From Aminobacter aganoensis (GTDB lineage: Bacteria > Pseudomonadota > Alphaproteobacteria > Rhizobiales > Rhizobiaceae): a DNA stretch of 64,000 nucleotides. The stretch lies in assembly GCF_014206975.1 (NCBI RefSeq), contig NZ_JACHOU010000003.1, positions 124,001 through 188,000 on the forward strand. The letters run 5' to 3'. This document shows, piece after piece, positions 1-64,000 of the stretch (positions within the stretch are counted from its first letter, which is position 1; each line of letters opens with the position of its first letter). The translations under genes and the position numbers were made by a program. The notes under the pieces were generated by a model, which saw only the letters and a program-made list of their open reading frames with translations, was not told where the DNA came from and ran no database searches.

Positions 1-327
1 GCGGCCATCCTCCTGCGGTCCCGTCAGGAACTCCGCGCCATCCCTCTGCTCCGCCAGGATGGCTATGGGCAGCCGGTTGGGCCGGAAGACGATGGCCGGC
101 AGGTCGAAGCGGCCGCGCACGAAATCGCGATGCTCGAACTCTTGCGTTTCCAGGCCGATGCGCTCGGCCAGGTGGCGGATTTCCTGAACTTCGATCCTGG
201 TCGCCGAGATAGGCACGCCGGAAAACAGCACGGTTTCGGCGCTGGGGCGGCCGAGATAGGCAGCCACCGCCGAAAAACAGGATTTGAACGCCTCGACCGG
301 AGTCTGGATATGCGTCTGCTGGTTCAT
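1..327 (-). CDS. Type I secretion ABC transporter (LapB-like), N-terminal part only
   Basis: The reading frame starts at an ATG (327 on the minus strand) and is still open at the window edge, so only about 109 residues are visible. The product would energise one-step export of a large adhesin across both membranes. The visible part begins MNQQTHIQTPVEAFKSC and resembles the peptidase-C39-like N-terminal domain of LapB-type transporters, which lacks the usual catalytic Cys context. The ATPase and membrane domains lie outside the window. It starts 32 bases after the stop of the TolC-like gene on the same strand, so the two are probably one operon. The call rests mainly on this context; a stand-alone peptidase-like protein is less likely. 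Confidence 0.65.
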   Translation of the reverse strand, partial: MNQQTHIQTPVEAFKSCFSAVAAYLGRPSAETVLFSGVPISATRIEVQEIRHLAERIGLETQEFEHRDFVRGRFDLPAIVFRPNRLPIAILAEQRDGAEFLTGPQEDGR

Positions 328-359
328 GACGGACGGGGGCTGCCGTCAGGCAGACACCC

Positions 360-1805
360 CTACTTCTTTCTGACCGGAGCGAGCAGGTCGAATGGCATGT
401 CGTTGACCTGCTCCGACGGCGTCCGCGCATAGGTCTCGGTGTCGGCGGTCGCCGGCACGTTGAACTCGCTGCGGGCGTAGGCGGCAGCCTGCTTGGCCGG
501 TGCGATGTTCATGGTCTTCAGCAACTGGCCCGTCGCGGCCAACAGCCGGTATTCGGCGAACAGCGACGCGAATGATGCGGTGTTTGCCAGCGTCTCGGTG
601 TTGAAGCGCGTGTTCTGCGCGTCGAGCACGTCGAGAAGCGAACGCTGGCCGACCTTGAATTGCTCGCGATACGAGGTCACCAGCCTGTCATTGGCGACGG
701 CCTGCTGGCGCAGCGTCTTGGCGAGGTCAGCCTGGCGGAAGCGGCGATCCCAGGAGATGCGCACGGCTTCTTCGATCTCGCGCTGCACCTGGTGCATGGC
801 AAGGCGCTGCTCGCTGACGCGGCGGATCTGTTCCTGCTCGTTGGCCTTGTCGATGCCGCCGCGATAGAGGTTCCAGCGCAGCACCAGGCGGGCCTGCAGG
901 TCGTTGGTCTCGTCGGCCGAGCCGTCGATGTCGTTGCCGACGCGGGCGCGGCCTTCAGCCACCACTTCCGGGCCGTACTTGGCGCGCGCTGCATCGACCA
1001 GCGACGCCGCGGCGTCGATGTCGCTGCTGGCCATGTGGATGCGCGGATTGTTGCGGCGGGCAAGGCCGATCGCATCGTCGAGCGAGCGCGGCAGGGCCTT
1101 GGCCACCGAACCGGGCTTGGACGGGCTGACCAGCGGTTTGCCGACGGTCTTGAAGAAGCGGATCTTGGAGGCTTCCAGCTCTTCGGACGCCTCCTGCACG
1201 CGCGCCTTGGCGGCGAACAGGCGTTCTTCGGCCTGCTGGCGGTCGGCGTCGGTCAGGGCGCCGCCCTGGATGCCTTCGCGAATGTCGCCGAGGATCGACT
1301 GGTGGAAGCCGAGATTGCGCTTGGCTTCGCCCACGATCTGGGCCTGGAGCACGTATTCGAGATAATCCTGGACGACCGAAAGGCCGATGAATTCGGAGCG
1401 TTCGAGCACGCGAAAGGACGCGCCGTCGACGCGCGAGGCCTGCCGGGTGAGCTCGGCGCGGCGGGCGCCGTTGTCGAACAGCTTCTGGGTGACGACGACG
1501 CCGGCTTCAGACGGATAGAGCGCATCGTCTTCGATCGACAGGGCGCGGCGCGAGGGATTGTCGAGCCGGCGTACGCCGGTCGAGGCTTCCAGGTCCACGC
1601 TGGGGAGGTAGAGACCCTTTGCCTGCCGCAGTTCGAACTCGATCGCTTCGCGGTTCTCGATGGCCTGGCCGATCTCGGGATTGGATTCGACGGCCACCGC
1701 CATCGCTTCCTTCAGCGACAGCGCGCTTGCTCCGTTGCCCGACAGCATGGTCGCCGCCAACAACACCGCCAGCCGCTGCGCCAGGCGCCCAAAATTCAAC
1801 TGCAT
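360..1805 (-). CDS. TolC-family outer membrane channel for type I secretion (LapE-like)
   Basis: This 481-residue protein starts with a clear signal peptide (MQLNFGRLAQRLAVLLAATM, then GNGASA before the mature part). It has the length and the two repeated, Ala/Gln/Glu-rich helical halves of TolC-like outer membrane efflux proteins. Such proteins form a trimeric tunnel from periplasm to outside and dock onto an inner-membrane ABC exporter. The gene lies between a LapG-like protease gene upstream and the start of a LapB-like ATPase gene downstream, all on the minus strand, which points to adhesin export rather than drug efflux. No membrane-fusion protein is visible; it would be expected beyond position 1. 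Confidence 0.88.
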   Translation of the reverse strand: MQLNFGRLAQRLAVLLAATMLSGNGASALSLKEAMAVAVESNPEIGQAIENREAIEFELRQAKGLYLPSVDLEASTGVRRLDNPSRRALSIEDDALYPSEAGVVVTQKLFDNGARRAELTRQASRVDGASFRVLERSEFIGLSVVQDYLEYVLQAQIVGEAKRNLGFHQSILGDIREGIQGGALTDADRQQAEERLFAAKARVQEASEELEASKIRFFKTVGKPLVSPSKPGSVAKALPRSLDDAIGLARRNNPRIHMASSDIDAAASLVDAARAKYGPEVVAEGRARVGNDIDGSADETNDLQARLVLRWNLYRGGIDKANEQEQIRRVSEQRLAMHQVQREIEEAVRISWDRRFRQADLAKTLRQQAVANDRLVTSYREQFKVGQRSLLDVLDAQNTRFNTETLANTASFASLFAEYRLLAATGQLLKTMNIAPAKQAAAYARSEFNVPATADTETYARTPSEQVNDMPFDLLAPVRKK

Positions 1806-2121
1806 CTAAACTCTCCCCACTCCATCCCGACATTCGTCGCAGCCGGGATCCCAATCCGTACCCGCCGTGAGCAATTATCCAGCGGCGCATGAAAATCGAC
1901 AGCTATTTGATAGTCCAGAACCTGAATCGGGGGGCATTGTGCTATTTGGTCAAAGCACTGATGCAAAAATACTACATTTCCGGCTGCAAAATTTGAATTT
2001 GTTAATGAACGTCGAGGTTGTGCACAGAGGGGCCGCGTGCCCGGCATGTCAGGCCAACCTGTAATTGTCCGGCAGGCGCGCGGGCGATTCCATGCTTCAT
2101 CGTCTTTGGGCCGCCGGTCCA
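1806..2121. other. AT-rich intergenic region upstream of the TolC-like gene
   Basis: The 316 bases hold no ORF that looks coding. The stretch from about 1875 to 2010 is markedly richer in A and T than the neighbouring genes. It is the likely promoter region of the minus-strand tolC-like/lapB-like operon. No clear -35/-10 pair or terminator could be picked out by eye. Confidence 0.4.
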
Positions 2122-3048
2122 CTATTGCCGCACCGGGCCTTCGCCGGGCGCGATCGTTGTGAAATCGTTGCCGACAGAGGCGATTTGCGCCGATCCTGAC
2201 CGTGCGCCATGGATCCAGGCGCGGTCGGTGCTGAACGAATAGAGCGGGACGTAGCTCCTGTAGACGTCGTCGCCGGCCACGGTGTTGCTCAGATTGTCGA
2301 GGATGAAGTTTCCACTTTGGGTGGCAACCGACAGCACGGCATGAAACACGCCGCGGCCGGTGTCCTTGAGTACAACTAGGGACATGCTCCGTGCCGGCAC
2401 GCCGGCCTCGATCAGCGCCGCCATCTTGAGGATGACATAGTCTTCGCAGTCGCCGACGCCGCGCGACAGTATTTCCGCAGGCTTGGCCCAGTAATCCAGG
2501 TTGCCGTAGACTGCGTCGTCCTGGCGGTAGGCGATCATCGTGTTGACGGCGCGGTTGACGCTGGCAAGCTTGTCCATGAACTTCTTGTCGCGGGCGCCCG
2601 TGGCGACGGCCGCAAACTCGGCGCCCCTCTTGCCGCAGTTCGCCTCGGCGCAGTCGTTGATCTTGCTGTAGACCTTGGCCCAGCGGCCTGCGACCGGGAA
2701 GTTGCGCATCGGAATGGCAACCGAGCCGAACACGCCTGGCACGATGGCAGCGGTCTTGATCGGATCGATGCCCGCGGGAACGTCATCCTTCGAAGCGGTG
2801 CGCACCGCCAGGCTGTAGCCATCGAAGTTCGGGCCGAACTGGAAAGGTTCGCTTGTGGCGGCCGCTGCCGGCGGTTGCGGCAGCATCAGGCCGCCGAGGA
2901 GCTGCATGGCGCTTGGCTGGTTCAGTGTGGGCGCTTCGGCGTCGGAACCCTCGCTTGCATGGGCGCCGGGCAATGCGATGGCAAGAAGAGTTGCTGCCGC
3001 AAATATGTTCAATCCGAACTTCGAAACGTTGGTTGATGTTGCTTTCAT
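2122..3048 (-). CDS. Transglutaminase-like cysteine peptidase (LapG/BTLCP type)
   Basis: The 308-residue protein has an N-terminal signal-like segment (about residues 11-32) and the Cys-His-Asp triad of the bacterial transglutaminase-like cysteine peptidases: Cys201 in GVGDCEDYV, His236 in GVFHAVLSV and Asp251 in FILDNL. LapG, the best known member, is a periplasmic protease that cuts the N-terminus of a surface adhesin and so releases biofilm cells when c-di-GMP is low. The gene lies just upstream of tolC-like and lapB-like genes. The ATG at 3048 is preferred over the GTG at 3057 because AGGTGG lies six bases before it. The region between signal and triad is longer than in minimal family members. 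Confidence 0.85.
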   Translation of the reverse strand: MKATSTNVSKFGLNIFAAATLLAIALPGAHASEGSDAEAPTLNQPSAMQLLGGLMLPQPPAAAATSEPFQFGPNFDGYSLAVRTASKDDVPAGIDPIKTAAIVPGVFGSVAIPMRNFPVAGRWAKVYSKINDCAEANCGKRGAEFAAVATGARDKKFMDKLASVNRAVNTMIAYRQDDAVYGNLDYWAKPAEILSRGVGDCEDYVILKMAALIEAGVPARSMSLVVLKDTGRGVFHAVLSVATQSGNFILDNLSNTVAGDDVYRSYVPLYSFSTDRAWIHGARSGSAQIASVGNDFTTIAPGEGPVRQ

Positions 3049-3147
3049 GTCGCCCACCTATTTTGGTGAACGCTAGCAACATCGTCTCAAATTATCGGAA
3101 AGGAACAAAGGTAATCGGGAGATAATCTTCAATGTACGCTTTAAATC

Positions 3148-3167
3148 GAATTTTATGCGAATTTTAT
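3148..3167. repeat. Short direct repeat GAATTTTAT x2 in a divergent promoter region
   Basis: The nonamer GAATTTTAT occurs at 3148-3156 and again at 3159-3167, eleven bases apart (one helical turn). It sits in the AT-rich stretch between the divergent protease gene (minus) and thermonuclease-like gene (plus). The spacing would suit a regulator binding on one DNA face, but the repeat could equally reflect AT-rich -10 elements. Confidence 0.35.
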
Positions 3168-3303
3168 ACTTTGGCTCGGAAGGGCTGGCGCTGCGCCGCG
3201 ATCCGTGGCCTTGTTGGCCCCGAGCGGAGGAGTGCGGGCAGCCTGGCATGGCAAGTGGCAGATCTGAATTCTGGATGGTCTGGTGCGGGCGAGGGCGGGT
3301 TCG

Positions 3304-4008
3304 ATGACGCCGGCGCGGAAAATGCTGGTTCATGCCGGGGCGGCCCTGGGCATCGGCGCCGTCGCACTGACCATCATGGCGGCGAAAAGCGCCCATCGGC
3401 CGTCGCAGCCGATATTCGATCCCGTGTCGACCCAAGTGCGGGCGCTGCCGCCGCCTCGGCATCAGGGTGCGGCCGCCGCCGTGGCGCCGCCGAGCCCGGC
3501 CCGACCGATCTCGCCCGAGGTGGTCGCACCTCCCGAGATCGCCAGGCTTGAATTGGAGCGCATCGAGGCGAGGCCGCCTCTCGGCGATCTCGGGCTTGCC
3601 CCGCCGCCCAAGCGAATCGGGCCGGACGACTGGGAGGGCACGCTGCTCTATCGTCCCGTGGTGACCTCCTCGGCCTCGTTCGAGGCGATGGGCTACACCA
3701 TTCTCCTTTCCGGCACGAAAGCCATCGGCAGCGACCAGATTTGCGCGTTCGAAGGCATCTCCTGGCGTTGCGGCGAGCGCGCCCTGCTTGCCTTCAGATA
3801 TTGGCTGCGCGGCCGCGCGCCCCTGTGCCAGGTATTCCCGCCGGCCGAACGCCAGCCCGTGGCGGCCGCCTGCAGGTTGGGAAAACAGGACGTCGGCGCC
3901 TGGCTCGTCTCCAATGGCTGGGCCCATGCGCTGCCCGGTGGTGGCTATGAAAAGGCCGAAGAGGTGGCGCGGAAGGCCGGCATGGGCATGTTCGGCCCAC
4001 CGGATTGA
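3304..4008 (+). CDS. Thermonuclease-family (SNase-like) protein, membrane-anchored or exported
   Basis: The 234-residue product has an N-terminal hydrophobic segment (about residues 7-27), a Pro/Ala-rich linker (about 40-90) and a C-terminal domain like the short SNase-like proteins of rhizobia. In that domain a WRCGERALLAFRYWLRGR segment is followed by Cys, DVGAWLVSNGWA and a Tyr-Glu-x-Ala-Glu helix. The classical Arg/Asp/Glu nuclease residues are not obvious, so nuclease activity is uncertain. An upstream GTG at 3283 is possible, but the ATG at 3304 gives the cleaner signal sequence. It is followed by a diguanylate cyclase gene on the same strand, about 155 bases on. Confidence 0.6.
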   Translation: MTPARKMLVHAGAALGIGAVALTIMAAKSAHRPSQPIFDPVSTQVRALPPPRHQGAAAAVAPPSPARPISPEVVAPPEIARLELERIEARPPLGDLGLAPPPKRIGPDDWEGTLLYRPVVTSSASFEAMGYTILLSGTKAIGSDQICAFEGISWRCGERALLAFRYWLRGRAPLCQVFPPAERQPVAAACRLGKQDVGAWLVSNGWAHALPGGGYEKAEEVARKAGMGMFGPPD

Positions 4009-4163
4009 TCGGCATAAATCGACGCAGCAAGTGGCTTCGGCCTGTTCAAAAGCACCGGTTTCGCCTAGTTTCCGGCAGATCCGTCAAATTGTTCGTATTC
4101 ACAGAGGGAATGTTTCATTCTCACCGGATAGATCGATTCGACATGAGAGCGGAGGGATCTGGC

Positions 4164-4952
4164 GTGGACAATTCGGGTGCGGGGAATGCGGGTCGTGGCT
4201 GGGCGCCGGTCGCCCGCTATGCGTTGATGGGCTCGGCCGCATGCGCAGTGGTTGCGGCGGGCGCCGCGGCACTTTTGTTTCAGGGCCAGGGCGATCCCGT
4301 GTTCTGGCGTGGCGTCATTGGCGCCGGCGCCGTAGCCGGCCTGGTCGCCGCACCGCTGCTCGCCATCGTTGCCAATGAACGGCGCAAGTTCGGCGCGCTG
4401 AAGTCCGAGGTCAGCCGGCTGTCGTCGACCGACGCGCTCACCTCCTGCCTCAACAGCGGCGTCTTCGCCAATCTGATCGATGCTTTCCGCGGCAACTCGA
4501 CGTCGGGCGGTCGCCGCCAGGGCGCCCTGCTCGTTGTGGAGATCGATGATTTCCGTGCCATCAACGCCAAGTTCGGCCATGCCTGGGGCGACGAAGTGCT
4601 GAAGAGCGTCGCCGGAACGATCAAGTCCTCGGTGCGCGCCGGCGACCTGGTCGGCCGCATCGGCGGCGAGGAATTCGGCATCTTCCTGCCCGGCACCAGT
4701 CGCGAGAACGCCGAGCGCGTTGCGGAGCGTATCCGCGGCACGGTCTCCGACACGGTGCTCGAGCCGGGTGCCCGGCAGTTGCCCCTGTCGGTCAGCGTCG
4801 GCGCGGTGCTGTTCGAGGACCAGGTCGAGTTCGATGATCTGTTCCGTCATGCCGACGACCGCCTCAGCGAGGCCAAGGCGCGCGGCCGCAACCGCATCGA
4901 GTTCGCCGACATGCCGGCGCAGCCGGAGGCACGGCCGGGCCTCGACTCCTGA
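4164..4952 (+). CDS. Diguanylate cyclase with two N-terminal membrane segments (GGDEF domain)
   Basis: The 262-residue protein makes the second messenger c-di-GMP from two GTP. Two hydrophobic segments (about residues 18-39 and 49-69) are followed by a GGDEF domain (about 85-250) with the active-site signature GGEEF at 167-171. An RAGD motif five residues upstream (158-161) matches the inhibitory I-site, so product feedback is expected. The GTG start at 4164 is chosen because GGAGGG lies seven bases before it; ATG at 4143 or 4110 would add residues without a good ribosome site. Its position near LapG/LapE/LapB-like genes suggests it feeds c-di-GMP control of adhesin release, but this is inference. 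Confidence 0.85.
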   Translation: MDNSGAGNAGRGWAPVARYALMGSAACAVVAAGAAALLFQGQGDPVFWRGVIGAGAVAGLVAAPLLAIVANERRKFGALKSEVSRLSSTDALTSCLNSGVFANLIDAFRGNSTSGGRRQGALLVVEIDDFRAINAKFGHAWGDEVLKSVAGTIKSSVRAGDLVGRIGGEEFGIFLPGTSRENAERVAERIRGTVSDTVLEPGARQLPLSVSVGAVLFEDQVEFDDLFRHADDRLSEAKARGRNRIEFADMPAQPEARPGLDS

Positions 4953-5315
4953 GGCCCATGCGGCCTTGCAGGCCTATTTGCGAAACCGGTAGAATCTTAA
5001 CGGTTCGCGCAAGAATTCCTGAAATCTCAGCATGTCCTGATGTACCTGCTTTTCATCTGGCGGGGCAGGTACGTGGAAAATCCTTCGGGCGAAACGCGGC
5101 AACTTCGGCGCCTGGCGGCGATGGCCATGTGTCATGGCTGGCGCGCCGAGGCGATGCCGGCCGGGGTGACCCTGGAGCTTGAGTCCGCCTCGCCAATGGC
5201 AATCGGCGCACCCAATGTCTCGGCCTGCAACAGTTGGTTGCTGGCGCATATATCGCCAGTCTCTAATCTGTGGTGGGGCTTGATTCGCACACCGAACGGA
5301 GAGGGAGAATACCCG
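4953..5315. other. Intergenic region with two inverted repeats
   Basis: No convincing gene lies in these 363 bases. Just after the cyclase stop, 4978-5012 holds an interrupted inverted repeat (TTGCG-AACCG against CGGTT-CGCAA) that may be a weak terminator. At 5042-5049 and 5065-5072, GTACCTGC and GCAGGTAC form a perfect eight-base inverted repeat with a 15-base loop, which could be a regulator site. The remainder probably carries the promoter of the secreted protein that starts at 5316. Confidence 0.4.
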
Positions 5316-6377
5316 GTGTTCACAAGCAGAAAGTTCCTCGTCAGCGCAGTCTCGGCATTCGCCATCAGCGTTTTGCCTATCACCTTCGATTCTTCGTCCA
5401 TCGTCAGTTTCGCCAAGGCCCATGCCAAGGGTGGCGATCATGGCGGTGGCAACGACAAGGGCGGCGGGAACGACAAGGGCGGTGGCGGCTCTGATCGCGG
5501 CAACAGCGGCGGCAAGGGCAAGGGCAAGGACGGCAACTCGTCGAAATCGGGTGGCAAGTCGGCCTCGTCGGGAAACCTGATGGACTCGCTGTTTGGTGGC
5601 GGCAACAAGTCTTCTGTCCAGAAGGCGAAGCCCGGTGCTGCGAAGAGCGCCAAGTCCAGGCAGAAATCGAAGACGCCCGAGGTTCTCACGGCGTCGGTCG
5701 GCAAGACCGCGAAGGAAAAGAACCTCAACGCACGGCTGGCCGGCCTCAATTCGCTCAATCGCAATTATCACGCCTATCTCAACTCCCAGTCGCCCAGGAT
5801 GGCGCTCGTCCGCGAATTCGTGCTGCAGTCTGCGAAGGCCGACCTGGCGGGTGAAGCGCTGGCAGCAGCCACGGAAAAGGCGGCGCAATCGCAGTCGGCG
5901 TTGGATGCGGCCCTTGCCGCGATCGAGCCGTTTGACGGCAGCGCGCCGATCGCCGATCCGACCGCCGATGCGCTCCAGGCGCGACTGGACGAGCTGAACG
6001 GCATGGAGCCGCCGCTCGACGCAGCCGAGTTCGATGCCTTCAACGCCGAAAAGCAGGCTCTTTCGGATGCGCTGGCGGCTTCCGACCAGCTTGTTGCTGA
6101 CGATCAGGCCGTGGCGGACGCCCAGGCGGCTGCCGACGCGGCAGCCGAAGGCACCACGGACGCGGACCTCAAGGAAGCCCTGATGGCGGCCGCCAACAAG
6201 AACCGCGTTGCCGAGTATGGCGACGACTACGTCAACGACGAGGTGATGGATTGGGCCAAGGGCGTCCTTGGTGTCGGTGACGCCTACGGCAAGATCGACC
6301 AGATCAAGGAAACCCTTCCGGTCGAAACGGCGGAAGCCGGGCCTGCGCCTGCTCCGGTGGTCGAGCCGGCGCCGTAG
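5316..6377 (+). CDS. Secreted protein of unknown function, Gly/Lys-rich then Ala-rich helical
   Basis: I do not recognise this 353-residue protein. It begins with a Lys/Arg-poor hydrophobic segment (residues 6-30) that looks like a signal peptide. Next is a low-complexity stretch (about 38-80) of Gly, Asp, Asn, Ser and Lys with repeated GGGNDKGG units. A long Ala/Asp/Glu-rich section follows, predicted mostly helical and possibly coiled-coil (about 145-310), ending in a Pro/Ala/Val tail. The GTG start at 5316 follows GGAGAGGGAG with an eight-base gap; the longer frame from 5040 has no ribosome site and would bury the signal peptide. Closeness to adhesin-export genes makes a cell-surface role conceivable. 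Confidence 0.65.
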   Translation: MFTSRKFLVSAVSAFAISVLPITFDSSSIVSFAKAHAKGGDHGGGNDKGGGNDKGGGGSDRGNSGGKGKGKDGNSSKSGGKSASSGNLMDSLFGGGNKSSVQKAKPGAAKSAKSRQKSKTPEVLTASVGKTAKEKNLNARLAGLNSLNRNYHAYLNSQSPRMALVREFVLQSAKADLAGEALAAATEKAAQSQSALDAALAAIEPFDGSAPIADPTADALQARLDELNGMEPPLDAAEFDAFNAEKQALSDALAASDQLVADDQAVADAQAAADAAAEGTTDADLKEALMAAANKNRVAEYGDDYVNDEVMDWAKGVLGVGDAYGKIDQIKETLPVETAEAGPAPAPVVEPAP

Positions 6378-6467
6378 ACCGCGCCGGCCGTCGTTCCCGT
6401 GGTGTTGCCGGCCAACTGATCGAGGCCGCGGGCCGGCAAACGGCCATGGCTGGCTTCAAGCGTTTTC

Positions 6468-6496
6468 AACCGCCGTCGGGTATCCCGGCGGCGGTT
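6468..6496. terminator. Candidate bidirectional hairpin terminator
   Basis: A 13-base stem (AACCGCCGTCGGG against CCCGGCGGCGGTT, one G-T pair) encloses a three-base loop. A TTTT run lies just upstream and a GT-rich stretch downstream. It sits 90 bases after the secreted-protein stop and before the next operon. Confidence 0.55.
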
Positions 6497-6624
6497 GTGT
6501 GTTGAAGTCCTTGCGGCGAGCCGTGCGCCAGCATGTTTGCACGCCGCCAGGACCGTTCGTCGGCATGAGAAAAACAGCCTGAAGTCCGTCGGCACCCGTT
6601 GACACGGGGGTGTCCGTTTTGCAG

Positions 6625-6642
6625 AGTGAAACCGGTTTCACT
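6625..6642. promoter_or_regulatory. Perfect 18-bp palindrome, LacI-type operator, at the head of the importer operon
   Basis: AGTGAAACC and GGTTTCACT form a perfect palindrome centred on CG, the typical shape of LacI-family operators. It lies 18 bases before the TTG start of the first permease gene. A TTGACA at 6599-6604 could be the -35 box, which would place the palindrome over the -10 and start point, as expected for repression. The LacI-family gene at 10654-11652 is the obvious candidate to bind it. Confidence 0.75.
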
Positions 6643-6659
6643 TTCCGGGAACGTGCCGC

Positions 6660-7331
6660 TTGAAGTTCGACCTGTCGATCCTCGCCAAGCATATCCCCTT
6701 CCTGCTGGAAGGGGCCTGGCTGACGTTGCAGGCCTGCACGCTGGCCGTGATCGGTTCGCTGGTGCTCGGCCTGGCCGTCGGTGCCATGCGCACGTCGGCC
6801 TCGCCGCTGCTCAACAGGCTGGCGGCGGTCTATGTCGACATCTTCCGCAACATCCCGTTCATCGTGCAGCTGTTCTTCTTCTATTTCGGCCTGCCCGAGA
6901 TCGGCATCTACATCGATGCCTTCACGACGGGCGTCGTTGCGCTTTCGATCGCCGGCGGCGCCTTCACCTCGGACGTCATCCGCTCGGGCATCCTGGCAAT
7001 CGACCCGGGTGTCATCGAGGCAGCACAGGTCAGTGGGCTGAAGAAGAGCACGATCTTCCGCAGGATCATCCTGCCGATTGCCCTGCGCGCCTCGATCCGG
7101 CCGCTCGGATCGGTGTTCGTCAACCTGATCCTGACGTCCTCGATCCTGTCGACGATCACCCTCAACGAACTGACCGGTTCGGCCAAGATCGTGGCGTCGA
7201 ACACGTTCAGGCCCTTTGAGGTCTATTTCGTCCTGCTCGTCGCCTACGCAGCACTGACCTATACGGTGTCGATCCTGATCGGCATGCTGCACCGCCATCT
7301 CAACCGTCACCAGGCGGAGGGGGCGGTCTGA
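6660..7331 (+). CDS. Amino-acid-type ABC transporter permease (HisM/GlnP family), subunit 1
   Basis: The 223-residue inner-membrane protein has five hydrophobic segments and the EAA loop (AAQVSGLKKSTIFRRIILP, about residues 119-137) that contacts the ATPase. It belongs to the polar amino acid/opine permease family. The start is a TTG, since no ATG occurs before the family-typical N-terminus MKFDLSILAKHIPFLLEG; GGGA lies nine bases upstream. It is the first gene of an operon with a second permease, an ATPase, an asparaginase-like hydrolase and a binding protein. The substrate is not readable from the permease itself; the hydrolase suggests an asparagine conjugate. Confidence 0.9.
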   Translation: MKFDLSILAKHIPFLLEGAWLTLQACTLAVIGSLVLGLAVGAMRTSASPLLNRLAAVYVDIFRNIPFIVQLFFFYFGLPEIGIYIDAFTTGVVALSIAGGAFTSDVIRSGILAIDPGVIEAAQVSGLKKSTIFRRIILPIALRASIRPLGSVFVNLILTSSILSTITLNELTGSAKIVASNTFRPFEVYFVLLVAYAALTYTVSILIGMLHRHLNRHQAEGAV

Positions 7332-8002
7332 TGCGCTACGGGGATTTCACGCCGTTCGACATCGTGCTGCTGCTTCAGGGCCTCGGCGTCTCGCTGGCGC
7401 TGTTCGTCTCGACGACGCTGATTGGCCTGGTCATCGGCACGGCCTGGGCGGTGATCCGCTTCTATCGCGTGCCGGTGCTGGCCCAGATCGTCGCCTTCAT
7501 CGCCGAGCTGCTCAAGAACTCGCCGGTTCTGGTGCAGCTGTTCCTGGTCTTCTTCGGCCTGCCGGCCTTCCTCAAGATCAACGTCACGCCGACCGAGGCC
7601 GCCGTCATCACGCTCTCGGGAAACAGCGCCGCCTTCATCTATGTCATCGCGGTGTCGGCCATCGAGTCGGTGGGGCGCGACCAGATCGAGGCGGCGCGGG
7701 TCTTCGGCCTCACCCGCTGGCAGATCCTGCGCCGGGTCATCGCGCCACAGGCGGCAGCCTTCGCCATTGGCCCGCTCACCGGGCTCCTGGTCAACCAACT
7801 GCAGGTGACCTCGCTGATCTCGGTCATCGGTGTCATGGACCTGACCAAGGTCGGCAATATCCTCAACCTGCGCACGCTGAAGCCGTTCATCGTCTGGACC
7901 GCCGTCGGCGCGCTCTATTACCTGACCGCAAAGCTGGTCGCCTACGCCGGAGGCCGCTTCGAAAAGCGGCTCAGGGCGCACACGGCATGGAGAGGCCTCT
8001 GA
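7331..8002 (+). CDS. Amino-acid-type ABC transporter permease, subunit 2
   Basis: This second 223-residue permease starts at an ATG overlapping the previous stop by one base, indicating translational coupling. It has the same five-segment architecture and an EAA loop (AARVFGLTRWQILRRVIAP). Two different permeases of this family normally form a heterodimer through which the substrate passes. The next gene, the ATPase, is coupled in the same TGATG manner. Confidence 0.9.
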   Translation: MRYGDFTPFDIVLLLQGLGVSLALFVSTTLIGLVIGTAWAVIRFYRVPVLAQIVAFIAELLKNSPVLVQLFLVFFGLPAFLKINVTPTEAAVITLSGNSAAFIYVIAVSAIESVGRDQIEAARVFGLTRWQILRRVIAPQAAAFAIGPLTGLLVNQLQVTSLISVIGVMDLTKVGNILNLRTLKPFIVWTAVGALYYLTAKLVAYAGGRFEKRLRAHTAWRGL

Positions 8003-8733
8003 TGATCAGCGTATCGGGTGTACGCAAATCCTTTGGCGCGGCCACCGTGCTCAATGGCGTCGATCTCGAAATCCGCCAGGGCGAGGTCGTCTCGGTTCTC
8101 GGCTCCAGCGGCTCGGGCAAGTCGACGCTCATCCGCTGCATCAACGGCCTGGAGAAGATCGACGCCGGCAAGATCACGGTCGACAATTTCGACGTCTCCA
8201 AGCCGCGCGAGCTTTCCGAGGCGCGCAAGCGCTCCGGCACCGTCTTCCAGCTCTTCAATCTCTATCCGCACATGACCGCGGTGCAGAACGTGGCACTTGC
8301 CCCCGTCGAGGTGTTGAAGGTGCCGCGCAAGCAGGCCGAGGCCGAGGCGCGCGAGCTGTTGAAGTCGGTCGGGCTGAGCGATCGGGCCGACGCCTATCCC
8401 TCGCAGCTCTCCGGCGGCCAGCGCCAGCGTGTCGGCATCTGCCGGGCGCTTGCCATGAAGCCGAGCTACCTCCTGCTTGACGAGGTCACCAGCGCGCTCG
8501 ACCCCGAGATGACCTCGGAGGTGTTGTCGATCCTGGCCAAGCTCGCCAAGGGCGGCACGACGATGGTGTTCGTCACCCACGAGATCGAATTCGCGCGCTC
8601 CATCTCCACGCGCATCGCCTTCCTCGACAAGGGCACGCTCATCGCCGACCTGCCGACCGAGGAGTTCTTCTCCGACAAGGGCATGGCCCTGCCGCGCGTG
8701 GCTCAATTCCTCTCCAAGATGCGTAAAGACTGA
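8002..8733 (+). CDS. Amino-acid ABC transporter ATP-binding protein
   Basis: The 243-residue ATPase powers the importer from the cytoplasmic side. It carries Walker A (GSSGSGKST, residues 34-42), the signature [15 protein letters not shown] and Walker B with the following Ser-Ala-Leu-Asp D-loop. The ATG at 8002 is chosen over the one at 7987 because it overlaps the upstream stop as TGATG, like the previous junction, and GGAGAGG precedes it. It is closest in type to GlnQ/HisP ATPases. The asparaginase-like gene follows one base after its stop. Confidence 0.9.
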   Translation: MISVSGVRKSFGAATVLNGVDLEIRQGEVVSVLGSSGSGKSTLIRCINGLEKIDAGKITVDNFDVSKPRELSEARKRSGTVFQLFNLYPHMTAVQNVALAPVEVLKVPRKQAEAEARELLKSVGLSDRADAYPSQLSGGQRQRVGICRALAMKPSYLLLDEVTSALDPEMTSEVLSILAKLAKGGTTMVFVTHEIEFARSISTRIAFLDKGTLIADLPTEEFFSDKGMALPRVAQFLSKMRKD

Positions 8734-8734
8734 A

Positions 8735-9658
8735 ATGATCCTGCTTGCCAATTCCGAGGCCTGGCCCGGCTTCTCCAAGAGCGTCGACCTTCTGAAGGCT
8801 GGCAGCCATGGCATCGATGCCATGGTCGCCGGCATCAGTGAGGTAGAGCGCGAGGTCAAGGTCCGCTCGGTCGGCTTCGGCGGCTGGCCGAACATGCTGG
8901 GCCGCATGGAATTCGACGCCGGCGTCATGGACGGCACGACGCGCGAAGTGGGTTCGGTCGGTGCGGTGCCGGACACCATTCCGGTCGCCGCCCTTGCGCA
9001 TGAGGTGATGAAGCGCCTGCCGCATGTCATGCTGACCGGCGACGGCGCGCGCCGCTTCGCCACCGAGATCGGCTTTGGCGTCGACGAGACGCTCTACGAA
9101 GACAGCAAGCGCGTCTGGTGGCAGCGGCTCGAAAAGGAGCTTTCGCCCGAAGAACTGGCGAAATTCCCCGACGTTCCGCTGGCGCCGCTCAGCCGCACCA
9201 TCACGGATCCCGAGCGGGTGCGCGACACCACCGTGTTCCTGTCCAAGGACAGTACGGCCGGGCTCAACGTCGTCACCTCGACCTCCGGCTGGGCCTGGAA
9301 GTATCCGGGCCGCTTGGGCGACTCGCCCATCCCCGGCGCCGGCTTCTATGCCGACAGCCGCTTCGGCGCCGCCGCCTGCACCCATACCGGCGAGATGACG
9401 ATGCGCTGCGGCACCGCCCGCACCATCGTGCTTGCCATGCGCCTCGGCCATTCGCTGGAGCAGGCGATTGCGCTTGCCATCGAGGAGCTGCGCGAACTGA
9501 AAAGCGGGTTCCTCGCCGGCGTCGTCATCCATGCGCTGGATGCCAACGGCAACCACAAGGTCGTCAGCCTGAATTGCGAAGAGCAGATCAAGTACTGGTT
9601 CTGGGACGAAAGCCTGCCCGAGCCGGAACATCGCTTCGCCGAACCGTTCACATCCTAA
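8735..9658 (+). CDS. N4-(beta-N-acetylglucosaminyl)-L-asparaginase-like Ntn-hydrolase
   Basis: The 307-residue protein belongs to the asparaginase-2/glycosylasparaginase family, which self-cleaves before a threonine and hydrolyses the amide bond of (glycosyl)asparagine to aspartate. The hallmark segment is present: TSTSG followed by PGRLGDSPIPGAGFYAD (about residues 181-207) and then a THTGE substrate loop. By alignment of spacing, the nucleophile is probably Thr165 in the RDTTVF segment; the usual HDTIG wording is altered. There is no signal peptide, so it acts in the cytoplasm on imported substrate. It lies between the ATPase and the binding-protein gene of an ABC importer. Isoaspartyl peptidase or plain asparaginase activity is the alternative. 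Confidence 0.8.
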   Translation: MILLANSEAWPGFSKSVDLLKAGSHGIDAMVAGISEVEREVKVRSVGFGGWPNMLGRMEFDAGVMDGTTREVGSVGAVPDTIPVAALAHEVMKRLPHVMLTGDGARRFATEIGFGVDETLYEDSKRVWWQRLEKELSPEELAKFPDVPLAPLSRTITDPERVRDTTVFLSKDSTAGLNVVTSTSGWAWKYPGRLGDSPIPGAGFYADSRFGAAACTHTGEMTMRCGTARTIVLAMRLGHSLEQAIALAIEELRELKSGFLAGVVIHALDANGNHKVVSLNCEEQIKYWFWDESLPEPEHRFAEPFTS

Positions 9659-9678
9659 CAACCCGAGGGAGAGGGAAA

Positions 9679-10476
9679 ATGAAGAACCTGATCACAAAAC
9701 TGGCCGGCATGGCGCTTGCCATCGGCATGGCGGCCACGGGCGCTGCCCAGGCCGGCAAGATCGATGAGATCCGCGAGCGCGGCACCGTCCGCATCGGCGT
9801 GTCGCTCGGCGGCGAGCCGATCGGCTTCCGCGACGCCCAGAACAATCCAGTCGGCTATGACGTCGACGTCGCCACCATGCTCGCCGAAAAGCTCGGCGTG
9901 CCGGTCGAATTCGTCGACGTGTCGGGCGACGCCCGCATCTCGATGCTGGTCTCCGGCCAGATCGACATCGCCGTCGCCAACACTTCGGCGACGCTCGAGC
10001 GCGCCAAGTCGGTCGACTTCTCGATCCCCTACAACCGCGCCGGCCTGCGCATCATCGTCCAGAAGGACGCCGGCATCACGTCGCTCGAAGGCCTCGCCGG
10101 CAAGAAGATCGTCGTCGGCCGCGGCTCGACGGGCGAAACCTTCATCAAGACTGCGGCGCCTCAAGCCGAACTGGTCTACACCGACAACTTCTCGCCCGAA
10201 GGCGTGCTGCTGCTGCAGCAGAAGCGCGTCGACGCCGCCATCGAGGACTCCTCGCTGCTCGACTATCTCGCCACCAAGAACGAGAACCTGGTGACGCTGC
10301 CGGGCCTGCACTCCAACGACCCGATCGGCATCGCTGTCGCCAAGGGCGACGAGGGTTTCGTCCGCTGGATCGACATGTTCGTGTCGGACTACATCCAGAG
10401 CGGTGCCTACGAGACCAACTACAAGAAGTGGTGGGGCGAAACCGCCAATCCGCCTGCGCTCACCCCGCTCTGGTAA
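9679..10476 (+). CDS. Periplasmic substrate-binding protein, family 3 (amino-acid type)
   Basis: The 265-residue protein has a signal peptide (MKNLITKLAGMALAIGMAAT, cleavage after AQA) and a family 3 solute-binding fold. It opens with RERGTVRIGVSLGGEPIGFRD, and the GYDVDVA and DIAVANTSATLERAKSVDFS segments line the ligand site. It captures the substrate in the periplasm for the two permeases encoded upstream. The ATG at 9679 follows GAGGGAGAGGG. Ligands of this family are usually amino acids or opines; the neighbouring hydrolase and sugar kinase suggest a glycosylated amino acid. A repeat element follows the gene. Confidence 0.9.
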   Translation: MKNLITKLAGMALAIGMAATGAAQAGKIDEIRERGTVRIGVSLGGEPIGFRDAQNNPVGYDVDVATMLAEKLGVPVEFVDVSGDARISMLVSGQIDIAVANTSATLERAKSVDFSIPYNRAGLRIIVQKDAGITSLEGLAGKKIVVGRGSTGETFIKTAAPQAELVYTDNFSPEGVLLLQQKRVDAAIEDSSLLDYLATKNENLVTLPGLHSNDPIGIAVAKGDEGFVRWIDMFVSDYIQSGAYETNYKKWWGETANPPALTPLW

Positions 10477-10501
10477 GGCATGCAACGGGGCGCGCTGCGC
10501 T

Positions 10502-10615
10502 GCCCCTCATCCCCTGCCGGACCTTCTCCCCGTAACGACGGGGAGAAGGACGAAGCGGCAACGCCGATGCCCCCCTCTCCCGGTCCTTCACGGGGAGAGG
10601 GTAAGGGTGAGGGGC
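10502..10615. repeat. Cloverleaf intergenic repeat (RIME-like), copy 1
   Basis: Outer arms GCCCCTCA and TGAGGGGC enclose two hairpins: CCTTCTCCCCGT with ACGGGGAGAAGG, and CCCTCTCCC with GGGGAGAGGG. The same architecture occurs at 44685-44798. It resembles the intergenic mosaic elements of rhizobia. It sits between convergent genes and could also act as a transcription end or mRNA stabiliser. Confidence 0.75.
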
Positions 10616-10653
10616 GACTTAGTTCTTACCCGGCGAGTTCGACCATTTTCGCC

Positions 10654-11652
10654 CTACGACGTCGCCCGGGGCACGAAGAAGGTCGGCACCGTCACGTCGG
10701 CCTTGCCGTCGGCGAATTCGCCCGGACGGCTGAGGAAGCGCAGGATCTCGCCGACATAGGCTTTCTTGTCGTAGCCGATGGACGAGATCGGATAGGCTTC
10801 GAAGTCGGTCAGCGACAGATTGTCGAAGCCGTAGAGCCTGAAGCGCCTGGGTTGATTTTGCGGGAAGCCGTCGCGATGAACGTCCATCACGCCCATCGCC
10901 ATCGCGTCCGACGTGCAGAACACCGCGTCGACATCGGGCCAGTCGCCCGATTGCGCCATCTGCCGGCCGCTGGCGTAGGAATAGTCGCCGCGCAGCTCGG
11001 CAACGAGCCGGATGCCGTGCAGCTGCATCTCGGCCTTGTAGGCGGCGACGCGGATCTGCTCGACCGGCGAGGACACACGGCCGGTGACGAGGGCCGCAGT
11101 GGCGACCCCTTTGCCGGCGGCGTCGGCCACCGCTTCGGCGATGCCGATCGCCTCGTCGGGAACGACCGAAGGCGAGGAGCCGTCATGCATGCCGTTGAGC
11201 ATCAGCACGTCGTCGCTGCGGAACATCTTGCGCACGCTTGCGGCGTCGGCAAAATCGGAGAACACCAGTGCTGCATCGACATGGTAGGCGACGCCGTTGC
11301 GCAGGAATTCCTCGATGCGCTCGACCGAGCCGACGCGCAGGAAGATGACCTGCTTTCCGATCGACTGGATCTCTCCGATCAGAAGGTCGAACAGGTCGAG
11401 GTCGGAGAAATCGTGGATGTGGTTGACGATGACCGCGATGAGATTGACCGTCTTGGTGGTCAGGCTGCGCGCCAGCAGATTGGGCTTGAAGCCCAGCTTC
11501 TCGGCTGCTTCAAGCACACGCGCCCGCTTGTCGGCCGACACCGGGCGGCTTTCGCTCGACAGCGCCCGCGAGGCGATGGCGCGCGACACGCCGGCAAGCT
11601 CGGCGACATCGGCGATGGTCGGCGACGTCCGTCGTTTGCGCGAACTGTCCAT
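10654..11652 (-). CDS. LacI-family transcriptional repressor
   Basis: The 332-residue regulator has an N-terminal helix-turn-helix (residues 12-31, PTIADVAELAGVSRAIASRA) and a hinge-helix region. A periplasmic-binding-like sensor domain follows, to about residue 325. The ATG at 11652 gives the normal LacI length; a longer reading frame upstream is not supported. It is divergent from the ROK kinase gene and downstream of the importer genes, so it probably senses a sugar released from the imported compound. It is the best candidate for the perfect palindrome at 6625-6642. No second copy of that palindrome was seen in the 85 bases before the ROK gene. Confidence 0.88.
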   Translation of the reverse strand: MDSSRKRRTSPTIADVAELAGVSRAIASRALSSESRPVSADKRARVLEAAEKLGFKPNLLARSLTTKTVNLIAVIVNHIHDFSDLDLFDLLIGEIQSIGKQVIFLRVGSVERIEEFLRNGVAYHVDAALVFSDFADAASVRKMFRSDDVLMLNGMHDGSSPSVVPDEAIGIAEAVADAAGKGVATAALVTGRVSSPVEQIRVAAYKAEMQLHGIRLVAELRGDYSYASGRQMAQSGDWPDVDAVFCTSDAMAMGVMDVHRDGFPQNQPRRFRLYGFDNLSLTDFEAYPISSIGYDKKAYVGEILRFLSRPGEFADGKADVTVPTFFVPRATS

Positions 11653-11737
11653 TGCTTCCTTTGCGCGGTATCGGTCATGAAATCCGGCGCGTCCGGCCGG
11701 ATGCCCCGCCGCGGAATTTCTTTCGGGAACTGATTTG

Positions 11738-12652
11738 ATGATTACCTGCTTCGACATTGGCGGTTCAACGATAAAAAGCGCCCGCGCCCGTTCGGCCGGC
11801 GAAATCGAGATCATCGACAGGGTGGCGACGCCGCTCGACGACTTCGATGCCTTCGCCGCCGTCATCGCCGGGCGCGTCGCGGCGGACAGGGGCCGCACGA
11901 AAGGCGTGTCGATCTCGATCGCCGGCGTCGTCGACCCCGCTTCGGGCAGCCTGAAATGCGCCAACATCCCTTGCCTCGACGGCAGGCTGATCGAAGCCGA
12001 CCTCGAACGCGTCATAGGCCTGCCGGTCCGTATCGCCAACGACGCCGACTGTTTTGCACTGGCCGAGGCGACCAGCGGTGCCGGCAAGGGCCACCGCAAC
12101 GTCTTCGGCGTCATCCTGGGCACCGGCGTCGGCGGCGGCCTGGTCATCGACGGCCGCATCGTTGCCGGTGCCGGCGGCTATGCCGGCGAGTGGGGCCATG
12201 GCAAGGCGCTGCAGACCGCGGTCGGCAAGCCGCCGGTCGAGGTCCCCCATTTCGCCTGCGGCTGCGGCCAGTCCGGCTGCGTCGACACCATCGGCGGCGC
12301 CCGCGGCATGGAGAAGCTGCATCACCTGCTCTGCGGCGAAGTGCTGTCGAGCACCGAGGTCATTGACCGCTGGCGCGCCGGCGAGGCCAGCGCCAGCCGC
12401 ACCATCGACATCTATCTCGAACTGGTCAGCGTTCCCCTGGCGCTGACGCTCAACATCATCGGCTCGTCGGTCGTTCCGGTCGGCGGTGGCCTGTCCAACG
12501 TGCCCGAACTTATCGAAGCGCTCGACCGCGAGGTCCGCGGACGCACCCTGCGTCGCGCCGCCGGTCCGCTGGTGGTGAAGGCCGCGCTGACCACCGAGCC
12601 CGGCCTGCTCGGCGCCGCCGCCCTCGGCCTCCAGGAGATCGCCCGTGTCTGA
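11738..12652 (+). CDS. ROK-family sugar kinase (GlcNAc/glucose-kinase-like)
   Basis: The 304-residue cytoplasmic kinase phosphorylates a hexose or amino-hexose with ATP. Visible motifs are the N-terminal phosphate loop DIGGSTIK (6-13), LGTGVGGG, the EWGH catalytic/metal segment and the ROK zinc site CGCGQSGCVD. There is no helix-turn-helix, so it is an enzyme and not a ROK repressor. The ATG at 11738 follows GGGA by nine bases; the TTG one codon earlier is unlikely. Its position with a glycosylasparaginase-like gene suggests it traps the released GlcNAc-type sugar. The exact sugar cannot be read from sequence. Confidence 0.85.
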   Translation: MITCFDIGGSTIKSARARSAGEIEIIDRVATPLDDFDAFAAVIAGRVAADRGRTKGVSISIAGVVDPASGSLKCANIPCLDGRLIEADLERVIGLPVRIANDADCFALAEATSGAGKGHRNVFGVILGTGVGGGLVIDGRIVAGAGGYAGEWGHGKALQTAVGKPPVEVPHFACGCGQSGCVDTIGGARGMEKLHHLLCGEVLSSTEVIDRWRAGEASASRTIDIYLELVSVPLALTLNIIGSSVVPVGGGLSNVPELIEALDREVRGRTLRRAAGPLVVKAALTTEPGLLGAAALGLQEIARV

Positions 12653-13391
12653 AGCGACAATGCCTGAAAAGATCCTGCTCGAAGTCTGCGTCGACAGCCC
12701 CGAAGGCCTCGCCTCGGCGATTGCCGGCGGCGCGGACCGCATCGAGCTTTGCGCTGCGCTGGAGACCGGCGGCCTGACCCCGTCGCCCGGCCTGATGGCG
12801 CTCGCCGCCAAGGCGCCGATCCCGGTCTATGCCATGATCCGTTCGCGGCCCGGCGACTTCGTCTATGGCGACAGCGACATGGCGGCATTGCTGGCCGACA
12901 TCGACGCCGTGCGCGCCTCGGGCCTCGAAGGCGTCGTGCTCGGCGCCAACCATGCCGATGGCAGCCTCGACCGCCAGGTTCTGGCCGGGCTGGCCACCCA
13001 GGCCAGGGGCCTGGGCATGACGCTGCACCGTGCCTTCGATCTCGCCGGACCGGACTTCGCAGGCGCCATCGACCTCGCCGTCGAGCTAGGCTTCGAGCGC
13101 ATCCTGACCTCGGGTGGGGAAACGACGGCGCTGAAGGGGCTCGACGCGCTTGCCGCCTGCTTTGCCCATGCCGGCGACCGCATTGCCATCATGCCGGGAT
13201 CGGGCGTCAATCTCGAAACCCTCGCCGCCATCCAGGCGCGGCTGCCTTTCCGCCAGGTCCACTCGTCTTGTTCGATGGCGGTCGACGCTCCCGCCGGCAA
13301 GGCGCGGGAGCTCGGTTTCGTCGCGCCGCGGCCGAAGCGCACCGATGCCGGCGTGGTGCGCAGGATGAGGGCTGCGCTGGACAGGCTCTAA
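12645..13391 (+). CDS. cutC: CutC-family TIM-barrel protein
   Basis: The 248-residue protein matches the CutC family throughout: RIELCAALETGGLTPS, PVYAMIRSRPGDF, TLHRAFD, RILTSGG and IMPGSGV. The name comes from a proposed role in copper handling, but its chemistry is unresolved and the fold is an enzyme-like TIM barrel. Here it overlaps the ROK kinase gene by eight bases, with AGGAG seven bases before the GTG start, so it is co-translated with sugar metabolism genes. That argues for a sugar-related role over copper homeostasis. Its stop codon overlaps that of the convergent spoVR gene. Confidence 0.88.
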   Translation: MSEATMPEKILLEVCVDSPEGLASAIAGGADRIELCAALETGGLTPSPGLMALAAKAPIPVYAMIRSRPGDFVYGDSDMAALLADIDAVRASGLEGVVLGANHADGSLDRQVLAGLATQARGLGMTLHRAFDLAGPDFAGAIDLAVELGFERILTSGGETTALKGLDALAACFAHAGDRIAIMPGSGVNLETLAAIQARLPFRQVHSSCSMAVDAPAGKARELGFVAPRPKRTDAGVVRRMRAALDRL

Positions 13392-14944
13392 GTCTTTTCG
13401 CCCAGGTCCTTGGTCGAGACTTCGTAGAGCGTCTTGTCGGTGGTGCCGTCGATGCCGACCATGCTGACCTCGTGGCCCCACAGGCGTTGGATGTAGCGCA
13501 GCGTCTCGTTGCGCGTATCTTCCTGCAGCGTGGTGCCGTGGTGGACCGTGTGCTTGATGCGCAGCTTGCGGTCGCCCTTGAGATCGGCGTCGACCGCCTG
13601 GATGTCGGGCTGCGTCACCCCGACATCGTAATTGTCGGCGAGACGCGAGCGCACGCGTTCATAGCCGCGTTCGTCATGGATCGCCGTGACCTCGTAATAG
13701 GGGTCCGAGGCCTCTTCCTGCAGCGAGAACAGCCGCATGTCGCGGATCAGCGCCGGACTCAGGAACTGCCGGATGAACGACTCGTCGCGATGCGTCGCCC
13801 ATGCGTCGAGCAGCGTGCCGCACCAGTCGCCATTGCCGGCAAAATCCGGGAACCAGTCGCGATCCTCGGCCGTCGGCTCGGTGCAGATACGCTGGATGTC
13901 GCGCATCATGTTGAAGCCCAGCGTGTAGGGGTTGAGGCCGCCGTAGCGCGGGTCGTCGAAGGAGGGCTGGAACACCACGTTGGAGTGGTTCTGCAGCACC
14001 TCCAGCATGGTGCCTTCACTGATCTGGCCCTTGTCGAACAGCCGGTTCATGATCGTGTAGTGGGTGAAGGTGGCGCAGCCTTCGTTCATCACCTTGGTCT
14101 GGCGCTGCGGGTAGAAATACTGCGCGATGACGCGGACGATACGCAGGATCTCCCGCTGCCAGGATTTCAGCACCGGGCTGTACTTCTCCAGGAAATAGAG
14201 CAGGTTTTCCTCGGGATATTCGATCGCCGATTGCCGCTCCGACATGTCGGTCTCGACGCCGCGCGGCGCCTCGGCCTCGGGTGCCTGCGGCAACGTCCGC
14301 CACAGGTCGCTGAAGGTGCGCTCCTCATGCTCCAGCCGCTCGCGGATGCGCGCCTGCTCGCGTTCGACCGACAGGCGCGGACGCCGGCGATAGCGGAACA
14401 CCGCCTGCGGCATCAGCGAATGGGCGGCATCCAGGACCGCCTCGACGGCCGCCGGTCCGTAGCGCTCCTCGCAGCGCGCGATGTAGCTCTTGGCGAACTC
14501 CATGTAGGCGAGGATGGCGCCGGCATCGGTCCATTGCTGGAACAGGTAGTTGTTCTTGAAGAAGTGGTTGTGGCCGAACGAGGCGTGCGCGATGACCAGC
14601 GTCTGCAGCGCCATGGTGTTCTCTTCCATGAGATAGGTGATGCAGGGATTGGAATTGATCACCAGCTCATAGGCGAGCCCCATGCGGCCTTTGCGGTAGA
14701 GGTTCGATTCGTGGACGAAATGCTTGCCGAAGGACCAGTGCTGGTACATCAGCGGCATGCCGATCGAGGAATAGGCGTCGAGCATCTGCTCGGATGAGAT
14801 CACCTCGATCTGGTTGGGGTAGAAGTCGAGGCGAAGCTCGTCGACCGCGATCTCCTTGATCGCCTCATAGGCGCGCGACAGGTCGTCGAAGTTCCAGTCG
14901 GAACTGGTGAAGAGCAGTTGGGAGCTTTTGGCGCGATTCTCCAC
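13388..14944 (-). CDS. spoVR: SpoVR-family protein (YcgB-like)
   Basis: This 518-residue protein has the usual length of SpoVR/YcgB proteins and family-typical stretches: YFYPQRQTKVMNEGCATF, NPYTLGFNMMRDI and the N-terminal SDWNFDDL. SpoVR was named in Bacillus spore cortex formation; in Proteobacteria its biochemical role is unknown, although the gene travels with prkA and yeaH. Here it is the third gene of that operon, nine bases after the YeaH-like gene. It has no signal peptide or membrane segment. Its final codons overlap those of the convergent cutC gene. Confidence 0.92.
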   Translation of the reverse strand: MENRAKSSQLLFTSSDWNFDDLSRAYEAIKEIAVDELRLDFYPNQIEVISSEQMLDAYSSIGMPLMYQHWSFGKHFVHESNLYRKGRMGLAYELVINSNPCITYLMEENTMALQTLVIAHASFGHNHFFKNNYLFQQWTDAGAILAYMEFAKSYIARCEERYGPAAVEAVLDAAHSLMPQAVFRYRRRPRLSVEREQARIRERLEHEERTFSDLWRTLPQAPEAEAPRGVETDMSERQSAIEYPEENLLYFLEKYSPVLKSWQREILRIVRVIAQYFYPQRQTKVMNEGCATFTHYTIMNRLFDKGQISEGTMLEVLQNHSNVVFQPSFDDPRYGGLNPYTLGFNMMRDIQRICTEPTAEDRDWFPDFAGNGDWCGTLLDAWATHRDESFIRQFLSPALIRDMRLFSLQEEASDPYYEVTAIHDERGYERVRSRLADNYDVGVTQPDIQAVDADLKGDRKLRIKHTVHHGTTLQEDTRNETLRYIQRLWGHEVSMVGIDGTTDKTLYEVSTKDLGEKT

Positions 14945-14953
14945 GTGGTGTCC

Positions 14954-16270
14954 TCATCCGCGTTTTGCCGGCGCTGGTGCCTTGGCGAACAACTCATGAA
15001 AGACGGGATAGATGTCCGACGGCTTGGCGATGCGCGTCATGGCGAAATTCGGCCACTCGGCGCCGACTTCGCGATAGGCGTTCCATAGCGACGTGCCGTT
15101 GTCGGCATGGCGGAACATCTCGCTTTCGCGCTCGTCGATGATCTCGACATAGGCGTAGTACTGGCAGAGCCGCATCAGCGTCTTGTCGAGGATCGACACG
15201 CAGCGTTCGGAGTCGTTGGGGATGTTGTCGCCGTCCGAGGCCTGGGCCGCGTAGATGTTCCAGTCCTTGCTCGGATAGCGCTCGCGGATGACGCGCAGCA
15301 TCTCCTCCAGCGCGGTGGACACCACCGTGCCGCCGCTTTGGGTGCTGTAGAAGAACGTGTCCTCGTCGACCTCCGAGGCCTCGTGCGTGTGGCGGATGAA
15401 GACGATGTCGGTCTTCTCGTAGCGGCGTTTGAGAAACAGGTGCAGCAGCACGAAGAAGCGCTTGGCGAGGTCCTTCTCGCGCTCGCCCATCGAGCCCGAA
15501 ACGTCCATCAGGCAGAACATCACGGCATTGGCGTTGGGGACCGGCTGCGGCTCGAACCGGTTGAAGCGGATGTCGATGGGGTCGATGTAGGGGATCAGCT
15601 TGCGCCGCCGCGCCAGCGTTGCCAGGTCCTCGCGCAGGACCATGATGCGTTGCAGGGTGGCGGCGCTTGGCCGCCTCTCACCCTCCAGTTTCTTGAGTTC
15701 CGCCGCGAGATCGTCGATCTCGGCCTGTTTCGGCCGCCTGAGCGCGATACGCCGGCCGAAGCTGTTGAACATCGTGCGTCCGACGCTGATGCTGGTCGGG
15801 TTGCCGCTCATCGTGTAGCCGGCCCGGCGCGGCCGGAAGGTCACCACCTCCTTGAGGTTGTGCTTGACCAGGTCGGGTAGTTCGAGGTCCTCGAAGAACA
15901 GGTCGAGCACCTCTTCGCGCGACAGCACGAACTGGAAATCGTCCTCGCCATCTCCCGACGATGACGGGTCCGAGCCCTTGCCGCCGCCGGCGGCCGGGCG
16001 GGGAATGCGGTCGCCCGTGCCGAAGGTCTTGTTGCCGGGAAGCACTTCCTCCCGGCGGCCGGTATGCGGCGCGCGCTGGAACGTCGGCTCGCCGATGCCC
16101 TTGCGCGGGATCGGGATGATCTGGTCCTGGTCCGCGGTCTCGATCTTGCCGGACCTGACCCGATCGTTGATCGCCCGTTTCAGCTCGTCACGTGCGCGCC
16201 TCAGGAAACGCTGCCTGTTGCCAAGGCTCTTGTCCTTGGGGTTGAGGCGCCGATCGATGAAGTTCGGCAT
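14954..16270 (-). CDS. YeaH/YhbH-family protein (DUF444, VWA-like domain)
   Basis: The 438-residue cytoplasmic protein has a basic, low-complexity N-terminus (about residues 1-100). A DUF444 domain follows, containing a von Willebrand A-like metal site (MDVSGSMGE, DxSxS) and a SGGT segment. It is thought to work with the PrkA kinase and SpoVR in starvation and stress responses; its molecular action is unknown. It is the middle gene of the prkA-yeaH-spoVR operon, 12 bases downstream of prkA. Confidence 0.92.
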   Translation of the reverse strand: MPNFIDRRLNPKDKSLGNRQRFLRRARDELKRAINDRVRSGKIETADQDQIIPIPRKGIGEPTFQRAPHTGRREEVLPGNKTFGTGDRIPRPAAGGGKGSDPSSSGDGEDDFQFVLSREEVLDLFFEDLELPDLVKHNLKEVVTFRPRRAGYTMSGNPTSISVGRTMFNSFGRRIALRRPKQAEIDDLAAELKKLEGERRPSAATLQRIMVLREDLATLARRRKLIPYIDPIDIRFNRFEPQPVPNANAVMFCLMDVSGSMGEREKDLAKRFFVLLHLFLKRRYEKTDIVFIRHTHEASEVDEDTFFYSTQSGGTVVSTALEEMLRVIRERYPSKDWNIYAAQASDGDNIPNDSERCVSILDKTLMRLCQYYAYVEIIDERESEMFRHADNGTSLWNAYREVGAEWPNFAMTRIAKPSDIYPVFHELFAKAPAPAKRG

Positions 16271-16282
16271 GTGTGTCCCCGA

Positions 16283-18232
16283 TCAGCCCGCCTTGTTAAC
16301 CCGCATGTACCAGTCGACAAGCCGCCGGACCTGGCGCTGCGTGTAGCCGCGCTCGGTCATGCGCTCGACGAATTCGGCATGCTGTTTCTCGGTCGTGCTG
16401 TCGCGCTTGGCGCCGAAGCTGATGACCGGCAGCAGGTCCTCGACCTGGCCGAACATGCGCTTCTCGATGACCTCGCGCAGCTTCTCGTAGCTCGTCCACG
16501 ACGGGTTGCGCCCGTTGTTCTTGGCGCGTGCCCTGAGCGTGAACTTCACCACCTCGTTGCGGAAGTCCTTCGGGTTGGCGATGCCGGCAGGCTTCTCGAT
16601 CTGCGACAGCTCGGAATCGAGGATGCCGCGGTTGAGGATCTGGCCCGTGTCGGGGTCCTTGTAGTCCTGGTCCTCGATCCACGCGTCGGCATAGGCGATG
16701 TAGCGGTCGAACAGGTTCTGGCCGTATTCGCTGTAGCTTTCGAGATAGGCCTTTTGGATCTCGTGGCCGATGAACTCGGCATAGCGCGTGGCGATCTCCG
16801 ACTTGATGAAATCGAGATAGGACTGCTCGATCTCGTTGGGAAACTGCTCGCGCTTGATCGCCTGTTCGAGCACATACATCAGGTGCACCGGGTCGGCGGC
16901 GATTTCCTTGGTGTCGTAGTTGAACGTCTCCGACAGCACTTTGAAGGCAAAGCGCGTGCTGACGCCCGTCATGCCCTCGTCGACGCCGGCGGCATCGCGA
17001 TACTCCTGCATCGACTTGGCCTTGGGATCGACGTCCTTCAGGTTCTCGCCGTCATAGACACGCATCTTGGTGTAGAGCGGCGAGTTCTCGTGTTCGGTCA
17101 GCCGGGTCGAGACGGTGAAGCGGCTGAGGATGTCGAGCACCTCGGGCGCGCAGGGATTGCTCACCAGTTCGCTCTCGCGCAGCAGCTTCTCGTAGATCTG
17201 CCGCTCTTCGGTGACGCGCAGGCAATAGGGCACCTTGACCACCAGGATGCGGTCGAGGAAGGCTTCGTTGTTCCTGTTGCTCTTGAACTGCAGCCATTCG
17301 GATTCGTTGGAATGCGCCAGCACGATGCCCTGGAAGGGGAAGGCGCCGAAGCTTTCGGTGCCGTTGTAGTTGCCTTCCTGGGTCGCGGTCAGCAGCGGAT
17401 GCAGCACCTTGATCGGCGCCTTGAACATCTCGACGAACTCCAGCAGTCCCTGGGTCGTGCGGTTCAGGCCGCCGCTGTAGGAATAGGCGTCGGGGTCGGC
17501 CTGGCTGAAATTCTCGAGCTTGCGGATGTCGACCTTGCCGACAAGCGCCGACACGTCCTGGTTGTTCTCGTCGCCGGGCTCGGTCTTGGCGATGCAGATC
17601 TGGCGCAGCCGCGACGGCGTCAGCTTGACCACGCTGAATTTGGAAACGTCGCCGCCGATTTCTTCGAGGCGCTTGGCCGCCCAGGGCGAAATCAGGCCGG
17701 TCAGCCGGCGCCGGGCGATGCCGTACTTGTCTTCGAGCAGATCGGCCATGCGCTCAGGATGGAACAGGCCGAGGGGTGATTCGAAGATCGGGCTGATCTG
17801 GCCGTTGATCTTGAGCGTGTAGATCGGCCGCTCTTCCATCAGCTTCTTCAGCCGCTCGGCCAGCGACGACTTGCCGCCGCCGACGGGCCCGAGCAGGTAC
17901 AGGATCTGCTTGCGTTCCTCGAGCCCTTGCGCGGCATAGCGGAAGTAGCCGACGATCCGCTCGATCGTGTCTTCCATGCCGTAGAACTCGGCAAATGCCG
18001 GATAAATCTTGATTGTTCGGTTTGCGAAGATGCGCCCCATCCGGGGGTCCGCGCTTGTGTCGATCAGCGTGGGGGCGCCGATGGCGTCCACCATTCGCTC
18101 CGCGGCCGTGGCATACATTGCCGGCTGGTCGCGGCAGGCGAGCAGATACTGCTGGAGGCTCATCTCCTCGGTCGTCTGACTGCTGTAGATTTCCGAGAAG
18201 AGATTGAAGACGTCGGTTTCACGTGTTTGCAT
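16283..18232 (-). CDS. prkA: PrkA-family serine protein kinase / AAA ATPase (YeaG-like)
   Basis: The 649-residue protein has an N-terminal AAA-type domain with Walker A LGPVGGGKSS (about residues 99-108). The C-terminal part is distantly similar to protein kinases. It matches the usual PrkA length when started at the ATG at 18232, which follows GAGGG; a longer start at 18274 is not supported. PrkA/YeaG takes part in nitrogen starvation and stress responses in enterobacteria and is reported to have kinase or protease activity. It leads the three-gene operon with the DUF444 and SpoVR genes. Confidence 0.93.
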   Translation of the reverse strand: MQTRETDVFNLFSEIYSSQTTEEMSLQQYLLACRDQPAMYATAAERMVDAIGAPTLIDTSADPRMGRIFANRTIKIYPAFAEFYGMEDTIERIVGYFRYAAQGLEERKQILYLLGPVGGGKSSLAERLKKLMEERPIYTLKINGQISPIFESPLGLFHPERMADLLEDKYGIARRRLTGLISPWAAKRLEEIGGDVSKFSVVKLTPSRLRQICIAKTEPGDENNQDVSALVGKVDIRKLENFSQADPDAYSYSGGLNRTTQGLLEFVEMFKAPIKVLHPLLTATQEGNYNGTESFGAFPFQGIVLAHSNESEWLQFKSNRNNEAFLDRILVVKVPYCLRVTEERQIYEKLLRESELVSNPCAPEVLDILSRFTVSTRLTEHENSPLYTKMRVYDGENLKDVDPKAKSMQEYRDAAGVDEGMTGVSTRFAFKVLSETFNYDTKEIAADPVHLMYVLEQAIKREQFPNEIEQSYLDFIKSEIATRYAEFIGHEIQKAYLESYSEYGQNLFDRYIAYADAWIEDQDYKDPDTGQILNRGILDSELSQIEKPAGIANPKDFRNEVVKFTLRARAKNNGRNPSWTSYEKLREVIEKRMFGQVEDLLPVISFGAKRDSTTEKQHAEFVERMTERGYTQRQVRRLVDWYMRVNKAG

Positions 18233-18636
18233 GGCACCCTCACAATGCCGAAGTCGGTGGGAGTGTAACACCACTTCGACCTTTTGCCTTCATCTCAACT
18301 TTCGTGAACAGCCAAAGTTCCCCACAGAATGTCGTGATCGAAGATTTAGTTTGCATGCATGGAATTGTGGCGGCGCATTCGCACTGGCGAACGGCGCGAG
18401 CGCACTGTCCATGGCGGTTTTCTGCCTGCGCTGAAGTTCAACTACGGGCTGTTTCCACGAGAGGCTGACCGCTCGAATGGATCGCGGCCAGTCGCCGGGT
18501 TTTTCGGCAGGCCGCCAGGCTCCATGTCGAAATCGCGGCCGCGACACAAGGTGACACTCGACGCTGCGACCTTCGCCCGGCTATGAACGACGACCGCATG
18601 GAGGCGGACAGTTTTTGCAGGGAAGGGATGGCTGTC
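18233..18636. other. Divergent intergenic region between prkA and the OsmC-like gene
   Basis: These 404 bases should contain the promoters of the minus-strand prkA operon and the plus-strand OsmC-family gene. About 30 bases upstream of prkA, CGAAGT and ACTTCG form an imperfect hairpin with inner GGTG/CACC pairing. No sigma-54 type GG-N10-GC pair at convincing spacing was found by eye, and no coding frame looks real. Confidence 0.35.
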
Positions 18637-19074
18637 ATGAAGGCACGCATCAAATGGGTTGAGGATCGCACCTTCGTTGGCCAGTCCGGCAGCGGGCACA
18701 AGATCGTGCTCGGCACTTCCAAGGAGCCGGGCGGCCAGACCCCGGGGCCGAGCCCGATGGAGCTGATGCTGATCGGCGCCGGCGGCTGCTCGGCCTACGA
18801 CGTCGTCCACATCCTGGAGAAGGGCCGCGAGGCGATCGAGGACTGCACCGTCGAGCTCGATGCCGACCGCGCCGAGACCGATCCCAAGGTGTTCACCCGC
18901 ATTCACATGCATTTCGTGGTCAAGGGCCGCGGCCTGGCGCCCGCCAAGGTCGAGCGCGCCGTCAACCTGTCGATCGAGAAGTACTGCTCGGCCTCGGCCA
19001 TGCTCGCCAAGTCGGCGGTCATCACCCACGACTTCGAAGTCGTCGACACCGCCGCGCCTGCCAGCGCCGGCTGA
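18637..19074 (+). CDS. OsmC-family peroxiredoxin-like protein (YhfA-like)
   Basis: The 145-residue cytoplasmic protein has the two conserved cysteines of the OsmC fold, Cys51 in GAGGCSAYD and Cys117 in EKYCSASAML. It also has the PGPSPMELML segment before the first Cys. OsmC proteins reduce organic hydroperoxides as dimers; YhfA-type members are less well characterised. ATG 18637 is chosen because GGAAGGG lies nine bases upstream and the product then starts MKARIKW like its relatives. It may be stress-induced together with the divergent prkA operon. Confidence 0.85.
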   Translation: MKARIKWVEDRTFVGQSGSGHKIVLGTSKEPGGQTPGPSPMELMLIGAGGCSAYDVVHILEKGREAIEDCTVELDADRAETDPKVFTRIHMHFVVKGRGLAPAKVERAVNLSIEKYCSASAMLAKSAVITHDFEVVDTAAPASAG

Positions 19075-19083
19075 CCCCGCTCC

Positions 19084-19117
19084 GACAAGGCACGGCCTCC
19101 ATCTGTCTTGCCTTGTC
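19084..19117. terminator. Possible terminator hairpin after the OsmC-like gene
   Basis: GACAAGGC and GCCTTGTC form a perfect eight-base stem with an 18-base loop, nine bases after the stop. No strong T-run follows, so Rho-independent action is uncertain. Confidence 0.35.
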
Positions 19118-19132
19118 CAATTGGTGCCGAGT

Positions 19133-19163
19133 AAATGCGCGATTGCCGGGCAATTGCGCATTT
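19133..19163. promoter_or_regulatory. 31-bp near-perfect palindrome upstream of the SorC regulator
   Basis: The 31 bases read as an inverted repeat, AAATGCGC-G-ATTGCC around a central G, with 14 of 15 pairs matching. It lies 47 bases before the start of the SorC-family regulator gene, a position suited to autoregulation. It is too symmetrical to be chance and has no T-run, so an operator is more likely than a terminator. Confidence 0.6.
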
Positions 19164-19209
19164 CCGAAAACCCTGCGAAACTGCCTCGGCAGATGATGAG
19201 GCACGACGC

Positions 19210-20160
19210 ATGAGCTCCCGGAGCGAAAACCCAAGGCTCGACGAGGCCGCCCGCGCCGGCTGGCTCTATTATGTCGCCGGCAACACCCAGGACCAGATCG
19301 CCACCAAGCTCGGCGTCTCGCGCCAGACCGCGCAGCGCCTGGTGTCGCTTGCCATGTCGGAGGGCCTGATCAAGGTCCGGGTCGACCACCCGATCGCCAA
19401 CTGCCTCGATCTTGCGGCCAGGCTCCGCTCGCGCTTTGCGCTCGACCTCGTCGAGGTCACGCCGAGCGATCCGGATTCGTCGTCGACGACGATCGGCATT
19501 GCCCAGGCCGCGGCCGCCGAGATCGAGAAATGGCTGCGCTCGCCCGAGCCGATCGTCATGGCCATCGGCACCGGCCGCACGCTCAAGGCGGCGATCGAGC
19601 AGTTGCCGCCGATGGAGTGCCCGCAGCACAAGGTGGTGTCCTTGACAGGCAACATCTCGCCGGACGGTTCGGCCGCCTTCTACAACGTCATCTTCACCAT
19701 GGCCGACACCATCAAGGCACGTAGCTTTCCCATGCCTTTGCCGGCGATTGCCTCCTCGCCGGACGAGCGCCGCATGCTGCATGGCCAGCCCCTGATCCAG
19801 CCGACCTTGGCGCTTGCCGCCCAGGCCGACGTCACCTTCGTCGGCGTCGGCGACATGGGCCCCCAGGCGCCGCTCTACGAGGACGGCTTCATCACCGAAA
19901 CCGAACTCAAGGCGCTGCAGAAGGCGGGGGCCGTCGGCGAGATCGTCGGCTGGGCCTTCGACCGCGACGGCAAGCTGATCGACGGCATCACCAACGACCG
20001 TGTTGCTTCCGCGCCGCTGCCGTCTCGTGAACGCTCGCTGGTCGTTGCGCTCGCCATGGGCGAGCGCAAGCTGCCCGGCATCCTTGCCGCCGTCACCAGG
20101 CGTCTCGTCAACGGCCTGATCACCGACGAACGCACCGCGGCAGCCCTGCTGGCCGCCTGA
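19210..20160 (+). CDS. SorC/DeoR-family sugar-binding transcriptional regulator
   Basis: The 316-residue protein has an N-terminal helix-turn-helix (about residues 26-48, NTQDQIATKLGVSRQTAQRL) and a C-terminal SorC-type sugar-phosphate-binding domain (about 60-312). These regulators control polyol and sugar operons in response to a phosphorylated or free sugar ligand. ATG 19210 is the family-typical start; an upstream extension to 19135 would run through the palindrome. The gene precedes and is co-oriented with the polyol transporter operon it probably controls. A terminator was not seen in between, but the next operon has its own strong promoter. Confidence 0.88.
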   Translation: MSSRSENPRLDEAARAGWLYYVAGNTQDQIATKLGVSRQTAQRLVSLAMSEGLIKVRVDHPIANCLDLAARLRSRFALDLVEVTPSDPDSSSTTIGIAQAAAAEIEKWLRSPEPIVMAIGTGRTLKAAIEQLPPMECPQHKVVSLTGNISPDGSAAFYNVIFTMADTIKARSFPMPLPAIASSPDERRMLHGQPLIQPTLALAAQADVTFVGVGDMGPQAPLYEDGFITETELKALQKAGAVGEIVGWAFDRDGKLIDGITNDRVASAPLPSRERSLVVALAMGERKLPGILAAVTRRLVNGLITDERTAAALLAA

Positions 20161-20284
20161 ACCAGGCTCCCGAACCCGCGCCTTCCGACGCACGGGCGTG
20201 CCGTGCGGCCGCGCGCAATTCCCGGCTTTGCTTGCTCCATCTGCCGTCCTTCCGGCGGCGGCGTTGCCATGTCCAGATTCCTGC

Positions 20285-20330
20285 TTGACATAAATCACAG
20301 CAGATGAATAATTGCCCACAGCCAAGGCAA
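20285..20330 (+). promoter_or_regulatory. Promoter and candidate operator of the polyol operon
   Basis: TTGACA at 20285-20290 and ATAATT at 20308-20313 are spaced by 17 bases, close to a sigma-70-type promoter. Over the expected start point, TTGCC and GGCAA (20312-20330) form an inverted repeat that shares the AATTGCC core with the palindrome upstream of the SorC gene. Regulation by that SorC protein is therefore likely. The binding-protein gene starts at 20361. Confidence 0.65.
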
Positions 20331-20360
20331 ATGCTCACTTTGGCTTTTGGGAGGAATTCG

Positions 20361-21671
<1,311 letters not shown>

Positions 21672-21689
21672 GCAGATCCTCCCTGCCTG

Positions 21690-21723
21690 GCCGTCCGGTC
21701 TCCCAGTCCGGACGGCCTCTTTC
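21690..21723 (+). terminator. Intra-operon hairpin (attenuator-like) after smoE
   Basis: GGCCGTCCGG and CCGGACGGCC form a perfect ten-base stem with a nine-base loop, followed by TCTTT. It starts 18 bases after the binding-protein stop and precedes the first permease gene. It is probably a partial terminator or mRNA stabiliser that favours binding-protein synthesis. Confidence 0.7.
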
Positions 21724-21762
21724 CAGACCTGACCTCATCTGCTCGAACGCAGGGTGAACGCC

Positions 21763-22635
21763 ATGGCTACACGACAGACCAGCACGCTGGCGCGCTTCAT
21801 GATGGCGCCTTCGGTGATCCTGCTCTTCATCTGGATGATCGTGCCGCTGGCGATGACCCTGTGGTTCTCGTTCCAGAACTACAATCTGCTCAATCCGGCC
21901 AATGTCAGCTTCGCCGGCCTGTTCAACTACAAGTTCTTCTACACCGACCCGGCCTTCTTCCAGTCGATCTGGAACACGCTGGTGCTGGTCGTCGGCGTGC
22001 TGTTGATCACCGTCATCGGCGGCATCGCGCTGGCGCTGCTGCTCGACCAGCCGATGTTCGGCCAGGGCATCGTGCGCATCCTGGTGATCTCGCCCTTCTT
22101 CGTCATGCCCCCGGTGGCGGCACTGGTGTGGAAGAACATGATCATGCATCCGGGCTACGGCGTCTTCGCCGACTTCGCCAAGTTCTTCGGCGCCCAGCCG
22201 GTCGACTGGTTCGCGCAGTTTCCGCTGTTTTCGATCATCATCATCGTCGCCTGGCAGTGGCTGCCTTTCGCGACGCTGATCCTTCTCACCGCACTGCAGT
22301 CGCTCGACGGCGAGCAGAAGGAAGCCGCCGAGATGGATGGTGCGGGCATTGTCAGCCGCTTCATCTACCTGACGATCCCGCACATCTCGCGCGCCGTCAC
22401 CGTGGTCATCCTGATCCAGACCATCTTCCTGCTCGGCGTCTATGCGGAGATCCTCGTCACCACCAATGGCGGCCCGGGCTACGCCTCCACCAACCTGCCG
22501 TTCCTGATCTACCGCACGGCCCTGCTCGGCTACGACGTCGGCGGCGCATCGGCCGGCGGCATCATCGCGGTCATCCTTGCCAACATCGTCGCCTTCTTCC
22601 TGATGCGCGCAGTCGGCAAGAACCTGGACAAGTGA
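21763..22635 (+). CDS. smoF: Polyol ABC transporter permease 1 (MalF-like)
   Basis: The 290-residue inner-membrane protein has six hydrophobic segments and a MalF-type EAA loop (KEAAEMDGAGIVSRFIYLTIP). It pairs with the second permease to form the polyol channel. The ATG at 21763 is preferred, with AGGGTGA upstream; the GTG at 21754 lies inside that ribosome site. It follows the hairpin after smoE and is ten bases before smoG. Confidence 0.9.
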   Translation: MATRQTSTLARFMMAPSVILLFIWMIVPLAMTLWFSFQNYNLLNPANVSFAGLFNYKFFYTDPAFFQSIWNTLVLVVGVLLITVIGGIALALLLDQPMFGQGIVRILVISPFFVMPPVAALVWKNMIMHPGYGVFADFAKFFGAQPVDWFAQFPLFSIIIIVAWQWLPFATLILLTALQSLDGEQKEAAEMDGAGIVSRFIYLTIPHISRAVTVVILIQTIFLLGVYAEILVTTNGGPGYASTNLPFLIYRTALLGYDVGGASAGGIIAVILANIVAFFLMRAVGKNLDK

Positions 22636-22645
22636 GGAGCAACCG

Positions 22646-23470
22646 ATGGCACGCGCAGTTTCGACACGCCGCAAGATCGGCTTCACCGTTGCAGCCTGGG
22701 TGGTTGCATTGCTGATCTTCTTTCCGATCCTCTACACCATCATCACCAGCTTCAAGTCGGAGACCGAGGCGATCGCCGGCTTCAGCCTGGTGCCGTCGGG
22801 CACGCTGGAGAGCTATGCCGAGGTCCAGGCCCAGAGCAACTATTTCAAGTTCTTCCTGAACTCGGTGATCATCGCCGTGGGCTCGACCATCCTCGCGCTG
22901 GTCGTTGCCGTGCCTGCCGCCTGGTCGATGGCCTTCTCGCCGACCAAGCGCACCAAGGACATCCTGATGTGGATGCTCTCCACCAAGATGATGCCCGCGG
23001 TCGCCGTGCTGGTGCCGATCTACCTGATCTTCCGCGACACCTACCTGCTCGACACCCGCATCGGCCTGACCGTCATGCTGATGCTGATCAACCTGCCGAT
23101 CGTGGTGTGGATGCTCTACACCTACTTCCGCGAGATCCCCGGCGAGATCCTGGAAGCCGCGCGCATGGACGGCGCCACGCTGTGGGGCGAGATCGTCTAC
23201 GTGCTGACGCCGATGGCGGTGCCCGGCATCGCATCCACCATGCTGCTCAACATCATCCTGGCGTGGAACGAGGCCTTCTGGACCATCCGCCTGACCACCA
23301 CCAACGCAGCCCCGCTGACCGCCTTCATCGCCTCTTTCTCCAGTCCGCAGGGGCTGTTCTGGGCAAAGCTGTCGGCGGCCTCGACGCTCGCCATCGCACC
23401 GATCCTGATCATGGGCTGGTTCTCCCAGCGCCAGCTCGTCCGCGGCCTGACTTTCGGCGCCGTGAAATAG
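22646..23470 (+). CDS. smoG: Polyol ABC transporter permease 2 (MalG-like)
   Basis: The 274-residue permease has six hydrophobic segments and the MalG-type loop (GEILEAARMDGATLWGEIVY). GAGGAGCAACCG precedes the ATG. With smoF it forms the membrane channel of the sorbitol/mannitol importer. It is followed after 18 bases by the ATPase gene. Confidence 0.9.
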   Translation: MARAVSTRRKIGFTVAAWVVALLIFFPILYTIITSFKSETEAIAGFSLVPSGTLESYAEVQAQSNYFKFFLNSVIIAVGSTILALVVAVPAAWSMAFSPTKRTKDILMWMLSTKMMPAVAVLVPIYLIFRDTYLLDTRIGLTVMLMLINLPIVVWMLYTYFREIPGEILEAARMDGATLWGEIVYVLTPMAVPGIASTMLLNIILAWNEAFWTIRLTTTNAAPLTAFIASFSSPQGLFWAKLSAASTLAIAPILIMGWFSQRQLVRGLTFGAVK

Positions 23471-23488
23471 TCCCCGCGGGAGGAAACC

Positions 23489-24483
<995 letters not shown>

Positions 24484-24487
<4 letters not shown>

Positions 24488-25260
24488 ACAACAGGCTCCA
24501 GGGAAAGTCGGCGCTGATCACGGGGGCCGCGCGCGGCATCGGCCGGGCTTTCGCCGAGGCCTATGTCGGTGAGGGCGCCGTCGTCGCCATCGGCGACATC
24601 AACCTCGAAGCGGCTGAAAAGACCGCCGCCGAGATCGGCCCGTCCGCCTATGCCGTCAAGCTCGACGTCACCGATCAGGCCTCGATCGAGGCGGCGGTCA
24701 AGGCCGTCGAGGCCCGGGCAGGCGGCCTCGACATCCTGGTCAACAACGCCGCGCTGTTCGATCTCGCCCCGATCGTCGAGATCGGCAAGGCAAGCTTCGA
24801 CAGGCTGTTTGCGGTCAATGTCGCCGGCACCCTGTTCACCTTGCAGGCCGCCGCCCGCTCGATGATCGCGCGGGGGCAGGGCGGCAGGATCATCAACATG
24901 GCAAGCCAGGCCGGCCGTCGCGGCGAGGCGCTCGTCGCCGTCTACTGCGCCACCAAGGCCGCCGTCATCAGCCTGACCCAGTCGGCCGGCCTCGACCTGA
25001 TCAGGCATGGCATCAACGTCAACGCCATCGCTCCCGGCGTGGTCGAGGGCGAGCACTGGGAACACGTCGACGAGCTGTTCGCCCGGTACGAAAACCGGCC
25101 GCGCGGCGAGAAGAAGCGCCTCGTCGGTGAAGCTGTCCCCTTCGGTCGCATGGGCACGGCGCAAGACCTCGTCGGCATGGCGATCTTCCTCGCCGGGCCG
25201 GAGAGCCGATACGTCGTCGCCCAGACCTACAACGTCGATGGCGGCAACTGGATGAGTTGA
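24484..25260 (+). CDS. smoS: Sorbitol dehydrogenase, short-chain dehydrogenase family
   Basis: The 258-residue enzyme has the NAD-binding motif TGAARGIG, the NNA structural motif and a YxxxK catalytic pair (YCATK, Tyr near residue 158). It closely resembles SmoS/PolS, which oxidise D-glucitol to D-fructose with NAD and also accept galactitol. The GTG at 24484 overlaps the end of smoK, which sets the start. It acts in the cytoplasm on the polyol imported by SmoEFGK. A long inverted repeat separates it from mtlK. Confidence 0.88.
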
Positions 25261-25267
25261 AGTTTCC

Positions 25268-25398
25268 TCTCCCCTTGCGGGAGAAGGTGGCCGAGCGGAG
25301 CGAGGCCGGATGAGGGGTGTTCCACGATGGCGCTCCGTCCAGCACCCCTCATCCGTCTCGGCGCTGCGCGCCGATCCACCTTCTCCCGCAAGGGGAGA
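25268..25398. repeat. Long inverted-repeat element between smoS and mtlK
   Basis: Outer arms of 23 bases (25268-25290 and 25376-25398) are perfectly complementary. Inside, GGATGAGGGGTG and CACCCCTCATCC form a second pair. It is related in style to the elements at 10502, 44685 and 46022. Because it lies inside an operon, it would form a strong hairpin in the mRNA. Confidence 0.75.
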
Positions 25399-25443
25399 AG
25401 GTGTCGCGAATGCCCGCGCCCAGGAAAGGAAAGCGTCGAACCC

Positions 25444-26922
25444 ATGACCGTGAAGCTCTCCCTCGCCACGCTGCCGGATTTGCCCGCCAATGTCGCGCGC
25501 CCGGATTACGACCGCGCCTCGCTCCGGGCAGGCATCGTCCATTTCGGCGTCGGCAATTTCCACCGTTCGCACCAAGCGGTCTATCTCGACGAACTGCTCA
25601 ATTCCGGCCAGGGCCATGACTGGGCCATCGTCGGCGCGGGTGTCTTCGACGGCGAAAAGGCCGGCCGCGCCAGGCTGGCCGAGCAGGATTGGCTCACCAC
25701 CGTGGTCGAGCAGGACAGCGGCCACATGAGCGCCCGCGTCACGGCGGCGATGGTCGATTTCCTGATGCCCGGCGATGCCGCCGCCATCATCGAGCGCCTT
25801 GCCGATCCGGCGATACGCATCGTCTCGTTGACCATTACAGAGGGCGGCTATTTCATCGATCCGGCGTCGGGCCTGTTCAACCCGACCCATCCCGACATCG
25901 TCGCCGATGCCCGCAACATCGCCGCGCCGAAGACGGTGTTCGGCATCATCCTCGCCGGCCTCCGCCGTCGGCGCCAGGACGGCATCGTGCCCTTCACCGT
26001 CATGTCTTGCGACAACATCCCCCACAATGGCCGGGTTACTGCCGATGCGGTGATCGGCCTGGCAAGACTCGTTGATGAGAGCTTCGCCGACTGGGTCCGG
26101 GACACCGTCGCTTTCCCGAATTCCATGGTTGACCGCATCACCCCTGCCACCACAGACCGAGAGCGCGGCATTCTCGCCAGCGATTTCGGCGTCGACGACA
26201 ACTGGCCGGTGTTCTGCGAACCGTTCAAGCAATGGGTGATGGAGGACCGGTTCACCGATGGCCGGCCGGCGTTGGAAAAGGTCGGCGTCCAGTTCGTCCA
26301 TGACGTCGCTCCATTCGAGCTGATGAAGATCCGCATCCTCAATGGCGGCCACGCCACCATCGCCTATCCGGCCGGACTGATGGACATCCACTTCGTCCAC
26401 GAGGCCATGGAGAACCCGCTGGTGCGTGCCTTCCTGGCCAAGCTCGAGCGCGAGGAGATCATGCCCACGGTGCCGCCGGTGCCGGGCGTCGTGCTCGAGG
26501 AATATTGCCAACTCATCGAGCGCCGCTTCTCCAACCCGAAGATCGGCGACACGGTGCGCCGGCTTTGTCTCGACGGCTCCAACCGCCAGCCCAAGTTCAT
26601 CATTCCGACCATCGCCGACCGGCTCGAGGCGGGCGGCGGCATAACCGGCCTCGCGCTCGAATCGGCGCTCTGGTGCCGCTACTGTTTCGGCACCACCGAC
26701 TCAGGCGCCGTCATCGAGCCCAACGACCCCAACTGGACCCGCCTGCAGGCGACGGCCAGGGCGGCCAGGGAAGCGCCCGGTGCCTGGCTCGCCATGGAAG
26801 ACATCTATGGCGAGGTCGGCAAATCGGCGCCCTTCGCCGCGGCCTTTGCCCATGGCCTGGACGCGCTATGGGCGCTGGGCACCGGGGAAACCCTGACGCG
26901 TTACCTCGGCGACAGCCTCTGA
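25444..26922 (+). CDS. mtlK: Mannitol 2-dehydrogenase (long-chain polyol dehydrogenase)
   Basis: The 492-residue enzyme oxidises D-mannitol to D-fructose with NAD; arabinitol and sorbitol are common side substrates. Family signatures are HFGVGNFHRSHQAVYLDEL near the N-terminus, LTITEGGY, CDNIPHNG and the catalytic MKIRILNGGHA segment. The length is normal for the family. The start is set at ATG 25444, after GGAAAGGAAAG; the frame upstream runs into the inverted repeat. Together with SmoS it sends imported polyols to fructose. No fructokinase gene follows directly. Confidence 0.92.
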   Translation: MTVKLSLATLPDLPANVARPDYDRASLRAGIVHFGVGNFHRSHQAVYLDELLNSGQGHDWAIVGAGVFDGEKAGRARLAEQDWLTTVVEQDSGHMSARVTAAMVDFLMPGDAAAIIERLADPAIRIVSLTITEGGYFIDPASGLFNPTHPDIVADARNIAAPKTVFGIILAGLRRRRQDGIVPFTVMSCDNIPHNGRVTADAVIGLARLVDESFADWVRDTVAFPNSMVDRITPATTDRERGILASDFGVDDNWPVFCEPFKQWVMEDRFTDGRPALEKVGVQFVHDVAPFELMKIRILNGGHATIAYPAGLMDIHFVHEAMENPLVRAFLAKLEREEIMPTVPPVPGVVLEEYCQLIERRFSNPKIGDTVRRLCLDGSNRQPKFIIPTIADRLEAGGGITGLALESALWCRYCFGTTDSGAVIEPNDPNWTRLQATARAAREAPGAWLAMEDIYGEVGKSAPFAAAFAHGLDALWALGTGETLTRYLGDSL

Positions 26923-26953
26923 GGCCGGGTCGCCGCTGCCCGCTGGCATTGGC

Positions 26954-26987
26954 CATGGCGCGCATATAGACTGCGCGTCATGGTTTT
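26954..26987 (+). terminator. Candidate terminator at the end of the polyol operon
   Basis: CATGGCGCGCA and TGCGCGTCATG form an 11-base stem with one mismatch and a seven-base loop, followed by GTTTTG. It begins 31 bases after the mtlK stop. Confidence 0.5.
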
Positions 26988-27078
26988 GATCGCGGCATTT
27001 TCAGACCTGTCGGACTTGCGGCAAACGCTGCCGGTGGTGCGCCTGTGCGCTGGTCGCAGCCGGACATTGTCGTCCTGA
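26980..27078 (+). CDS. Possible 32-codon leader ORF ahead of the pentulose kinase
   Basis: An ATG at 26980 opens a 32-codon frame whose TGA overlaps the kinase ATG as TGATG. No ribosome site precedes it and the product matches nothing I know. It could couple translation into the kinase gene, which itself lacks a Shine-Dalgarno, or be chance. It overlaps the hairpin at 26954-26987. Confidence 0.25.
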   Translation: MVLIAAFSDLSDLRQTLPVVRLCAGRSRTLSS

Positions 27079-28649
27079 TGGCGGCCCATCTTTGCGCCGT
27101 CGACGTGGGCACGGGCAGCGCGCGCGCCGGCATTTTCGATCCCGCCGGCAAGCTGCTCGGCCGCGCCGAGCATGCCATCGCCATGAACCGCTCGACCTCC
27201 GGCCAGTGCGAGCACGATTCGGAGCAGATCTGGTCGGCGGTCTGTGCTGCCGTGCGTGGCGCGCGTGCTGCCGCCGGCGTCGATGCACGCGACGTCGCCG
27301 GCATCAGCTTCGACGCGACGTGCTCGACCGTGTTCAGGGGCCGGCGCGGCGAGCAGGTCGGCGTTTCCGCCGGCGGCGGCGACCGCTGGGACACCATCGT
27401 CTGGCTCGATCATCGCGCCTTGGCCGAGGCCGACGAATGCACCGCCACCGGCCACGCGGTGCTCGGTTATGCCGGCGGCGTGATGTCGCCGGAAATGGCC
27501 ACGCCCAAGCTGATGTGGGTCAAGCGCCACCTGCCGCAAAGCTGGGCCCGCACCGGCCAGCTCTTCGACCTCGCCGACTTCCTTTGCCACAAGGCATCGG
27601 GCTCGCTCGCCCGCTCGCAATGCACGCTGACCGCCAAATGGACCTATCTCGCCCATGAGCGCGAGGCCTGGCGGCACGACTTCTTCGCCGCGGTCGGCCT
27701 CGCCGATATCTTCGACCGTGCCGCCCTGCCGGAGCGCGCCAGCCCGGTCGGCACCGATCTCGGCCCGCTCACCCCGGCCGCCGCCGAAGCGCTCGGCCTC
27801 ACCACCGCTTGCCGCGTCGGCGCCGGCATGATTGACGCCTTCGCCGGCGCGGTAGGCGTCATCGGCGGCCTACCGGGTATCGAGCGCCACCTCGCCCTGA
27901 TCGCCGGCACGTCGAGCTGCGTCATGGCGATGTCGCCGGAGCCGCGCGCCTTTGCCGGCGTCTGGGGGCCGTATTTCGGCGCCGCCCTTCCTGCACTGTG
28001 GCTGAGCGAGGGCGGCCAGTCGGCCACCGGCGCGCTGCTTGATCACATCGTCCGCTGGCATGGCGCCGGCGGCGAACCCGATGCCGCGCTGCATCGCAAG
28101 ATCACCGAGCGCATCATGCAACTGCGTGCCGGCGAAGGCTTAGACCTCGCCGGACGCCTGCATGTGCTGCCCGACTTCCACGGCAACCGCTCGCCGCTGG
28201 CCGACCCGCATGCGCTCGGCGTGATCAGCGGCCTGACGCTCGATTCGTCCTTCGACAGCCTGTGCCGGCTGTACTGGCGCACCGCCGTCGCAATCGCACT
28301 TGGCCTGCGCCATGTGCTCGATGCGCTCAATGCCAACGGCTACGGCATCGACACGCTGCACGTCACCGGCGGCCACACCCGCAATCCGCTCCTGATGGAG
28401 CTCTATGCCGACGCCACCGGCTGCACCGTCGTCGAACCGGTCGGCGGCGACGCCGTGCTCCTGGGCACGGCCATGGCGGCGGCGGCCGCCGCCGGCCTTT
28501 ATCCCAACCTCACCGAAGCCTGCGCCGCGATGCGCCAGGAAGGTCGCGCGCGCCGTCCCAACCCGCAGGCATGGCCGCGCTTCGACCGCGACTATCGCGT
28601 CTTCCTCGAAATGCACCGCCAGCGCAGGGCGCTCGACGACATCGTCTGA
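27078..28649 (+). CDS. FGGY-family pentulose kinase (D-ribulokinase-like)
   Basis: The 523-residue cytoplasmic kinase has the two FGGY domains. The N-terminal ATP loop reads DVGTGSARAG (about residues 9-18), followed by GISFDATCSTVF, WLDHRALAEA and SPEMATPKLMW. The C-terminal HVTGGHTRNPLLMEL and GDAVLLGTAMAAA segments complete the nucleotide site. This pattern fits the pentulose kinase group that contains FGGY/ribulokinase proteins and is less like xylulokinase or glycerol kinase. It may phosphorylate a ketopentose made from pentitols by the upstream dehydrogenases. ATG 27078 gives the family N-terminus; a GTG at 27045 is possible. Confidence 0.82.
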   Translation: MAAHLCAVDVGTGSARAGIFDPAGKLLGRAEHAIAMNRSTSGQCEHDSEQIWSAVCAAVRGARAAAGVDARDVAGISFDATCSTVFRGRRGEQVGVSAGGGDRWDTIVWLDHRALAEADECTATGHAVLGYAGGVMSPEMATPKLMWVKRHLPQSWARTGQLFDLADFLCHKASGSLARSQCTLTAKWTYLAHEREAWRHDFFAAVGLADIFDRAALPERASPVGTDLGPLTPAAAEALGLTTACRVGAGMIDAFAGAVGVIGGLPGIERHLALIAGTSSCVMAMSPEPRAFAGVWGPYFGAALPALWLSEGGQSATGALLDHIVRWHGAGGEPDAALHRKITERIMQLRAGEGLDLAGRLHVLPDFHGNRSPLADPHALGVISGLTLDSSFDSLCRLYWRTAVAIALGLRHVLDALNANGYGIDTLHVTGGHTRNPLLMELYADATGCTVVEPVGGDAVLLGTAMAAAAAAGLYPNLTEACAAMRQEGRARRPNPQAWPRFDRDYRVFLEMHRQRRALDDIV

Positions 28650-28702
28650 ACCCTGCGCCGCTCCCATGCAAAGAAGGCGGCGCGGCTAGTCGTGCCGCCG
28701 CC

Positions 28703-29287
28703 TCAAGGCGTATGCACCATCTTGGTCGGCGTTTCCAGCAGGCTGAAATCGGAGCCGTCGCACGTCACGTCTGGGTTGGTCGGGCTGAACATTCCGAGCG
28801 GGTTGTCCTTGAACAGCCAGGCGTGCAGGTCATAGTGGACGAAGTCCTTCGGGATCAGCGGTTCATGCCCCTCCATCGGGCCCTGGAATGGCTGGCCGAA
28901 AAGGCTCGGCCGCTCCTTGGCTTCCGCGAGCGGGACCAGCCATTCGACCGCGACCAGGCGCAGCTTCTTGCCGTCGGGCTCGTAGATCAGCACGTTCGGA
29001 CGCTTCGGATCCGGCGGGCCGCTGACGGTGACGTTGACGAAGTGGATGCCCATGGCTCCCTTCGGATACTCCATGTGCCCTTCGATCTTTTCGCCGTTGT
29101 AGTGAACGCACCCCACCGTCGACAAATAGAGGTCGCGGATCGCATTGTAGGGGTCCTGGTATTTTTCCAGCGCCTGGCGAATGGCGTCGATTTCGGCCTT
29201 GTTCGGCTCTTCTGCCGGGGCCTGTGCGACGCCCCAGAAACCAGCCAGAGCAATGACCACGCAACGAGCGAGACTTGCAGTCCTCAT
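28703..29287 (-). CDS. Secreted protein of unknown function
   Basis: I do not recognise this 194-residue protein. It has a signal peptide (MRTASLARCVVIALAGFWGV, cleavage near APA) and no membrane segment after it. The mature part is acidic and contains an HYNGEKIEGHMEYPKG segment, suggesting a compact periplasmic beta-fold. GGAGGAA lies before the ATG at 29287, which fixes the start. It is convergent with the kinase gene; the gap between them holds a GC-rich inverted repeat (GGCGGC against GCCGCC) that may end transcription on both sides. Confidence 0.7.
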   Translation of the reverse strand: MRTASLARCVVIALAGFWGVAQAPAEEPNKAEIDAIRQALEKYQDPYNAIRDLYLSTVGCVHYNGEKIEGHMEYPKGAMGIHFVNVTVSGPPDPKRPNVLIYEPDGKKLRLVAVEWLVPLAEAKERPSLFGQPFQGPMEGHEPLIPKDFVHYDLHAWLFKDNPLGMFSPTNPDVTCDGSDFSLLETPTKMVHTP

Positions 29288-29482
29288 GGCAGTTCCTCCA
29301 ATTTGTGTTTCGCGTAAAAGCTGTACAAATGGACGACGCCTGAATGTCGCTCCGATCACTCCAATTGTAAATTCCTCGAAGCGGGCCGATGCGAGCCGCG
29401 CAAGGGAGTACCGCACAAAACGACAAACGCCACGGGTGGGGGATCCCGTGGCGCTGCCTTGTCGACGTTGGAGCCGAGCCGG

Positions 29483-29725
29483 CTAGTTCGACTTCAGCAC
29501 GGCGGTCACGCGGTCGCCTTCGTCGTTCAAGATGATCGACACCGTCTCGCCGGCCTGGAGCGGCGGCAGCGCGACGTGGTGCGGCACCGTATAGCTCTTG
29601 CCGTTATCGAGCGTGATGACACGGACGCCGTGATTGTACCTGGCGACAACGCCGTTGGGGGACGACGCGAATGCCGCGCCGGCAAGGAATACGAGCGGTG
29701 TTGCGATGAGGATGATGGTCTTCAT
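29483..29725 (-). CDS. Small secreted DUF1344-family protein
   Basis: The 80-residue product has a signal peptide (MKTIILIATPLVFLAGAAFA). A short mature domain follows with TLDNGKSYTVPHHV and AGETVSIILND, a pattern typical of the DUF1344 proteins common in rhizobia. Their function is unknown; the domain looks like a small beta-barrel. AAGG lies before the ATG. It may share a promoter region with, but is 195 bases upstream of, the other secreted-protein gene on the same strand. Confidence 0.7.
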   Translation of the reverse strand: MKTIILIATPLVFLAGAAFASSPNGVVARYNHGVRVITLDNGKSYTVPHHVALPPLQAGETVSIILNDEGDRVTAVLKSN

Positions 29726-30245
29726 TTGGGGTACCTTCTGTTTTTGGACAAAGGCAGGGCCGTACCCGGCATCGCTTGATGCCTGGATTGTCCACGCCGG
29801 TGTTTTTTAAGGATTTGACTTCGGTCCGGTGACCGGTGGTGCGGGCATGCAGGCTGGCTGCAAGCCATTTCGATTATCGGTAGCGCATTTTTTGTCTCCT
29901 GCCTGTTTGGCGGCTTTTCGAGCCGTAGTTGAAGGCTGCTCTTTCCAGTTGCTGGAAAGTCAAGCGTCGCGATGGACAGCTGTGTCTGACGGTTTTGCGG
30001 GGCAGAAACCTCGTTGCACAGCAGCGTCGTGCACCCTCGATGCGCGGGCGTTTTTGGCCAGCCTGCGAGGCTGCGAGCGCGGTTGATTCGGTGCCGGTCG
30101 CAGGTTTGCTGCGGCGATGCATTCAATTTCGCTGCAGGCATCGGAACACGGTTGACCTTCCAGTCACGGGAAGCCCTAGCGTCGCCGAAATTCATCCAGC
30201 GGGGTCGTCACAGGCCTCGCATTTTTGTCGACGGGACCGTTTCGA
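29726..30245. other. 520-bp intergenic region upstream of the RND pump
   Basis: No frame here looks coding on either strand. It contains the perfect palindrome at 29941-29959 and, closer to the pump gene, a TTGACC at 30152-30157 followed by a CTTCC/GGAAG inverted repeat (30157-30173). The region must carry the promoter of the plus-strand efflux genes and that of the minus-strand DUF1344 gene. Confidence 0.4.
29941..29959. promoter_or_regulatory. Perfect 8+8 palindrome CTTTCCAG-ttg-CTGGAAAG
   Basis: The two eight-base arms are exactly complementary around a three-base centre. With no T-run after it, an operator is more likely than a terminator. It lies about 290 bases before the RND adaptor gene; no regulator gene is adjacent. 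Confidence 0.45.
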
Positions 30246-31481
30246 ATGACTGGGAAGACGAGAACACTATTGGTGGCTGTTGCGGCGTTGAGTGGTGTCG
30301 CATGGTTCGCCTATTCCGATGGCGCGCCGGCCTATGTCAGGCAGGCCCTGGCGTCCGGCGAGGCCAACCCGGTCGCACCCGTACCTCCGCCTCCACAGGT
30401 GCCGGTGGCGGAAGTCGTCACCCGCGTGCTCGCGCCGTCGTCCCAGTTCACGGGCGTCGTCGCAGCCGCCAGGACCGTCGAACTGCGACCTCGCATAGGT
30501 GGGGTCATCGAGGCGGTCAGCGTGCCCGAGGGCGGGCTGGTCGAACGTGGCCAGCTTCTGTTCCAGATCGATGCCAGGCCGTTCGAGGTCGCGCTCCAGA
30601 GTGCCGAGGCGCAATTGCGCCGGGCCGAGGTTCTGCTCGATCAGGCCGGCGTCGACCTCGACCGCTCGCGACGCCTGGCGCCAAAGGGCGCCATCTCCGA
30701 GAAGACGTTCGACGACGATGTCGCGCGCAAGCGGGAGCGGGAGGCGCAGGTCGAGGAGGCGAGGGCGGTGGTTGCCGCGGCCAGGCTCGATCTCTCCTAC
30801 ACGCGTGTCACCGCACCCATCTCCGGTCGCGTCGACCGCGTGCTGGTGACCGAGGGCAATCTCGTCGCCGGCGCCTCGGGTGCGGCCACGCTGCTCACCA
30901 CTATCGTCTCCGTCGACCCGGTCCATGTCCATTTCGACATCGACGAGGCGACCTATCTTGGTTTCCAGGGACAGGGCAGGCCCGACGCGGCCGGCGAGGC
31001 GGCATCGGCGGTTCCCGTCGCCGTCGGCCTGACGGGAGAGGACGGCTTCCCCCACATGGGCAGGCTGGATTTCCTCGGCAATCGCGTCGACAGCACGACG
31101 GGTACGATCAGGGCCCGCGCCGTGCTCGCCAATCCGGCCGGCGCGCTGATGCCCGGCCTGTTCGCACGGGTGAATCTCGCCACCAGTGCTGCCCGCGACA
31201 CCGTCCTCATCGACGATCAGGCAGTCGGCACCGACCAGGGCCGCCGCTACGTCCTGGTGCTGGGCGCCGGTGACATGGTCGAATACCGGCCGGTCGAACT
31301 GGGCGCGATGAACGATGGGCTGCGCGTCGTCGAAAGCGGCCTGAAGGCCGGTGACACCATCATCATCAAGGGCCTCGTCCGGCCCGGCATGCAGGTTACC
31401 CCGAACCGCATCGCGATGGCGCCCGATCAGCGCTCGGTCGACGGCGTTGCCGATGGCAGTGCGCAGGAGGCACGTCGATGA
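30246..31481 (+). CDS. RND efflux pump periplasmic adaptor (membrane fusion protein)
   Basis: The 411-residue adaptor links an inner-membrane RND pump to an outer-membrane channel. It has an N-terminal membrane anchor (about residues 5-25) and lipoyl/biotinyl halves (VELRPRIGGVIEAV and YTRVTAPISGRVDRV). A helical hairpin lies between these halves, and beta-barrel and membrane-proximal domains follow, including TGTIRARA and LMPGLFARV. The ATG at 30246 is chosen. Its last codon overlaps the pump start as ATGA, so both are made together. No outer-membrane partner gene is adjacent. Confidence 0.92.
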   Translation: MTGKTRTLLVAVAALSGVAWFAYSDGAPAYVRQALASGEANPVAPVPPPPQVPVAEVVTRVLAPSSQFTGVVAAARTVELRPRIGGVIEAVSVPEGGLVERGQLLFQIDARPFEVALQSAEAQLRRAEVLLDQAGVDLDRSRRLAPKGAISEKTFDDDVARKREREAQVEEARAVVAAARLDLSYTRVTAPISGRVDRVLVTEGNLVAGASGAATLLTTIVSVDPVHVHFDIDEATYLGFQGQGRPDAAGEAASAVPVAVGLTGEDGFPHMGRLDFLGNRVDSTTGTIRARAVLANPAGALMPGLFARVNLATSAARDTVLIDDQAVGTDQGRRYVLVLGAGDMVEYRPVELGAMNDGLRVVESGLKAGDTIIIKGLVRPGMQVTPNRIAMAPDQRSVDGVADGSAQEARR

Positions 31482-34400
31482 ACCTGCCTCACTTTTTCAT
31501 CAAGCGCCCGATCTTTGCGATCGTGCTGTCGGCCCTCATGCTGATCGCCGGCGCGATGGCGTTGTTCCGTCTCCCCCTCAGCGAATATCCGTCCGTCACG
31601 CCGCCGACCGTGCAGGTGACGGCCAGCTATCCTGGCGCCAACCCCGAGGTGATCGCCGAGACGGTCGCATCGCCGCTCGAACAGTCGATCAACGGCGTCG
31701 AAGGCATGCTCTACATGAGCTCGCAGGCCGCGACCGACGGCCGGATGACGCTGACCGTCACCTTCGCCCAGGGCACCGATCCGGATATGGCCCAGATCCA
31801 GGTCCAGAACCGCGTGTCGCGGGCGTTGCCGCGCCTGCCCGAAGAGGTCCAGCGCATCGGCGTCGTCACGCAGAAGACCTCGCCCGACATCCTGATGGTG
31901 GTGCACCTGGTATCGCCCGACAAGCGCTATGATCCGCTCTACATCTCCAACTTTGCCACCCTCCAGATCCGCGACACGCTCGCCCGTCTGCCGGGGGTCG
32001 GCGACGTCATCATCTGGGGCGCCGGCGAATACGCCATGCGCGTCTGGCTGGACCCCGCCAAGGTTGCTGCGCGCGGTTTGACCGCGAGCGATGTCGTCGC
32101 CGCCATCCGCGAGCAGAACGTTCAGGTCGCAGCCGGCTCGGTCGGCCAGCAGCCGTCGGCGGCGGCCAGCTATGAGGTCACCGTCAGCACGCTCGGGCGC
32201 CTGTCCAGCGAGGAGCAGTTCGGGGAAATCGTCATCAAGACCGGCGATGACGGGCAGATCGTACGTCTGCGCGATGTTGCGAGAATTGGCCTGGGCGCCG
32301 ATGGCTACGCCTTGCGCAGCCTGCTCGACGGCGAGCCGGCCGTGGCGATCCAGATCATCCAGCGGCCCGGTGCGAACGCGCTCGACGTTTCCAGCGCCGT
32401 GCACGCCGAAATGGCGCAGCTGCAGCGTAGCTTTCCGGAGGGCCTGGAATACCGGATCGCCTACGATCCCACCGTCTTCGTGCGCGCCTCCCTGTCCGCC
32501 GTCATGACGACGCTGCTCGAAGCGATCATCCTCGTCGTCATCGTCGTCGTCCTGTTCCTGCAGACGTGGCGTGCGTCCATCATTCCGCTGGTCGCCGTGC
32601 CCATATCGCTCGTCGGCACGCTTGCGGTCATGTATCTGATGGGCTTCTCGCTCAACACGCTGTCGCTGTTCGGCCTGGTCCTTTCGATCGGCATCGTCGT
32701 CGACGACGCCATCGTCGTGGTCGAGAACGTCGAACGCCACATCGGCCTTGGCGAGACGCCGAAGGAGGCGGCGCGCAAGGCGATGGATGAGGTCACCGCA
32801 CCGATCATCGCGATCACCTCCGTCCTTGCTGCCGTGTTCATTCCGTCGGCATTTCTGTCGGGGCTCCAGGGTGAGTTCTACCGCCAGTTCGCGGTGACGA
32901 TCGCCATCTCGACGATGCTTTCGGCGATCAACTCGCTGACGCTCTCGCCGGCACTCGCCGCCATGCTGTTGAAACCGCACCATGGCGGCGCCCGCCGCGA
33001 TTGGCTGACCCGCGGCATCGACTTTGTGTTCGGCAGGTTCTTCCGGCTGTTCAACCGTTTCTTCGACCGAGCATCCAGCGCCTATGTTGGCACCGCGCGC
33101 CGCGCCATCCGCATCAGCGGCGTGGTGTTCGTCATCTATGGTGGCCTGCTGGGCGCGACCTATCTCGGCTTCCAGAGCATCCCCAGCGGTTTCGTGCCGG
33201 CGCAGGACAAGTATTACCTCGTCGGCATCGCGCAACTGCCCTCCGGCGCCTCGCTCGACCGCACCGAAGCCGTCGTCAAGGAGATGTCCAGGATCGCGCT
33301 GGCCGAGCCCGGCGTCGAAAGCGTCGTCGCCTTTCCCGGCCTCTCGGTGAACGGCTTCGTCAACCTGCCCAACGCCGCCGTGGTCTTCGCCATGCTCGAC
33401 CCGTTCGACCAGCGCAAGGACCCGGCACTTTCGGCCAACGCCATCGCCGGGCGTCTGATGGGCAAATACAGTCAGATCCCCGACGGCTTCGTCGGCATCT
33501 TCCCGCCGCCGCCGGTTCCCGGGCTCGGCACGACAGGTGGCTTCAAGCTCCAGCTCGAGGATCGCGCCGGCATGGGGCTCGAAGCCCTGGCCAGGGTGCA
33601 GGGCGAGATCATGGCCAAGGCCGCCGCCGCACCTGAACTCGCGGGCATGATGGCCAGCTTCCAGGTCAATGCCCCGCAGGTCCAGGTCGATCTCGACCGG
33701 GTCAAGGCCAAGGCGCAAGGCGTTCCGTTGACGGCGATCTTCGAGACGCTGCAGGTCAATCTCGGCTCGCTCTACGCAAACGACTTCAACCGCTTCGGCC
33801 GCACCTACCGCGTCATCGTCCAGGCCGACGAGCCGTTCCGCGCGCAGGTCGACGACATTGCACGGCTGAAGGTTCGCAATGCCGCGGGCGAGATGGTTCC
33901 GCTTGCGGCCCTTGCAACCGTCGTGACGAGTTCGGGACCGGACCGGGTGATGCACTACAACGGCTATCCCTCGGTCGACATCACCGGAGGTCCGGCACAG
34001 GGCTATTCGTCCGGGCAGGCGACGGCGGCGATCGAGCGGATCATGCGCGAGACACTGCCGGCCGGCATGGCGTATGAATGGACCGATCTGGTCTTCCAGG
34101 AAAAGCAGGCTGGCAACACGGCCATGATCGTGTTCCCGCTCGCGGTCCTGCTGGCCTTCCTGATCCTGGCTGCGCAATACAACAGCTGGTCCTTGCCGTT
34201 TGCGGTCCTGTTGATAGCGCCGCTGGCGGTGCTCTCGGCGATCGGCGGGGTCTGGCTCTCCGGCGGCGACAACAACATCTTCACCCAGATCGCGTTTGTC
34301 GTCCTCGTCGGGCTTGCGGCCAAGAACGCGATCCTCATCGTGGAGTTCGCCCATGAAGAGGAAAAGAAGGGCAGCGATCCGCTGGCGGCGGTGCTCGAAG

Positions 34401-34675
34401 CCGCGCGCCTGCGCCTCAGGCCGATCCTGATGACGTCGCTCGCCTTCATCGCCGGTGTCGTGCCCCTGGTCATCGCGACCGGCGCCGGCGCCGAGATGCG
34501 CCATGCCATGGGCATCGCCGTGTTCGCCGGCATGCTCGGCGTCACGGTGTTCGGACTGGTCCTGACGCCCGTCTTCTACGTCGTGATCCGGCGCCTCGTG
34601 CTGCGCCGCGAACGCACCAAGGGGGAGACGATGGCCGTCTCCCCGGCGGAGCGCTCGCCGCGATCTCCAGGGTAG
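31478..34675 (+). CDS. RND multidrug efflux pump, HAE1 (AcrB/MexF-like) permease
   Basis: The 1065-residue inner-membrane pump has the full RND layout: 12 membrane segments, two large periplasmic loops and the proton-relay Asp pair in GIVVDDAIVVVENVERH (segment 4). The N-terminus (NLPHFFIKRPIFAIVLSALM) is typical of HAE1 exporters. It uses the proton gradient to drive efflux of hydrophobic compounds through the adaptor encoded upstream. It ends three bases from the stop of the convergent glutamate-synthase-like gene. Substrate range cannot be told from sequence. Confidence 0.94.
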   Translation: MNLPHFFIKRPIFAIVLSALMLIAGAMALFRLPLSEYPSVTPPTVQVTASYPGANPEVIAETVASPLEQSINGVEGMLYMSSQAATDGRMTLTVTFAQGTDPDMAQIQVQNRVSRALPRLPEEVQRIGVVTQKTSPDILMVVHLVSPDKRYDPLYISNFATLQIRDTLARLPGVGDVIIWGAGEYAMRVWLDPAKVAARGLTASDVVAAIREQNVQVAAGSVGQQPSAAASYEVTVSTLGRLSSEEQFGEIVIKTGDDGQIVRLRDVARIGLGADGYALRSLLDGEPAVAIQIIQRPGANALDVSSAVHAEMAQLQRSFPEGLEYRIAYDPTVFVRASLSAVMTTLLEAIILVVIVVVLFLQTWRASIIPLVAVPISLVGTLAVMYLMGFSLNTLSLFGLVLSIGIVVDDAIVVVENVERHIGLGETPKEAARKAMDEVTAPIIAITSVLAAVFIPSAFLSGLQGEFYRQFAVTIAISTMLSAINSLTLSPALAAMLLKPHHGGARRDWLTRGIDFVFGRFFRLFNRFFDRASSAYVGTARRAIRISGVVFVIYGGLLGATYLGFQSIPSGFVPAQDKYYLVGIAQLPSGASLDRTEAVVKEMSRIALAEPGVESVVAFPGLSVNGFVNLPNAAVVFAMLDPFDQRKDPALSANAIAGRLMGKYSQIPDGFVGIFPPPPVPGLGTTGGFKLQLEDRAGMGLEALARVQGEIMAKAAAAPELAGMMASFQVNAPQVQVDLDRVKAKAQGVPLTAIFETLQVNLGSLYANDFNRFGRTYRVIVQADEPFRAQVDDIARLKVRNAAGEMVPLAALATVVTSSGPDRVMHYNGYPSVDITGGPAQGYSSGQATAAIERIMRETLPAGMAYEWTDLVFQEKQAGNTAMIVFPLAVLLAFLILAAQYNSWSLPFAVLLIAPLAVLSAIGGVWLSGGDNNIFTQIAFVVLVGLAAKNAILIVEFAHEEEKKGSDPLAAVLEAARLRLRPILMTSLAFIAGVVPLVIATGAGAEMRHAMGIAVFAGMLGVTVFGLVLTPVFYVVIRRLVLRRERTKGETMAVSPAERSPRSPG

Positions 34676-34678
34676 CGG

Positions 34679-36337
34679 TCAGGCAGCCTTGCGCCGCTGG
34701 AAGGGTCCGTGCGGGATCTCCGGCGGCGCGAAGCTTTCGGCGTTGGCGCGGTCCCAGCGGCTGTACCAGTCGGCCAGTTCGGGAATTTCCTCGCCGGCGA
34801 CGAGAAAGCCCTCCGGCAGGTACGGATAGGCCTCGTTGCCGTCGAGGAACTCGTTGTCCTTCTGCCGGAACATGAAGTGATAGGGCATGAAGTCGCTGGG
34901 ATCGCTCAGGCCGGCCGACCCGGCGATTTCGCCAAGTGCCTTCATCGTGTTGCGGTGGAAGCGCGCGACGCGATCGCTCTTGTCGCCGACATCGAGCGCC
35001 CGCTGGCGGCCCGGGTCCTGCGTCGCGATGCCGACCGGGCACTTGTTGGTGTGGCAGGCCTGAGCCTGGATGCAGCCGATGGCGAACATGAAGCCGCGCG
35101 CTGCGTTGCACCAGTCGGCCCCCAGCGCCACCACGCGGGCGATGTCGAAGGCGGAAACGATCTTGCCGGCCGCGCCGATCTTCACCTCATGGCGGATTCC
35201 GGCGCCGCGCAGCGTGTTGTGCACGAAGGTCAGCCCCTCCAGCATCGGCATGCCGACCCGGTTGGCGAATTCGACAGGCGCCGCGCCCGTTCCGCCTTCG
35301 GCGCCGTCCACCACGATGAAGTCGGGGATGATCCCCGTCTTCAGCATCGCCTTGACCATGCTCATGAATTCACGGCGATGGCCGATGCACAGCTTGATCC
35401 CGACCGGCTTGCCGCCCGACAGGATGCGCAACTGGCCGACGAACCGCATCAGGCCGACCGGCGTCGAGAACGTGCTGTGGGCGGCCGGCGAAACGCAGTC
35501 GACGCCCATCGGAATGCCGCGCGCCTCGGCGATCTCCGGCGAGATCTTCGAGGCCGGCAGCATGCCGCCGTGGCCCGGTTTGGCGCCCTGGCTCAGTTTG
35601 ATCTCGATCATCCTGATCTGCGGATCGGCGGCGAGCTCGGCGAATTTCGCGGGCGAGAAGCTGCCGTCGTCGTTGCGGCAGCCGAAATAGCCCGACGCCA
35701 CCTGGTAGATCAGGTCGCCGCCGCCCTGGCGGTGATGACGGCTGATGCCGCCTTCGCCGGTGTCATGCGCGAAGCCGCCCTTCTTCGCCCCGGTGTTCAG
35801 GGAAAGAATGGCGTTGGCAGACAGCGAGCCGAAGCTCATCGCCGAGATGTTGTAGAGGCTGGCATCATAGGGCTGCCTGCAGGCGGAGCCGCCGATGCGC
35901 ACCCGGAAGTTGGTGTCGCTGATCGTAACGGGCGAGGCCGAATGGGTCAGCCAGGCATAGCCGGAGCCGTAGACGTTCTCGATCGTGCCGAAGGGCCGTT
36001 TGTCCTCGGCGCCCTTGGCGCGCTGGTAGACGAGGCCGCGCGCCTGCCGGCTGAACGGCACCTCCTCGTGGTCGGCCTCGATCAGATATTGCCTGATTTC
36101 CGGCCGGAAGCCCTCGAGCAGGAAGCGCAGGTGCCCCACCACCGGATAGTTGCGCAGGATGGAGTGCCGGCGTTGCAACAGGTCATGCACGCCGAGCAGG
36201 AAGAGCCCGCCGCAGAGCGTGGCGACGACCAGCAGCCACGTGCTGTACAGCGCCGCCCCCGCAAGGGACGCGAGCGCAATGAGCCCGACGCTCACGAATA
36301 TCGTATAGCGCTGGTGCGAGAGGATGATGCTCACCAT
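34679..36337 (-). CDS. Membrane-anchored FMN-binding glutamate-synthase-like protein
   Basis: The 552-residue protein has two N-terminal membrane segments (about residues 11-49). A domain like the FMN/iron-sulphur core of the glutamate synthase large subunit follows: NISAMSFGSLSANAI, the IEIKLSQGAKPGHGG segment and VDGAEGGTGAAP. A cysteine cluster QACHTNKCPVGIATQDP is suited to a 3Fe-4S centre. The glutaminase domain is absent, so it cannot be a complete GltB; its substrate is unknown. The ATG at 36337 is preferred because it starts directly before the membrane segments; the frame is open to 36424. Confidence 0.85.
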   Translation of the reverse strand: MVSIILSHQRYTIFVSVGLIALASLAGAALYSTWLLVVATLCGGLFLLGVHDLLQRRHSILRNYPVVGHLRFLLEGFRPEIRQYLIEADHEEVPFSRQARGLVYQRAKGAEDKRPFGTIENVYGSGYAWLTHSASPVTISDTNFRVRIGGSACRQPYDASLYNISAMSFGSLSANAILSLNTGAKKGGFAHDTGEGGISRHHRQGGGDLIYQVASGYFGCRNDDGSFSPAKFAELAADPQIRMIEIKLSQGAKPGHGGMLPASKISPEIAEARGIPMGVDCVSPAAHSTFSTPVGLMRFVGQLRILSGGKPVGIKLCIGHRREFMSMVKAMLKTGIIPDFIVVDGAEGGTGAAPVEFANRVGMPMLEGLTFVHNTLRGAGIRHEVKIGAAGKIVSAFDIARVVALGADWCNAARGFMFAIGCIQAQACHTNKCPVGIATQDPGRQRALDVGDKSDRVARFHRNTMKALGEIAGSAGLSDPSDFMPYHFMFRQKDNEFLDGNEAYPYLPEGFLVAGEEIPELADWYSRWDRANAESFAPPEIPHGPFQRRKAA

Positions 36338-36594
36338 TTTGGGATTTTGTCCGGAAAGTCCGCGAGAGGCGGTTGTGGCATTGCGTAGCGAGGGTGGTCC
36401 GGAACGGAATGCCGCGAACGGCAAATCACTCCGGCGACGCGCCTATAGCATCGAATTCATGACATTGCAGCGAATGTCGGCGGCGTTGCGGCGCGTGCGA
36501 CAGCAATGTGGGGAACATCAGGACGCGCCAAGAAGTCCGCCAGGATACGGCGGTGTCGTAGGAATTTAGGAGTTGGGGGGCACTGGTGGTTAGC

Positions 36595-36684
36595 TGGCGG
36601 AGAGAGCGGGATTCGAACCCGCGATACGGTTCCCCGTATACACACTTTCCAGGCGTGCGCCTTCAACCACTCGGCCACCTCTCC
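36595..36684 (-). tRNA. tRNA-Ser (anticodon GGA)
   Basis: On the minus strand the 90 bases fold as a class II tRNA. The acceptor stem GGAGAGG pairs with the 3' end, the D-arm reads GCCGAGTGG, and the anticodon loop CTGGAAA gives GGA. A long variable arm (GTATACGGGGAACCGTAT) and a T-loop GGTTCGAATCC follow. The encoded 3' end is CCA. It reads UCC and UCU serine codons. Confidence 0.95.
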
Positions 36685-37122
36685 GCATCGCGCGCTTTGC
36701 GCCGGCCGGTTTCGCCGGGCAGGTTGGGAGTGCGTGCATCTCCTGGGGCGTGGCTGCGGCCGCTGGGGCCGGCAATCGGGGCGCAGTCAACCTGCCTGCG
36801 CCTTCCGCCTGCGGCCGAACACAATCGCTTGCATTCCACCGCCGGGCTCATCTAGTCGATCCCGCGACGCTTGCCAAGCGGTCGCGTGCAAATCTTGCCG
36901 GCGAATTGGCCTTGCCGGCAAAATAGGACGTGATGCGCCCCGTGCGGCCGGCCTGCCCCCTGCCGGCGCGCCATGCCACAAAGCTCAGTCGACGACCCTT
37001 CTGTGGTCTGAGGGGGGATTTTCCGCGGGCGGGCGCCTGTGGAGCTGCGGCGCCGGCACCTTGCCAGCGCCGGCCGGCCCGAGCAGACTGGTCGCGGGAC
37101 GAACAATGGGCGGGGCGGAACG
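36685..37122. other. Intergenic region between tRNA-Ser and a membrane-protein gene
   Basis: No coding frame is convincing in these 438 bases. It should contain the promoter of the minus-strand tRNA gene close to 36685 and that of the plus-strand gene at 37123. CTTGCCGGC occurs twice around 36893-36921 as a direct repeat about 17 bases apart. Confidence 0.35.
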
Positions 37123-37827
37123 ATGACCACCGAAGGCGGCACGACAGGCAACAGGAGCATGCTTGGCTGGCTGCCGGTCGCATGGCTCTGCCTGGTCATG
37201 GCCCTTTCCGCCCGCGGCATTGACGGCAGCCTGGCCGTCGTCCTGAGCTATGACTTCCCCGGCCCGGTGCTCTATTTCATCTGGTTCACCATGCTGTTCG
37301 GCGCGGTCACCATCCTGTGGGGCCTCTACCTTCTGTTCTTGGCCTACGACCGGTCGCAGCGCTTCGCCGTCCAGTTCATTCGCTGGCAGAGCGTCATCAT
37401 CCTGGTCCTCGTCGCCCGCGAGCTTTACGTGCTCGCCGCGCCCGACTTCGCCTTCTCTCTGGCCTCGTTTGCCTGGACCGCCGGCGAGGTCGTCGTCGGC
37501 GCGGCGATGATCGCCCTGGTCAGGCGCGAGCGCCAGGCCGGGCCGGTTGTTGTCGCAGCGGCCGGGGCGCCGCGAGCGCCCGTGTCGGTCCCCGCAGCGA
37601 TCGCGCTCACCCTGCTCGGCATCGTCCTGGGCGGCGCGCTGGGTCTGGCGCTCGGCCTCGGCGGCGGCCAGCTCTATGCCGAGGCGACCGACATGAGCTG
37701 CTTCGAGGGCGGCTGCGGTTACTTCGTCATTTTCATGGGTCTGGGCGGGACCGTGGCCGGCGCCATATCGGGCGGCGTCTTCGCGCTCTGGCGTGTGCTG
37801 AGCCGCCGCGCCAGCCGGCCGGTCTAG
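37123..37827 (+). CDS. Multi-pass membrane protein of unknown function
   Basis: The 234-residue protein is not recognised. Hydrophobic segments lie at about residues 14-30, 47-70, 84-104, 108-127, 151-178 and 194-218, so it is an inner-membrane protein with about six spans. The fifth segment is very Gly/Ala/Leu-rich, and a [22 protein letters not shown] loop with two cysteines precedes the last one. The ATG at 37123 follows GGGCGGGGCGGA; the earlier frame start at 37039 lacks such a site. Confidence 0.65.
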
Positions 37828-37918
37828 GCATTTGCCTGTCAATTCGGCGTGTCCGTGATTGCGCCGCGGCGTCGCACGCCCTATTTCTGCTGTCGAAACC
37901 GGTATCCCAGGGCCTCGC

Positions 37919-38239
37919 ATGATCCGCTTCGTGTTCCGACTTGCCGCAGCGATCGCGCTTTCGGTGGCCGTCATCATGGCAGTGCTCGACGCCACCCGCA
38001 CGGTCGCCGTCTCGCGGCTCGTGATGACCCCGCTCGACACCAGCTGGCAGACGGCCTCGCCGAGCACGCTGGCGGCGACCGAGACTTTCGTCCGCGACAA
38101 GACGGGCCCCGTCCTGTGGGATGCCGCCATCGTGCCCGTGCTCAATCTTCCTGGCTTCGCGGTCTTCGCCGTCCTGGCCTTCCTGCTCTACGCAATAGGC
38201 CACAGGCGGCGCCCGGGCCGCTTCACTGCCGAGGTCTGA
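37919..38239 (+). CDS. Small membrane protein, conserved-looking, function unknown
   Basis: The 106-residue product has an N-terminal hydrophobic segment (about residues 5-25), a loop with [17 protein letters not shown], and a second segment near the C-terminus (about 74-96) ending in basic residues. Proteins of this size and layout are common as hypothetical genes in Rhizobiales. The ATG at 37919 is the likely start. It lies 59 bases ahead of msrA on the same strand. Confidence 0.6.
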
Positions 38240-38298
38240 CCGCCGGCCGCTGCCGCGGCGCGACAGGGTTTCGGCTCACCGAGAAAGGCAGACTCCCG

Positions 38299-38964
38299 AT
38301 GTTTTTCCTGAGCGACATGCTGAACAAGAAGCTCAAGCTGCCGGTGCCCGGCGAGGCGCTGCCCGGCCGCGAGCGGGCGATCCCGACGGCATCGAAGCAC
38401 TTCGTCTCCAGGCGCCCGCTCAAGGGGCCATACCCCGAAGGTCTCGAGCAGGCGCTGTTCGGTCTCGGCTGCTTCTGGGGTGCCGAGCGGCTGTTCTGGC
38501 AGACGCCCGGCGTCTGGGTCACCGCCGTCGGCTATGCCGGCGGACTCACCCCCAACCCGACCTACCAGGAGACCTGCACCGGCCTCACCGGCCATGCCGA
38601 GGTCGTGCTCGTCGTTTTCGATCCCACGCAGGTCGCCTATGCCGACCTGCTCAAGATTTTCTGGGAGAGCCACGACCCGACGCAAGGCATGCGCCAAGGC
38701 AACGATGTCGGCACCACCTACCGCTCGGCGATCTACACTTTCTCCGACGCCCAGCAGGCCGAGGCGATCGCCTCGCGCGATGCCTACCAGGCGGCACTGA
38801 AGGGGGCCGGGCGCGACAAGATCACCACCGAGATCGCGGCCGCGCCGGAGTTCTATTTCGCCGAAGAGGATCACCAGCAATATCTCGCCAAGAATCCCGG
38901 TGGCTATTGCGGCCTCAAGGGCACCGGCGTTGCTTGCGCGATCCCGCAGAAGGCCGCCATTTAG
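38299..38964 (+). CDS. msrA: Peptide methionine-S-sulfoxide reductase A
   Basis: The 221-residue enzyme repairs oxidised methionine (S-epimer) in proteins using thioredoxin. The catalytic Cys58 lies in the GCFWG motif, and resolving cysteines lie near the C-terminus ([10 protein letters not shown] and VACAIP). The conserved TGHAEVV and [19 protein letters not shown] segments are present. The ATG at 38299 gives a family-typical N-terminal extension without a signal peptide, so it is cytoplasmic. Confidence 0.95.
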
Positions 38965-39158
38965 GCATTCGTTTCACACACCATTTGCAACGCCTGTGCA
39001 TTTTTCCAAAAGGTCAAGATTCCGCGTGAATTTTGTCTTGGCCCGTGCAAGAAATGGCTATGCGTGGGGGGATAGGGCCCTCGCCATGCGCTGTGCGGCA
39101 ACCGGAGGAACGGGGCGCGCGGCGATCGCAAAAAGACAACCGACAGGGTGTGGATCAC

Positions 39159-40148
39159 ATGAAACGTATCGTTCTCGGCCTTCTGGCGGCCACCGCCATG
39201 TGTCTTCCGGCGTTTGCCGCTGATGTCCAGCCGGCGCTGCTCTACGATCTCGGCGGCAAGTTCGACAAGTCGTTCAACGAGGCGTCCTTCAACGGCGCCG
39301 AAAAGTTCAAGACCGAGACCGGCATTGCCTATGTCGAGTTCGAGGTTTCCAACGCCTCGCAGCGCGAGCAGGCGCTGCGCCGCTTCGCCGAGGATGGCCG
39401 CAACCCGATCGTCATGGCCGGCTTTGCCTGGTCCGAGGCGCTCGACAAGGTGGCCACCGACTATCCCGACCTGAAGTTCGCCATCATCGACATGGTCGTC
39501 GAGAAGCCCAACGTGAAGTCGATCGTCTTCAAGGAGCATGAAGGCTCCTACCTCGTCGGCGTCATGGCGGCACTCGCCTCGACCTCCAAGAAGGTCGGCT
39601 TCGTCGGCGGCATGGACGTTCCGCTGATCCGCAAGTTCGGCTGCGGTTATGTCGGCGGCGCCAAGGCCGCGGGTGCGACCGAAGTCATCCAGAACATGAC
39701 CGGCGACACGCCGGCCGCCTGGAACGACCCGACCAAGGGCGGTGAAATCACCAAGACCCAGATCTCGCAGGGCGCCGACGTTGTCTACGCCGCGGCCGGC
39801 GGCACCGGCGTCGGCGTGCTCCAGGCTGCGGCGGACGCCGGCAAGCTCGGCATCGGCGTCGATTCCAACCAGAACGGCCTGCAGCCGGGCAAGGTGCTGA
39901 CCTCGATGCTCAAGCGCGTCGACGTTGCCGTCTACAACGCCTTCATGGATGCCAAGAACGACAAGTTCGAAGGCGGCATCAACAATCTCGGCCTCAAGGA
40001 AGGCGGCGTCGACTACGCCATGGACGACAACAACAAGGCGCTCGTCACCGACGAGATGAAGGCTGCGGTCGAAAAGGCCAAGGCCGACATCATCGCCGGC
40101 ACCGTCCAGGTCCACGACTACACCTCGGACGACAAGTGCCCCTATTGA
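39159..40148 (+). CDS. BMP-family nucleoside ABC transporter binding protein
   Basis: The 329-residue protein has a signal peptide (MKRIVLGLLAATAMCLPAFA) and the BMP/PnrA-type fold: YDLGGKFDKSFNEASFNGA, NPIVMAGFAWSEAL, GFVGGMDVPLIRKFGCGY and GVDSNQNG. Proteins of this family bind purine and pyrimidine nucleosides in the periplasm. The ABC ATPase and permeases lie about 870 bases downstream, after a VOC gene and slyX. A strong terminator follows this gene, so the transporter genes probably have a separate promoter. Confidence 0.9.
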   Translation: MKRIVLGLLAATAMCLPAFAADVQPALLYDLGGKFDKSFNEASFNGAEKFKTETGIAYVEFEVSNASQREQALRRFAEDGRNPIVMAGFAWSEALDKVATDYPDLKFAIIDMVVEKPNVKSIVFKEHEGSYLVGVMAALASTSKKVGFVGGMDVPLIRKFGCGYVGGAKAAGATEVIQNMTGDTPAAWNDPTKGGEITKTQISQGADVVYAAAGGTGVGVLQAAADAGKLGIGVDSNQNGLQPGKVLTSMLKRVDVAVYNAFMDAKNDKFEGGINNLGLKEGGVDYAMDDNNKALVTDEMKAAVEKAKADIIAGTVQVHDYTSDDKCPY

Positions 40149-40167
40149 TCGGCTGAACACCGGACTG

Positions 40168-40203
40168 CGAACCACCGGGCGGCTGCCTGGTGGTTCGTTT
40201 CGT
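40168..40203 (+). terminator. Rho-independent terminator after the BMP gene
   Basis: CGAACCACC and GGTGGTTCG form a perfect nine-base stem with a 12-base loop, followed by TTTCGTT. It starts 19 bases after the stop codon. Confidence 0.8.
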
Positions 40204-40250
40204 TCAGGCAGGAGAATGTCACGGAGCTCGCCCGTCGGCGGGAGGATGCG

Positions 40251-40622
40251 ATGGCTAAGGTCACCGGCATAGGCGGTTTCTTCTTTCGGGCCAGGGATCC
40301 GAAGGCGCTTGCCGCCTGGTACGAAACGCATCTCGGCATCGTCGACATCGCCAGGGAAGTCTGGAAGCAGCAGGCCGGTCCGACCATCCTGGCGCCCTTC
40401 AGCCACGACACCGACTATTTCGGCCGCGCCGAGCAGCAGTGGCTGATCAACCTGCGCGTCGACGATCTCGATGGCATGATGGCCGAACTTTCGGCGGCGG
40501 GAATAGCGGTTGAGACGCGGGCCGAATGGGATTCCGAGGTCGGGCGGTTCTGCCGCATCCACGATCCCGAGGGCAATCCGATCGAGCTGTGGCAACCTTC
40601 CGATGCGGCCGGACTGACCTGA
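40251..40622 (+). CDS. VOC-family (glyoxalase/bleomycin-resistance-like) protein
   Basis: The 123-residue protein is a single VOC unit with the paired beta-alpha-beta-beta-beta pattern. It shows GGFFFRARDPKALAAWYETH at the N-terminus, and the metal-ligand-type Glu of DPEGNPIELWQP at the C-terminus. Such proteins are small metal-dependent dioxygenases, lyases or binding proteins; the substrate is unknown here. ATG 40251 is preceded by GGGAGG. It lies between the BMP gene and the convergent slyX gene. Confidence 0.8.
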   Translation: MAKVTGIGGFFFRARDPKALAAWYETHLGIVDIAREVWKQQAGPTILAPFSHDTDYFGRAEQQWLINLRVDDLDGMMAELSAAGIAVETRAEWDSEVGRFCRIHDPEGNPIELWQPSDAAGLT

Positions 40623-40640
40623 GCTTGGCGGCCCGCGCTT

Positions 40641-40850
40641 CTACCAGTGCGGAGGTTTCGTCACCGGCGTGTCGGGCAGGGTCTGTTCTTCGAGGACGAG
40701 GAAACGGTCGGTCAGCGCGTCGAGCTTCTTCTGCAGCCGTTCGATCACCTTCCACTGCTCGGCAAGCTGGCCCGAAAGCTCCTCGATCACCTGCTCCTGT
40801 TCGGCGAAGCGGATTTCGAGCGTCGTCAGCCGGTCGTCGGACGTGGTCAT
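40641..40850 (-). CDS. slyX: SlyX-family protein
   Basis: The 69-residue protein is a heptad-rich coiled coil (about residues 6-52, with regularly spaced Leu/Ile) ending in the SlyX-type LPDTPVTKPPHW tail. The function of SlyX is unknown. The ATG at 40850 follows GAGGAG with correct spacing; a longer frame up to 41144 overlaps the ABC ATPase gene and is not supported. It is transcribed against its neighbours. Confidence 0.88.
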   Translation of the reverse strand: MTTSDDRLTTLEIRFAEQEQVIEELSGQLAEQWKVIERLQKKLDALTDRFLVLEEQTLPDTPVTKPPHW

Positions 40851-41013
40851 GGTCGTTCTCCTCGGTCCGCAACGGTCCGGACCAGTTGAAAGTGGGCGTC
40901 CGCGCCCGGTTTGTCGAGTACGGCAGCCGAGCCGATTGGCAGGGCAGGGCGACCGTGCTAGCTCTTCGGACAAGCCATAACAAGAACATAAGAACCTGAG
41001 GTGGGACGGTCGA

Positions 41014-42546
41014 ATGGCTGAAAATGCGATCGAGCTGATCGGCATCAACAAGAGTTTCGGCGCCGTGCGCGCCAACCGCGACATCGCGCTCGAAATTCCG
41101 CGCGGCACCATCCATGGCATCATCGGCGAGAACGGCGCCGGCAAGTCGACGCTGATGTCGATCCTCTACGGCTTCTACCAGGCCGACAGCGGCGAGATTC
41201 GCGTCAACGGCAAGACGGCCGCGATCAAGACGCCCAACGACGCCATCGCCGCCGGCATCGGCATGGTCCACCAGCACTTCATGCTGGTCGAGAATTTCTC
41301 GGTGCTGGAAAACGTCATCCTCGGCGCCGAGGGCGAGGCCCTGTTGACGAAGTCGATCGCCAAGGCGCGTTCGGAGCTGCGCCGGCTGGAGAAGGAATAC
41401 GGCCTCGAGGTCGATCCCGACGCGCTCATCGAGGAGCTGCCCGTCGGGCTCCAGCAGCGTGTCGAAATCCTCAAGGCGCTCTATCGCGGCGCCGAGATCC
41501 TGATCCTCGACGAGCCCACCGGCGTGCTCACCCCGGCCGAGGCCGACCATTTGTTCCGCATCCTCGAGCAGCTCAAGGAGCAGGGCAAGACGGTGGTGCT
41601 GATCACCCACAAGCTGCGCGAGATCATGGCCATCACCGACAACGTTTCGGTCATGCGCCAGGGCACCATGGTGGCCACCCGCAAGACCAGCGAAACGACG
41701 GTCGAGGAACTGGCCGAACTGATGGTCGGCCGCCGCGTGCTTTTGCGCGTCGAAAAGGGCGAGGCGCAGCCCGGCGCGGTCAAGCTTGCGGTCAAGAACC
41801 TGACGGTCAGGGATTCGCGCGGCGTTACCATGGTCGACGACGTGTCCTTCGACATCCGCGCCGGCGAGATCGTCGGCATCGCCGGCGTCGCCGGCAACGG
41901 CCAGTCGGAACTGATGGAGGCCGTCTCCGGCATCCGCAAGGCGGTCTCCGGCACCGTCATGCTCGACGGCAAGCCGATCGACCTGACCGGCCAGGCCGAC
42001 CCGGGCGAACTGCGCGACCGTGGCCTCGCCCATGTGCCGGAAGACCGGCACCATGTCGGCCTGGTGCTCGCCTTCGACGAAAGCGAGAACTCGATTCTCG
42101 GCTACCACGACAAGCCGCAATATCTGAAGGGCCCGTTCCTCAATCTCGAGGCGATCCAGAAGGACGCCCAGGAGAAGATCGAGAAATACGACATCCGCCC
42201 GGCCAACCCACGGCTCAAGACCGCCAATTTCTCCGGCGGCAACCAGCAGAAGATCGTGCTCGCCCGCGAGATCGAACAGGATCCCGGCGTGCTGATCGTC
42301 GGCCAGCCGACGCGTGGCGTCGATGTCGGCGCCATCGAGTTCATCCACAAGCGGCTGATCGCCATGCGCGACCAGGGCAAGGCGGTGCTGCTGATCTCGG
42401 TCGAGCTCGACGAGATCCGCTCGCTCTCCGATCGCATCCTGGTGATGTTCGCCGGCCGTGTCGTCGGCGAACGCGGCCCCGAGGCGACCGAAGGCGAACT
42501 CGGACTGCTCATGGCAGGCGTCGAACACAAGGAGGCCGCCGAATGA
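41014..42546 (+). CDS. Nucleoside ABC transporter ATPase (two ATP-binding domains)
   Basis: The 510-residue protein contains two ABC cassettes. The first has Walker A GENGAGKST (about residues 36-44) and an altered signature (LPVGLQQRVEI). The second has a degenerate Walker A (GVAGNGQSE) and signature FSGGNQQKIVLAREI. This asymmetric pair is typical of simple-sugar and nucleoside importers (RbsA/NupA/YufO type). It starts at an ATG after AGGTGGGA and overlaps the next permease gene by four bases (ATGA). Confidence 0.92.
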   Translation: MAENAIELIGINKSFGAVRANRDIALEIPRGTIHGIIGENGAGKSTLMSILYGFYQADSGEIRVNGKTAAIKTPNDAIAAGIGMVHQHFMLVENFSVLENVILGAEGEALLTKSIAKARSELRRLEKEYGLEVDPDALIEELPVGLQQRVEILKALYRGAEILILDEPTGVLTPAEADHLFRILEQLKEQGKTVVLITHKLREIMAITDNVSVMRQGTMVATRKTSETTVEELAELMVGRRVLLRVEKGEAQPGAVKLAVKNLTVRDSRGVTMVDDVSFDIRAGEIVGIAGVAGNGQSELMEAVSGIRKAVSGTVMLDGKPIDLTGQADPGELRDRGLAHVPEDRHHVGLVLAFDESENSILGYHDKPQYLKGPFLNLEAIQKDAQEKIEKYDIRPANPRLKTANFSGGNQQKIVLAREIEQDPGVLIVGQPTRGVDVGAIEFIHKRLIAMRDQGKAVLLISVELDEIRSLSDRILVMFAGRVVGERGPEATEGELGLLMAGVEHKEAAE

Positions 42547-43685
42547 GCACGCCTTACGCAAAACTCCCGGCCTGGGCCGACTACGGCCTCATTCCCCTGG
42601 TCAACCTGCTCGTCGCCTTTGCCGTCGCCGGCCTCGTCGTGCTGCTCGTCGGCGAAAACCCGCTGCGTGCCGCCGTCATCCTGGTCGAGGGCGCCTTCGG
42701 CAGCGGCCAGGGCATCGCCTACACGCTGTTTTACGCCACCAACTTCATCTTTACCGGTCTTGCGGTCGCGGTCGCCTTCCACTGCGGCCTGTTCAACATC
42801 GGCGGCGAAGGCCAAGCCTACATCGCCGGCCTCGGCGTCGGCCTTGTGGCGCTTGCCTTCGACAGCGTCCTGCCGTGGTGGCTGACCTTCCCGCTGGCGA
42901 TCCTCGCCTCCGCCCTCGTCGGGGCGCTGTGGGCTCTGATCCCGGCCTACCTCCAGGCCAAGCGCGGCTCGCACATCGTCATCACCACCATCATGTTCAA
43001 CTTCATCGCCGCCAGCGTCATGGTCTACATGCTGGTCAACGTGCTGAAGCCGGTCGGCTCGATGGCGCCGCAGACCCGCCAGTTCCTCGAAGGCGGGCAA
43101 CTGCCCAAGCTCGGCTGGCTGCTGGCCGAGTTCGGCCTCAAGGTCCGGCCGTCGGCACCGCTCAACATCTCCTTCCTGCTGGCGCTGGTCATGGCCTTCC
43201 TGGTCTGGGTGCTGATCTGGCGCACCAAGCTCGGCTACGAGATCCGCACCATGGGCTTCAGCCCCAAGGCCGCGCGCTATGCCGGCATCTCGGAAGTGCG
43301 CATCATCATCGTTACCATGCTCATCTCCGGTGCGCTGGCCGGCATGATGGCGCTCAACCCGATCATGGGCGACCAGCACAACGTGCCGCTCGACTTCGTC
43401 AGCGGCGCCGGCTTCGTCGGCATCGCGGTAGCGCTGATGGGCCGCTCGCACCCAGCCGGCATCGTGCCGGCGGCGATCCTGTTCGGCATGCTCTACCAGG
43501 GCGGCGCCGAACTCGCCTTCGAGATGCCCAACATTTCCCGCGACATGATCGTCATCATCCAGGGCCTGGTCATCCTGTTTGCCGGTGCGCTGGAAAACAT
43601 GTTCCGCCCGACGATCCAGGGCATCTTCGCGAGCTTCAGCCCGCGATCCGTCGGCATATCGGCGACCAAAGGGGAGCGTGCCTGA
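42543..43685 (+). CDS. Nucleoside ABC transporter permease 1 (YufP/NupB-like)
   Basis: The 380-residue inner-membrane protein has about nine hydrophobic segments and the CGLFNIGGEGQAYIAGLG segment characteristic of BMP-associated permeases. It forms a channel with the next gene's product. The start overlaps the ATPase stop as ATGA. Confidence 0.92.
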   Translation: MSTPYAKLPAWADYGLIPLVNLLVAFAVAGLVVLLVGENPLRAAVILVEGAFGSGQGIAYTLFYATNFIFTGLAVAVAFHCGLFNIGGEGQAYIAGLGVGLVALAFDSVLPWWLTFPLAILASALVGALWALIPAYLQAKRGSHIVITTIMFNFIAASVMVYMLVNVLKPVGSMAPQTRQFLEGGQLPKLGWLLAEFGLKVRPSAPLNISFLLALVMAFLVWVLIWRTKLGYEIRTMGFSPKAARYAGISEVRIIIVTMLISGALAGMMALNPIMGDQHNVPLDFVSGAGFVGIAVALMGRSHPAGIVPAAILFGMLYQGGAELAFEMPNISRDMIVIIQGLVILFAGALENMFRPTIQGIFASFSPRSVGISATKGERA

Positions 43686-43686
43686 G

Positions 43687-44658
43687 ATGGAATTCATAGA
43701 CACGCTCATCAACATCCTGAACTCGACGATCCGGGTCTCGGTGCCGCTGCTGCTCGCCTGCCTGGCCGGCCTCTATTCCGAACGCGCCGGCGTCTTCGAC
43801 ATCGGGCTCGAGGGCAAGATGCTGGCCGGCGCCTTTGCCGGCGCCGCTGCTGCCGCCGTCTTTGCCTCGGCATGGATCGGCCTGCTCGTCGCCATGCTGG
43901 TCTCCGTCGGCATGGCGCTGATCCACGGCTTTGCCTCGATCACCCACCGCGGCAACCAGATCGTGTCGGGCGTGGCGATCAATTTCATCGCCGCCGGCTC
44001 GACCATCATCCTCGGCCAGGCCTGGTTCCAGCAGGGCGGCCGCACGCCGTCGCTGCCGCCGGAAGGTCGCTTCGGCGCCATCACGCTGCCCGGCGCCGAC
44101 GCGCTGCGCGACGTGCCTGTCATCGGCCAGCTCTATTCCGGCCTGCTGTCGGGCCATTCGCTGCTCACCTATGTCGCCTTCCTGGCCGTGCCGTTCACCT
44201 GGTGGGTGCTGTTCCGCACCCGCTTCGGCCTGCGCCTGCGTGCCGTCGGCGAAAATCCGGCGGCGGTCGACACCGCCGGCATCTCGGTGACCTGGCTGCG
44301 CTATCGCGCGGTCATCTGCACCGGCATCCTCACCGGCCTCGCCGGCTCCTACATGGCGCTCGCCCAGAACGCCGGCTTCGTCAAGGACATGACCGCCGGC
44401 CGCGGCTACATCGCGCTCGCAGCCCTGATCTTCGCCAAGTGGAAGCCGGTGCCGGCGATGTTCGCCTGCCTGCTGTTCGGCTTCCTCGATGCGCTGTCGA
44501 TCCGCCTCCAGGGCACGCCGTTGCCCATCATCGGCAAGGTGCCGGTGCAACTGATGCAGGCGCTGCCCTACATCCTCACCGTCATCCTGCTCGCCGGCTT
44601 CATCGGCAAGGCCATCCCGCCCCGCGCCGGCGGCGTGCCTTATGTGAAGGAGCGGTGA
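43687..44658 (+). CDS. Nucleoside ABC transporter permease 2 (YufQ/NupC-like)
   Basis: The 323-residue permease has about eight hydrophobic segments and the ERAGVFDIGLEGKMLAGAFA motif matching its partner's. The ATG at 43687 lies directly after the previous stop, with GGGGAG ten bases upstream; the frame start at 43579 lies inside the previous gene. Together with the ATPase and the BMP protein it imports nucleosides that cdd, PNP and deoA, encoded next, would break down. Confidence 0.92.
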   Translation: MEFIDTLINILNSTIRVSVPLLLACLAGLYSERAGVFDIGLEGKMLAGAFAGAAAAAVFASAWIGLLVAMLVSVGMALIHGFASITHRGNQIVSGVAINFIAAGSTIILGQAWFQQGGRTPSLPPEGRFGAITLPGADALRDVPVIGQLYSGLLSGHSLLTYVAFLAVPFTWWVLFRTRFGLRLRAVGENPAAVDTAGISVTWLRYRAVICTGILTGLAGSYMALAQNAGFVKDMTAGRGYIALAALIFAKWKPVPAMFACLLFGFLDALSIRLQGTPLPIIGKVPVQLMQALPYILTVILLAGFIGKAIPPRAGGVPYVKER

Positions 44659-44684
44659 AGGCCGAATGATCGAAACTCCAAGCC

Positions 44685-44798
44685 GCCCCTCATCCGCCTG
44701 CCGGCACCTTCTCCCCGTGAAGAACGGGGAGAAGGACGCTGCGACGTTGACGCCCCCCTCTCCCCGTCATTCACGGGGAGAGGGTAAGGATGAGGGGC
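44685..44798. repeat. Cloverleaf intergenic repeat (RIME-like), copy 2
   Basis: Outer arms GCCCCTCA and TGAGGGGC enclose two perfect hairpins: CCTTCTCCCCGT with ACGGGGAGAAGG, and CCCTCTCCCCGT with ACGGGGAGAGGG. It is the same design and length as the copy at 10502-10615. It separates the transporter genes from cdd inside a probable operon. Confidence 0.78.
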
Positions 44799-44816
44799 AG
44801 ATTTCAGGATACCGCC

Positions 44817-45209
44817 ATGTCTCATGATCTCTTCCAGGCGGCCCGCACCGCCATGGCCAAAGCCTATGCGCCCTATTCGAAGTTTCCCGTCGGCGCGGCA
44901 CTGCGCACCGAGGATGGACGCATCTTTGCCGGCGCCAATATCGAGGTCGCGTCCTATCCCGAGGGCTGGTGCGCCGAGACCACGGCACTTGGCCACTACA
45001 TCATGGCCGGCGGCGGCAAGATCACAGAGATCGCAGTTGTCGCCGAGCGCATGGCCCGCATCACGCCCTGCGGCGGCTGCCGCCAGCGCCTCGCCGAATT
45101 CACCAGCCCGGATACCAAGCTGTATCTCTGCGACGATGCCGGCATCGTTGAAACGGTTACCATGGGCCAGATGCTGCCCTACGGCTTTGAAGGCGAGATC
45201 TTGAAATGA
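44817..45209 (+). CDS. cdd: Cytidine deaminase
   Basis: The 130-residue enzyme deaminates cytidine and deoxycytidine to uridine forms. The zinc ligands Cys52, Cys85 and Cys88 (WCAET and PCGGC) and the proton-shuttle Glu54 are present, and the length fits the small tetrameric type. The ATG at 44817 follows AGGA; a GTG at 44790 would lie in the repeat element. Its stop overlaps the next ATG (ATGA), coupling it to the phosphorylase gene. Confidence 0.94.
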   Translation: MSHDLFQAARTAMAKAYAPYSKFPVGAALRTEDGRIFAGANIEVASYPEGWCAETTALGHYIMAGGGKITEIAVVAERMARITPCGGCRQRLAEFTSPDTKLYLCDDAGIVETVTMGQMLPYGFEGEILK

Positions 45210-46012
45210 AGGAAGCCGTCGATCGTCTCGTCGAGCAGCTCGACGGTCTCGCGCCGGCAACGGCAATGGTGCTGGGTTCCGGCCTCGGCGGGCTCGTCGA
45301 CGAGGTCGAAAACGCCGTCCGCATCCCTTACGCCGCGCTGCCGGGGTTCCCGAGAAGCGGCGTCACCGGCCATGCCGGCGAGCTCGTTGCCGGGCTGTTC
45401 GGTGGCCGGCCTGTCATCATGATGGCCGGCCGTGCGCACTACTATGAGCATGGCGACGCCTCGGTCATGCGCCCGGCGCTCGAGACGCTGGCCGGCATCG
45501 GCGTCACCAAGCTGGTGCTCACCAATGCCGCCGGCTCCGTCGATCCTGAAATGCTGCCCGGCTCGATCATGCTGATCGAGGACCACATCAATTTCGCCGG
45601 CGCCAATCCGCTGTTCGGAGAGCCCACCGACCGCCGCTTCGTCGGCCTGACCGAGGCCTATGACGGCCGCTTGCGCAAGGCCTTCGAATCCGCCGCCGAT
45701 GCCGCCGCCATCGAGCTGCACAAGGGCGTCTACATGTGGTTCTCCGGCCCGTCCTTCGAGACCCCGGCCGAAATCCGCATGGCCCGCATGTTCGGCGCTC
45801 ATGCGGTCGGCATGTCGACCGTGCCCGAGGCGATCATCGCCCGCTTCCTCGGCCTTAGGGTGCTGGCCTGCTCCGTCATCACCAACCTCGCCGCCGGCAT
45901 GACCGGTGCCGAGCTGTCGCACCGCGAGACCAAGGACATGGCCCCCATCGGCGGCGCCCGTCTCGCCTCGGTGCTGCGCAAGGCTTTCGAGAAAGGCTCG
46001 TTCGATGAGTGA
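45206..46012 (+). CDS. Purine nucleoside phosphorylase (trimeric type)
   Basis: The 268-residue enzyme cleaves purine nucleosides with phosphate to a free base and (deoxy)ribose 1-phosphate. Family motifs are VLGSGLGGLV, GRAHYYEHG, LTNAAGSVDPEMLPGSIMLI and MWFSGPSFETPAEI, which place it in the PNP/inosine-guanosine (PunA-like) group and not in the hexameric DeoD group. It is translationally coupled to cdd. A long inverted repeat follows. Confidence 0.92.
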   Translation: MKEAVDRLVEQLDGLAPATAMVLGSGLGGLVDEVENAVRIPYAALPGFPRSGVTGHAGELVAGLFGGRPVIMMAGRAHYYEHGDASVMRPALETLAGIGVTKLVLTNAAGSVDPEMLPGSIMLIEDHINFAGANPLFGEPTDRRFVGLTEAYDGRLRKAFESAADAAAIELHKGVYMWFSGPSFETPAEIRMARMFGAHAVGMSTVPEAIIARFLGLRVLACSVITNLAAGMTGAELSHRETKDMAPIGGARLASVLRKAFEKGSFDE

Positions 46013-46021
46013 GGGCGCTCT

Positions 46022-46186
46022 TACCCTCCCCCTTGTGGGGAGGGTCGGCGAGCGCGCTTTGCAAGGCAAAGCGAGCGAGACGGGGTGGGGGTATGGCCGC
46101 CGCAGCCTCGTTGCTGTGAAGGCCTGCCTCTCGACCCCCACCCCGCTCCGCTGCGCGGATCGACCCTCCCCACAAGGGGGAGGGTA
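46022..46186. repeat. Long inverted-repeat element between PNP and deoA genes
   Basis: Perfectly complementary 26-base arms lie at 46022-46047 and 46161-46186. An inner GGGGTGGGGG and CCCCCACCCC pair sits between them, with short GC-rich spacers. The right arm ends in GGGGGAGGG, six bases before the GTG start of deoA, and so seems to serve as its ribosome binding site. Confidence 0.82.
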
Positions 46187-46189
46187 GCC

Positions 46190-47509
46190 GTGCTCCCGCA
46201 GGAAATCATCCGCCGCAAGCGCGACGGCAAGCAGCTTGGCGCGGCCGAGATCGCCGCCTTCGTCGCCGGCATAACTTCCGGCATAGTCTCCGAAGGCCAG
46301 ATCGCTGCCTTCGGCATGGCCGTCTTCTTCAACGGCATGAGCCGCGACGAGGCCGTGGCGCTGACCACGGCGATGCGCGATTCCGGTGACGTGCTCGACT
46401 GGTCCGACCTGCCCGGCCCCGTCACCGACAAGCATTCCACCGGCGGCGTCGGCGACAATGTCTCCCTGATGCTCGCTCCCATCGTCGCCGCCTGCGGCGC
46501 CTATGTGCCGATGATCTCGGGCCGCGGCCTCGGCCACACCGGCGGCACGCTCGACAAGATGGATTCGATCCCGGGCTATCTCAGCCAGCCCGACCTTGCG
46601 CTGTTCCGGCGCACGGTGCGCGAAGCCGGCTGCGCCATCATCGGCCAGACTTCTGATCTTGCCCCCGCCGACAAGCGTTTCTACGGTGTCCGCGACGTCA
46701 CCGCGACGGTCGAATCGGTGCCGCTGATCACCGCCTCGATCCTGTCCAAGAAGCTCGCCGCCGGCCTCGGTTCGCTGGTGCTCGACGTCAAGATCGGCAA
46801 CGGCGCCTTCATGGAAAGCGCGCGTGACGCGTCTGCGCTGGCCACCAGCCTGGTCGAGGTCGCCAATGGCGCCGGCCTCAGGACCACGGCGCTCATCACC
46901 GGCATGAACGAGCCGCTGGCCTCCGCTGCCGGCAATGCCGTCGAGGTTCTCAACGCGGTCGATTTCCTCACCGGCCGCTTCCGCGACCCGCGTCTCGAAG
47001 AGGTCACGCTGGCGCTTGCCGCCGAGATGCTGGTCTCCGCCGGCCGTGCCGGCTCGCAGCGCGACGGCCTCGCGCGGGCGCGCACCGCGCTCGACGACGG
47101 CACCGCCGCCGACATCTTCGGCCGCATGGTCGCGATCCTCGGCGGCCCGGCCGACTTCGTGTCGAACCCGGTCAAGTATTTGCCAAAGGCAGAGGTGGAA
47201 CTCGTGGTGAAGGCCCCGCACGGCGGCTTCGTATCAGCCATCGCCACCCGCGACATCGGCCTCGCCGTCGTCGCCCTCGGCGGCGGCCGCACCCGGCCCG
47301 AGGACAAGGTCGACCACGCGGTCGGCATCACCGCCCTGCTGCCGGTGGGCGCCGAGGTCGGCAAGGGGGAGCCGCTGGCGCTGGTCCACGCCCGCAACGC
47401 CGCCGATGCCGATGCAGCCGCAGCTTCGGTGCTTGCCGCCTACGCCATCGGCGAGGCGAAGCCTGCCCGCGCGAAGGTCGTGGTTCGGAAAATCGCGCCG
47501 CAGGATTGA
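46190..47509 (+). CDS. deoA: Thymidine phosphorylase
   Basis: The 439-residue enzyme converts thymidine or deoxyuridine and phosphate to base and deoxyribose 1-phosphate. The signature KHSTGGVGD and the SGRGLGHTGGTLDKMDSIPG segment are both intact. The start is GTG 46190, giving VLPQEIIRRKRDG as N-terminus, with the ribosome site inside the preceding repeat; the frame further upstream is only repeat sequence. It completes a cdd-PNP-deoA salvage operon. Pyrimidine-nucleoside phosphorylase activity on uridine is also possible. Confidence 0.93.
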   Translation: MLPQEIIRRKRDGKQLGAAEIAAFVAGITSGIVSEGQIAAFGMAVFFNGMSRDEAVALTTAMRDSGDVLDWSDLPGPVTDKHSTGGVGDNVSLMLAPIVAACGAYVPMISGRGLGHTGGTLDKMDSIPGYLSQPDLALFRRTVREAGCAIIGQTSDLAPADKRFYGVRDVTATVESVPLITASILSKKLAAGLGSLVLDVKIGNGAFMESARDASALATSLVEVANGAGLRTTALITGMNEPLASAAGNAVEVLNAVDFLTGRFRDPRLEEVTLALAAEMLVSAGRAGSQRDGLARARTALDDGTAADIFGRMVAILGGPADFVSNPVKYLPKAEVELVVKAPHGGFVSAIATRDIGLAVVALGGGRTRPEDKVDHAVGITALLPVGAEVGKGEPLALVHARNAADADAAAASVLAAYAIGEAKPARAKVVVRKIAPQD

Positions 47510-47560
47510 GCGGCTTGCCGTGTCTGCACGTCAGCGGGAAGGCGAGCCTTGAAGGACGCG

Positions 47561-48094
47561 CTACTGCACCAGAAGCAGCGACCCGTCCTCGACCTGGTAC
47601 TTCTTCAGCCGGGACAGGAAGCTCATGCCGATCAGCGTGCCTTCCAGCGCCTTGTCCTCGAGGACCACCACCGGCACGTCGTCGACGCTGATCCGCCCGA
47701 TCTGCAGCCGGTCGATGCGCGCAATGGCGGCCTTGGCGATGCCGTTTGCGGTGTTGACCTCGCGGGTGAAGTCGCCGGCCGCGACCTTGACGCCGGCGCG
47801 GCGCGCCGTCGACAGGTTGATGGCGACCAGCGTCGCGCCGGTATCGACCATCGCGTCCACCTGCTTGCCGTTCAGCTTGAAGGTTGCGGTGAAATGGCCG
47901 CGCATGTCCTGGTCGATCACCACCCGGCGTCCGGCGACCGAACTGGTGGCGGCACTGACCTCGACCGGCCGTGGCGCATCCGCGCTGTTTTCGACAGCGG
48001 TCGAAAGCAACGATTGGCCGTGCTTCTCGTAAAGCGACGGCAGCGACGCCGATGCCGCGGCGAATACGCCGAAAATGATGACCTTGCGCAGCAT
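47561..48094 (-). CDS. Clan AA aspartic protease, TIGR02281 family
   Basis: The 177-residue protein has an N-terminal membrane segment (about residues 4-20) and a retropepsin-like domain with the active-site DTGAT (Asp84). The downstream IGMSFLSRLKKYQVEDGSLLL part is typical of this single-domain, dimerising family. It is probably anchored in the inner membrane facing the periplasm. Its substrates are unknown. It is the last of three minus-strand genes (add, upp, protease) about 100 bases apart, and converges on deoA. Confidence 0.88.
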   Translation of the reverse strand: MLRKVIIFGVFAAASASLPSLYEKHGQSLLSTAVENSADAPRPVEVSAATSSVAGRRVVIDQDMRGHFTATFKLNGKQVDAMVDTGATLVAINLSTARRAGVKVAAGDFTREVNTANGIAKAAIARIDRLQIGRISVDDVPVVVLEDKALEGTLIGMSFLSRLKKYQVEDGSLLLVQ

Positions 48095-48196
48095 GTGACG
48101 CCCTTTGTTCCGGGCGTCACGTTAGGCGGCGGATGGTGATCGCGGCTTTAACGGCCTCGGCCCAATGCCAAAGGCGGTAAACTGCCGGTTAAGCGC

Positions 48197-48823
48197 TTAT
48201 TTCGTGCCGTACATGCGGTCGCCCGCGTCGCCCAGGCCGGGGATGATGTAGCCCTTGTCGTTGAGCTCGCGGTCGATCGAGGCGGTGAAGACGGGCACGT
48301 CGGGATGCGCCTTGGTAAAGCGCTCGATGCCCTCGGGCGAGGCCAGCAGGCACAGGAAGCGCAGATTGGTGGCGCCGCGACCCTTGAGCTTGTCGATGGC
48401 GGCAATCGCCGAATTGGCCGTCGCCAGCATCGGGTCGACGACGATCACCAGGCGATCGCCGAGATCGCTCGGCGCCTTGAAGAAATACTCCACCGCCTCC
48501 AACGTCTCGTGGTCGCGATAGAGCCCGACATGGGCGACGCGCGCCGCCGGCACCAGGTCGAGCAGGCCTTCGAGCAGGCCGTTGCCGGCGCGCAGCACCG
48601 AGGCGAACACCAGCTTCTTGCCTTCCAGCGTCGGCGCTTCCATCGTCTCGATCGGCGTTTCGATCATCTTGGTGGTCAGTTCGAGGTCGCGCGTCACCTC
48701 ATAGCCGAGCAGCAGCGAAATCTCGCGCAGCAGGCGGCGAAAGCCGGCGGTCGAGGTTTCCTTGTCGCGCATGATGGTCAGCTTGTGCTGGACAAGCGGA
48801 TGGTCGACGACGGTAACGGTCAT
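48197..48823 (-). CDS. upp: Uracil phosphoribosyltransferase
   Basis: The 208-residue enzyme joins uracil and PRPP to give UMP. The PRPP-binding loop [14 protein letters not shown] and the C-terminal uracil-binding [12 protein letters not shown] segment are intact, and the length is normal. It is on the minus strand downstream of add, opposite to the nucleoside catabolic operon whose product uracil it can use. Confidence 0.96.
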
Positions 48824-48927
48824 GGGTGTACGCTCCTGGAACTCGGAAAATTGACGCCATTCTATCGGCTGGCGCGCTGTCGACCAATGTCGCGCCAGCC
48901 TTGAACCACAGTTTTGTCGGTCGAAAT

Positions 48928-49902
48928 TCAGCGTTTATGGCCGTCCAGCCGGGCCATCAGCGCCGATTTTGTCTTGCGGTCGACGAACGCCGCCTCGATC
49001 GCCGTGCGCGTCGTCGCCATCAGCGCCTTCTCGTCCATGCCGAAATGCTCGGCGGCGAGGTCGTATTCGCGCTTCAGGTTGGTCCAGAAATAGGGCGGAT
49101 CGTCGGAGTTCAGCGTCACCTTGCAGCCGGCGTCGCGCAGCTTGCGGAAAGGGTGCTCGCCAAAACTGTCGAAGACCTTCAGCGCGATGTTCGAGCCCGG
49201 GCAGATTTCGAGCACCACGCCCTCGTCGGCGATGCGCTTGACCAGGTCCGGGTTCTCGATGGCGCGCACGCCATGGCCGATGCGCGACGGGCGGATGTGG
49301 TCGAGCGCGGCCGCCACGCTTTCCCAGCCCAGCAGCTCACCGGCGTGGATGGTGATGCCCAGCCCTGCCTCGCGGGCGATCTCGAAGGCCCGCACATAGT
49401 CCTCGAAGTCGCCCATGCGCTCGTCGCCGGCCACACCGAAGCCGGTGACCAGCGGATGGTTGCACCTGGCCGCGAAGCGCGCCGCCGCCTCGATTGATTC
49501 GACGCCGACATGGCGCACGCCGGTGACGATCATGCGGCCTTCGATGCCGGTCTTGGCTTTCGCCCGTTCCATGCCTTCGCCGAGCGCATCGGTATAGGCC
49601 TTCGGCGACAGCCCGGCCTTGGTGGCGTGGTCGGGAGAGGTGAACACTTCCGAATAGATCGCGCCGTCGCGGGCGAGGCTCGTCAGATAGTGTTCCGACA
49701 GCCTGGCATAGTCCTCTTCGGTGCGGAAAAGGTCGGCGGCGAAGTCGTAGGCCGCAAGGAACGAGGTGAAGTCGTTCCAGACGAAGGCGCCGTTCTGGAT
49801 GAAAGGTGAGACGTCCTTGCCGTATTTCTGCGCCTGGCGGATGACGAGTTCGGGTGCGGCCGCACCTTCTATGTGGCAGTGCAGCTCGGCTTTCAAAGGC
49901 AT
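48928..49902 (-). CDS. add: Adenosine deaminase
   Basis: The 324-residue metal-dependent hydrolase converts adenosine to inosine. Zinc ligands are visible as His8 and His10 (ELHCHIEG), with catalytic HAGE and a C-terminal SDDP motif. The NSDDPPYF wording also occurs in adenine deaminases of the same family, so adenine may be a substrate. The ATG at 49902 follows AAGGA; the frame extends to 50058 but would overlap the divergent ubiE region. Its product feeds the PNP encoded nearby. Confidence 0.85.
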
Positions 49903-50012
49903 TCGTTGTTCCTTGTCTTGTCGGCGCGGGCGCGGCCTAAAACCGCGCCTCAAACAATAGCGCCGGCTGGTGTGATCGGCTATGGTCCCGCCGGATTTGA
50001 TTGGACAACAAA

Positions 50013-50789
50013 ATGTCAGAACAACGGACGACAGCCGTCGGCGGCATGGAAACTTCATACGGTTTCCGCAATGTCGGCGCGGGCGACAAGCAGGGCCTGG
50101 TCAACGAGGTCTTCCACAAGGTCGCCAACCGCTATGACGTGATGAACGACCTGATGTCGGGCGGGCTGCACCGGGTGTGGAAGGATGCCATGGTTGCCTG
50201 GCTCAATCCGCCGAAGCGGCCGGGCTGGAAGGTGCTCGATGTGGCCGGCGGCACCGGCGATGTCGCCTTCCGCATCATCGATGCCTCGCATGGCAATGCG
50301 CATGCCACCGTGCTCGACATCAATGGCTCGATGCTCGCCGTCGGCCGCGAGCGCGCCGAAAAGCGCGGCCTCGCCGGCAAGACCGATTTCGTCGAGGCCA
50401 ACGCCGAAGAGCTGCCCTTCGCCGACGAGACCTTCGACGCCTACACGATCGCCTTCGGCATCCGCAACGTGCCGCGCATCGATGTCGCGCTGACGGAAGC
50501 CTGGCGCGTGCTGAAGCCGGGCGGCCGCCTGCTGGTCCTCGAATTCTCCGAAGTCGACATGCCGCTGCTCGACAAGGTCTATGAAGCCTGGTCGTTCAAC
50601 GCCATTCCGCGCATCGGCCAGGCCGTCACCGGCGACGGCGAGCCCTACGCCTATCTCGTCGAGTCGATTCGCAAGTTTCCCAACCAGCAGAATTTTGCCG
50701 CGATGATCACCCGCGCCGGCTTCGATCGCGTCACCTTCCGCAATTACACCGGCGGCATCGCAGCGCTTCACTCGGGCTGGAAGCTTTGA
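50013..50789 (+). CDS. ubiE: Ubiquinone/menaquinone biosynthesis C-methyltransferase
   Basis: The 258-residue SAM-dependent enzyme methylates the benzoquinol ring in ubiquinone synthesis. It has motif [10 protein letters not shown] (residues 74-82) and the UbiE signatures [17 protein letters not shown] and [10 protein letters not shown]. The ATG at 50013 is chosen; a TTG at 50001 has no advantage. The gene is 13 bases before ubiB, the usual alphaproteobacterial order. Confidence 0.95.
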
Positions 50790-50802
50790 CGGACGCCGCG
50801 CG

Positions 50803-52377
50803 ATGAGCAGTATCGGGGCGTCTTTCCGGCTCGCGCGCGCGGGCTGGGTTCTGGTGCGCGAGGGCGTGGTCGCGGCCTTGCCGGGCGACCAGCTGACCGG
50901 CCTGCCGAAATTCGGCTGGCGCGTCGCCAGGCTGCTGACCCGCCGGCGCGCGCTCAAGCGGGTGCGCAGCGATCGCCTCGCCAATGCCGTTGCCCGGCTT
51001 GGACCATCCTACGTCAAGCTCGGCCAGTTCCTGGCGACCCGCCCCGACGTCGTCGGCGACGACATCGCGCTCGACCTCGCTTTGCTTCAGGACAGCATGG
51101 CCACCTTCCCGATGTCGGAAGCCGTCGCCGCGATCGAGGACTCGCTTGGCCGCAAGGTCTCCGACCTCTATGTCAGCATCGACGCGCCGGTCGCCGCGGC
51201 TTCCATCGCCCAGGTCCACCCGGCCGAGGTCGCGACGCCCGACGGCCCGCGCAAGGTCGCGGTCAAGGTCATCCGCCCCGGCGTGCGCAAGCGCTTCTTC
51301 CAGGACCTCGAGAGCTACTTCCTCGCCGCCCGGCTGCAGGAGTGCTACGTCCCCTCGAGCCGTCGTCTGCGCCCGGTCGAGATCACCGAGACGATGGCCC
51401 AGACCACCAAGATCGAGATGGATTTCCGCCTCGAGGCCGCCGCCTATTCCGAGCTTGGCGAGAACACCCGCGACGATCCCGGTTTCCGCGTGCCGGCGGT
51501 CGACTGGGAGCGCACCGGCCGCGACGTGCTCACCATGGAGTGGATCGACGGCGTCAAGCTCAACGACATCGAAGGGCTTCGCGCCGCCGGCTACGACCTA
51601 AAGGCGATTGCCGCGACGCTCGTCCAGTCGTTCCTGCGCCACACTTTGCGCGACGGCTTCTTCCATGCCGACATGCACCCCGGCAACATGTTCGTCGACG
51701 CCAAGGGCGACATCGTCGCCGTCGATCTCGGCATCTCGGGCCGGCTCGGCAAGAAGGAGCAGCGCTTCCTCGCCGAAATCCTCTACGGCTTCATCACCCG
51801 CAACTACATGCGTGTCGCCGAAGTGCATTTCGAGGCCGGCTACGTTCCGCGCCATCACAATGTCGCTGCCTTCGCCCAGGCCATCCGCGCCATCGGCGAG
51901 CCGATCCATGGCCAGCCGGCCGAAACGATCTCGATGGCCAAGCTTCTGACGCTGCTGTTCGAGGTCACCGAACTGTTCGACATGGAGACGCGGCCCGAAC
52001 TGGTGCTGCTGCAGAAGACCATGGTCGTGGTCGAGGGCGTCGCCCGCACGCTCGACCCGGCCTTCAACATGTGGAAGACCGCCGAACCGGTCGTTGGTCA
52101 TTGGATTGCCGGAAATCTGGGTCCGCAGGGGCTGCTGATCGACGCCCGCGACGGCTTCGGCGCGCTGTTGTCGCTGGTCCGCCAGGCGCCCGATCTCGCC
52201 GCCCGCACCGAACGCCTGTCGCGCCAGATCGACGCCATGGCCGAGAACGGCCTGCGCTTCGACGAGGCGACCGCGCGCGCCATCGGCAAGGCCGAGGCGC
52301 GGCACACCCGCTCCGGCCGCATCGCGCTCTGGGTCATTGCGCTGACGCTGGTCTACATCGCCTGGGAATTGCTCTGA
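50803..52377 (+). CDS. ubiB: Ubiquinone biosynthesis atypical kinase/ATPase
   Basis: The 524-residue protein is needed for ubiquinone synthesis, probably helping to extract or present lipid intermediates. It shows the family KxGQ motif (KLGQ, residues 72-75), the Ala-rich loop AAASIAQVH and FHADMHPGNMFV with the DLG metal motif (VDLGISGRLG). A C-terminal membrane segment (about 507-524) anchors it. In many alphaproteobacteria coaBC follows directly; here a toxin-antitoxin pair intervenes. Confidence 0.95.
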   Translation: MSSIGASFRLARAGWVLVREGVVAALPGDQLTGLPKFGWRVARLLTRRRALKRVRSDRLANAVARLGPSYVKLGQFLATRPDVVGDDIALDLALLQDSMATFPMSEAVAAIEDSLGRKVSDLYVSIDAPVAAASIAQVHPAEVATPDGPRKVAVKVIRPGVRKRFFQDLESYFLAARLQECYVPSSRRLRPVEITETMAQTTKIEMDFRLEAAAYSELGENTRDDPGFRVPAVDWERTGRDVLTMEWIDGVKLNDIEGLRAAGYDLKAIAATLVQSFLRHTLRDGFFHADMHPGNMFVDAKGDIVAVDLGISGRLGKKEQRFLAEILYGFITRNYMRVAEVHFEAGYVPRHHNVAAFAQAIRAIGEPIHGQPAETISMAKLLTLLFEVTELFDMETRPELVLLQKTMVVVEGVARTLDPAFNMWKTAEPVVGHWIAGNLGPQGLLIDARDGFGALLSLVRQAPDLAARTERLSRQIDAMAENGLRFDEATARAIGKAEARHTRSGRIALWVIALTLVYIAWELL

Positions 52378-52399
52378 CATAGGCCAAGTTTGACGCCGG

Positions 52400-52434
52400 T
52401 GCTGTCAATGACTACATTGCAGTCAATGACAGCA
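52400..52434. promoter_or_regulatory. Operator-like inverted repeat ahead of the toxin-antitoxin genes
   Basis: The near-palindromic nonamer GTCAATGAC occurs at 52404-52412 and 52422-52430, centres 18 bases apart, extended by TGCT and AGCA on the outside. Paired half-sites just before a ribbon-helix-helix antitoxin gene are the expected autoregulatory operator. The antitoxin start follows at 52446. Confidence 0.7.
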
Positions 52435-52445
52435 TGGAGGCGTCC

Positions 52446-52721
52446 ATGGCTACTCTCACCATCAGAAACGTGCCTGAGGATGTGAAGCAGGCACTGCGCG
52501 TGAAAGCCGCGCAGAACGGCAATTCGCTTGAGGAGGCGCTTCGCCAGATCCTGGCGGATGAGGTGGCAGCGCCGCATGCGGCCGCATCCCGTATCAACGC
52601 CGAAGAGATCATGCGACGCGCGGCAGAGCTAGAGTCCGACGAGCCGACCGACAGCCGATACAAGTACTACTCGCAGAAGGAGCTGAGCGATGCGATCAGT
52701 GGCGAGTATGAGGGCTTGTAA
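52446..52721 (+). CDS. FitA-like ribbon-helix-helix antitoxin
   Basis: The 91-residue protein has an N-terminal ribbon-helix-helix DNA-binding part (MATLTIRNVPEDVKQALRVK and following helix). Its C-terminal tail would wrap the toxin. It neutralises the PIN-domain toxin encoded next and represses the operon. ATG 52446 is chosen because GGAGG lies five bases upstream; ATG 52434 lies in the operator. The stop overlaps the toxin start (TAATG). Confidence 0.85.
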   Translation: MATLTIRNVPEDVKQALRVKAAQNGNSLEEALRQILADEVAAPHAAASRINAEEIMRRAAELESDEPTDSRYKYYSQKELSDAISGEYEGL

Positions 52722-53122
52722 TGGTCATTGACACGTCAGCTGTCGTGGCCATCGCTCGCCGCGAGCCCGAAGCTTTGGCATTCGCCAGCATGTTGGCGCA
52801 GACGCCGAGCAAGTTGATGGCAGTGCCCACTTATCTGGAATGCGTCTTCGTCCTTGCGGGCGTCGCGCCAACAAAAGGGCTGTCTTTTCTGCAAGGGCTG
52901 GTGTCCGACACGCTGATCACGCTGGTCCCATTCGGCGAGCAGGAACTGGAAGCTGCCATTGCGGCGCGGGTGAAGTTCAGCCGGGGTTCCGGGCACGCCG
53001 CGAAGCTCAATTTCGGCGACTGCTTCGCCTACGCGCTGGCGAAAACCCGAAACGTCCCGCTGCTGTTCAAGGGCGACGATTTCATCCATACCGACATCGA
53101 GCCGGCGCTGAAGCCGGCCTGA
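52721..53122 (+). CDS. PIN-domain ribonuclease toxin (VapC/FitB family)
   Basis: The 133-residue toxin is a metal-dependent RNase of the PIN fold. All acidic active-site positions are present: Asp4 (MVIDTSA), Glu40, Asp100 (NFGDCFAYALA) and Asp119/120 (FKGDDF), so it is probably active. It is translationally coupled to the antitoxin gene. It lies between ubiB and coaBC, genes that are usually neighbours, which suggests insertion of the pair. Confidence 0.9.
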   Translation: MVIDTSAVVAIARREPEALAFASMLAQTPSKLMAVPTYLECVFVLAGVAPTKGLSFLQGLVSDTLITLVPFGEQELEAAIAARVKFSRGSGHAAKLNFGDCFAYALAKTRNVPLLFKGDDFIHTDIEPALKPA

Positions 53123-53131
53123 GGGCCAAGC

Positions 53132-54349
53132 ATGTTTCTTTCCGGCAAGCGCATCCTGCTCATCATCGGCGGCGGCATCGCGGCCTACAAGTCGCTCGAC
53201 CTGATCCGCCGCCTGCGCGAGCGTGGCGCATCGGTGCGGGCTGTCATGACCTCGGCCGCCCAGGAATTCATCACGCCGCTGTCCGTCGGTGCGCTCACCG
53301 CCGACCATGTCTTCACCGATCTCTTCGACCGGCAGGACGAGCAGGATGTCGGCCACATCAGGCTGTCGCGTGAGGCCGACCTGATCGTCGTCGCTCCCGC
53401 CACCGCCGACCTCATGGCCAAGCTTGCCAACGGCCATGCCAACGACCTCGCCTCCGCCGTGCTGCTTGCCACCGACAAGAAGGTGCTCATGGCGCCGGCC
53501 ATGAACCCGCGCATGTGGGCCAACCCGGCGACGCGCCGCAACCGCGCCACCCTGGAAAAGGACGGCATCCACTTCATCGGCCCGATGAAGGGCGAGATGG
53601 CAGAGAGCAACGAGGCCGGCGAAGGCCGCATGGCTGAGCCGCTGCAGATCGTCGGTGCGATCGAGGAATTGCTCGACGCCCGGCCGAAGCCGCTGTCGGG
53701 CCGCAAGATCATCGTCACCTCGGGCCCGACGCACGAGCCCATCGACCCGGTGCGCTACATCGCCAACCGCTCGTCGGGCAAGCAGGGCCATTCGCTTGCG
53801 GCGGCACTGGCAAGGCTCGGCGCCGACGTCCGCCTCGTCTCCGGCCCGGTCACGATTGCCGATCCCGCCGGCGTCAAGACCGTCCATGTCGAGAGCGCAC
53901 GCGAGATGCGCGACGCGGTAGAACAGCTGCTTCCCGCCGATGCCGCCGTCTTCGTCGCCGCCGTCGCCGACTGGCGCACCGACAATGCCGCCGGCGAGAA
54001 GATCAAGAAGGTGGCGGGCGAGGGGCCTCCGGCGCTGCAGATGGTCGAGAACCCCGACATCCTCGCCGGCGTCGGCCATCACGCGAAAAGGCCCTATCTG
54101 GTCGTCGGCTTCGCCGCCGAAACCCAGGACGTGCTCAAGAACGCCCAGGCCAAGCTCGCCAGGAAAGGTGCCGACTTCATCGTCGCCAACGATGTCAGCC
54201 ACGAGGGTGGCGTCATGGGCGGTGACCGCAACCGGGTCAAGATCGTGAGCAAATCAGGCGTCGACGAATGGCCCGACCTTCCCAAGGAAGAGGTCGCCGA
54301 GCGCCTCGCCCAGCTGATCGCTGACAGGCTCCGGACCGTCACTGTCTGA
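53132..54349 (+). CDS. coaBC: Bifunctional phosphopantothenoylcysteine decarboxylase / synthetase
   Basis: The 405-residue protein carries out two steps of coenzyme A synthesis. The N-terminal flavin-dependent decarboxylase (about 1-185; GGGIAAYKSLDLI, APAMNPRMW) joins to the C-terminal synthetase (about 190-403; SGPTHEPIDPVRYIANRSSG, FVAAVADWR). GAGGG precedes the ATG. It continues the ubiE-ubiB cluster after the toxin-antitoxin pair. Confidence 0.95.
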   Translation: MFLSGKRILLIIGGGIAAYKSLDLIRRLRERGASVRAVMTSAAQEFITPLSVGALTADHVFTDLFDRQDEQDVGHIRLSREADLIVVAPATADLMAKLANGHANDLASAVLLATDKKVLMAPAMNPRMWANPATRRNRATLEKDGIHFIGPMKGEMAESNEAGEGRMAEPLQIVGAIEELLDARPKPLSGRKIIVTSGPTHEPIDPVRYIANRSSGKQGHSLAAALARLGADVRLVSGPVTIADPAGVKTVHVESAREMRDAVEQLLPADAAVFVAAVADWRTDNAAGEKIKKVAGEGPPALQMVENPDILAGVGHHAKRPYLVVGFAAETQDVLKNAQAKLARKGADFIVANDVSHEGGVMGGDRNRVKIVSKSGVDEWPDLPKEEVAERLAQLIADRLRTVTV

Positions 54350-54366
54350 TCGCTGCGCTTCGTTGC

Positions 54367-54393
54367 GGTGAACATGCGAACATAGTGTTCACC
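54367..54393. promoter_or_regulatory. Inverted repeat GGTGAACA / TGTTCACC before the GST gene
   Basis: Perfect eight-base arms surround an 11-base centre that contains a further GAACAT. There is no T-run after it. It lies 17 bases after coaBC and about 70 bases before the GST start, so it may be an operator of the GST gene or a weak coaBC terminator. Confidence 0.4.
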
Positions 54394-54464
54394 CTGAAGT
54401 GACTAGGCCGCCTTGCCCGCGCGTGCGAGGAGAGGGCCACCTACCATTGGAGTTCCTCCCCGAA

Positions 54465-55070
54465 ATGAAGCTTTTCTACATGCCCGGCGCCTGCTCGCTG
54501 GCCCCTCATATCGTCGCCAACGAAGTCGGCATCGACCTCGAGCTCGTCAAGGTCGACGGCAAGACCAAGACCACCGAGGCCCAGCAGGACTTCCTCGCCA
54601 CCAACCCCAACGGCTACGTGCCGGCGCTGGTCCTCGGCGACGGCGAGCTGATGACCGAATCCTCCGTCCTGGTGCAGTACCTCGCCGATCAGAAGCCCGA
54701 GAGCGGCCTGATGCCCAAGGCCGGCGACATGGCGCGTTACCGCGTCCAGCAGTGGCTGGCCTTCGTCGCCACCGAACTGCACAAGGTCTTCGGCGCCTTC
54801 TTCAAGCCCAACACGCCCGAGGCCACCAAGGAGATCAACCGCGACCTGCTCGCAAAGCGCCTCGCTTATGTCGACGGCAAGCTCGAAGGCCGCTCCTACC
54901 TGATGGGCGATGTCTTCACCGCTGCCGACGCCTATCTCTGGACCATCCTCGGCTGGGCAAAACATGTCGGCATCGACCTGTCCTCCTTCGCCAACATCCA
55001 GCGCTATCTCGGCACCGTGGCGGCCCGCCCGGCGGTGCAGAAGGCCCTGCGCGCCGAAGGCCTGGCCTGA
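54465..55070 (+). CDS. Glutathione S-transferase, beta-class-like
   Basis: The 201-residue enzyme conjugates glutathione to electrophiles. The N-terminal thioredoxin-like domain begins MKLFYMPGACSLAPH with the beta-class Cys10, and it has NGYVPAL and the ESSVLVQYLAD glutathione-binding turn. An all-helical C-terminal domain follows (about residues 85-200). The ATG at 54465 is the family start. A strong terminator follows. Confidence 0.9.
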   Translation: MKLFYMPGACSLAPHIVANEVGIDLELVKVDGKTKTTEAQQDFLATNPNGYVPALVLGDGELMTESSVLVQYLADQKPESGLMPKAGDMARYRVQQWLAFVATELHKVFGAFFKPNTPEATKEINRDLLAKRLAYVDGKLEGRSYLMGDVFTAADAYLWTILGWAKHVGIDLSSFANIQRYLGTVAARPAVQKALRAEGLA

Positions 55071-55119
55071 TCGCCGGCTAACTTACCGCTGCCTCGGCAG
55101 CCTCATATCTGACGACAAG

Positions 55120-55156
55120 ACGGCCCTCCGGCATCCGCCCGAGGGCCGTTTTCTTT
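55120..55156 (+). terminator. Rho-independent terminator after the GST gene
   Basis: ACGGCCCTC and GAGGGCCGT form a perfect nine-base stem with a 12-base loop, followed by TTTCTTT. It cleanly separates the GST gene from the kdp operon. Confidence 0.85.
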
Positions 55157-55331
55157 ATGCAATTCCTATTTCTTTGCCCGGGCCGCTCTCTCGAACCTTA
55201 ATGCGGTTCTGCCCCAGATTCCTCCCTGACATCGACAGTTTTGCCGACGACGCCCGCACCGCTGGCGTCGTCGTGTCGTGCATCGATCCAACGCCCGCCC
55301 CCCGGGACGATTTCAGGAAAGGACCACGGAG

Positions 55332-55412
55332 ATGGACATCTTCGTACTCGCCATAGGCGCCGTCTTCTTCGCCATGTGCTTCGCCTACGTCAAAGCCTGC
55401 GACATCCTCTGA
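55332..55412 (+). CDS. 26-residue membrane micro-protein at the head of the kdp operon
   Basis: A short frame encodes a protein beginning MDIFVLAIGAVFFAMCFAYV and ending KACDIL. It is one hydrophobic segment with a charged C-terminal tail, much like KdpF in size. AGGAAAGGA lies about eight bases before the ATG. It is 70 bases upstream of kdpF. I infer it is a real operon member because of ribosome site, position and composition; its role, perhaps as a small Kdp-associated subunit, is unknown. Confidence 0.55.
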   Translation: MDIFVLAIGAVFFAMCFAYVKACDIL

Positions 55413-55422
55413 GCACCGGCCC

Positions 55423-55442
55423 GAAAATCGCAAACGATTTTC
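55423..55442. repeat. Small hairpin GAAAATCG-caaa-CGATTTTC between micro-ORF and kdpF
   Basis: Two perfect eight-base arms flank a four-base loop. It resembles short dispersed palindromes common in rhizobial intergenic DNA. In the kdp mRNA it would form a stable hairpin between the two small genes. Confidence 0.55.
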
Positions 55443-55482
55443 AGGAAGCACGATGCGCAAATTCAACAAATGAGAGCGTCCG

Positions 55483-55572
55483 ATGTTGTTCGACTACATT
55501 CTCGCTGGCGGGGTTACCGTGTTCCTGCTCGCCTACCTGACCTACGCGCTCATCCGCCCCGAACGGTTCTGA
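55483..55572 (+). CDS. kdpF: Potassium-transporting ATPase small subunit KdpF
   Basis: The 29-residue protein (begins [20 protein letters not shown], ends RPERF) is a single membrane helix with the YALIRPE ending typical of KdpF. KdpF stabilises the KdpABC complex. It lies 34 bases before kdpA. Confidence 0.85.
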
Positions 55573-55606
55573 AGACCGTCCCGCGCATGTTCGGAAAGCT
55601 ATTCTC

Positions 55607-57310
55607 ATGACCATCAATGGCTGGCTACAGATCCTCGTCTTTTGCGGGGTCATCGTTCTGCTCGTGAAGCCGCTCGGCGGCTACATGTACCGCGTATTCA
55701 GCGGCGAGCGCACCTTCCTCACCCCCGTCCTCGGCCCGGTCGAGCGCCTGCTCTACGGCCTCGCCGGCACCAGCGAGCGCGAGGACCAGCACTGGACCGG
55801 CTATGCCGCGGCCATGCTGGCCTTCAACATCGCCGGCTTCCTGCTGCTTTATGCGCTGCAGCGTTTCCAGGGCTCGCTGCCGTTCAACCCTGCCGGCATG
55901 TCCGCCGTGCCCGCCGAGCTGTCCTTCAACACCGCCGTCAGCTTCGTCGCCAACACCAACTGGCAGAACTATGGCGGCGAAAGCACCATGTCCTACCTGG
56001 TGCAGATGGCCGGCCTGACGGTGCAGAACTTCGTCTCCGCCGCCACCGGCATCGCCATCGGCATGGCGCTGATCCGCGGCTTCGCCCGCGCTTCCGGAAA
56101 GTCGATCGGCAATTTCTGGGTCGACCTGACCCGCGCCACGCTTTACGTGCTGCTGCCGCTCTGCATCGCCTTGACCCTCGCCTATGTCTGGCTCGGCGTG
56201 CCGCAGACCATCGGTTCCTACGTCACCGCCACCACGGTCGAAGGTGCCGAGCAGGCCATTGCGCTCGGGCCGGTTGCCTCGCAGCTCGCCATCAAGATGC
56301 TCGGCACCAATGGCGGCGGCTTCTTCAACGCCAACTCGGCGCATCCGTTCGAAAACCCCGACGCCATCTCCAACTTCCTCCAGATGGTCTCGATCTTCGC
56401 GCTGGGCGCTGCCTTCACCAACGTCTTCGGCCGCATGGTCGGCAACCAGCGTCAGGGTTGGGCGATCTTCGCCACCATGGGCATCCTGTTCGTCGCCGGC
56501 GTTGCCGTCACCTACTGGGCCGAGGCTGCCGGCAACCCGCTGGTTCATGCGCTCGGCATCGACGGCGGCAACATGGAAGGCAAGGAAGTCCGCTTCGGCA
56601 TCGTCTTGTCGTCGCTCTTCGCCGTCGTCACCACCGCTGCCTCCTGTGGCGCCGTCAACGCCATGCACGGCTCGTTCACCGCACTTGGCGGCATGATCCC
56701 GCTCATCAACATGGAGCTCGGCGAAGTCATCGTCGGCGGCGTCGGCGCCGGCTTCTACGGCATCCTGATGTTCGTCGTCATCGCCATCTTCGTCGCCGGC
56801 CTGATGGTCGGCCGCACGCCCGAATATCTCGGCAAGAAGATCGAGGCCAAGGAGGTCAAGATGGCCGTGCTCGCCATCCTGTGCCTGCCGCTCGCCATGC
56901 TCGGCTTCACCGCCATCGCTGTGCTGATCCCGAGTGCGGTGGCATCCGTCGGCACGCCCGGCCCGCACGGCTTCTCCGAGATCCTCTATGCCTACACCTC
57001 GGGTGCCGCCAACAACGGCTCGGCCTTCGGCGGCCTCACCGGCAACACGCCCTGGTACAACATCACCATCGGCCTCGCCATGCTGATGGGTCGCTTCCTG
57101 GTCATCATCCCGGCGCTTGCCATCGCCGGCTCGCTGGTCACCAAGAAGACTGTCCCCGCCTCGGCCGGCACCTTCCCGACCGACAGTGCGCTGTTCGTCG
57201 GCCTGCTTGCCGGCGTCATCCTGATCGTCGGCGGCCTGACCTTCTTCCCGGCGCTCGCCGTCGGCCCGATCGTCGAGCACCTCGCCATGATCGTCGGCCA
57301 GACCTTCTGA
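55607..57310 (+). CDS. kdpA: Potassium-transporting ATPase potassium-binding subunit KdpA
   Basis: The 567-residue membrane subunit carries the K+ selectivity filters of the Kdp pump, derived from K+ channels of the Trk type. [29 protein letters not shown] and the [14 protein letters not shown] filter segment are visible. The length is normal. It follows kdpF and precedes kdpB by 31 bases. Confidence 0.97.
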
Positions 57311-57341
57311 TGCGCAAACCGAAAGAACCGGAGTCTCTCGC

Positions 57342-59414
57342 ATGAGTACCCACAAATCCGCGAGCCTGCTCGACGCTCGCATCCTTCTCCCGGCGATCGG
57401 CGATGCCTTCAGGAAGCTCGATCCGCGCAGCTTGGCCCGGAACCCCGTCATGTTCGTCGTCGCCGTCGTCACGGCGCTGACATCAGTGCTGTTCGTCAAG
57501 GACCTGATATCGGGGGCGGACGGCCTCGGCTTCTCGTTCCAGATCATCCTGTGGCTCTGGTTCACAGTACTGTTCGCCAACTTCGCCGAAGCCGTCGCCG
57601 AAGGTCGCGGCAAGGCCCAGGCCGACTCGCTGCGCAAGGCGCGCACCGAAACCCAGGCCAAGCTGCTCGACGGCGATGGACGCACCGCCTGGAAGCTGGT
57701 GCCCGGCACCAGCCTCAAGGTCGGCCAGGTCGTCCTCGTCGAGGCCGGCGACATCATCCCCTCCGATGGCGAGGTCATCGAGGGCGTCGCCTCGGTTAAC
57801 GAGGCGGCCATCACCGGCGAATCCGCGCCCGTCATCCGCGAGTCCGGCGGCGACCGTTCGGCCGTCACCGGCGGCACCCAGGTGCTGTCGGACTGGGTCC
57901 GCGTGCGCATCACCGCCGCTGCCGGCTCGACCTTCCTCGACCGCATGATCTCGCTGGTCGAGGGCGCCGAGCGCCAGAAAACGCCCAACGAGATCGCGCT
58001 CAACATCCTGCTCGCCGGCATGACGCTGATCTTCGTGCTTGCGGTTGCCACCATCCCGAGCTTCGCCACCTATGCCGGCGGCTACATCCCGGTCATCGTG
58101 CTGGTCGCGCTGTTCGTCACGTTGATCCCCACCACCATCGGCGCGCTGCTCTCGGCCATCGGTATCGCCGGCATGGACCGCCTTGTCCGCTTCAACGTGC
58201 TCGCCATGTCGGGCCGCGCGGTCGAGGCCGCCGGCGACGTCGACACGCTGCTGCTCGACAAGACCGGCACCATCACGCTCGGCAACCGCCAGGCCACCGA
58301 GTTCCGTCCGGTCAAGGGCGTGTCCGAGCAGGAACTGGCCGACGCCGCCCAGCTCGCCTCGCTCGCCGACGAGACGCCGGAAGGCCGCTCCATCGTCGTG
58401 CTCGCCAAGGAGCGCTACGGCATCCGCGCCCGCGACATGGGTTCGCTGCATGCCCACTTCGTGCCCTTCACCGCCCAGAGCCGGATGAGCGGCGTCGATT
58501 TCGACGGCTCCTCCATCCGCAAGGGCGCGGTCGATTCGGTGCTTGCCCATGTCCGGTCGATCGCCGCTTCCGCCTCGGGCACCCCGGCCGACAGCGAAGC
58601 CGTGCGCAGCATCCAGCAGATCTCCGACGAGATCGCCAAGCTCGGCGGCACTCCGCTGGCGGTCGTCCGCGACGCCCGCCTGCTCGGCGTCGTCTACCTC
58701 AAGGACATCGTTAAGGGCGGCATCAGGGAGCGCTTCACCGAGCTGCGCCGCATGGGCATCCGCACCGTCATGATCACCGGCGACAACCCGATGACGGCAG
58801 CGGCCATCGCGGCCGAAGCCGGCGTCGACGACTTCCTCGCCCAGGCGACGCCGGAGAACAAGCTGGCGCTGATCCGCGAGGAGCAGGCCAAGGGCAAGCT
58901 GGTGGCGATGTGCGGCGACGGCACCAACGACGCCCCCGCACTCGCCCAGGCCGATGTCGGCGTCGCCATGAACACCGGCACCGTCGCCGCCCGCGAGGCC
59001 GGCAACATGGTCGACCTCGACTCGGATCCCACCAAGCTCATCGAGATCGTCGAGATCGGCAAGCAATTGCTGATGACCCGCGGCGCGCTCACCACCTTCT
59101 CCATCGCCAACGACATCGCCAAGTATTTCGCCATCATCCCGGCGATGTTCCTCGCCTTCTACCCGCAGCTCGGCGCCCTCAACATCATGGGCCTTGCCAC
59201 CCCGCAAAGCGCCATCCTGTCGGCCATCATCTTCAACGCGCTGATCATCGTGGCCCTCATCCCGCTGTCGCTGCGCGGCGTGAAGTATCGCGCTGTCGGT
59301 GCTGCCTCGCTGCTCCGCCGCAACATGCTGGTCTACGGCCTCGGCGGCATCGTCGTGCCCTTCATCGGCATCAAGGCCATCGACATGGCGATCACCGCCA
59401 TCGGCCTCGCATAA
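57342..59414 (+). CDS. kdpB: Potassium-transporting P-type ATPase subunit KdpB
   Basis: The 690-residue catalytic subunit hydrolyses ATP through a phospho-aspartate. The P-type signature DKTGT starts at Asp306. The actuator motif ITGES and the hinge [16 protein letters not shown] are intact. The conserved Ser of the TGES loop region that can be phosphorylated for inhibition is in place. GGAG precedes the ATG. Confidence 0.97.
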
Positions 59415-59425
59415 GGACGACTTCC

Positions 59426-59995
59426 ATGTTGAAGCAATTACGACCCGCACTCGTCATGATCGCAGCGCTCACCGTCATCACCGGCCTTGCCTATCCGCTT
59501 GGCATGACCGGCATCACCCAGGTGCTGTTCCCCAGGCAGGCCAATGGCAGCCTGGTCGAGAAGGACGGCAAGGTCATCGGCTCTGAGCTGATCGGCCAGG
59601 CCTTCACCGGCGACCGCTATTTCCACGGCCGCCCCTCGGCCGCCGGCGACGGCTACAACGCTGCAGCCTCCTCCGGCTCCAACCTCGGTCCGACCAGCGC
59701 CAAGCTGATCGACCGCATCAAGTCCGAGGCAGAATCCCTGAAGCAGACCGATCCCGGTGCACCGGTGCCGATGGAACTGGTCACCGCCTCTGGCAGCGGC
59801 CTCGACCCGCATCTGTCGCCCGAGGCCGCCTACTTCCAGGTCGCCCGCGTGGCCAAGGCGCGTGCCGCCGACGAGGCCTTTGTCCGCAAGCTCGTCGACA
59901 GCCACGTCGAGGCGCGCGAGCTCGGCTTCATGGGCGAGCCGGTGGTCAATGTGCTCAAGTTGAATTTGGCACTCGACGCTGCGATTGCACCCTGA
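59426..59995 (+). CDS. kdpC: Potassium-transporting ATPase subunit KdpC
   Basis: The 189-residue subunit has one N-terminal membrane segment (about residues 8-28) and a periplasmic domain with [19 protein letters not shown] and [14 protein letters not shown], all typical of KdpC. The ATG at 59426 is 11 bases after the kdpB stop. A hairpin separates it from kdpD. Confidence 0.96.
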
Positions 59996-60001
59996 CAAGG
60001 T

Positions 60002-60039
60002 CGCGCCGGAGTTCTAACACCTGTCAGAACTCCGGCGCG
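60002..60039 (+). terminator. Intercistronic hairpin between kdpC and kdpD
   Basis: CGCGCCGGAGTTCT and AGAACTCCGGCGCG form a perfect 14-base stem with a ten-base loop, six bases after the kdpC stop. No T-run follows, so it may be a processing or stabilising hairpin that sets lower kdpDE expression and not a complete terminator. Confidence 0.6.
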
Positions 60040-60059
60040 CCGAGCGACACGAAGAACAG

Positions 60060-62768
60060 ATGCCAGACGATCTCAGGGACAAGGAAGCCAGGCCTTCGCC
60101 GGACGCGCTGCTCGAAACCGCAGAGCGCGAGGGGCGTGGCCGCCTGAAGATCTTCCTCGGCGCAGCCCCCGGCGTCGGCAAGACCTACGAGATGCTGATG
60201 TCGGGCCGCGCCCGGCTCGCCGACGGCACCGACGTCGTCATCGGTGTGGTCGAGACCCATGGCCGCCGCGAGACCCAGGCGCTGGTCGAGGGTTTCGAGG
60301 TCGTCCCGCGCAAGGCGGTCGACTACAAGGGCCGCACGCTCGACGAGATGGACCTCGACGCCATCATCGCCCGCCGCCCCAAGCTGGTGCTGGTCGACGA
60401 ACTGGCCCACACCAACGCCCCGGGCAGCCGCCACCCCAAGCGTTATCTCGACGTCCAGGAACTGCTGACCCAAGGCATCGACGTCTACACCACGCTCAAC
60501 ATCCAGCATGTCGAGAGCCTCAACGACATCGTTGCCCAGATCACGCGCATCACCGTGCGCGAGACGGTGCCGGACCTGATCATCGACCGCGCCGACGACG
60601 TCGAGATCATCGATCTCACGCCCGACGACCTGATCAAGCGCCTGCACGAAGGTAAGGTCTATGTGCCGACCACGGCGCGCCGCGCCATCGAGAACTACTT
60701 CTCGCCCGGCAACCTGACCGCACTTCGCGAGCTTGCCTTGCGCCGCACCGCCCAGCGTGTCGACGAGCAGCTGCTCACCCACATGCAGGCCCATGCCATC
60801 GAGGGGCCGTGGGCCGCCGGCGACCGGGTGCTGGTCGCCGTCGACGAGCATCCGCGCAGCGCCTCGCTGGTCCGCTTCGCCCGCCGCCAGGCCGATCGGC
60901 TGCGCTGCCCCTGGGCAGCACTCCATGTCGAGACCTCGCGCTCGGCCAATCTCGGCGACGCCGACAAGGACCGGCTCGCCGCCACCATGCGGCTGGCCGA
61001 ACAGCTCGGCGGCGAGGCCGTCACCATTCCCGGCCAGGCGGTGGCCGAAGACATCGTTCGCCACGCCGGCACCCACAACTTCACCCACATCGTCGTCGGC
61101 AAGCCGTCCAAGTCGCGCTGGCGCGAGCTGTTCGAGGGCTCAGTCACCCACGACCTGATCCGCCAGGCCGGCAACATCTCGGTCCACGTCACCTCGGGCA
61201 CCGAGCAGGATGCGGCACTGGCTTCGCAAGGCGTCAAGACCGCCGCCCAGCGTCGCCGCTTCGACCTGTGGCCCTATTTCACCGCCACGCTGCATGTCGT
61301 CGGCGCGCTCGCCGTCGGCTTCCTGCTCGACCAGTTCCTCGACGTCCGCTCCATCGCCCTCGTCTTCCTGATGGCGGTGCTGACGTCAGCGGTAACGCTC
61401 GGCCTGTGGCCGGCCCTGTTTGCCTCGCTGCTCAGTGCCGGCACCTACAATTTCTTCTTCCTGACGCCGCTCTACACGCTCGACATCTCCGATCCAGAGA
61501 GCGTCGTTGCGTTCCTGTTCTTCCTCGTCGTCGCGGTCATCGCCTCCAACCTCACCGGCCGCGTCCAGCGTCAGGCCGCCGCGGCGCGCGAGCGCGCCCG
61601 CATGACCGAGGACCTTTATCTGTTCGCCAAGAAGCTTGCCGGCACCGGCACGCTCGACGATGTGCTCTGGGCCACAGCCTTCCACATCGCCTCGATGCTC
61701 AAGGTCCGTGTCGTGCTGCTCTTGCCTGAGGATGGCAGCATCGCCGTCAAGGCCGGCTATCCGCCCGACGACACGCTTGCCGACGCCGACATCGCCGCCG
61801 CCAAATGGGCCTGGGAGCACAACCGCGCCGCCGGCCGTGGCGCCGACACGCTGCCCGGCGCCCGGCGCCTCTATCTGCCGCTGCGCACCGGCCGCATGGC
61901 CGTCGGTGTCGTCGGTCTTGACAATGACCGCCAGGGACCGATCCTGACACCCGAGCAGCAGCGCCTCTTCGACGCGCTGGCCGACCAGGCGGCGGTCGCC
62001 ATCGAACGCATCCAGCTCGTCGCCGACGTCGACCGTGCCAGGCTCGCCGTCGAGGCCGACCGGCTGCGCTCGGCGCTGCTCACCTCGATCTCTCACGACC
62101 TCAAGACGCCGCTCGCCGGCATCATGGGGGCGGCGGGTGCACTGCGCGAATTCGGCGGTTCATTGCCGGAGGAGGGCAGGGTGGAGCTGGTCTCGACTGT
62201 CGTCGACGAGTCCGAGCGGCTCAATCGCTTCATCGCCAATCTGCTCGACATGACCAAGCTCGAATCGGGCGCGATGGAGCCCAACTACGCACTGCATTAT
62301 GCCGGCGACATCGTCGGCTCGGCCCTGCGTCGCGCTGCCAAGATCACCGCCAACCACGAGACCGAAATCGACATGCCGGCCGACCTGCCGATGCTGAAGG
62401 TCGATCCCGTCCTGTTCGAGCAGGTGCTGTTCAACCTGCTCGACAACGCCGCCAAATACGCCCCCGAAGGCTCGTTGGTCCGCATCCGCGGCTGGCCCGA
62501 CCACGGCTCGGTGGTGCTCCAGGTCATGGACGAAGGCCCTGGCATTCCGCAGGCCGATCTGGAACGGATCTTCGATACGTTCTATCGCGTGCGCAAGGGC
62601 GACCATGTCCGCGCCGGCACCGGCCTCGGCCTGTCGATCTGCCGTGGCTTCGTTGAGGCCATGGGCGGCACCATCGTCGCTTCCAACCGGACGGATCGGC
62701 CGGGCGCCGTGTTCACCATCACCATGCCGGTGCCGCCGGAGGCATCGAAACTTCAGGGATTGGCATGA
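60060..62768 (+). CDS. kdpD: Sensor histidine kinase KdpD
   Basis: The 902-residue sensor has the N-terminal KdpD domain with Walker A GAAPGVGKT (residues 34-42). A universal-stress-protein-like domain (about 255-375) and four membrane segments (about 400-500) follow. A GAF-like region and the kinase core with His679 (SHDLKTPL) and the NLLDNAAKYAPEG ATP lid complete it. It senses K+ limitation and turgor and phosphorylates KdpE. Its end overlaps kdpE by four bases. Confidence 0.97.
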   Translation: MPDDLRDKEARPSPDALLETAEREGRGRLKIFLGAAPGVGKTYEMLMSGRARLADGTDVVIGVVETHGRRETQALVEGFEVVPRKAVDYKGRTLDEMDLDAIIARRPKLVLVDELAHTNAPGSRHPKRYLDVQELLTQGIDVYTTLNIQHVESLNDIVAQITRITVRETVPDLIIDRADDVEIIDLTPDDLIKRLHEGKVYVPTTARRAIENYFSPGNLTALRELALRRTAQRVDEQLLTHMQAHAIEGPWAAGDRVLVAVDEHPRSASLVRFARRQADRLRCPWAALHVETSRSANLGDADKDRLAATMRLAEQLGGEAVTIPGQAVAEDIVRHAGTHNFTHIVVGKPSKSRWRELFEGSVTHDLIRQAGNISVHVTSGTEQDAALASQGVKTAAQRRRFDLWPYFTATLHVVGALAVGFLLDQFLDVRSIALVFLMAVLTSAVTLGLWPALFASLLSAGTYNFFFLTPLYTLDISDPESVVAFLFFLVVAVIASNLTGRVQRQAAAARERARMTEDLYLFAKKLAGTGTLDDVLWATAFHIASMLKVRVVLLLPEDGSIAVKAGYPPDDTLADADIAAAKWAWEHNRAAGRGADTLPGARRLYLPLRTGRMAVGVVGLDNDRQGPILTPEQQRLFDALADQAAVAIERIQLVADVDRARLAVEADRLRSALLTSISHDLKTPLAGIMGAAGALREFGGSLPEEGRVELVSTVVDESERLNRFIANLLDMTKLESGAMEPNYALHYAGDIVGSALRRAAKITANHETEIDMPADLPMLKVDPVLFEQVLFNLLDNAAKYAPEGSLVRIRGWPDHGSVVLQVMDEGPGIPQADLERIFDTFYRVRKGDHVRAGTGLGLSICRGFVEAMGGTIVASNRTDRPGAVFTITMPVPPEASKLQGLA

Positions 62769-63457
62769 GCACGTCATCAGTGAAGATTCTCGTCGTCGAC
62801 GACGAGCCGCCGATCCGCAAGCTCTTGCGCGTCGGCCTCGGCACCCAGGACTACACCGTCATCGAGGCACCGGCGGCGAAGCCGGCATTGGTCATTGCCA
62901 GGGCGGAAAAACCCGACCTTATCCTGCTCGACCTTGGCCTGCCCGACATGGGCGGCCACGATCTGCTCGCTGCCTGGCGGGAGGAAGGGCTTGCGGTGCC
63001 GGTCATCATCCTGTCCAGCCGCACCGACGAGGCCGGCATCGTCAAGGCTTTGGAGCTTGGCGCCGACGACTACGTGACCAAACCCTTCGGCATGAACGAG
63101 CTGATCGCCCGCATCCGCACCGCGCTCCGCCATCGCCTGCAGCAGCAGGGCGAAAAGCCGGTGTTCCAGACCGGCGAGCTGTCGGTCGACCTGGTCAAGC
63201 GCATCGTCAGGGTCGCCGGGCAGGAGGTGAAGCTGTCGCCCAAGGAATACGACATCCTGCGCGCCCTTGTGCAGCACGCCGGCAAGGTGCTCACCCACCG
63301 CTTCCTGCTCGAGCATGTCTGGGGCGGCTCGGCCGACGTGCAATATCTCCGCGTCTATGTCCGCCAGCTCCGCCAGAAGATCGAAAAGACCCCCGACGAG
63401 CCGCAATACATCACCACCGAAACCGGCGTCGGCTATCGCCTGCGAGAGGCCGATTAG
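62765..63457 (+). CDS. kdpE: Response regulator KdpE (OmpR type)
   Basis: The 230-residue regulator has a receiver domain with acidic pair Asp12-Asp13 and phospho-acceptor Asp56. A winged-helix DNA-binding domain (about 130-226; KEYDILRALVQHAGKVLTH, YLRVYVRQLRQKIE) follows. When phosphorylated by KdpD it should activate the kdp operon at 55332. The ATGA overlap with kdpD indicates equal expression. Confidence 0.96.
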   Translation: MSTSSVKILVVDDEPPIRKLLRVGLGTQDYTVIEAPAAKPALVIARAEKPDLILLDLGLPDMGGHDLLAAWREEGLAVPVIILSSRTDEAGIVKALELGADDYVTKPFGMNELIARIRTALRHRLQQQGEKPVFQTGELSVDLVKRIVRVAGQEVKLSPKEYDILRALVQHAGKVLTHRFLLEHVWGGSADVQYLRVYVRQLRQKIEKTPDEPQYITTETGVGYRLREAD

Positions 63458-63496
63458 CGCGATACCGCAGAGGCGCTGGCCGCCTCCGCGATTGGC

Positions 63497-64000
63497 TCAG
63501 AGCGAAGCGGAGCCCTGCACCTCGTCGGGCCGCAGCGTCAGCACGTCCACGCCCGAAGCCGTCACCGCGACCGTGTGCTCGAACTGCGCCGACAGCGAGC
63601 CGTCCCGCGTCACCACGGTCCAGCCGTCGTCCTCGGTCCGCACGCTGCGCCGGCCGCGATTGAGCATCGGCTCGATGGTGAACACCATGCCTTCGCGCAG
63701 CATCAGCCCGGTGCCCGGCTTGCCATAGTGCAGGACCTCGGGCTCCTCGTGCATCTCGCGGCCGATGCCGTGGCCGCAAAAGTCGCGCACCACCGAATAG
63801 CCGTTGCGCTTGGCATGGCGCTCGATCGCCCAGCCGATGTCGCCCAGCGTGGCGCCCGGGCGTACCGCCCGGATGCCCTGCCACAGCGCTTCCTGAGTGG
63901 TCTCGACCAGCCTCCGGGCGGCAGGGTTCACCTCGCCGACGAGATAGGTCTTGCTGGAATCGGCGATGTAGCCGTTCTTCTCCAGCGTGATGTCGAGATT
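63497..64000 (-). CDS. map: Methionine aminopeptidase type I, C-terminal part
   Basis: The frame is open at the window edge, so the N-terminus is missing; about 167 residues are seen. The enzyme removes the initiator methionine from new proteins. Metal ligands are present in order: Asp in NLDIT, Asp in ADSSKTY, His in GHGIGREMHEEP, Glu in FTIEPM and Glu in QFEHTV. A GTG within the frame at 63931 is not the start, since conserved residues lie before it. It converges with kdpE. Confidence 0.95.
   Translation of the reverse strand, partial: NLDITLEKNGYIADSSKTYLVGEVNPAARRLVETTQEALWQGIRAVRPGATLGDIGWAIERHAKRNGYSVVRDFCGHGIGREMHEEPEVLHYGKPGTGLMLREGMVFTIEPMLNRGRRSVRTEDDGWTVVTRDGSLSAQFEHTVAVTASGVDVLTLRPDEVQGSASL

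Follow-up and report, generated by a model that had tools for sequence, protein, structure and literature searches.

The closest described system is the alf-2 cluster of Lactobacillus casei, which serves the use of fucosyl-GlcNAc-Asn (PMC6960285). According to the available part of that report, the alf-2 system shares with the locus described here the import of an intact glyco-amino acid and a dedicated repressor, and includes an intracellular glycosylasparaginase (AsnA2) without a signal peptide, as in our hydrolase, and a ROK-family GlcNAc kinase (SugK), comparable to our ROK kinase; the glycosylamine formed in L. casei is taken to decay spontaneously at low internal pH (PMC6960285). The author of an earlier note on this DNA knew of no described bacterial pathway with this gene set; a pathway of the same logic is published (PMC6960285).

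In the window (the whole 64,000-nucleotide stretch of DNA of the soil bacterium Aminobacter aganoensis that was analysed), gene calls and profile matches located all eight genes claimed in the earlier note, and no copper gene is among these eight (6660–13391). They do not form the single operon proposed there, nor does the set start at 6599, where an ORF of another frame begins; permease 1 begins at 6660 with a TTG codon. The LacI, ROK kinase, and CutC genes do lie downstream as claimed, but the LacI gene is on the minus strand, converging on the importer unit and diverging from ROK–CutC, so that the plus strand carries two transcription units, one for the importer and hydrolase (6660–10476) and the other for the ROK kinase and CutC (11738–13391). 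The one-operon reading was ruled out by this convergence and by a LacI operator restricted to the importer unit.

The importer is composed of two amino-acid-type permeases (6660–7331, PF00528, 71.7 bits, and TIGR01726 HEQRo domain, 107 bits with a cut-off of 42.2; 7331–8002, PF00528, 59.1 bits, and TIGR01726, 65.4 bits), an ATPase (7987–8733; PF00005, 124.6 bits), and a family-3 (amino-acid type) binding protein (9679–10476; PF00497, 115.7 bits), all encoded on the plus strand. The ATG at 8002 may be the true start of the ATPase, whose top NCBIfam model, GlnQ, scores 278 bits, under its cut-off of 379. Both the SBP_bac_3 and HEQRo permease domains exceed their cut-offs, as expected for a polar amino-acid ABC importer. 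By crude hydropathy and reading of the sequence, the binding protein has a signal-peptide-like N-terminus and is predicted to carry a signal peptide, and the hydrolase, as claimed in the earlier note, has none. The solved chain nearest to the binding protein is AncQR, and the Arg and Asp columns of what we take to be its amino-acid site are retained. The binding protein also scores 74 bits to a deoxyfructosyl-amino acid binding protein (row 24 of the match list), and in Aureimonas loci the place of ROK–CutC is taken by a different ROK gene and one with a SIS domain, both of which observations would suit an Amadori compound (fructosyl-asparagine) as the substrate. This is very unlikely, however, because generic amino-acid binders are far ahead (141 bits), no deglycase gene lies within 6660–13391, and the sugar of an Amadori compound sits on the alpha-amine, whereas a glycosylasparaginase-type hydrolase cuts the side-chain amide.

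The hydrolase gene (8735–9658, plus strand), placed between the ATPase and binding-protein genes, encodes a glycosylasparaginase-like Ntn hydrolase (PF01112, 174.9 bits, cut-off 27). The best solved relative is the E. meningoseptica glycosylasparaginase (EC 3.5.1.26; 112–114 bits, versus 84–86 bits for isoaspartyl peptidase/type III asparaginase chains), with which it shares the PF01112 fold and an Asp–Thr site (D164–T165 in alignments) at which self-cleavage is predicted. Its structure model (pLDDT, 93.8) gave TM values of 0.84/0.88 to 1p4k, and TMq of 0.84 to glycosylasparaginase versus 0.74–0.78 to the isoaspartyl peptidase/asparaginase type. Thr183, Arg193, Asp196, and Thr216 match Thr170, Arg180, Asp183, and Thr203 of the E. 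meningoseptica enzyme, the last three of which presumably bind the aspartyl part of the substrate. The two enzymes differ in the sequence at the cleavage site (R-D-T-T for H-D-T-I), the replacement of Thr169 by Ser, the absence of a signal peptide, and their separate clades. Moreover, Trp11 and Gly204, needed in the E. meningoseptica enzyme, are not kept in the aligned hydrolase, which has His at the place of Gly204 and a Trp at position 10 that might replace Trp11; the W11A and G204A/E/R variants are given ~3% residual activity on Asp-pNA in the accessible part of the relevant report (PMC13204146). In the tree, which the characterised E. meningoseptica enzyme entered as a fragment, the hydrolase belongs to a distinct 14-row clade (support, 98/95) apart from characterised glycosylasparaginases, and both residues are altered in 14/14 clade members compared. 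Because the hydrolase lacks these two residues and belongs to a sister clade, we infer its substrate from gene company and not from residues.

Loss of the two glycosylasparaginase residues would also be compatible with an ordinary isoaspartyl peptidase/asparaginase, for which the importer, of a family with amino acids as cargo, brings either an isoaspartyl dipeptide or an unconjugated amino acid and the kinase and CutC owe their position beside it to history; public records name Phyllobacterium relatives of the hydrolase isoaspartyl peptidase/L-asparaginase. We consider this improbable, since the hydrolase scores only 97.1 bits to the beta-aspartyl-peptidase/IaaA model NF007589 (cut-off 567), lacks in the alignment the GTVGAVA motif of two IaaA-type rows, and has glycosylasparaginases as its closest solved relatives by both sequence and fold. 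Furthermore, ROK–CutC is retained on either flank of the importer, and the gene of a relative in the same clade (locus L068, 76% identical) overlaps by 4 bases a GH20 hexosaminidase gene, the pair belonging to a sugar-ABC/RpiR operon. ABC genes of the oligopeptide type and a gene for an M17 aminopeptidase precede another relative (L135, 58%). The L068 overlap and the GH85, GH92, GH18, and nagB genes found near CutC-linked glycosylasparaginases make the GlcNAc-Asn-like substrate proposed in the earlier note probable.

Among NCBIfam kinases and solved structures, the ROK sugar kinase (11738–12652, plus strand; PF00480, 161 bits) has its best match in NagK-type ROK GlcNAc kinases (NF009835, 215.4 bits; PDB 7p7i, E 2e-50), although it is under the NagK equivalog cut-off of 380, and carries a CGCG..GC motif (CGCGQSGC), to which we assume a zinc role. 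The same genome carries on contig C10 nagA (307.5 bits, against a cut-off of 225.65) together with a NagB-II-type gene (303 bits, against 430); in four other loci (L139–L142), the ROK–CutC pair comes after a sugar ABC operon that is orthologous to the one beside nagA and has a weak NgcE match. A sugar–amide conjugate other than GlcNAc-Asn (e.g., glucosyl-Asn, glycosylated glutamine, or modified GlcNAc-Asn) would account for the Trp11/Gly204 changes throughout the clade and would fit a kinase that falls under the NagK cut-off; we regard it as rather unlikely, because the GH20 company, NagK as the nearest kinase, and the operon hosting ROK–CutC in L139–L142 all point to N-acetylhexosamines.

The LacI-family repressor (10654–11652, minus strand; PF00356, 46 bits; PF13377, 32.6 bits) has a putative LacI-type operator in the perfect palindrome GTGAAACCGGTTTCAC (6626–6641), 34 bases upstream of the permease 1 gene, whose core has its sole 0-mismatch occurrence in the window at this site. 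An operator of at least 13/16 bases precedes the importer in 73/77 related loci and tracks the LacI gene, being found in 70/70 loci with LacI versus 1/5 without it. No LacI operator was found before ROK–CutC in related loci, where the best match (8–11/16 bases) is at background level, and one LacI regulon spanning both units was rejected. Beyond the stretch preceding permease 1, 32 more sites of at least 13/16 bases occur in the 1,447,349 positions of the 77 loci. Twenty-seven of them fall on the same spot within the hydrolase gene, apparently over the codons of a conserved peptide, and are taken for a coding coincidence; four precede a gene (c7) for a 452-residue protein in L038, L052, L054, and L070, with one more upstream in L070. 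In these four loci, c7 is taken for a member of the LacI regulon; its product matches no Pfam or NCBIfam family at E 1e-3 and exhibits faint similarity to M24/Xaa-Pro peptidases (E ~0.08).

The co-occurrence across genomes that the earlier note had called for was searched and found. The four importer genes are complete in 76/80 related loci listed and the LacI gene is present in 70/80, while ROK and CutC genes stand beside the importer in 42/80, the pair lying on the opposite flank in 16 Burkholderiales loci. An adjacent ROK gene is lacking in 37/80 importer loci and an adjacent CutC gene likewise in 37/80, of which just 3 and 4, respectively, had <4.5 kb of downstream sequence. The hydrolase gene occurs in 10/10 Aminobacter genomes searched, counting that of the window, one of the copies being truncated where its contig ends. 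The gene set is far beyond chance, and the claim that the genes belong together is borne out by their retention over Alpha- and Betaproteobacteria with ROK–CutC shifted to the other flank.

CutC is a widespread, copper-named family for which we know of no agreed biochemical function, and in E. coli the copper phenotype that cutC mutants show has been attributed to the MicL small RNA. In the retrieved parts of the respective reports, MicL is located at the 3' end of cutC (PMC8216713), cutC appears merely in an expression table (PMC3146418), and VirK has predicted links to CutC and an asparaginase (PMC5700972). Among the open, non-subscription papers searched, we found no report pairing CutC with glycosylasparaginase or aspartylglucosaminidase, and the few that name CutC together with N-acetylglucosamine kinase appear unrelated. 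The CutC gene of the window (12645–13391, plus strand; PF03932, 220.4 bits, cut-off 23.3) shares 8 bases with the kinase gene, provided that its GTG start is correct. The model of CutC (pLDDT, 96.1) has the barrel seen in human and Shigella CutC (TMq, 0.87–0.91), and its nearest folds outside the family are MJ1099 (Z 21.1), hexulose-phosphate synthase, RuBisCO-like proteins, DERA, and PRAI; the modeled fold would thus indicate only a phosphosugar barrel, with no family excluded by the neighbour list.

Among the matches listed from 398 genomes, CutC lies within 5 kb of 11/25 glycosylasparaginase-type genes, a class defined by the start of the PF01112 profile match (positions 28–33) and not by a tree, versus 0/117 other PF01112 matches, the count leaving out 8 second-piece rows of counted genes and one 23-bit CutC fragment. 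The 11 cases span 8 genera and 5 families, including four from one genus and the window itself, without which the figure is 10/18 (p 8e-7); on three Hymenobacter (Bacteroidota) plasmids, the CutC and glycosylasparaginase-type genes overlap. This adjacency test is stronger than genome-level co-occurrence: CutC is present in 19/25 genomes with a glycosylasparaginase-type gene (elsewhere in 8/25, absent in 6/25) versus 69/398, but this is weak evidence in the window's own family, where 14/17 genomes listed have CutC anyway; for the same reason, its presence in 19/19 genomes searched, with an adjoining ROK gene in 10/19, is not decisive. Three kinase families are represented in the CutC-linked loci, namely ROK, glucokinase PF02685 (L122, L124, and L125), and BadF type (L126 and L127; NF046058, 321.7 bits in L126, cut-off 370), and these loci also hold GH85, GH2, GH92, GH18, and nagB genes. 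On the CutC tree, accounting for the linkage takes 8 gains or losses, of which no fewer than 6 are forced. CutC–kinase pairs also occur without a glycosylasparaginase-type hydrolase in the stretch covered (L155, L184, L187, and L188). The sugar step proposed for CutC in the earlier note is thereby tied to amino sugars through the linkage to glycosylasparaginase-type genes.

Altogether, we consider it fairly likely that the locus encodes a whole pathway of GlcNAc-Asn-like import, intracellular cleavage, ROK kinase and CutC steps, and LacI repression. The importer would take up a free amino acid with a GlcNAc-type sugar on its side-chain amide (GlcNAc-Asn or a close relative), a leftover of glycoprotein breakdown, and the cytoplasmic hydrolase would split the conjugate into aspartate and a glycosylamine (1-amino-GlcNAc). 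The ROK kinase would phosphorylate the resulting amino sugar, CutC would act on the freed amino sugar or on its phosphorylated form, in whichever order the two may work, and NagA and NagB-II, whose genes lie in another part of the genome, would lead to fructose 6-phosphate. The LacI protein would repress the importer–hydrolase unit through the operator at 6626–6641. For CutC, our preferred guess is that it takes ammonia off the glycosylamine. An instability of 1-amino-GlcNAc at acid pH has been described. It is conceivable, if doubtful, that CutC is the missing glycosylamine hydrolase that frees ammonia from the 1-amino-GlcNAc (or its 6-phosphate) of glycosylasparaginases, a step taken as spontaneous, and that human CUTC does likewise on NGLY1-released 1-amino-GlcNAc glycans in the cytosol. 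Since such loci include CutC proteins of separate lineages, the whole family may share the glycosylamine activity.

Spanning two phyla and several branches of the CutC tree, the linkage suggests a concrete, testable job for CutC in amino-sugar catabolism; should CutC prove to be a glycosylamine hydrolase, what has been regarded as a spontaneous step would become an enzymatic one. The proposed pathway would also add an ABC-type route to the bacterial use of the glycoprotein GlcNAc-Asn stub, and assign a role in it to a hydrolase clade presently annotated as isoaspartyl peptidase. Compared with other members of its family, the CutC of the window shares PF03932 and the barrel but differs by its tie to amino-sugar kinases and glycosylasparaginases. 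The AsnA2-type relative L178 and the PTS-linked L131 and L137 fall in another clade than our hydrolase. As far as the available part of its description shows, the alf-2 cluster has an MFS permease in contrast to the amino-acid ABC importer of the window, and a fucosidase, a GntR repressor, and the peptidase PepV, with no CutC named (PMC6960285). Relative to the L. casei pathway, the importer type, the hydrolase clade, and CutC are new.

All eight genes described in the earlier note are present in the window (Aminobacter genome size, 5.76 Mb), with slightly corrected coordinates. The importer unit (6660–10476, plus strand) consists of two permeases, an ATPase, the PF01112 Ntn hydrolase (8735–9658), and a binding protein, and the stop codon of the ATPase gene is separated from the hydrolase start by one base. 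As had been stated, the hydrolase is devoid of a signal-peptide-like start, unlike the binding protein, which has one. The ROK–CutC unit (11738–13391, plus strand) lies beyond the LacI gene, which is located between the two units on the minus strand. A perfect palindrome, GTGAAACCGGTTTCAC, was found 34 bases 5′ of the first permease gene, and this candidate operator is retained in 73 of the 77 loci whose upstream stretch could be read, matching in 13 or more of 16 bases (16/16 in 36 loci), the background being 22 of 2000 random 260-base stretches from the loci scoring at least 13, true sites included. It occurs in 70/70 loci with a LacI gene and 1/5 without (Fisher, p = 4e-6) and, outside this comparison, in both loci whose contig ends before the LacI place, while the stretch before ROK shows an operator match at background level only. 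Since the operator tracks the LacI gene and the match before ROK stays at background, LacI is predicted to control the importer unit through this operator, with the kinase unit run separately; the single operon proposed previously must therefore be abandoned. A minus-strand gene set (13388–18274), which we take to be SpoVR, YeaH-like, and PrkA-like, adjoins CutC in 5 of 80 loci, all from Aminobacter.

The hydrolase matches Elizabethkingia meningoseptica glycosylasparaginase with 112–114 bits versus 84–86 for isoaspartyl peptidase types, and its predicted fold gives TMq values of 0.84 and 0.74–0.78, respectively; public records annotate its clade as isoaspartyl peptidase/L-asparaginase. In a tree of 39 rows, this clade comprises the window protein and 13 relatives, which come from Betaproteobacteria, genomes of Rhizobiales type, and a single genome of another family of the same phylum (locus L135), and to which Calothrix and Thermomicrobium proteins are joined on long branches, such joins being unsure. 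The clade retains the D–T cleavage site and counterparts of T170, R180, D183, and T203, with the motif R-D-T-T as against H-D-T-I of the characterised glycosylasparaginase; the exception at the cleavage site is a Gellertiella copy without an importer beside it (L036:10001–10918), in which Asn takes the nucleophile position (RDNT). In addition, Ser replaces T169, His replaces G204, and the N-terminal stretch holding W11 is missing, the Trp at position 10 being aligned with another Trp. As reported for the E. meningoseptica enzyme (PMC13204146), W11A, G204A, G204E, and G204R keep ~3% and T169A 12% of the activity. A Latilactobacillus curvatus relative (L178) of the proven L. casei AsnA2 retains Trp and Gly at the W11 and G204 places; a PTS IIC gene lies near this asnA2-type gene. 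Because of the residue differences of the clade, including W11 and G204, we do not file the hydrolase as a glycosylasparaginase, though it probably functions like one.

A hydrolase scan over 84,980 species genomes yielded 375 relatives, the best 80 of which were analyzed. Among these 80 loci, all four importer genes are found in 76, LacI in 70, ROK in 43, CutC in 43, and both of the latter in 42. In 26 loci the ROK–CutC pair lies 3′ of the hydrolase (a 27th ends after its ROK), and in the other 16 it lies 5′ of the first permease; these 16 are all Burkholderiales (Massilia, Duganella, Herbaspirillum, and one Burkholderiaceae MAG); this adjacency, surviving rearrangement, speaks for a functional link between the pair and the importer. 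A 452-residue gene, c7, present in 13/80 loci (L038:12940–14298; also L070, L074, and L077), replaces the missing pair in 12, mostly from Rhizobium, with L070 carrying both. It is preceded by a LacI-type operator in L038, L052, L054, and L070, and its product matched nothing in Pfam or NCBIfam at E 1e-3, with a weak M24 hint. In four Aureimonas loci without the pair, a SIS-domain gene and another ROK gene occupy that place, diverging from LacI (L053:5623–7591); in both of two such genomes examined, the pair is located elsewhere. Each of the 19 genomes searched, out of 20 selected, has one CutC gene, which adjoins a ROK gene in 10 and, in Mesorhizobium sp. LHD-90 (L098), the binding-protein gene itself. 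CutC being common in the window's own family regardless (14 of 17 genomes listed), its presence in 19/19 says little alone.

The link of CutC is more telling than the earlier note had claimed. CutC occurs in 69 and PF01112 in 104 of 398 genomes of the phylum. Among the matches listed, 25 are of glycosylasparaginase type, as assigned by the start of the match in the PF01112 profile, and 11 of these (window included) have CutC within 5 kb, versus 0 of 117 others (p = 6e-10; ~0.04 adjacent cases expected). Counting CutC-bearing genomes only, 11 of the 19 such matches listed adjoin CutC (p = 3e-7); among the genomes listed with such a match, CutC is elsewhere in eight and absent from six. The 11 cases represent 8 genera and 5 families, four coming from one genus. 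On a 42-row CutC tree, at least 6 of the 8 gains or losses needed to explain the linkage are forced by well supported branches, and the CutC within the L098 importer unit belongs to another lineage.

The neighbourhoods of CutC vary in their kinases. In L122, L124, and L125, consecutive genes encode a PF02685 kinase, a glycosylasparaginase whose start looks Tat-like by eye, and CutC (GH92 near the row in L124 only), and L123 and L138 look alike. In L126, glycosylasparaginase and CutC are accompanied by a BadF-type kinase that scores 321.7 bits against GlcNAc kinase NF046058 (cut-off, 370). L127 contains a BadF-type gene, glycosylasparaginase, GH85 endo-N-acetylglucosaminidase, CutC, a GH2 mannosidase-like enzyme, and a sodium symporter; after cleavage by a GH85 enzyme, GlcNAc stays attached to asparagine. 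In Bacteroidota, the CutC and glycosylasparaginase genes overlap by four bases in all three Hymenobacter plasmid regions examined (of four records with a match), with GH92 near in all three, ROK in two, and LacI, nagB, an MFS transporter, and GH18 additionally in H. tibetensis. In two genomes of one family, a glycosylasparaginase-type gene adjoins a PTS EIIC gene (L131:7072–8001 and L137:7500–8426).

The substrate is probably GlcNAc-Asn-like, as suggested by gene contexts and sequence affinities, and the proposed uptake and cleavage of a sugar–asparagine conjugate appears largely right. A clade-member hydrolase gene of Mesorhizobium albiziae (L068) overlaps a GH20 hexosaminidase gene by four bases, in an operon also holding a sugar ABC importer and an RpiR regulator; that of L135 is preceded by genes for an oligopeptide-type ABC system and an M17 aminopeptidase. 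The nearest relatives of the window ROK kinase are GlcNAc kinases. Amino-acid binders share an Arg and an Asp column, presumably of the amino-acid site, and the importer binding protein retains both, which fits a ligand whose amino acid end is free. In Gellertiella, Aureimonas (two), and Antarcticirhabdus, a sugar ABC operon is followed by the ROK–CutC pair. The counterpart of this operon in Aminobacter, with gene-to-gene identities of 69–87%, has nagA, a NagB-II-type gene, and a BadF-type kinase gene next to it; the operon's own binding protein matches NgcE only weakly (44 bits; cut-off, 400).

It is well supported that CutC, with a predicted phosphosugar barrel-type fold, performs a step in amino-sugar catabolism; the same does not hold for the exact reaction. 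The interior of most bacteria is near neutral. In the L. casei alf-2 pathway (PMC6960285), the glycosylamine is taken to fall apart spontaneously at low internal pH, and this gap led us to consider that CutC hydrolyses 1-amino-GlcNAc, a rather doubtful assignment. A narrow role for CutC is made less likely by CutC–kinase pairs in stretches without a glycosylasparaginase-type hydrolase: with BadF or ROK in L184 and L187; in a row of N-acetylmuramic acid 6-phosphate etherase, ROK, CutC, Gfo/Idh, and sugar ABC genes on a Qingshengfaniella plasmid (L188:1997–8561); and, in a different genus belonging to the window's family, behind genes for a peptide-type binding protein (PF00496) and two permease-like proteins (L155:3194–8283). 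Moreover, no sugar gene was seen beside CutC, by eye or annotation, in L152–L154, L156–L158, L185, and L186. Glycans released by NGLY1 in the cytosol likewise end in 1-amino-GlcNAc (PMC12525304); the idea therefore extends to human CUTC, which, if 1-amino-GlcNAc hydrolysis were true, could act on NGLY1-released glycans.

The earlier note knew of no described bacterial precedent, which proved mistaken, because the same pathway logic is already known in L. casei. The literature searched contained no paper joining CutC with glycosylasparaginase or aspartylglucosaminidase. What is new compared with L. casei is the ABC importer of amino-acid type, the hydrolase clade of its own, the LacI operator, and, most of all, the repeated association of CutC with glycosylasparaginases and kinases of three families.
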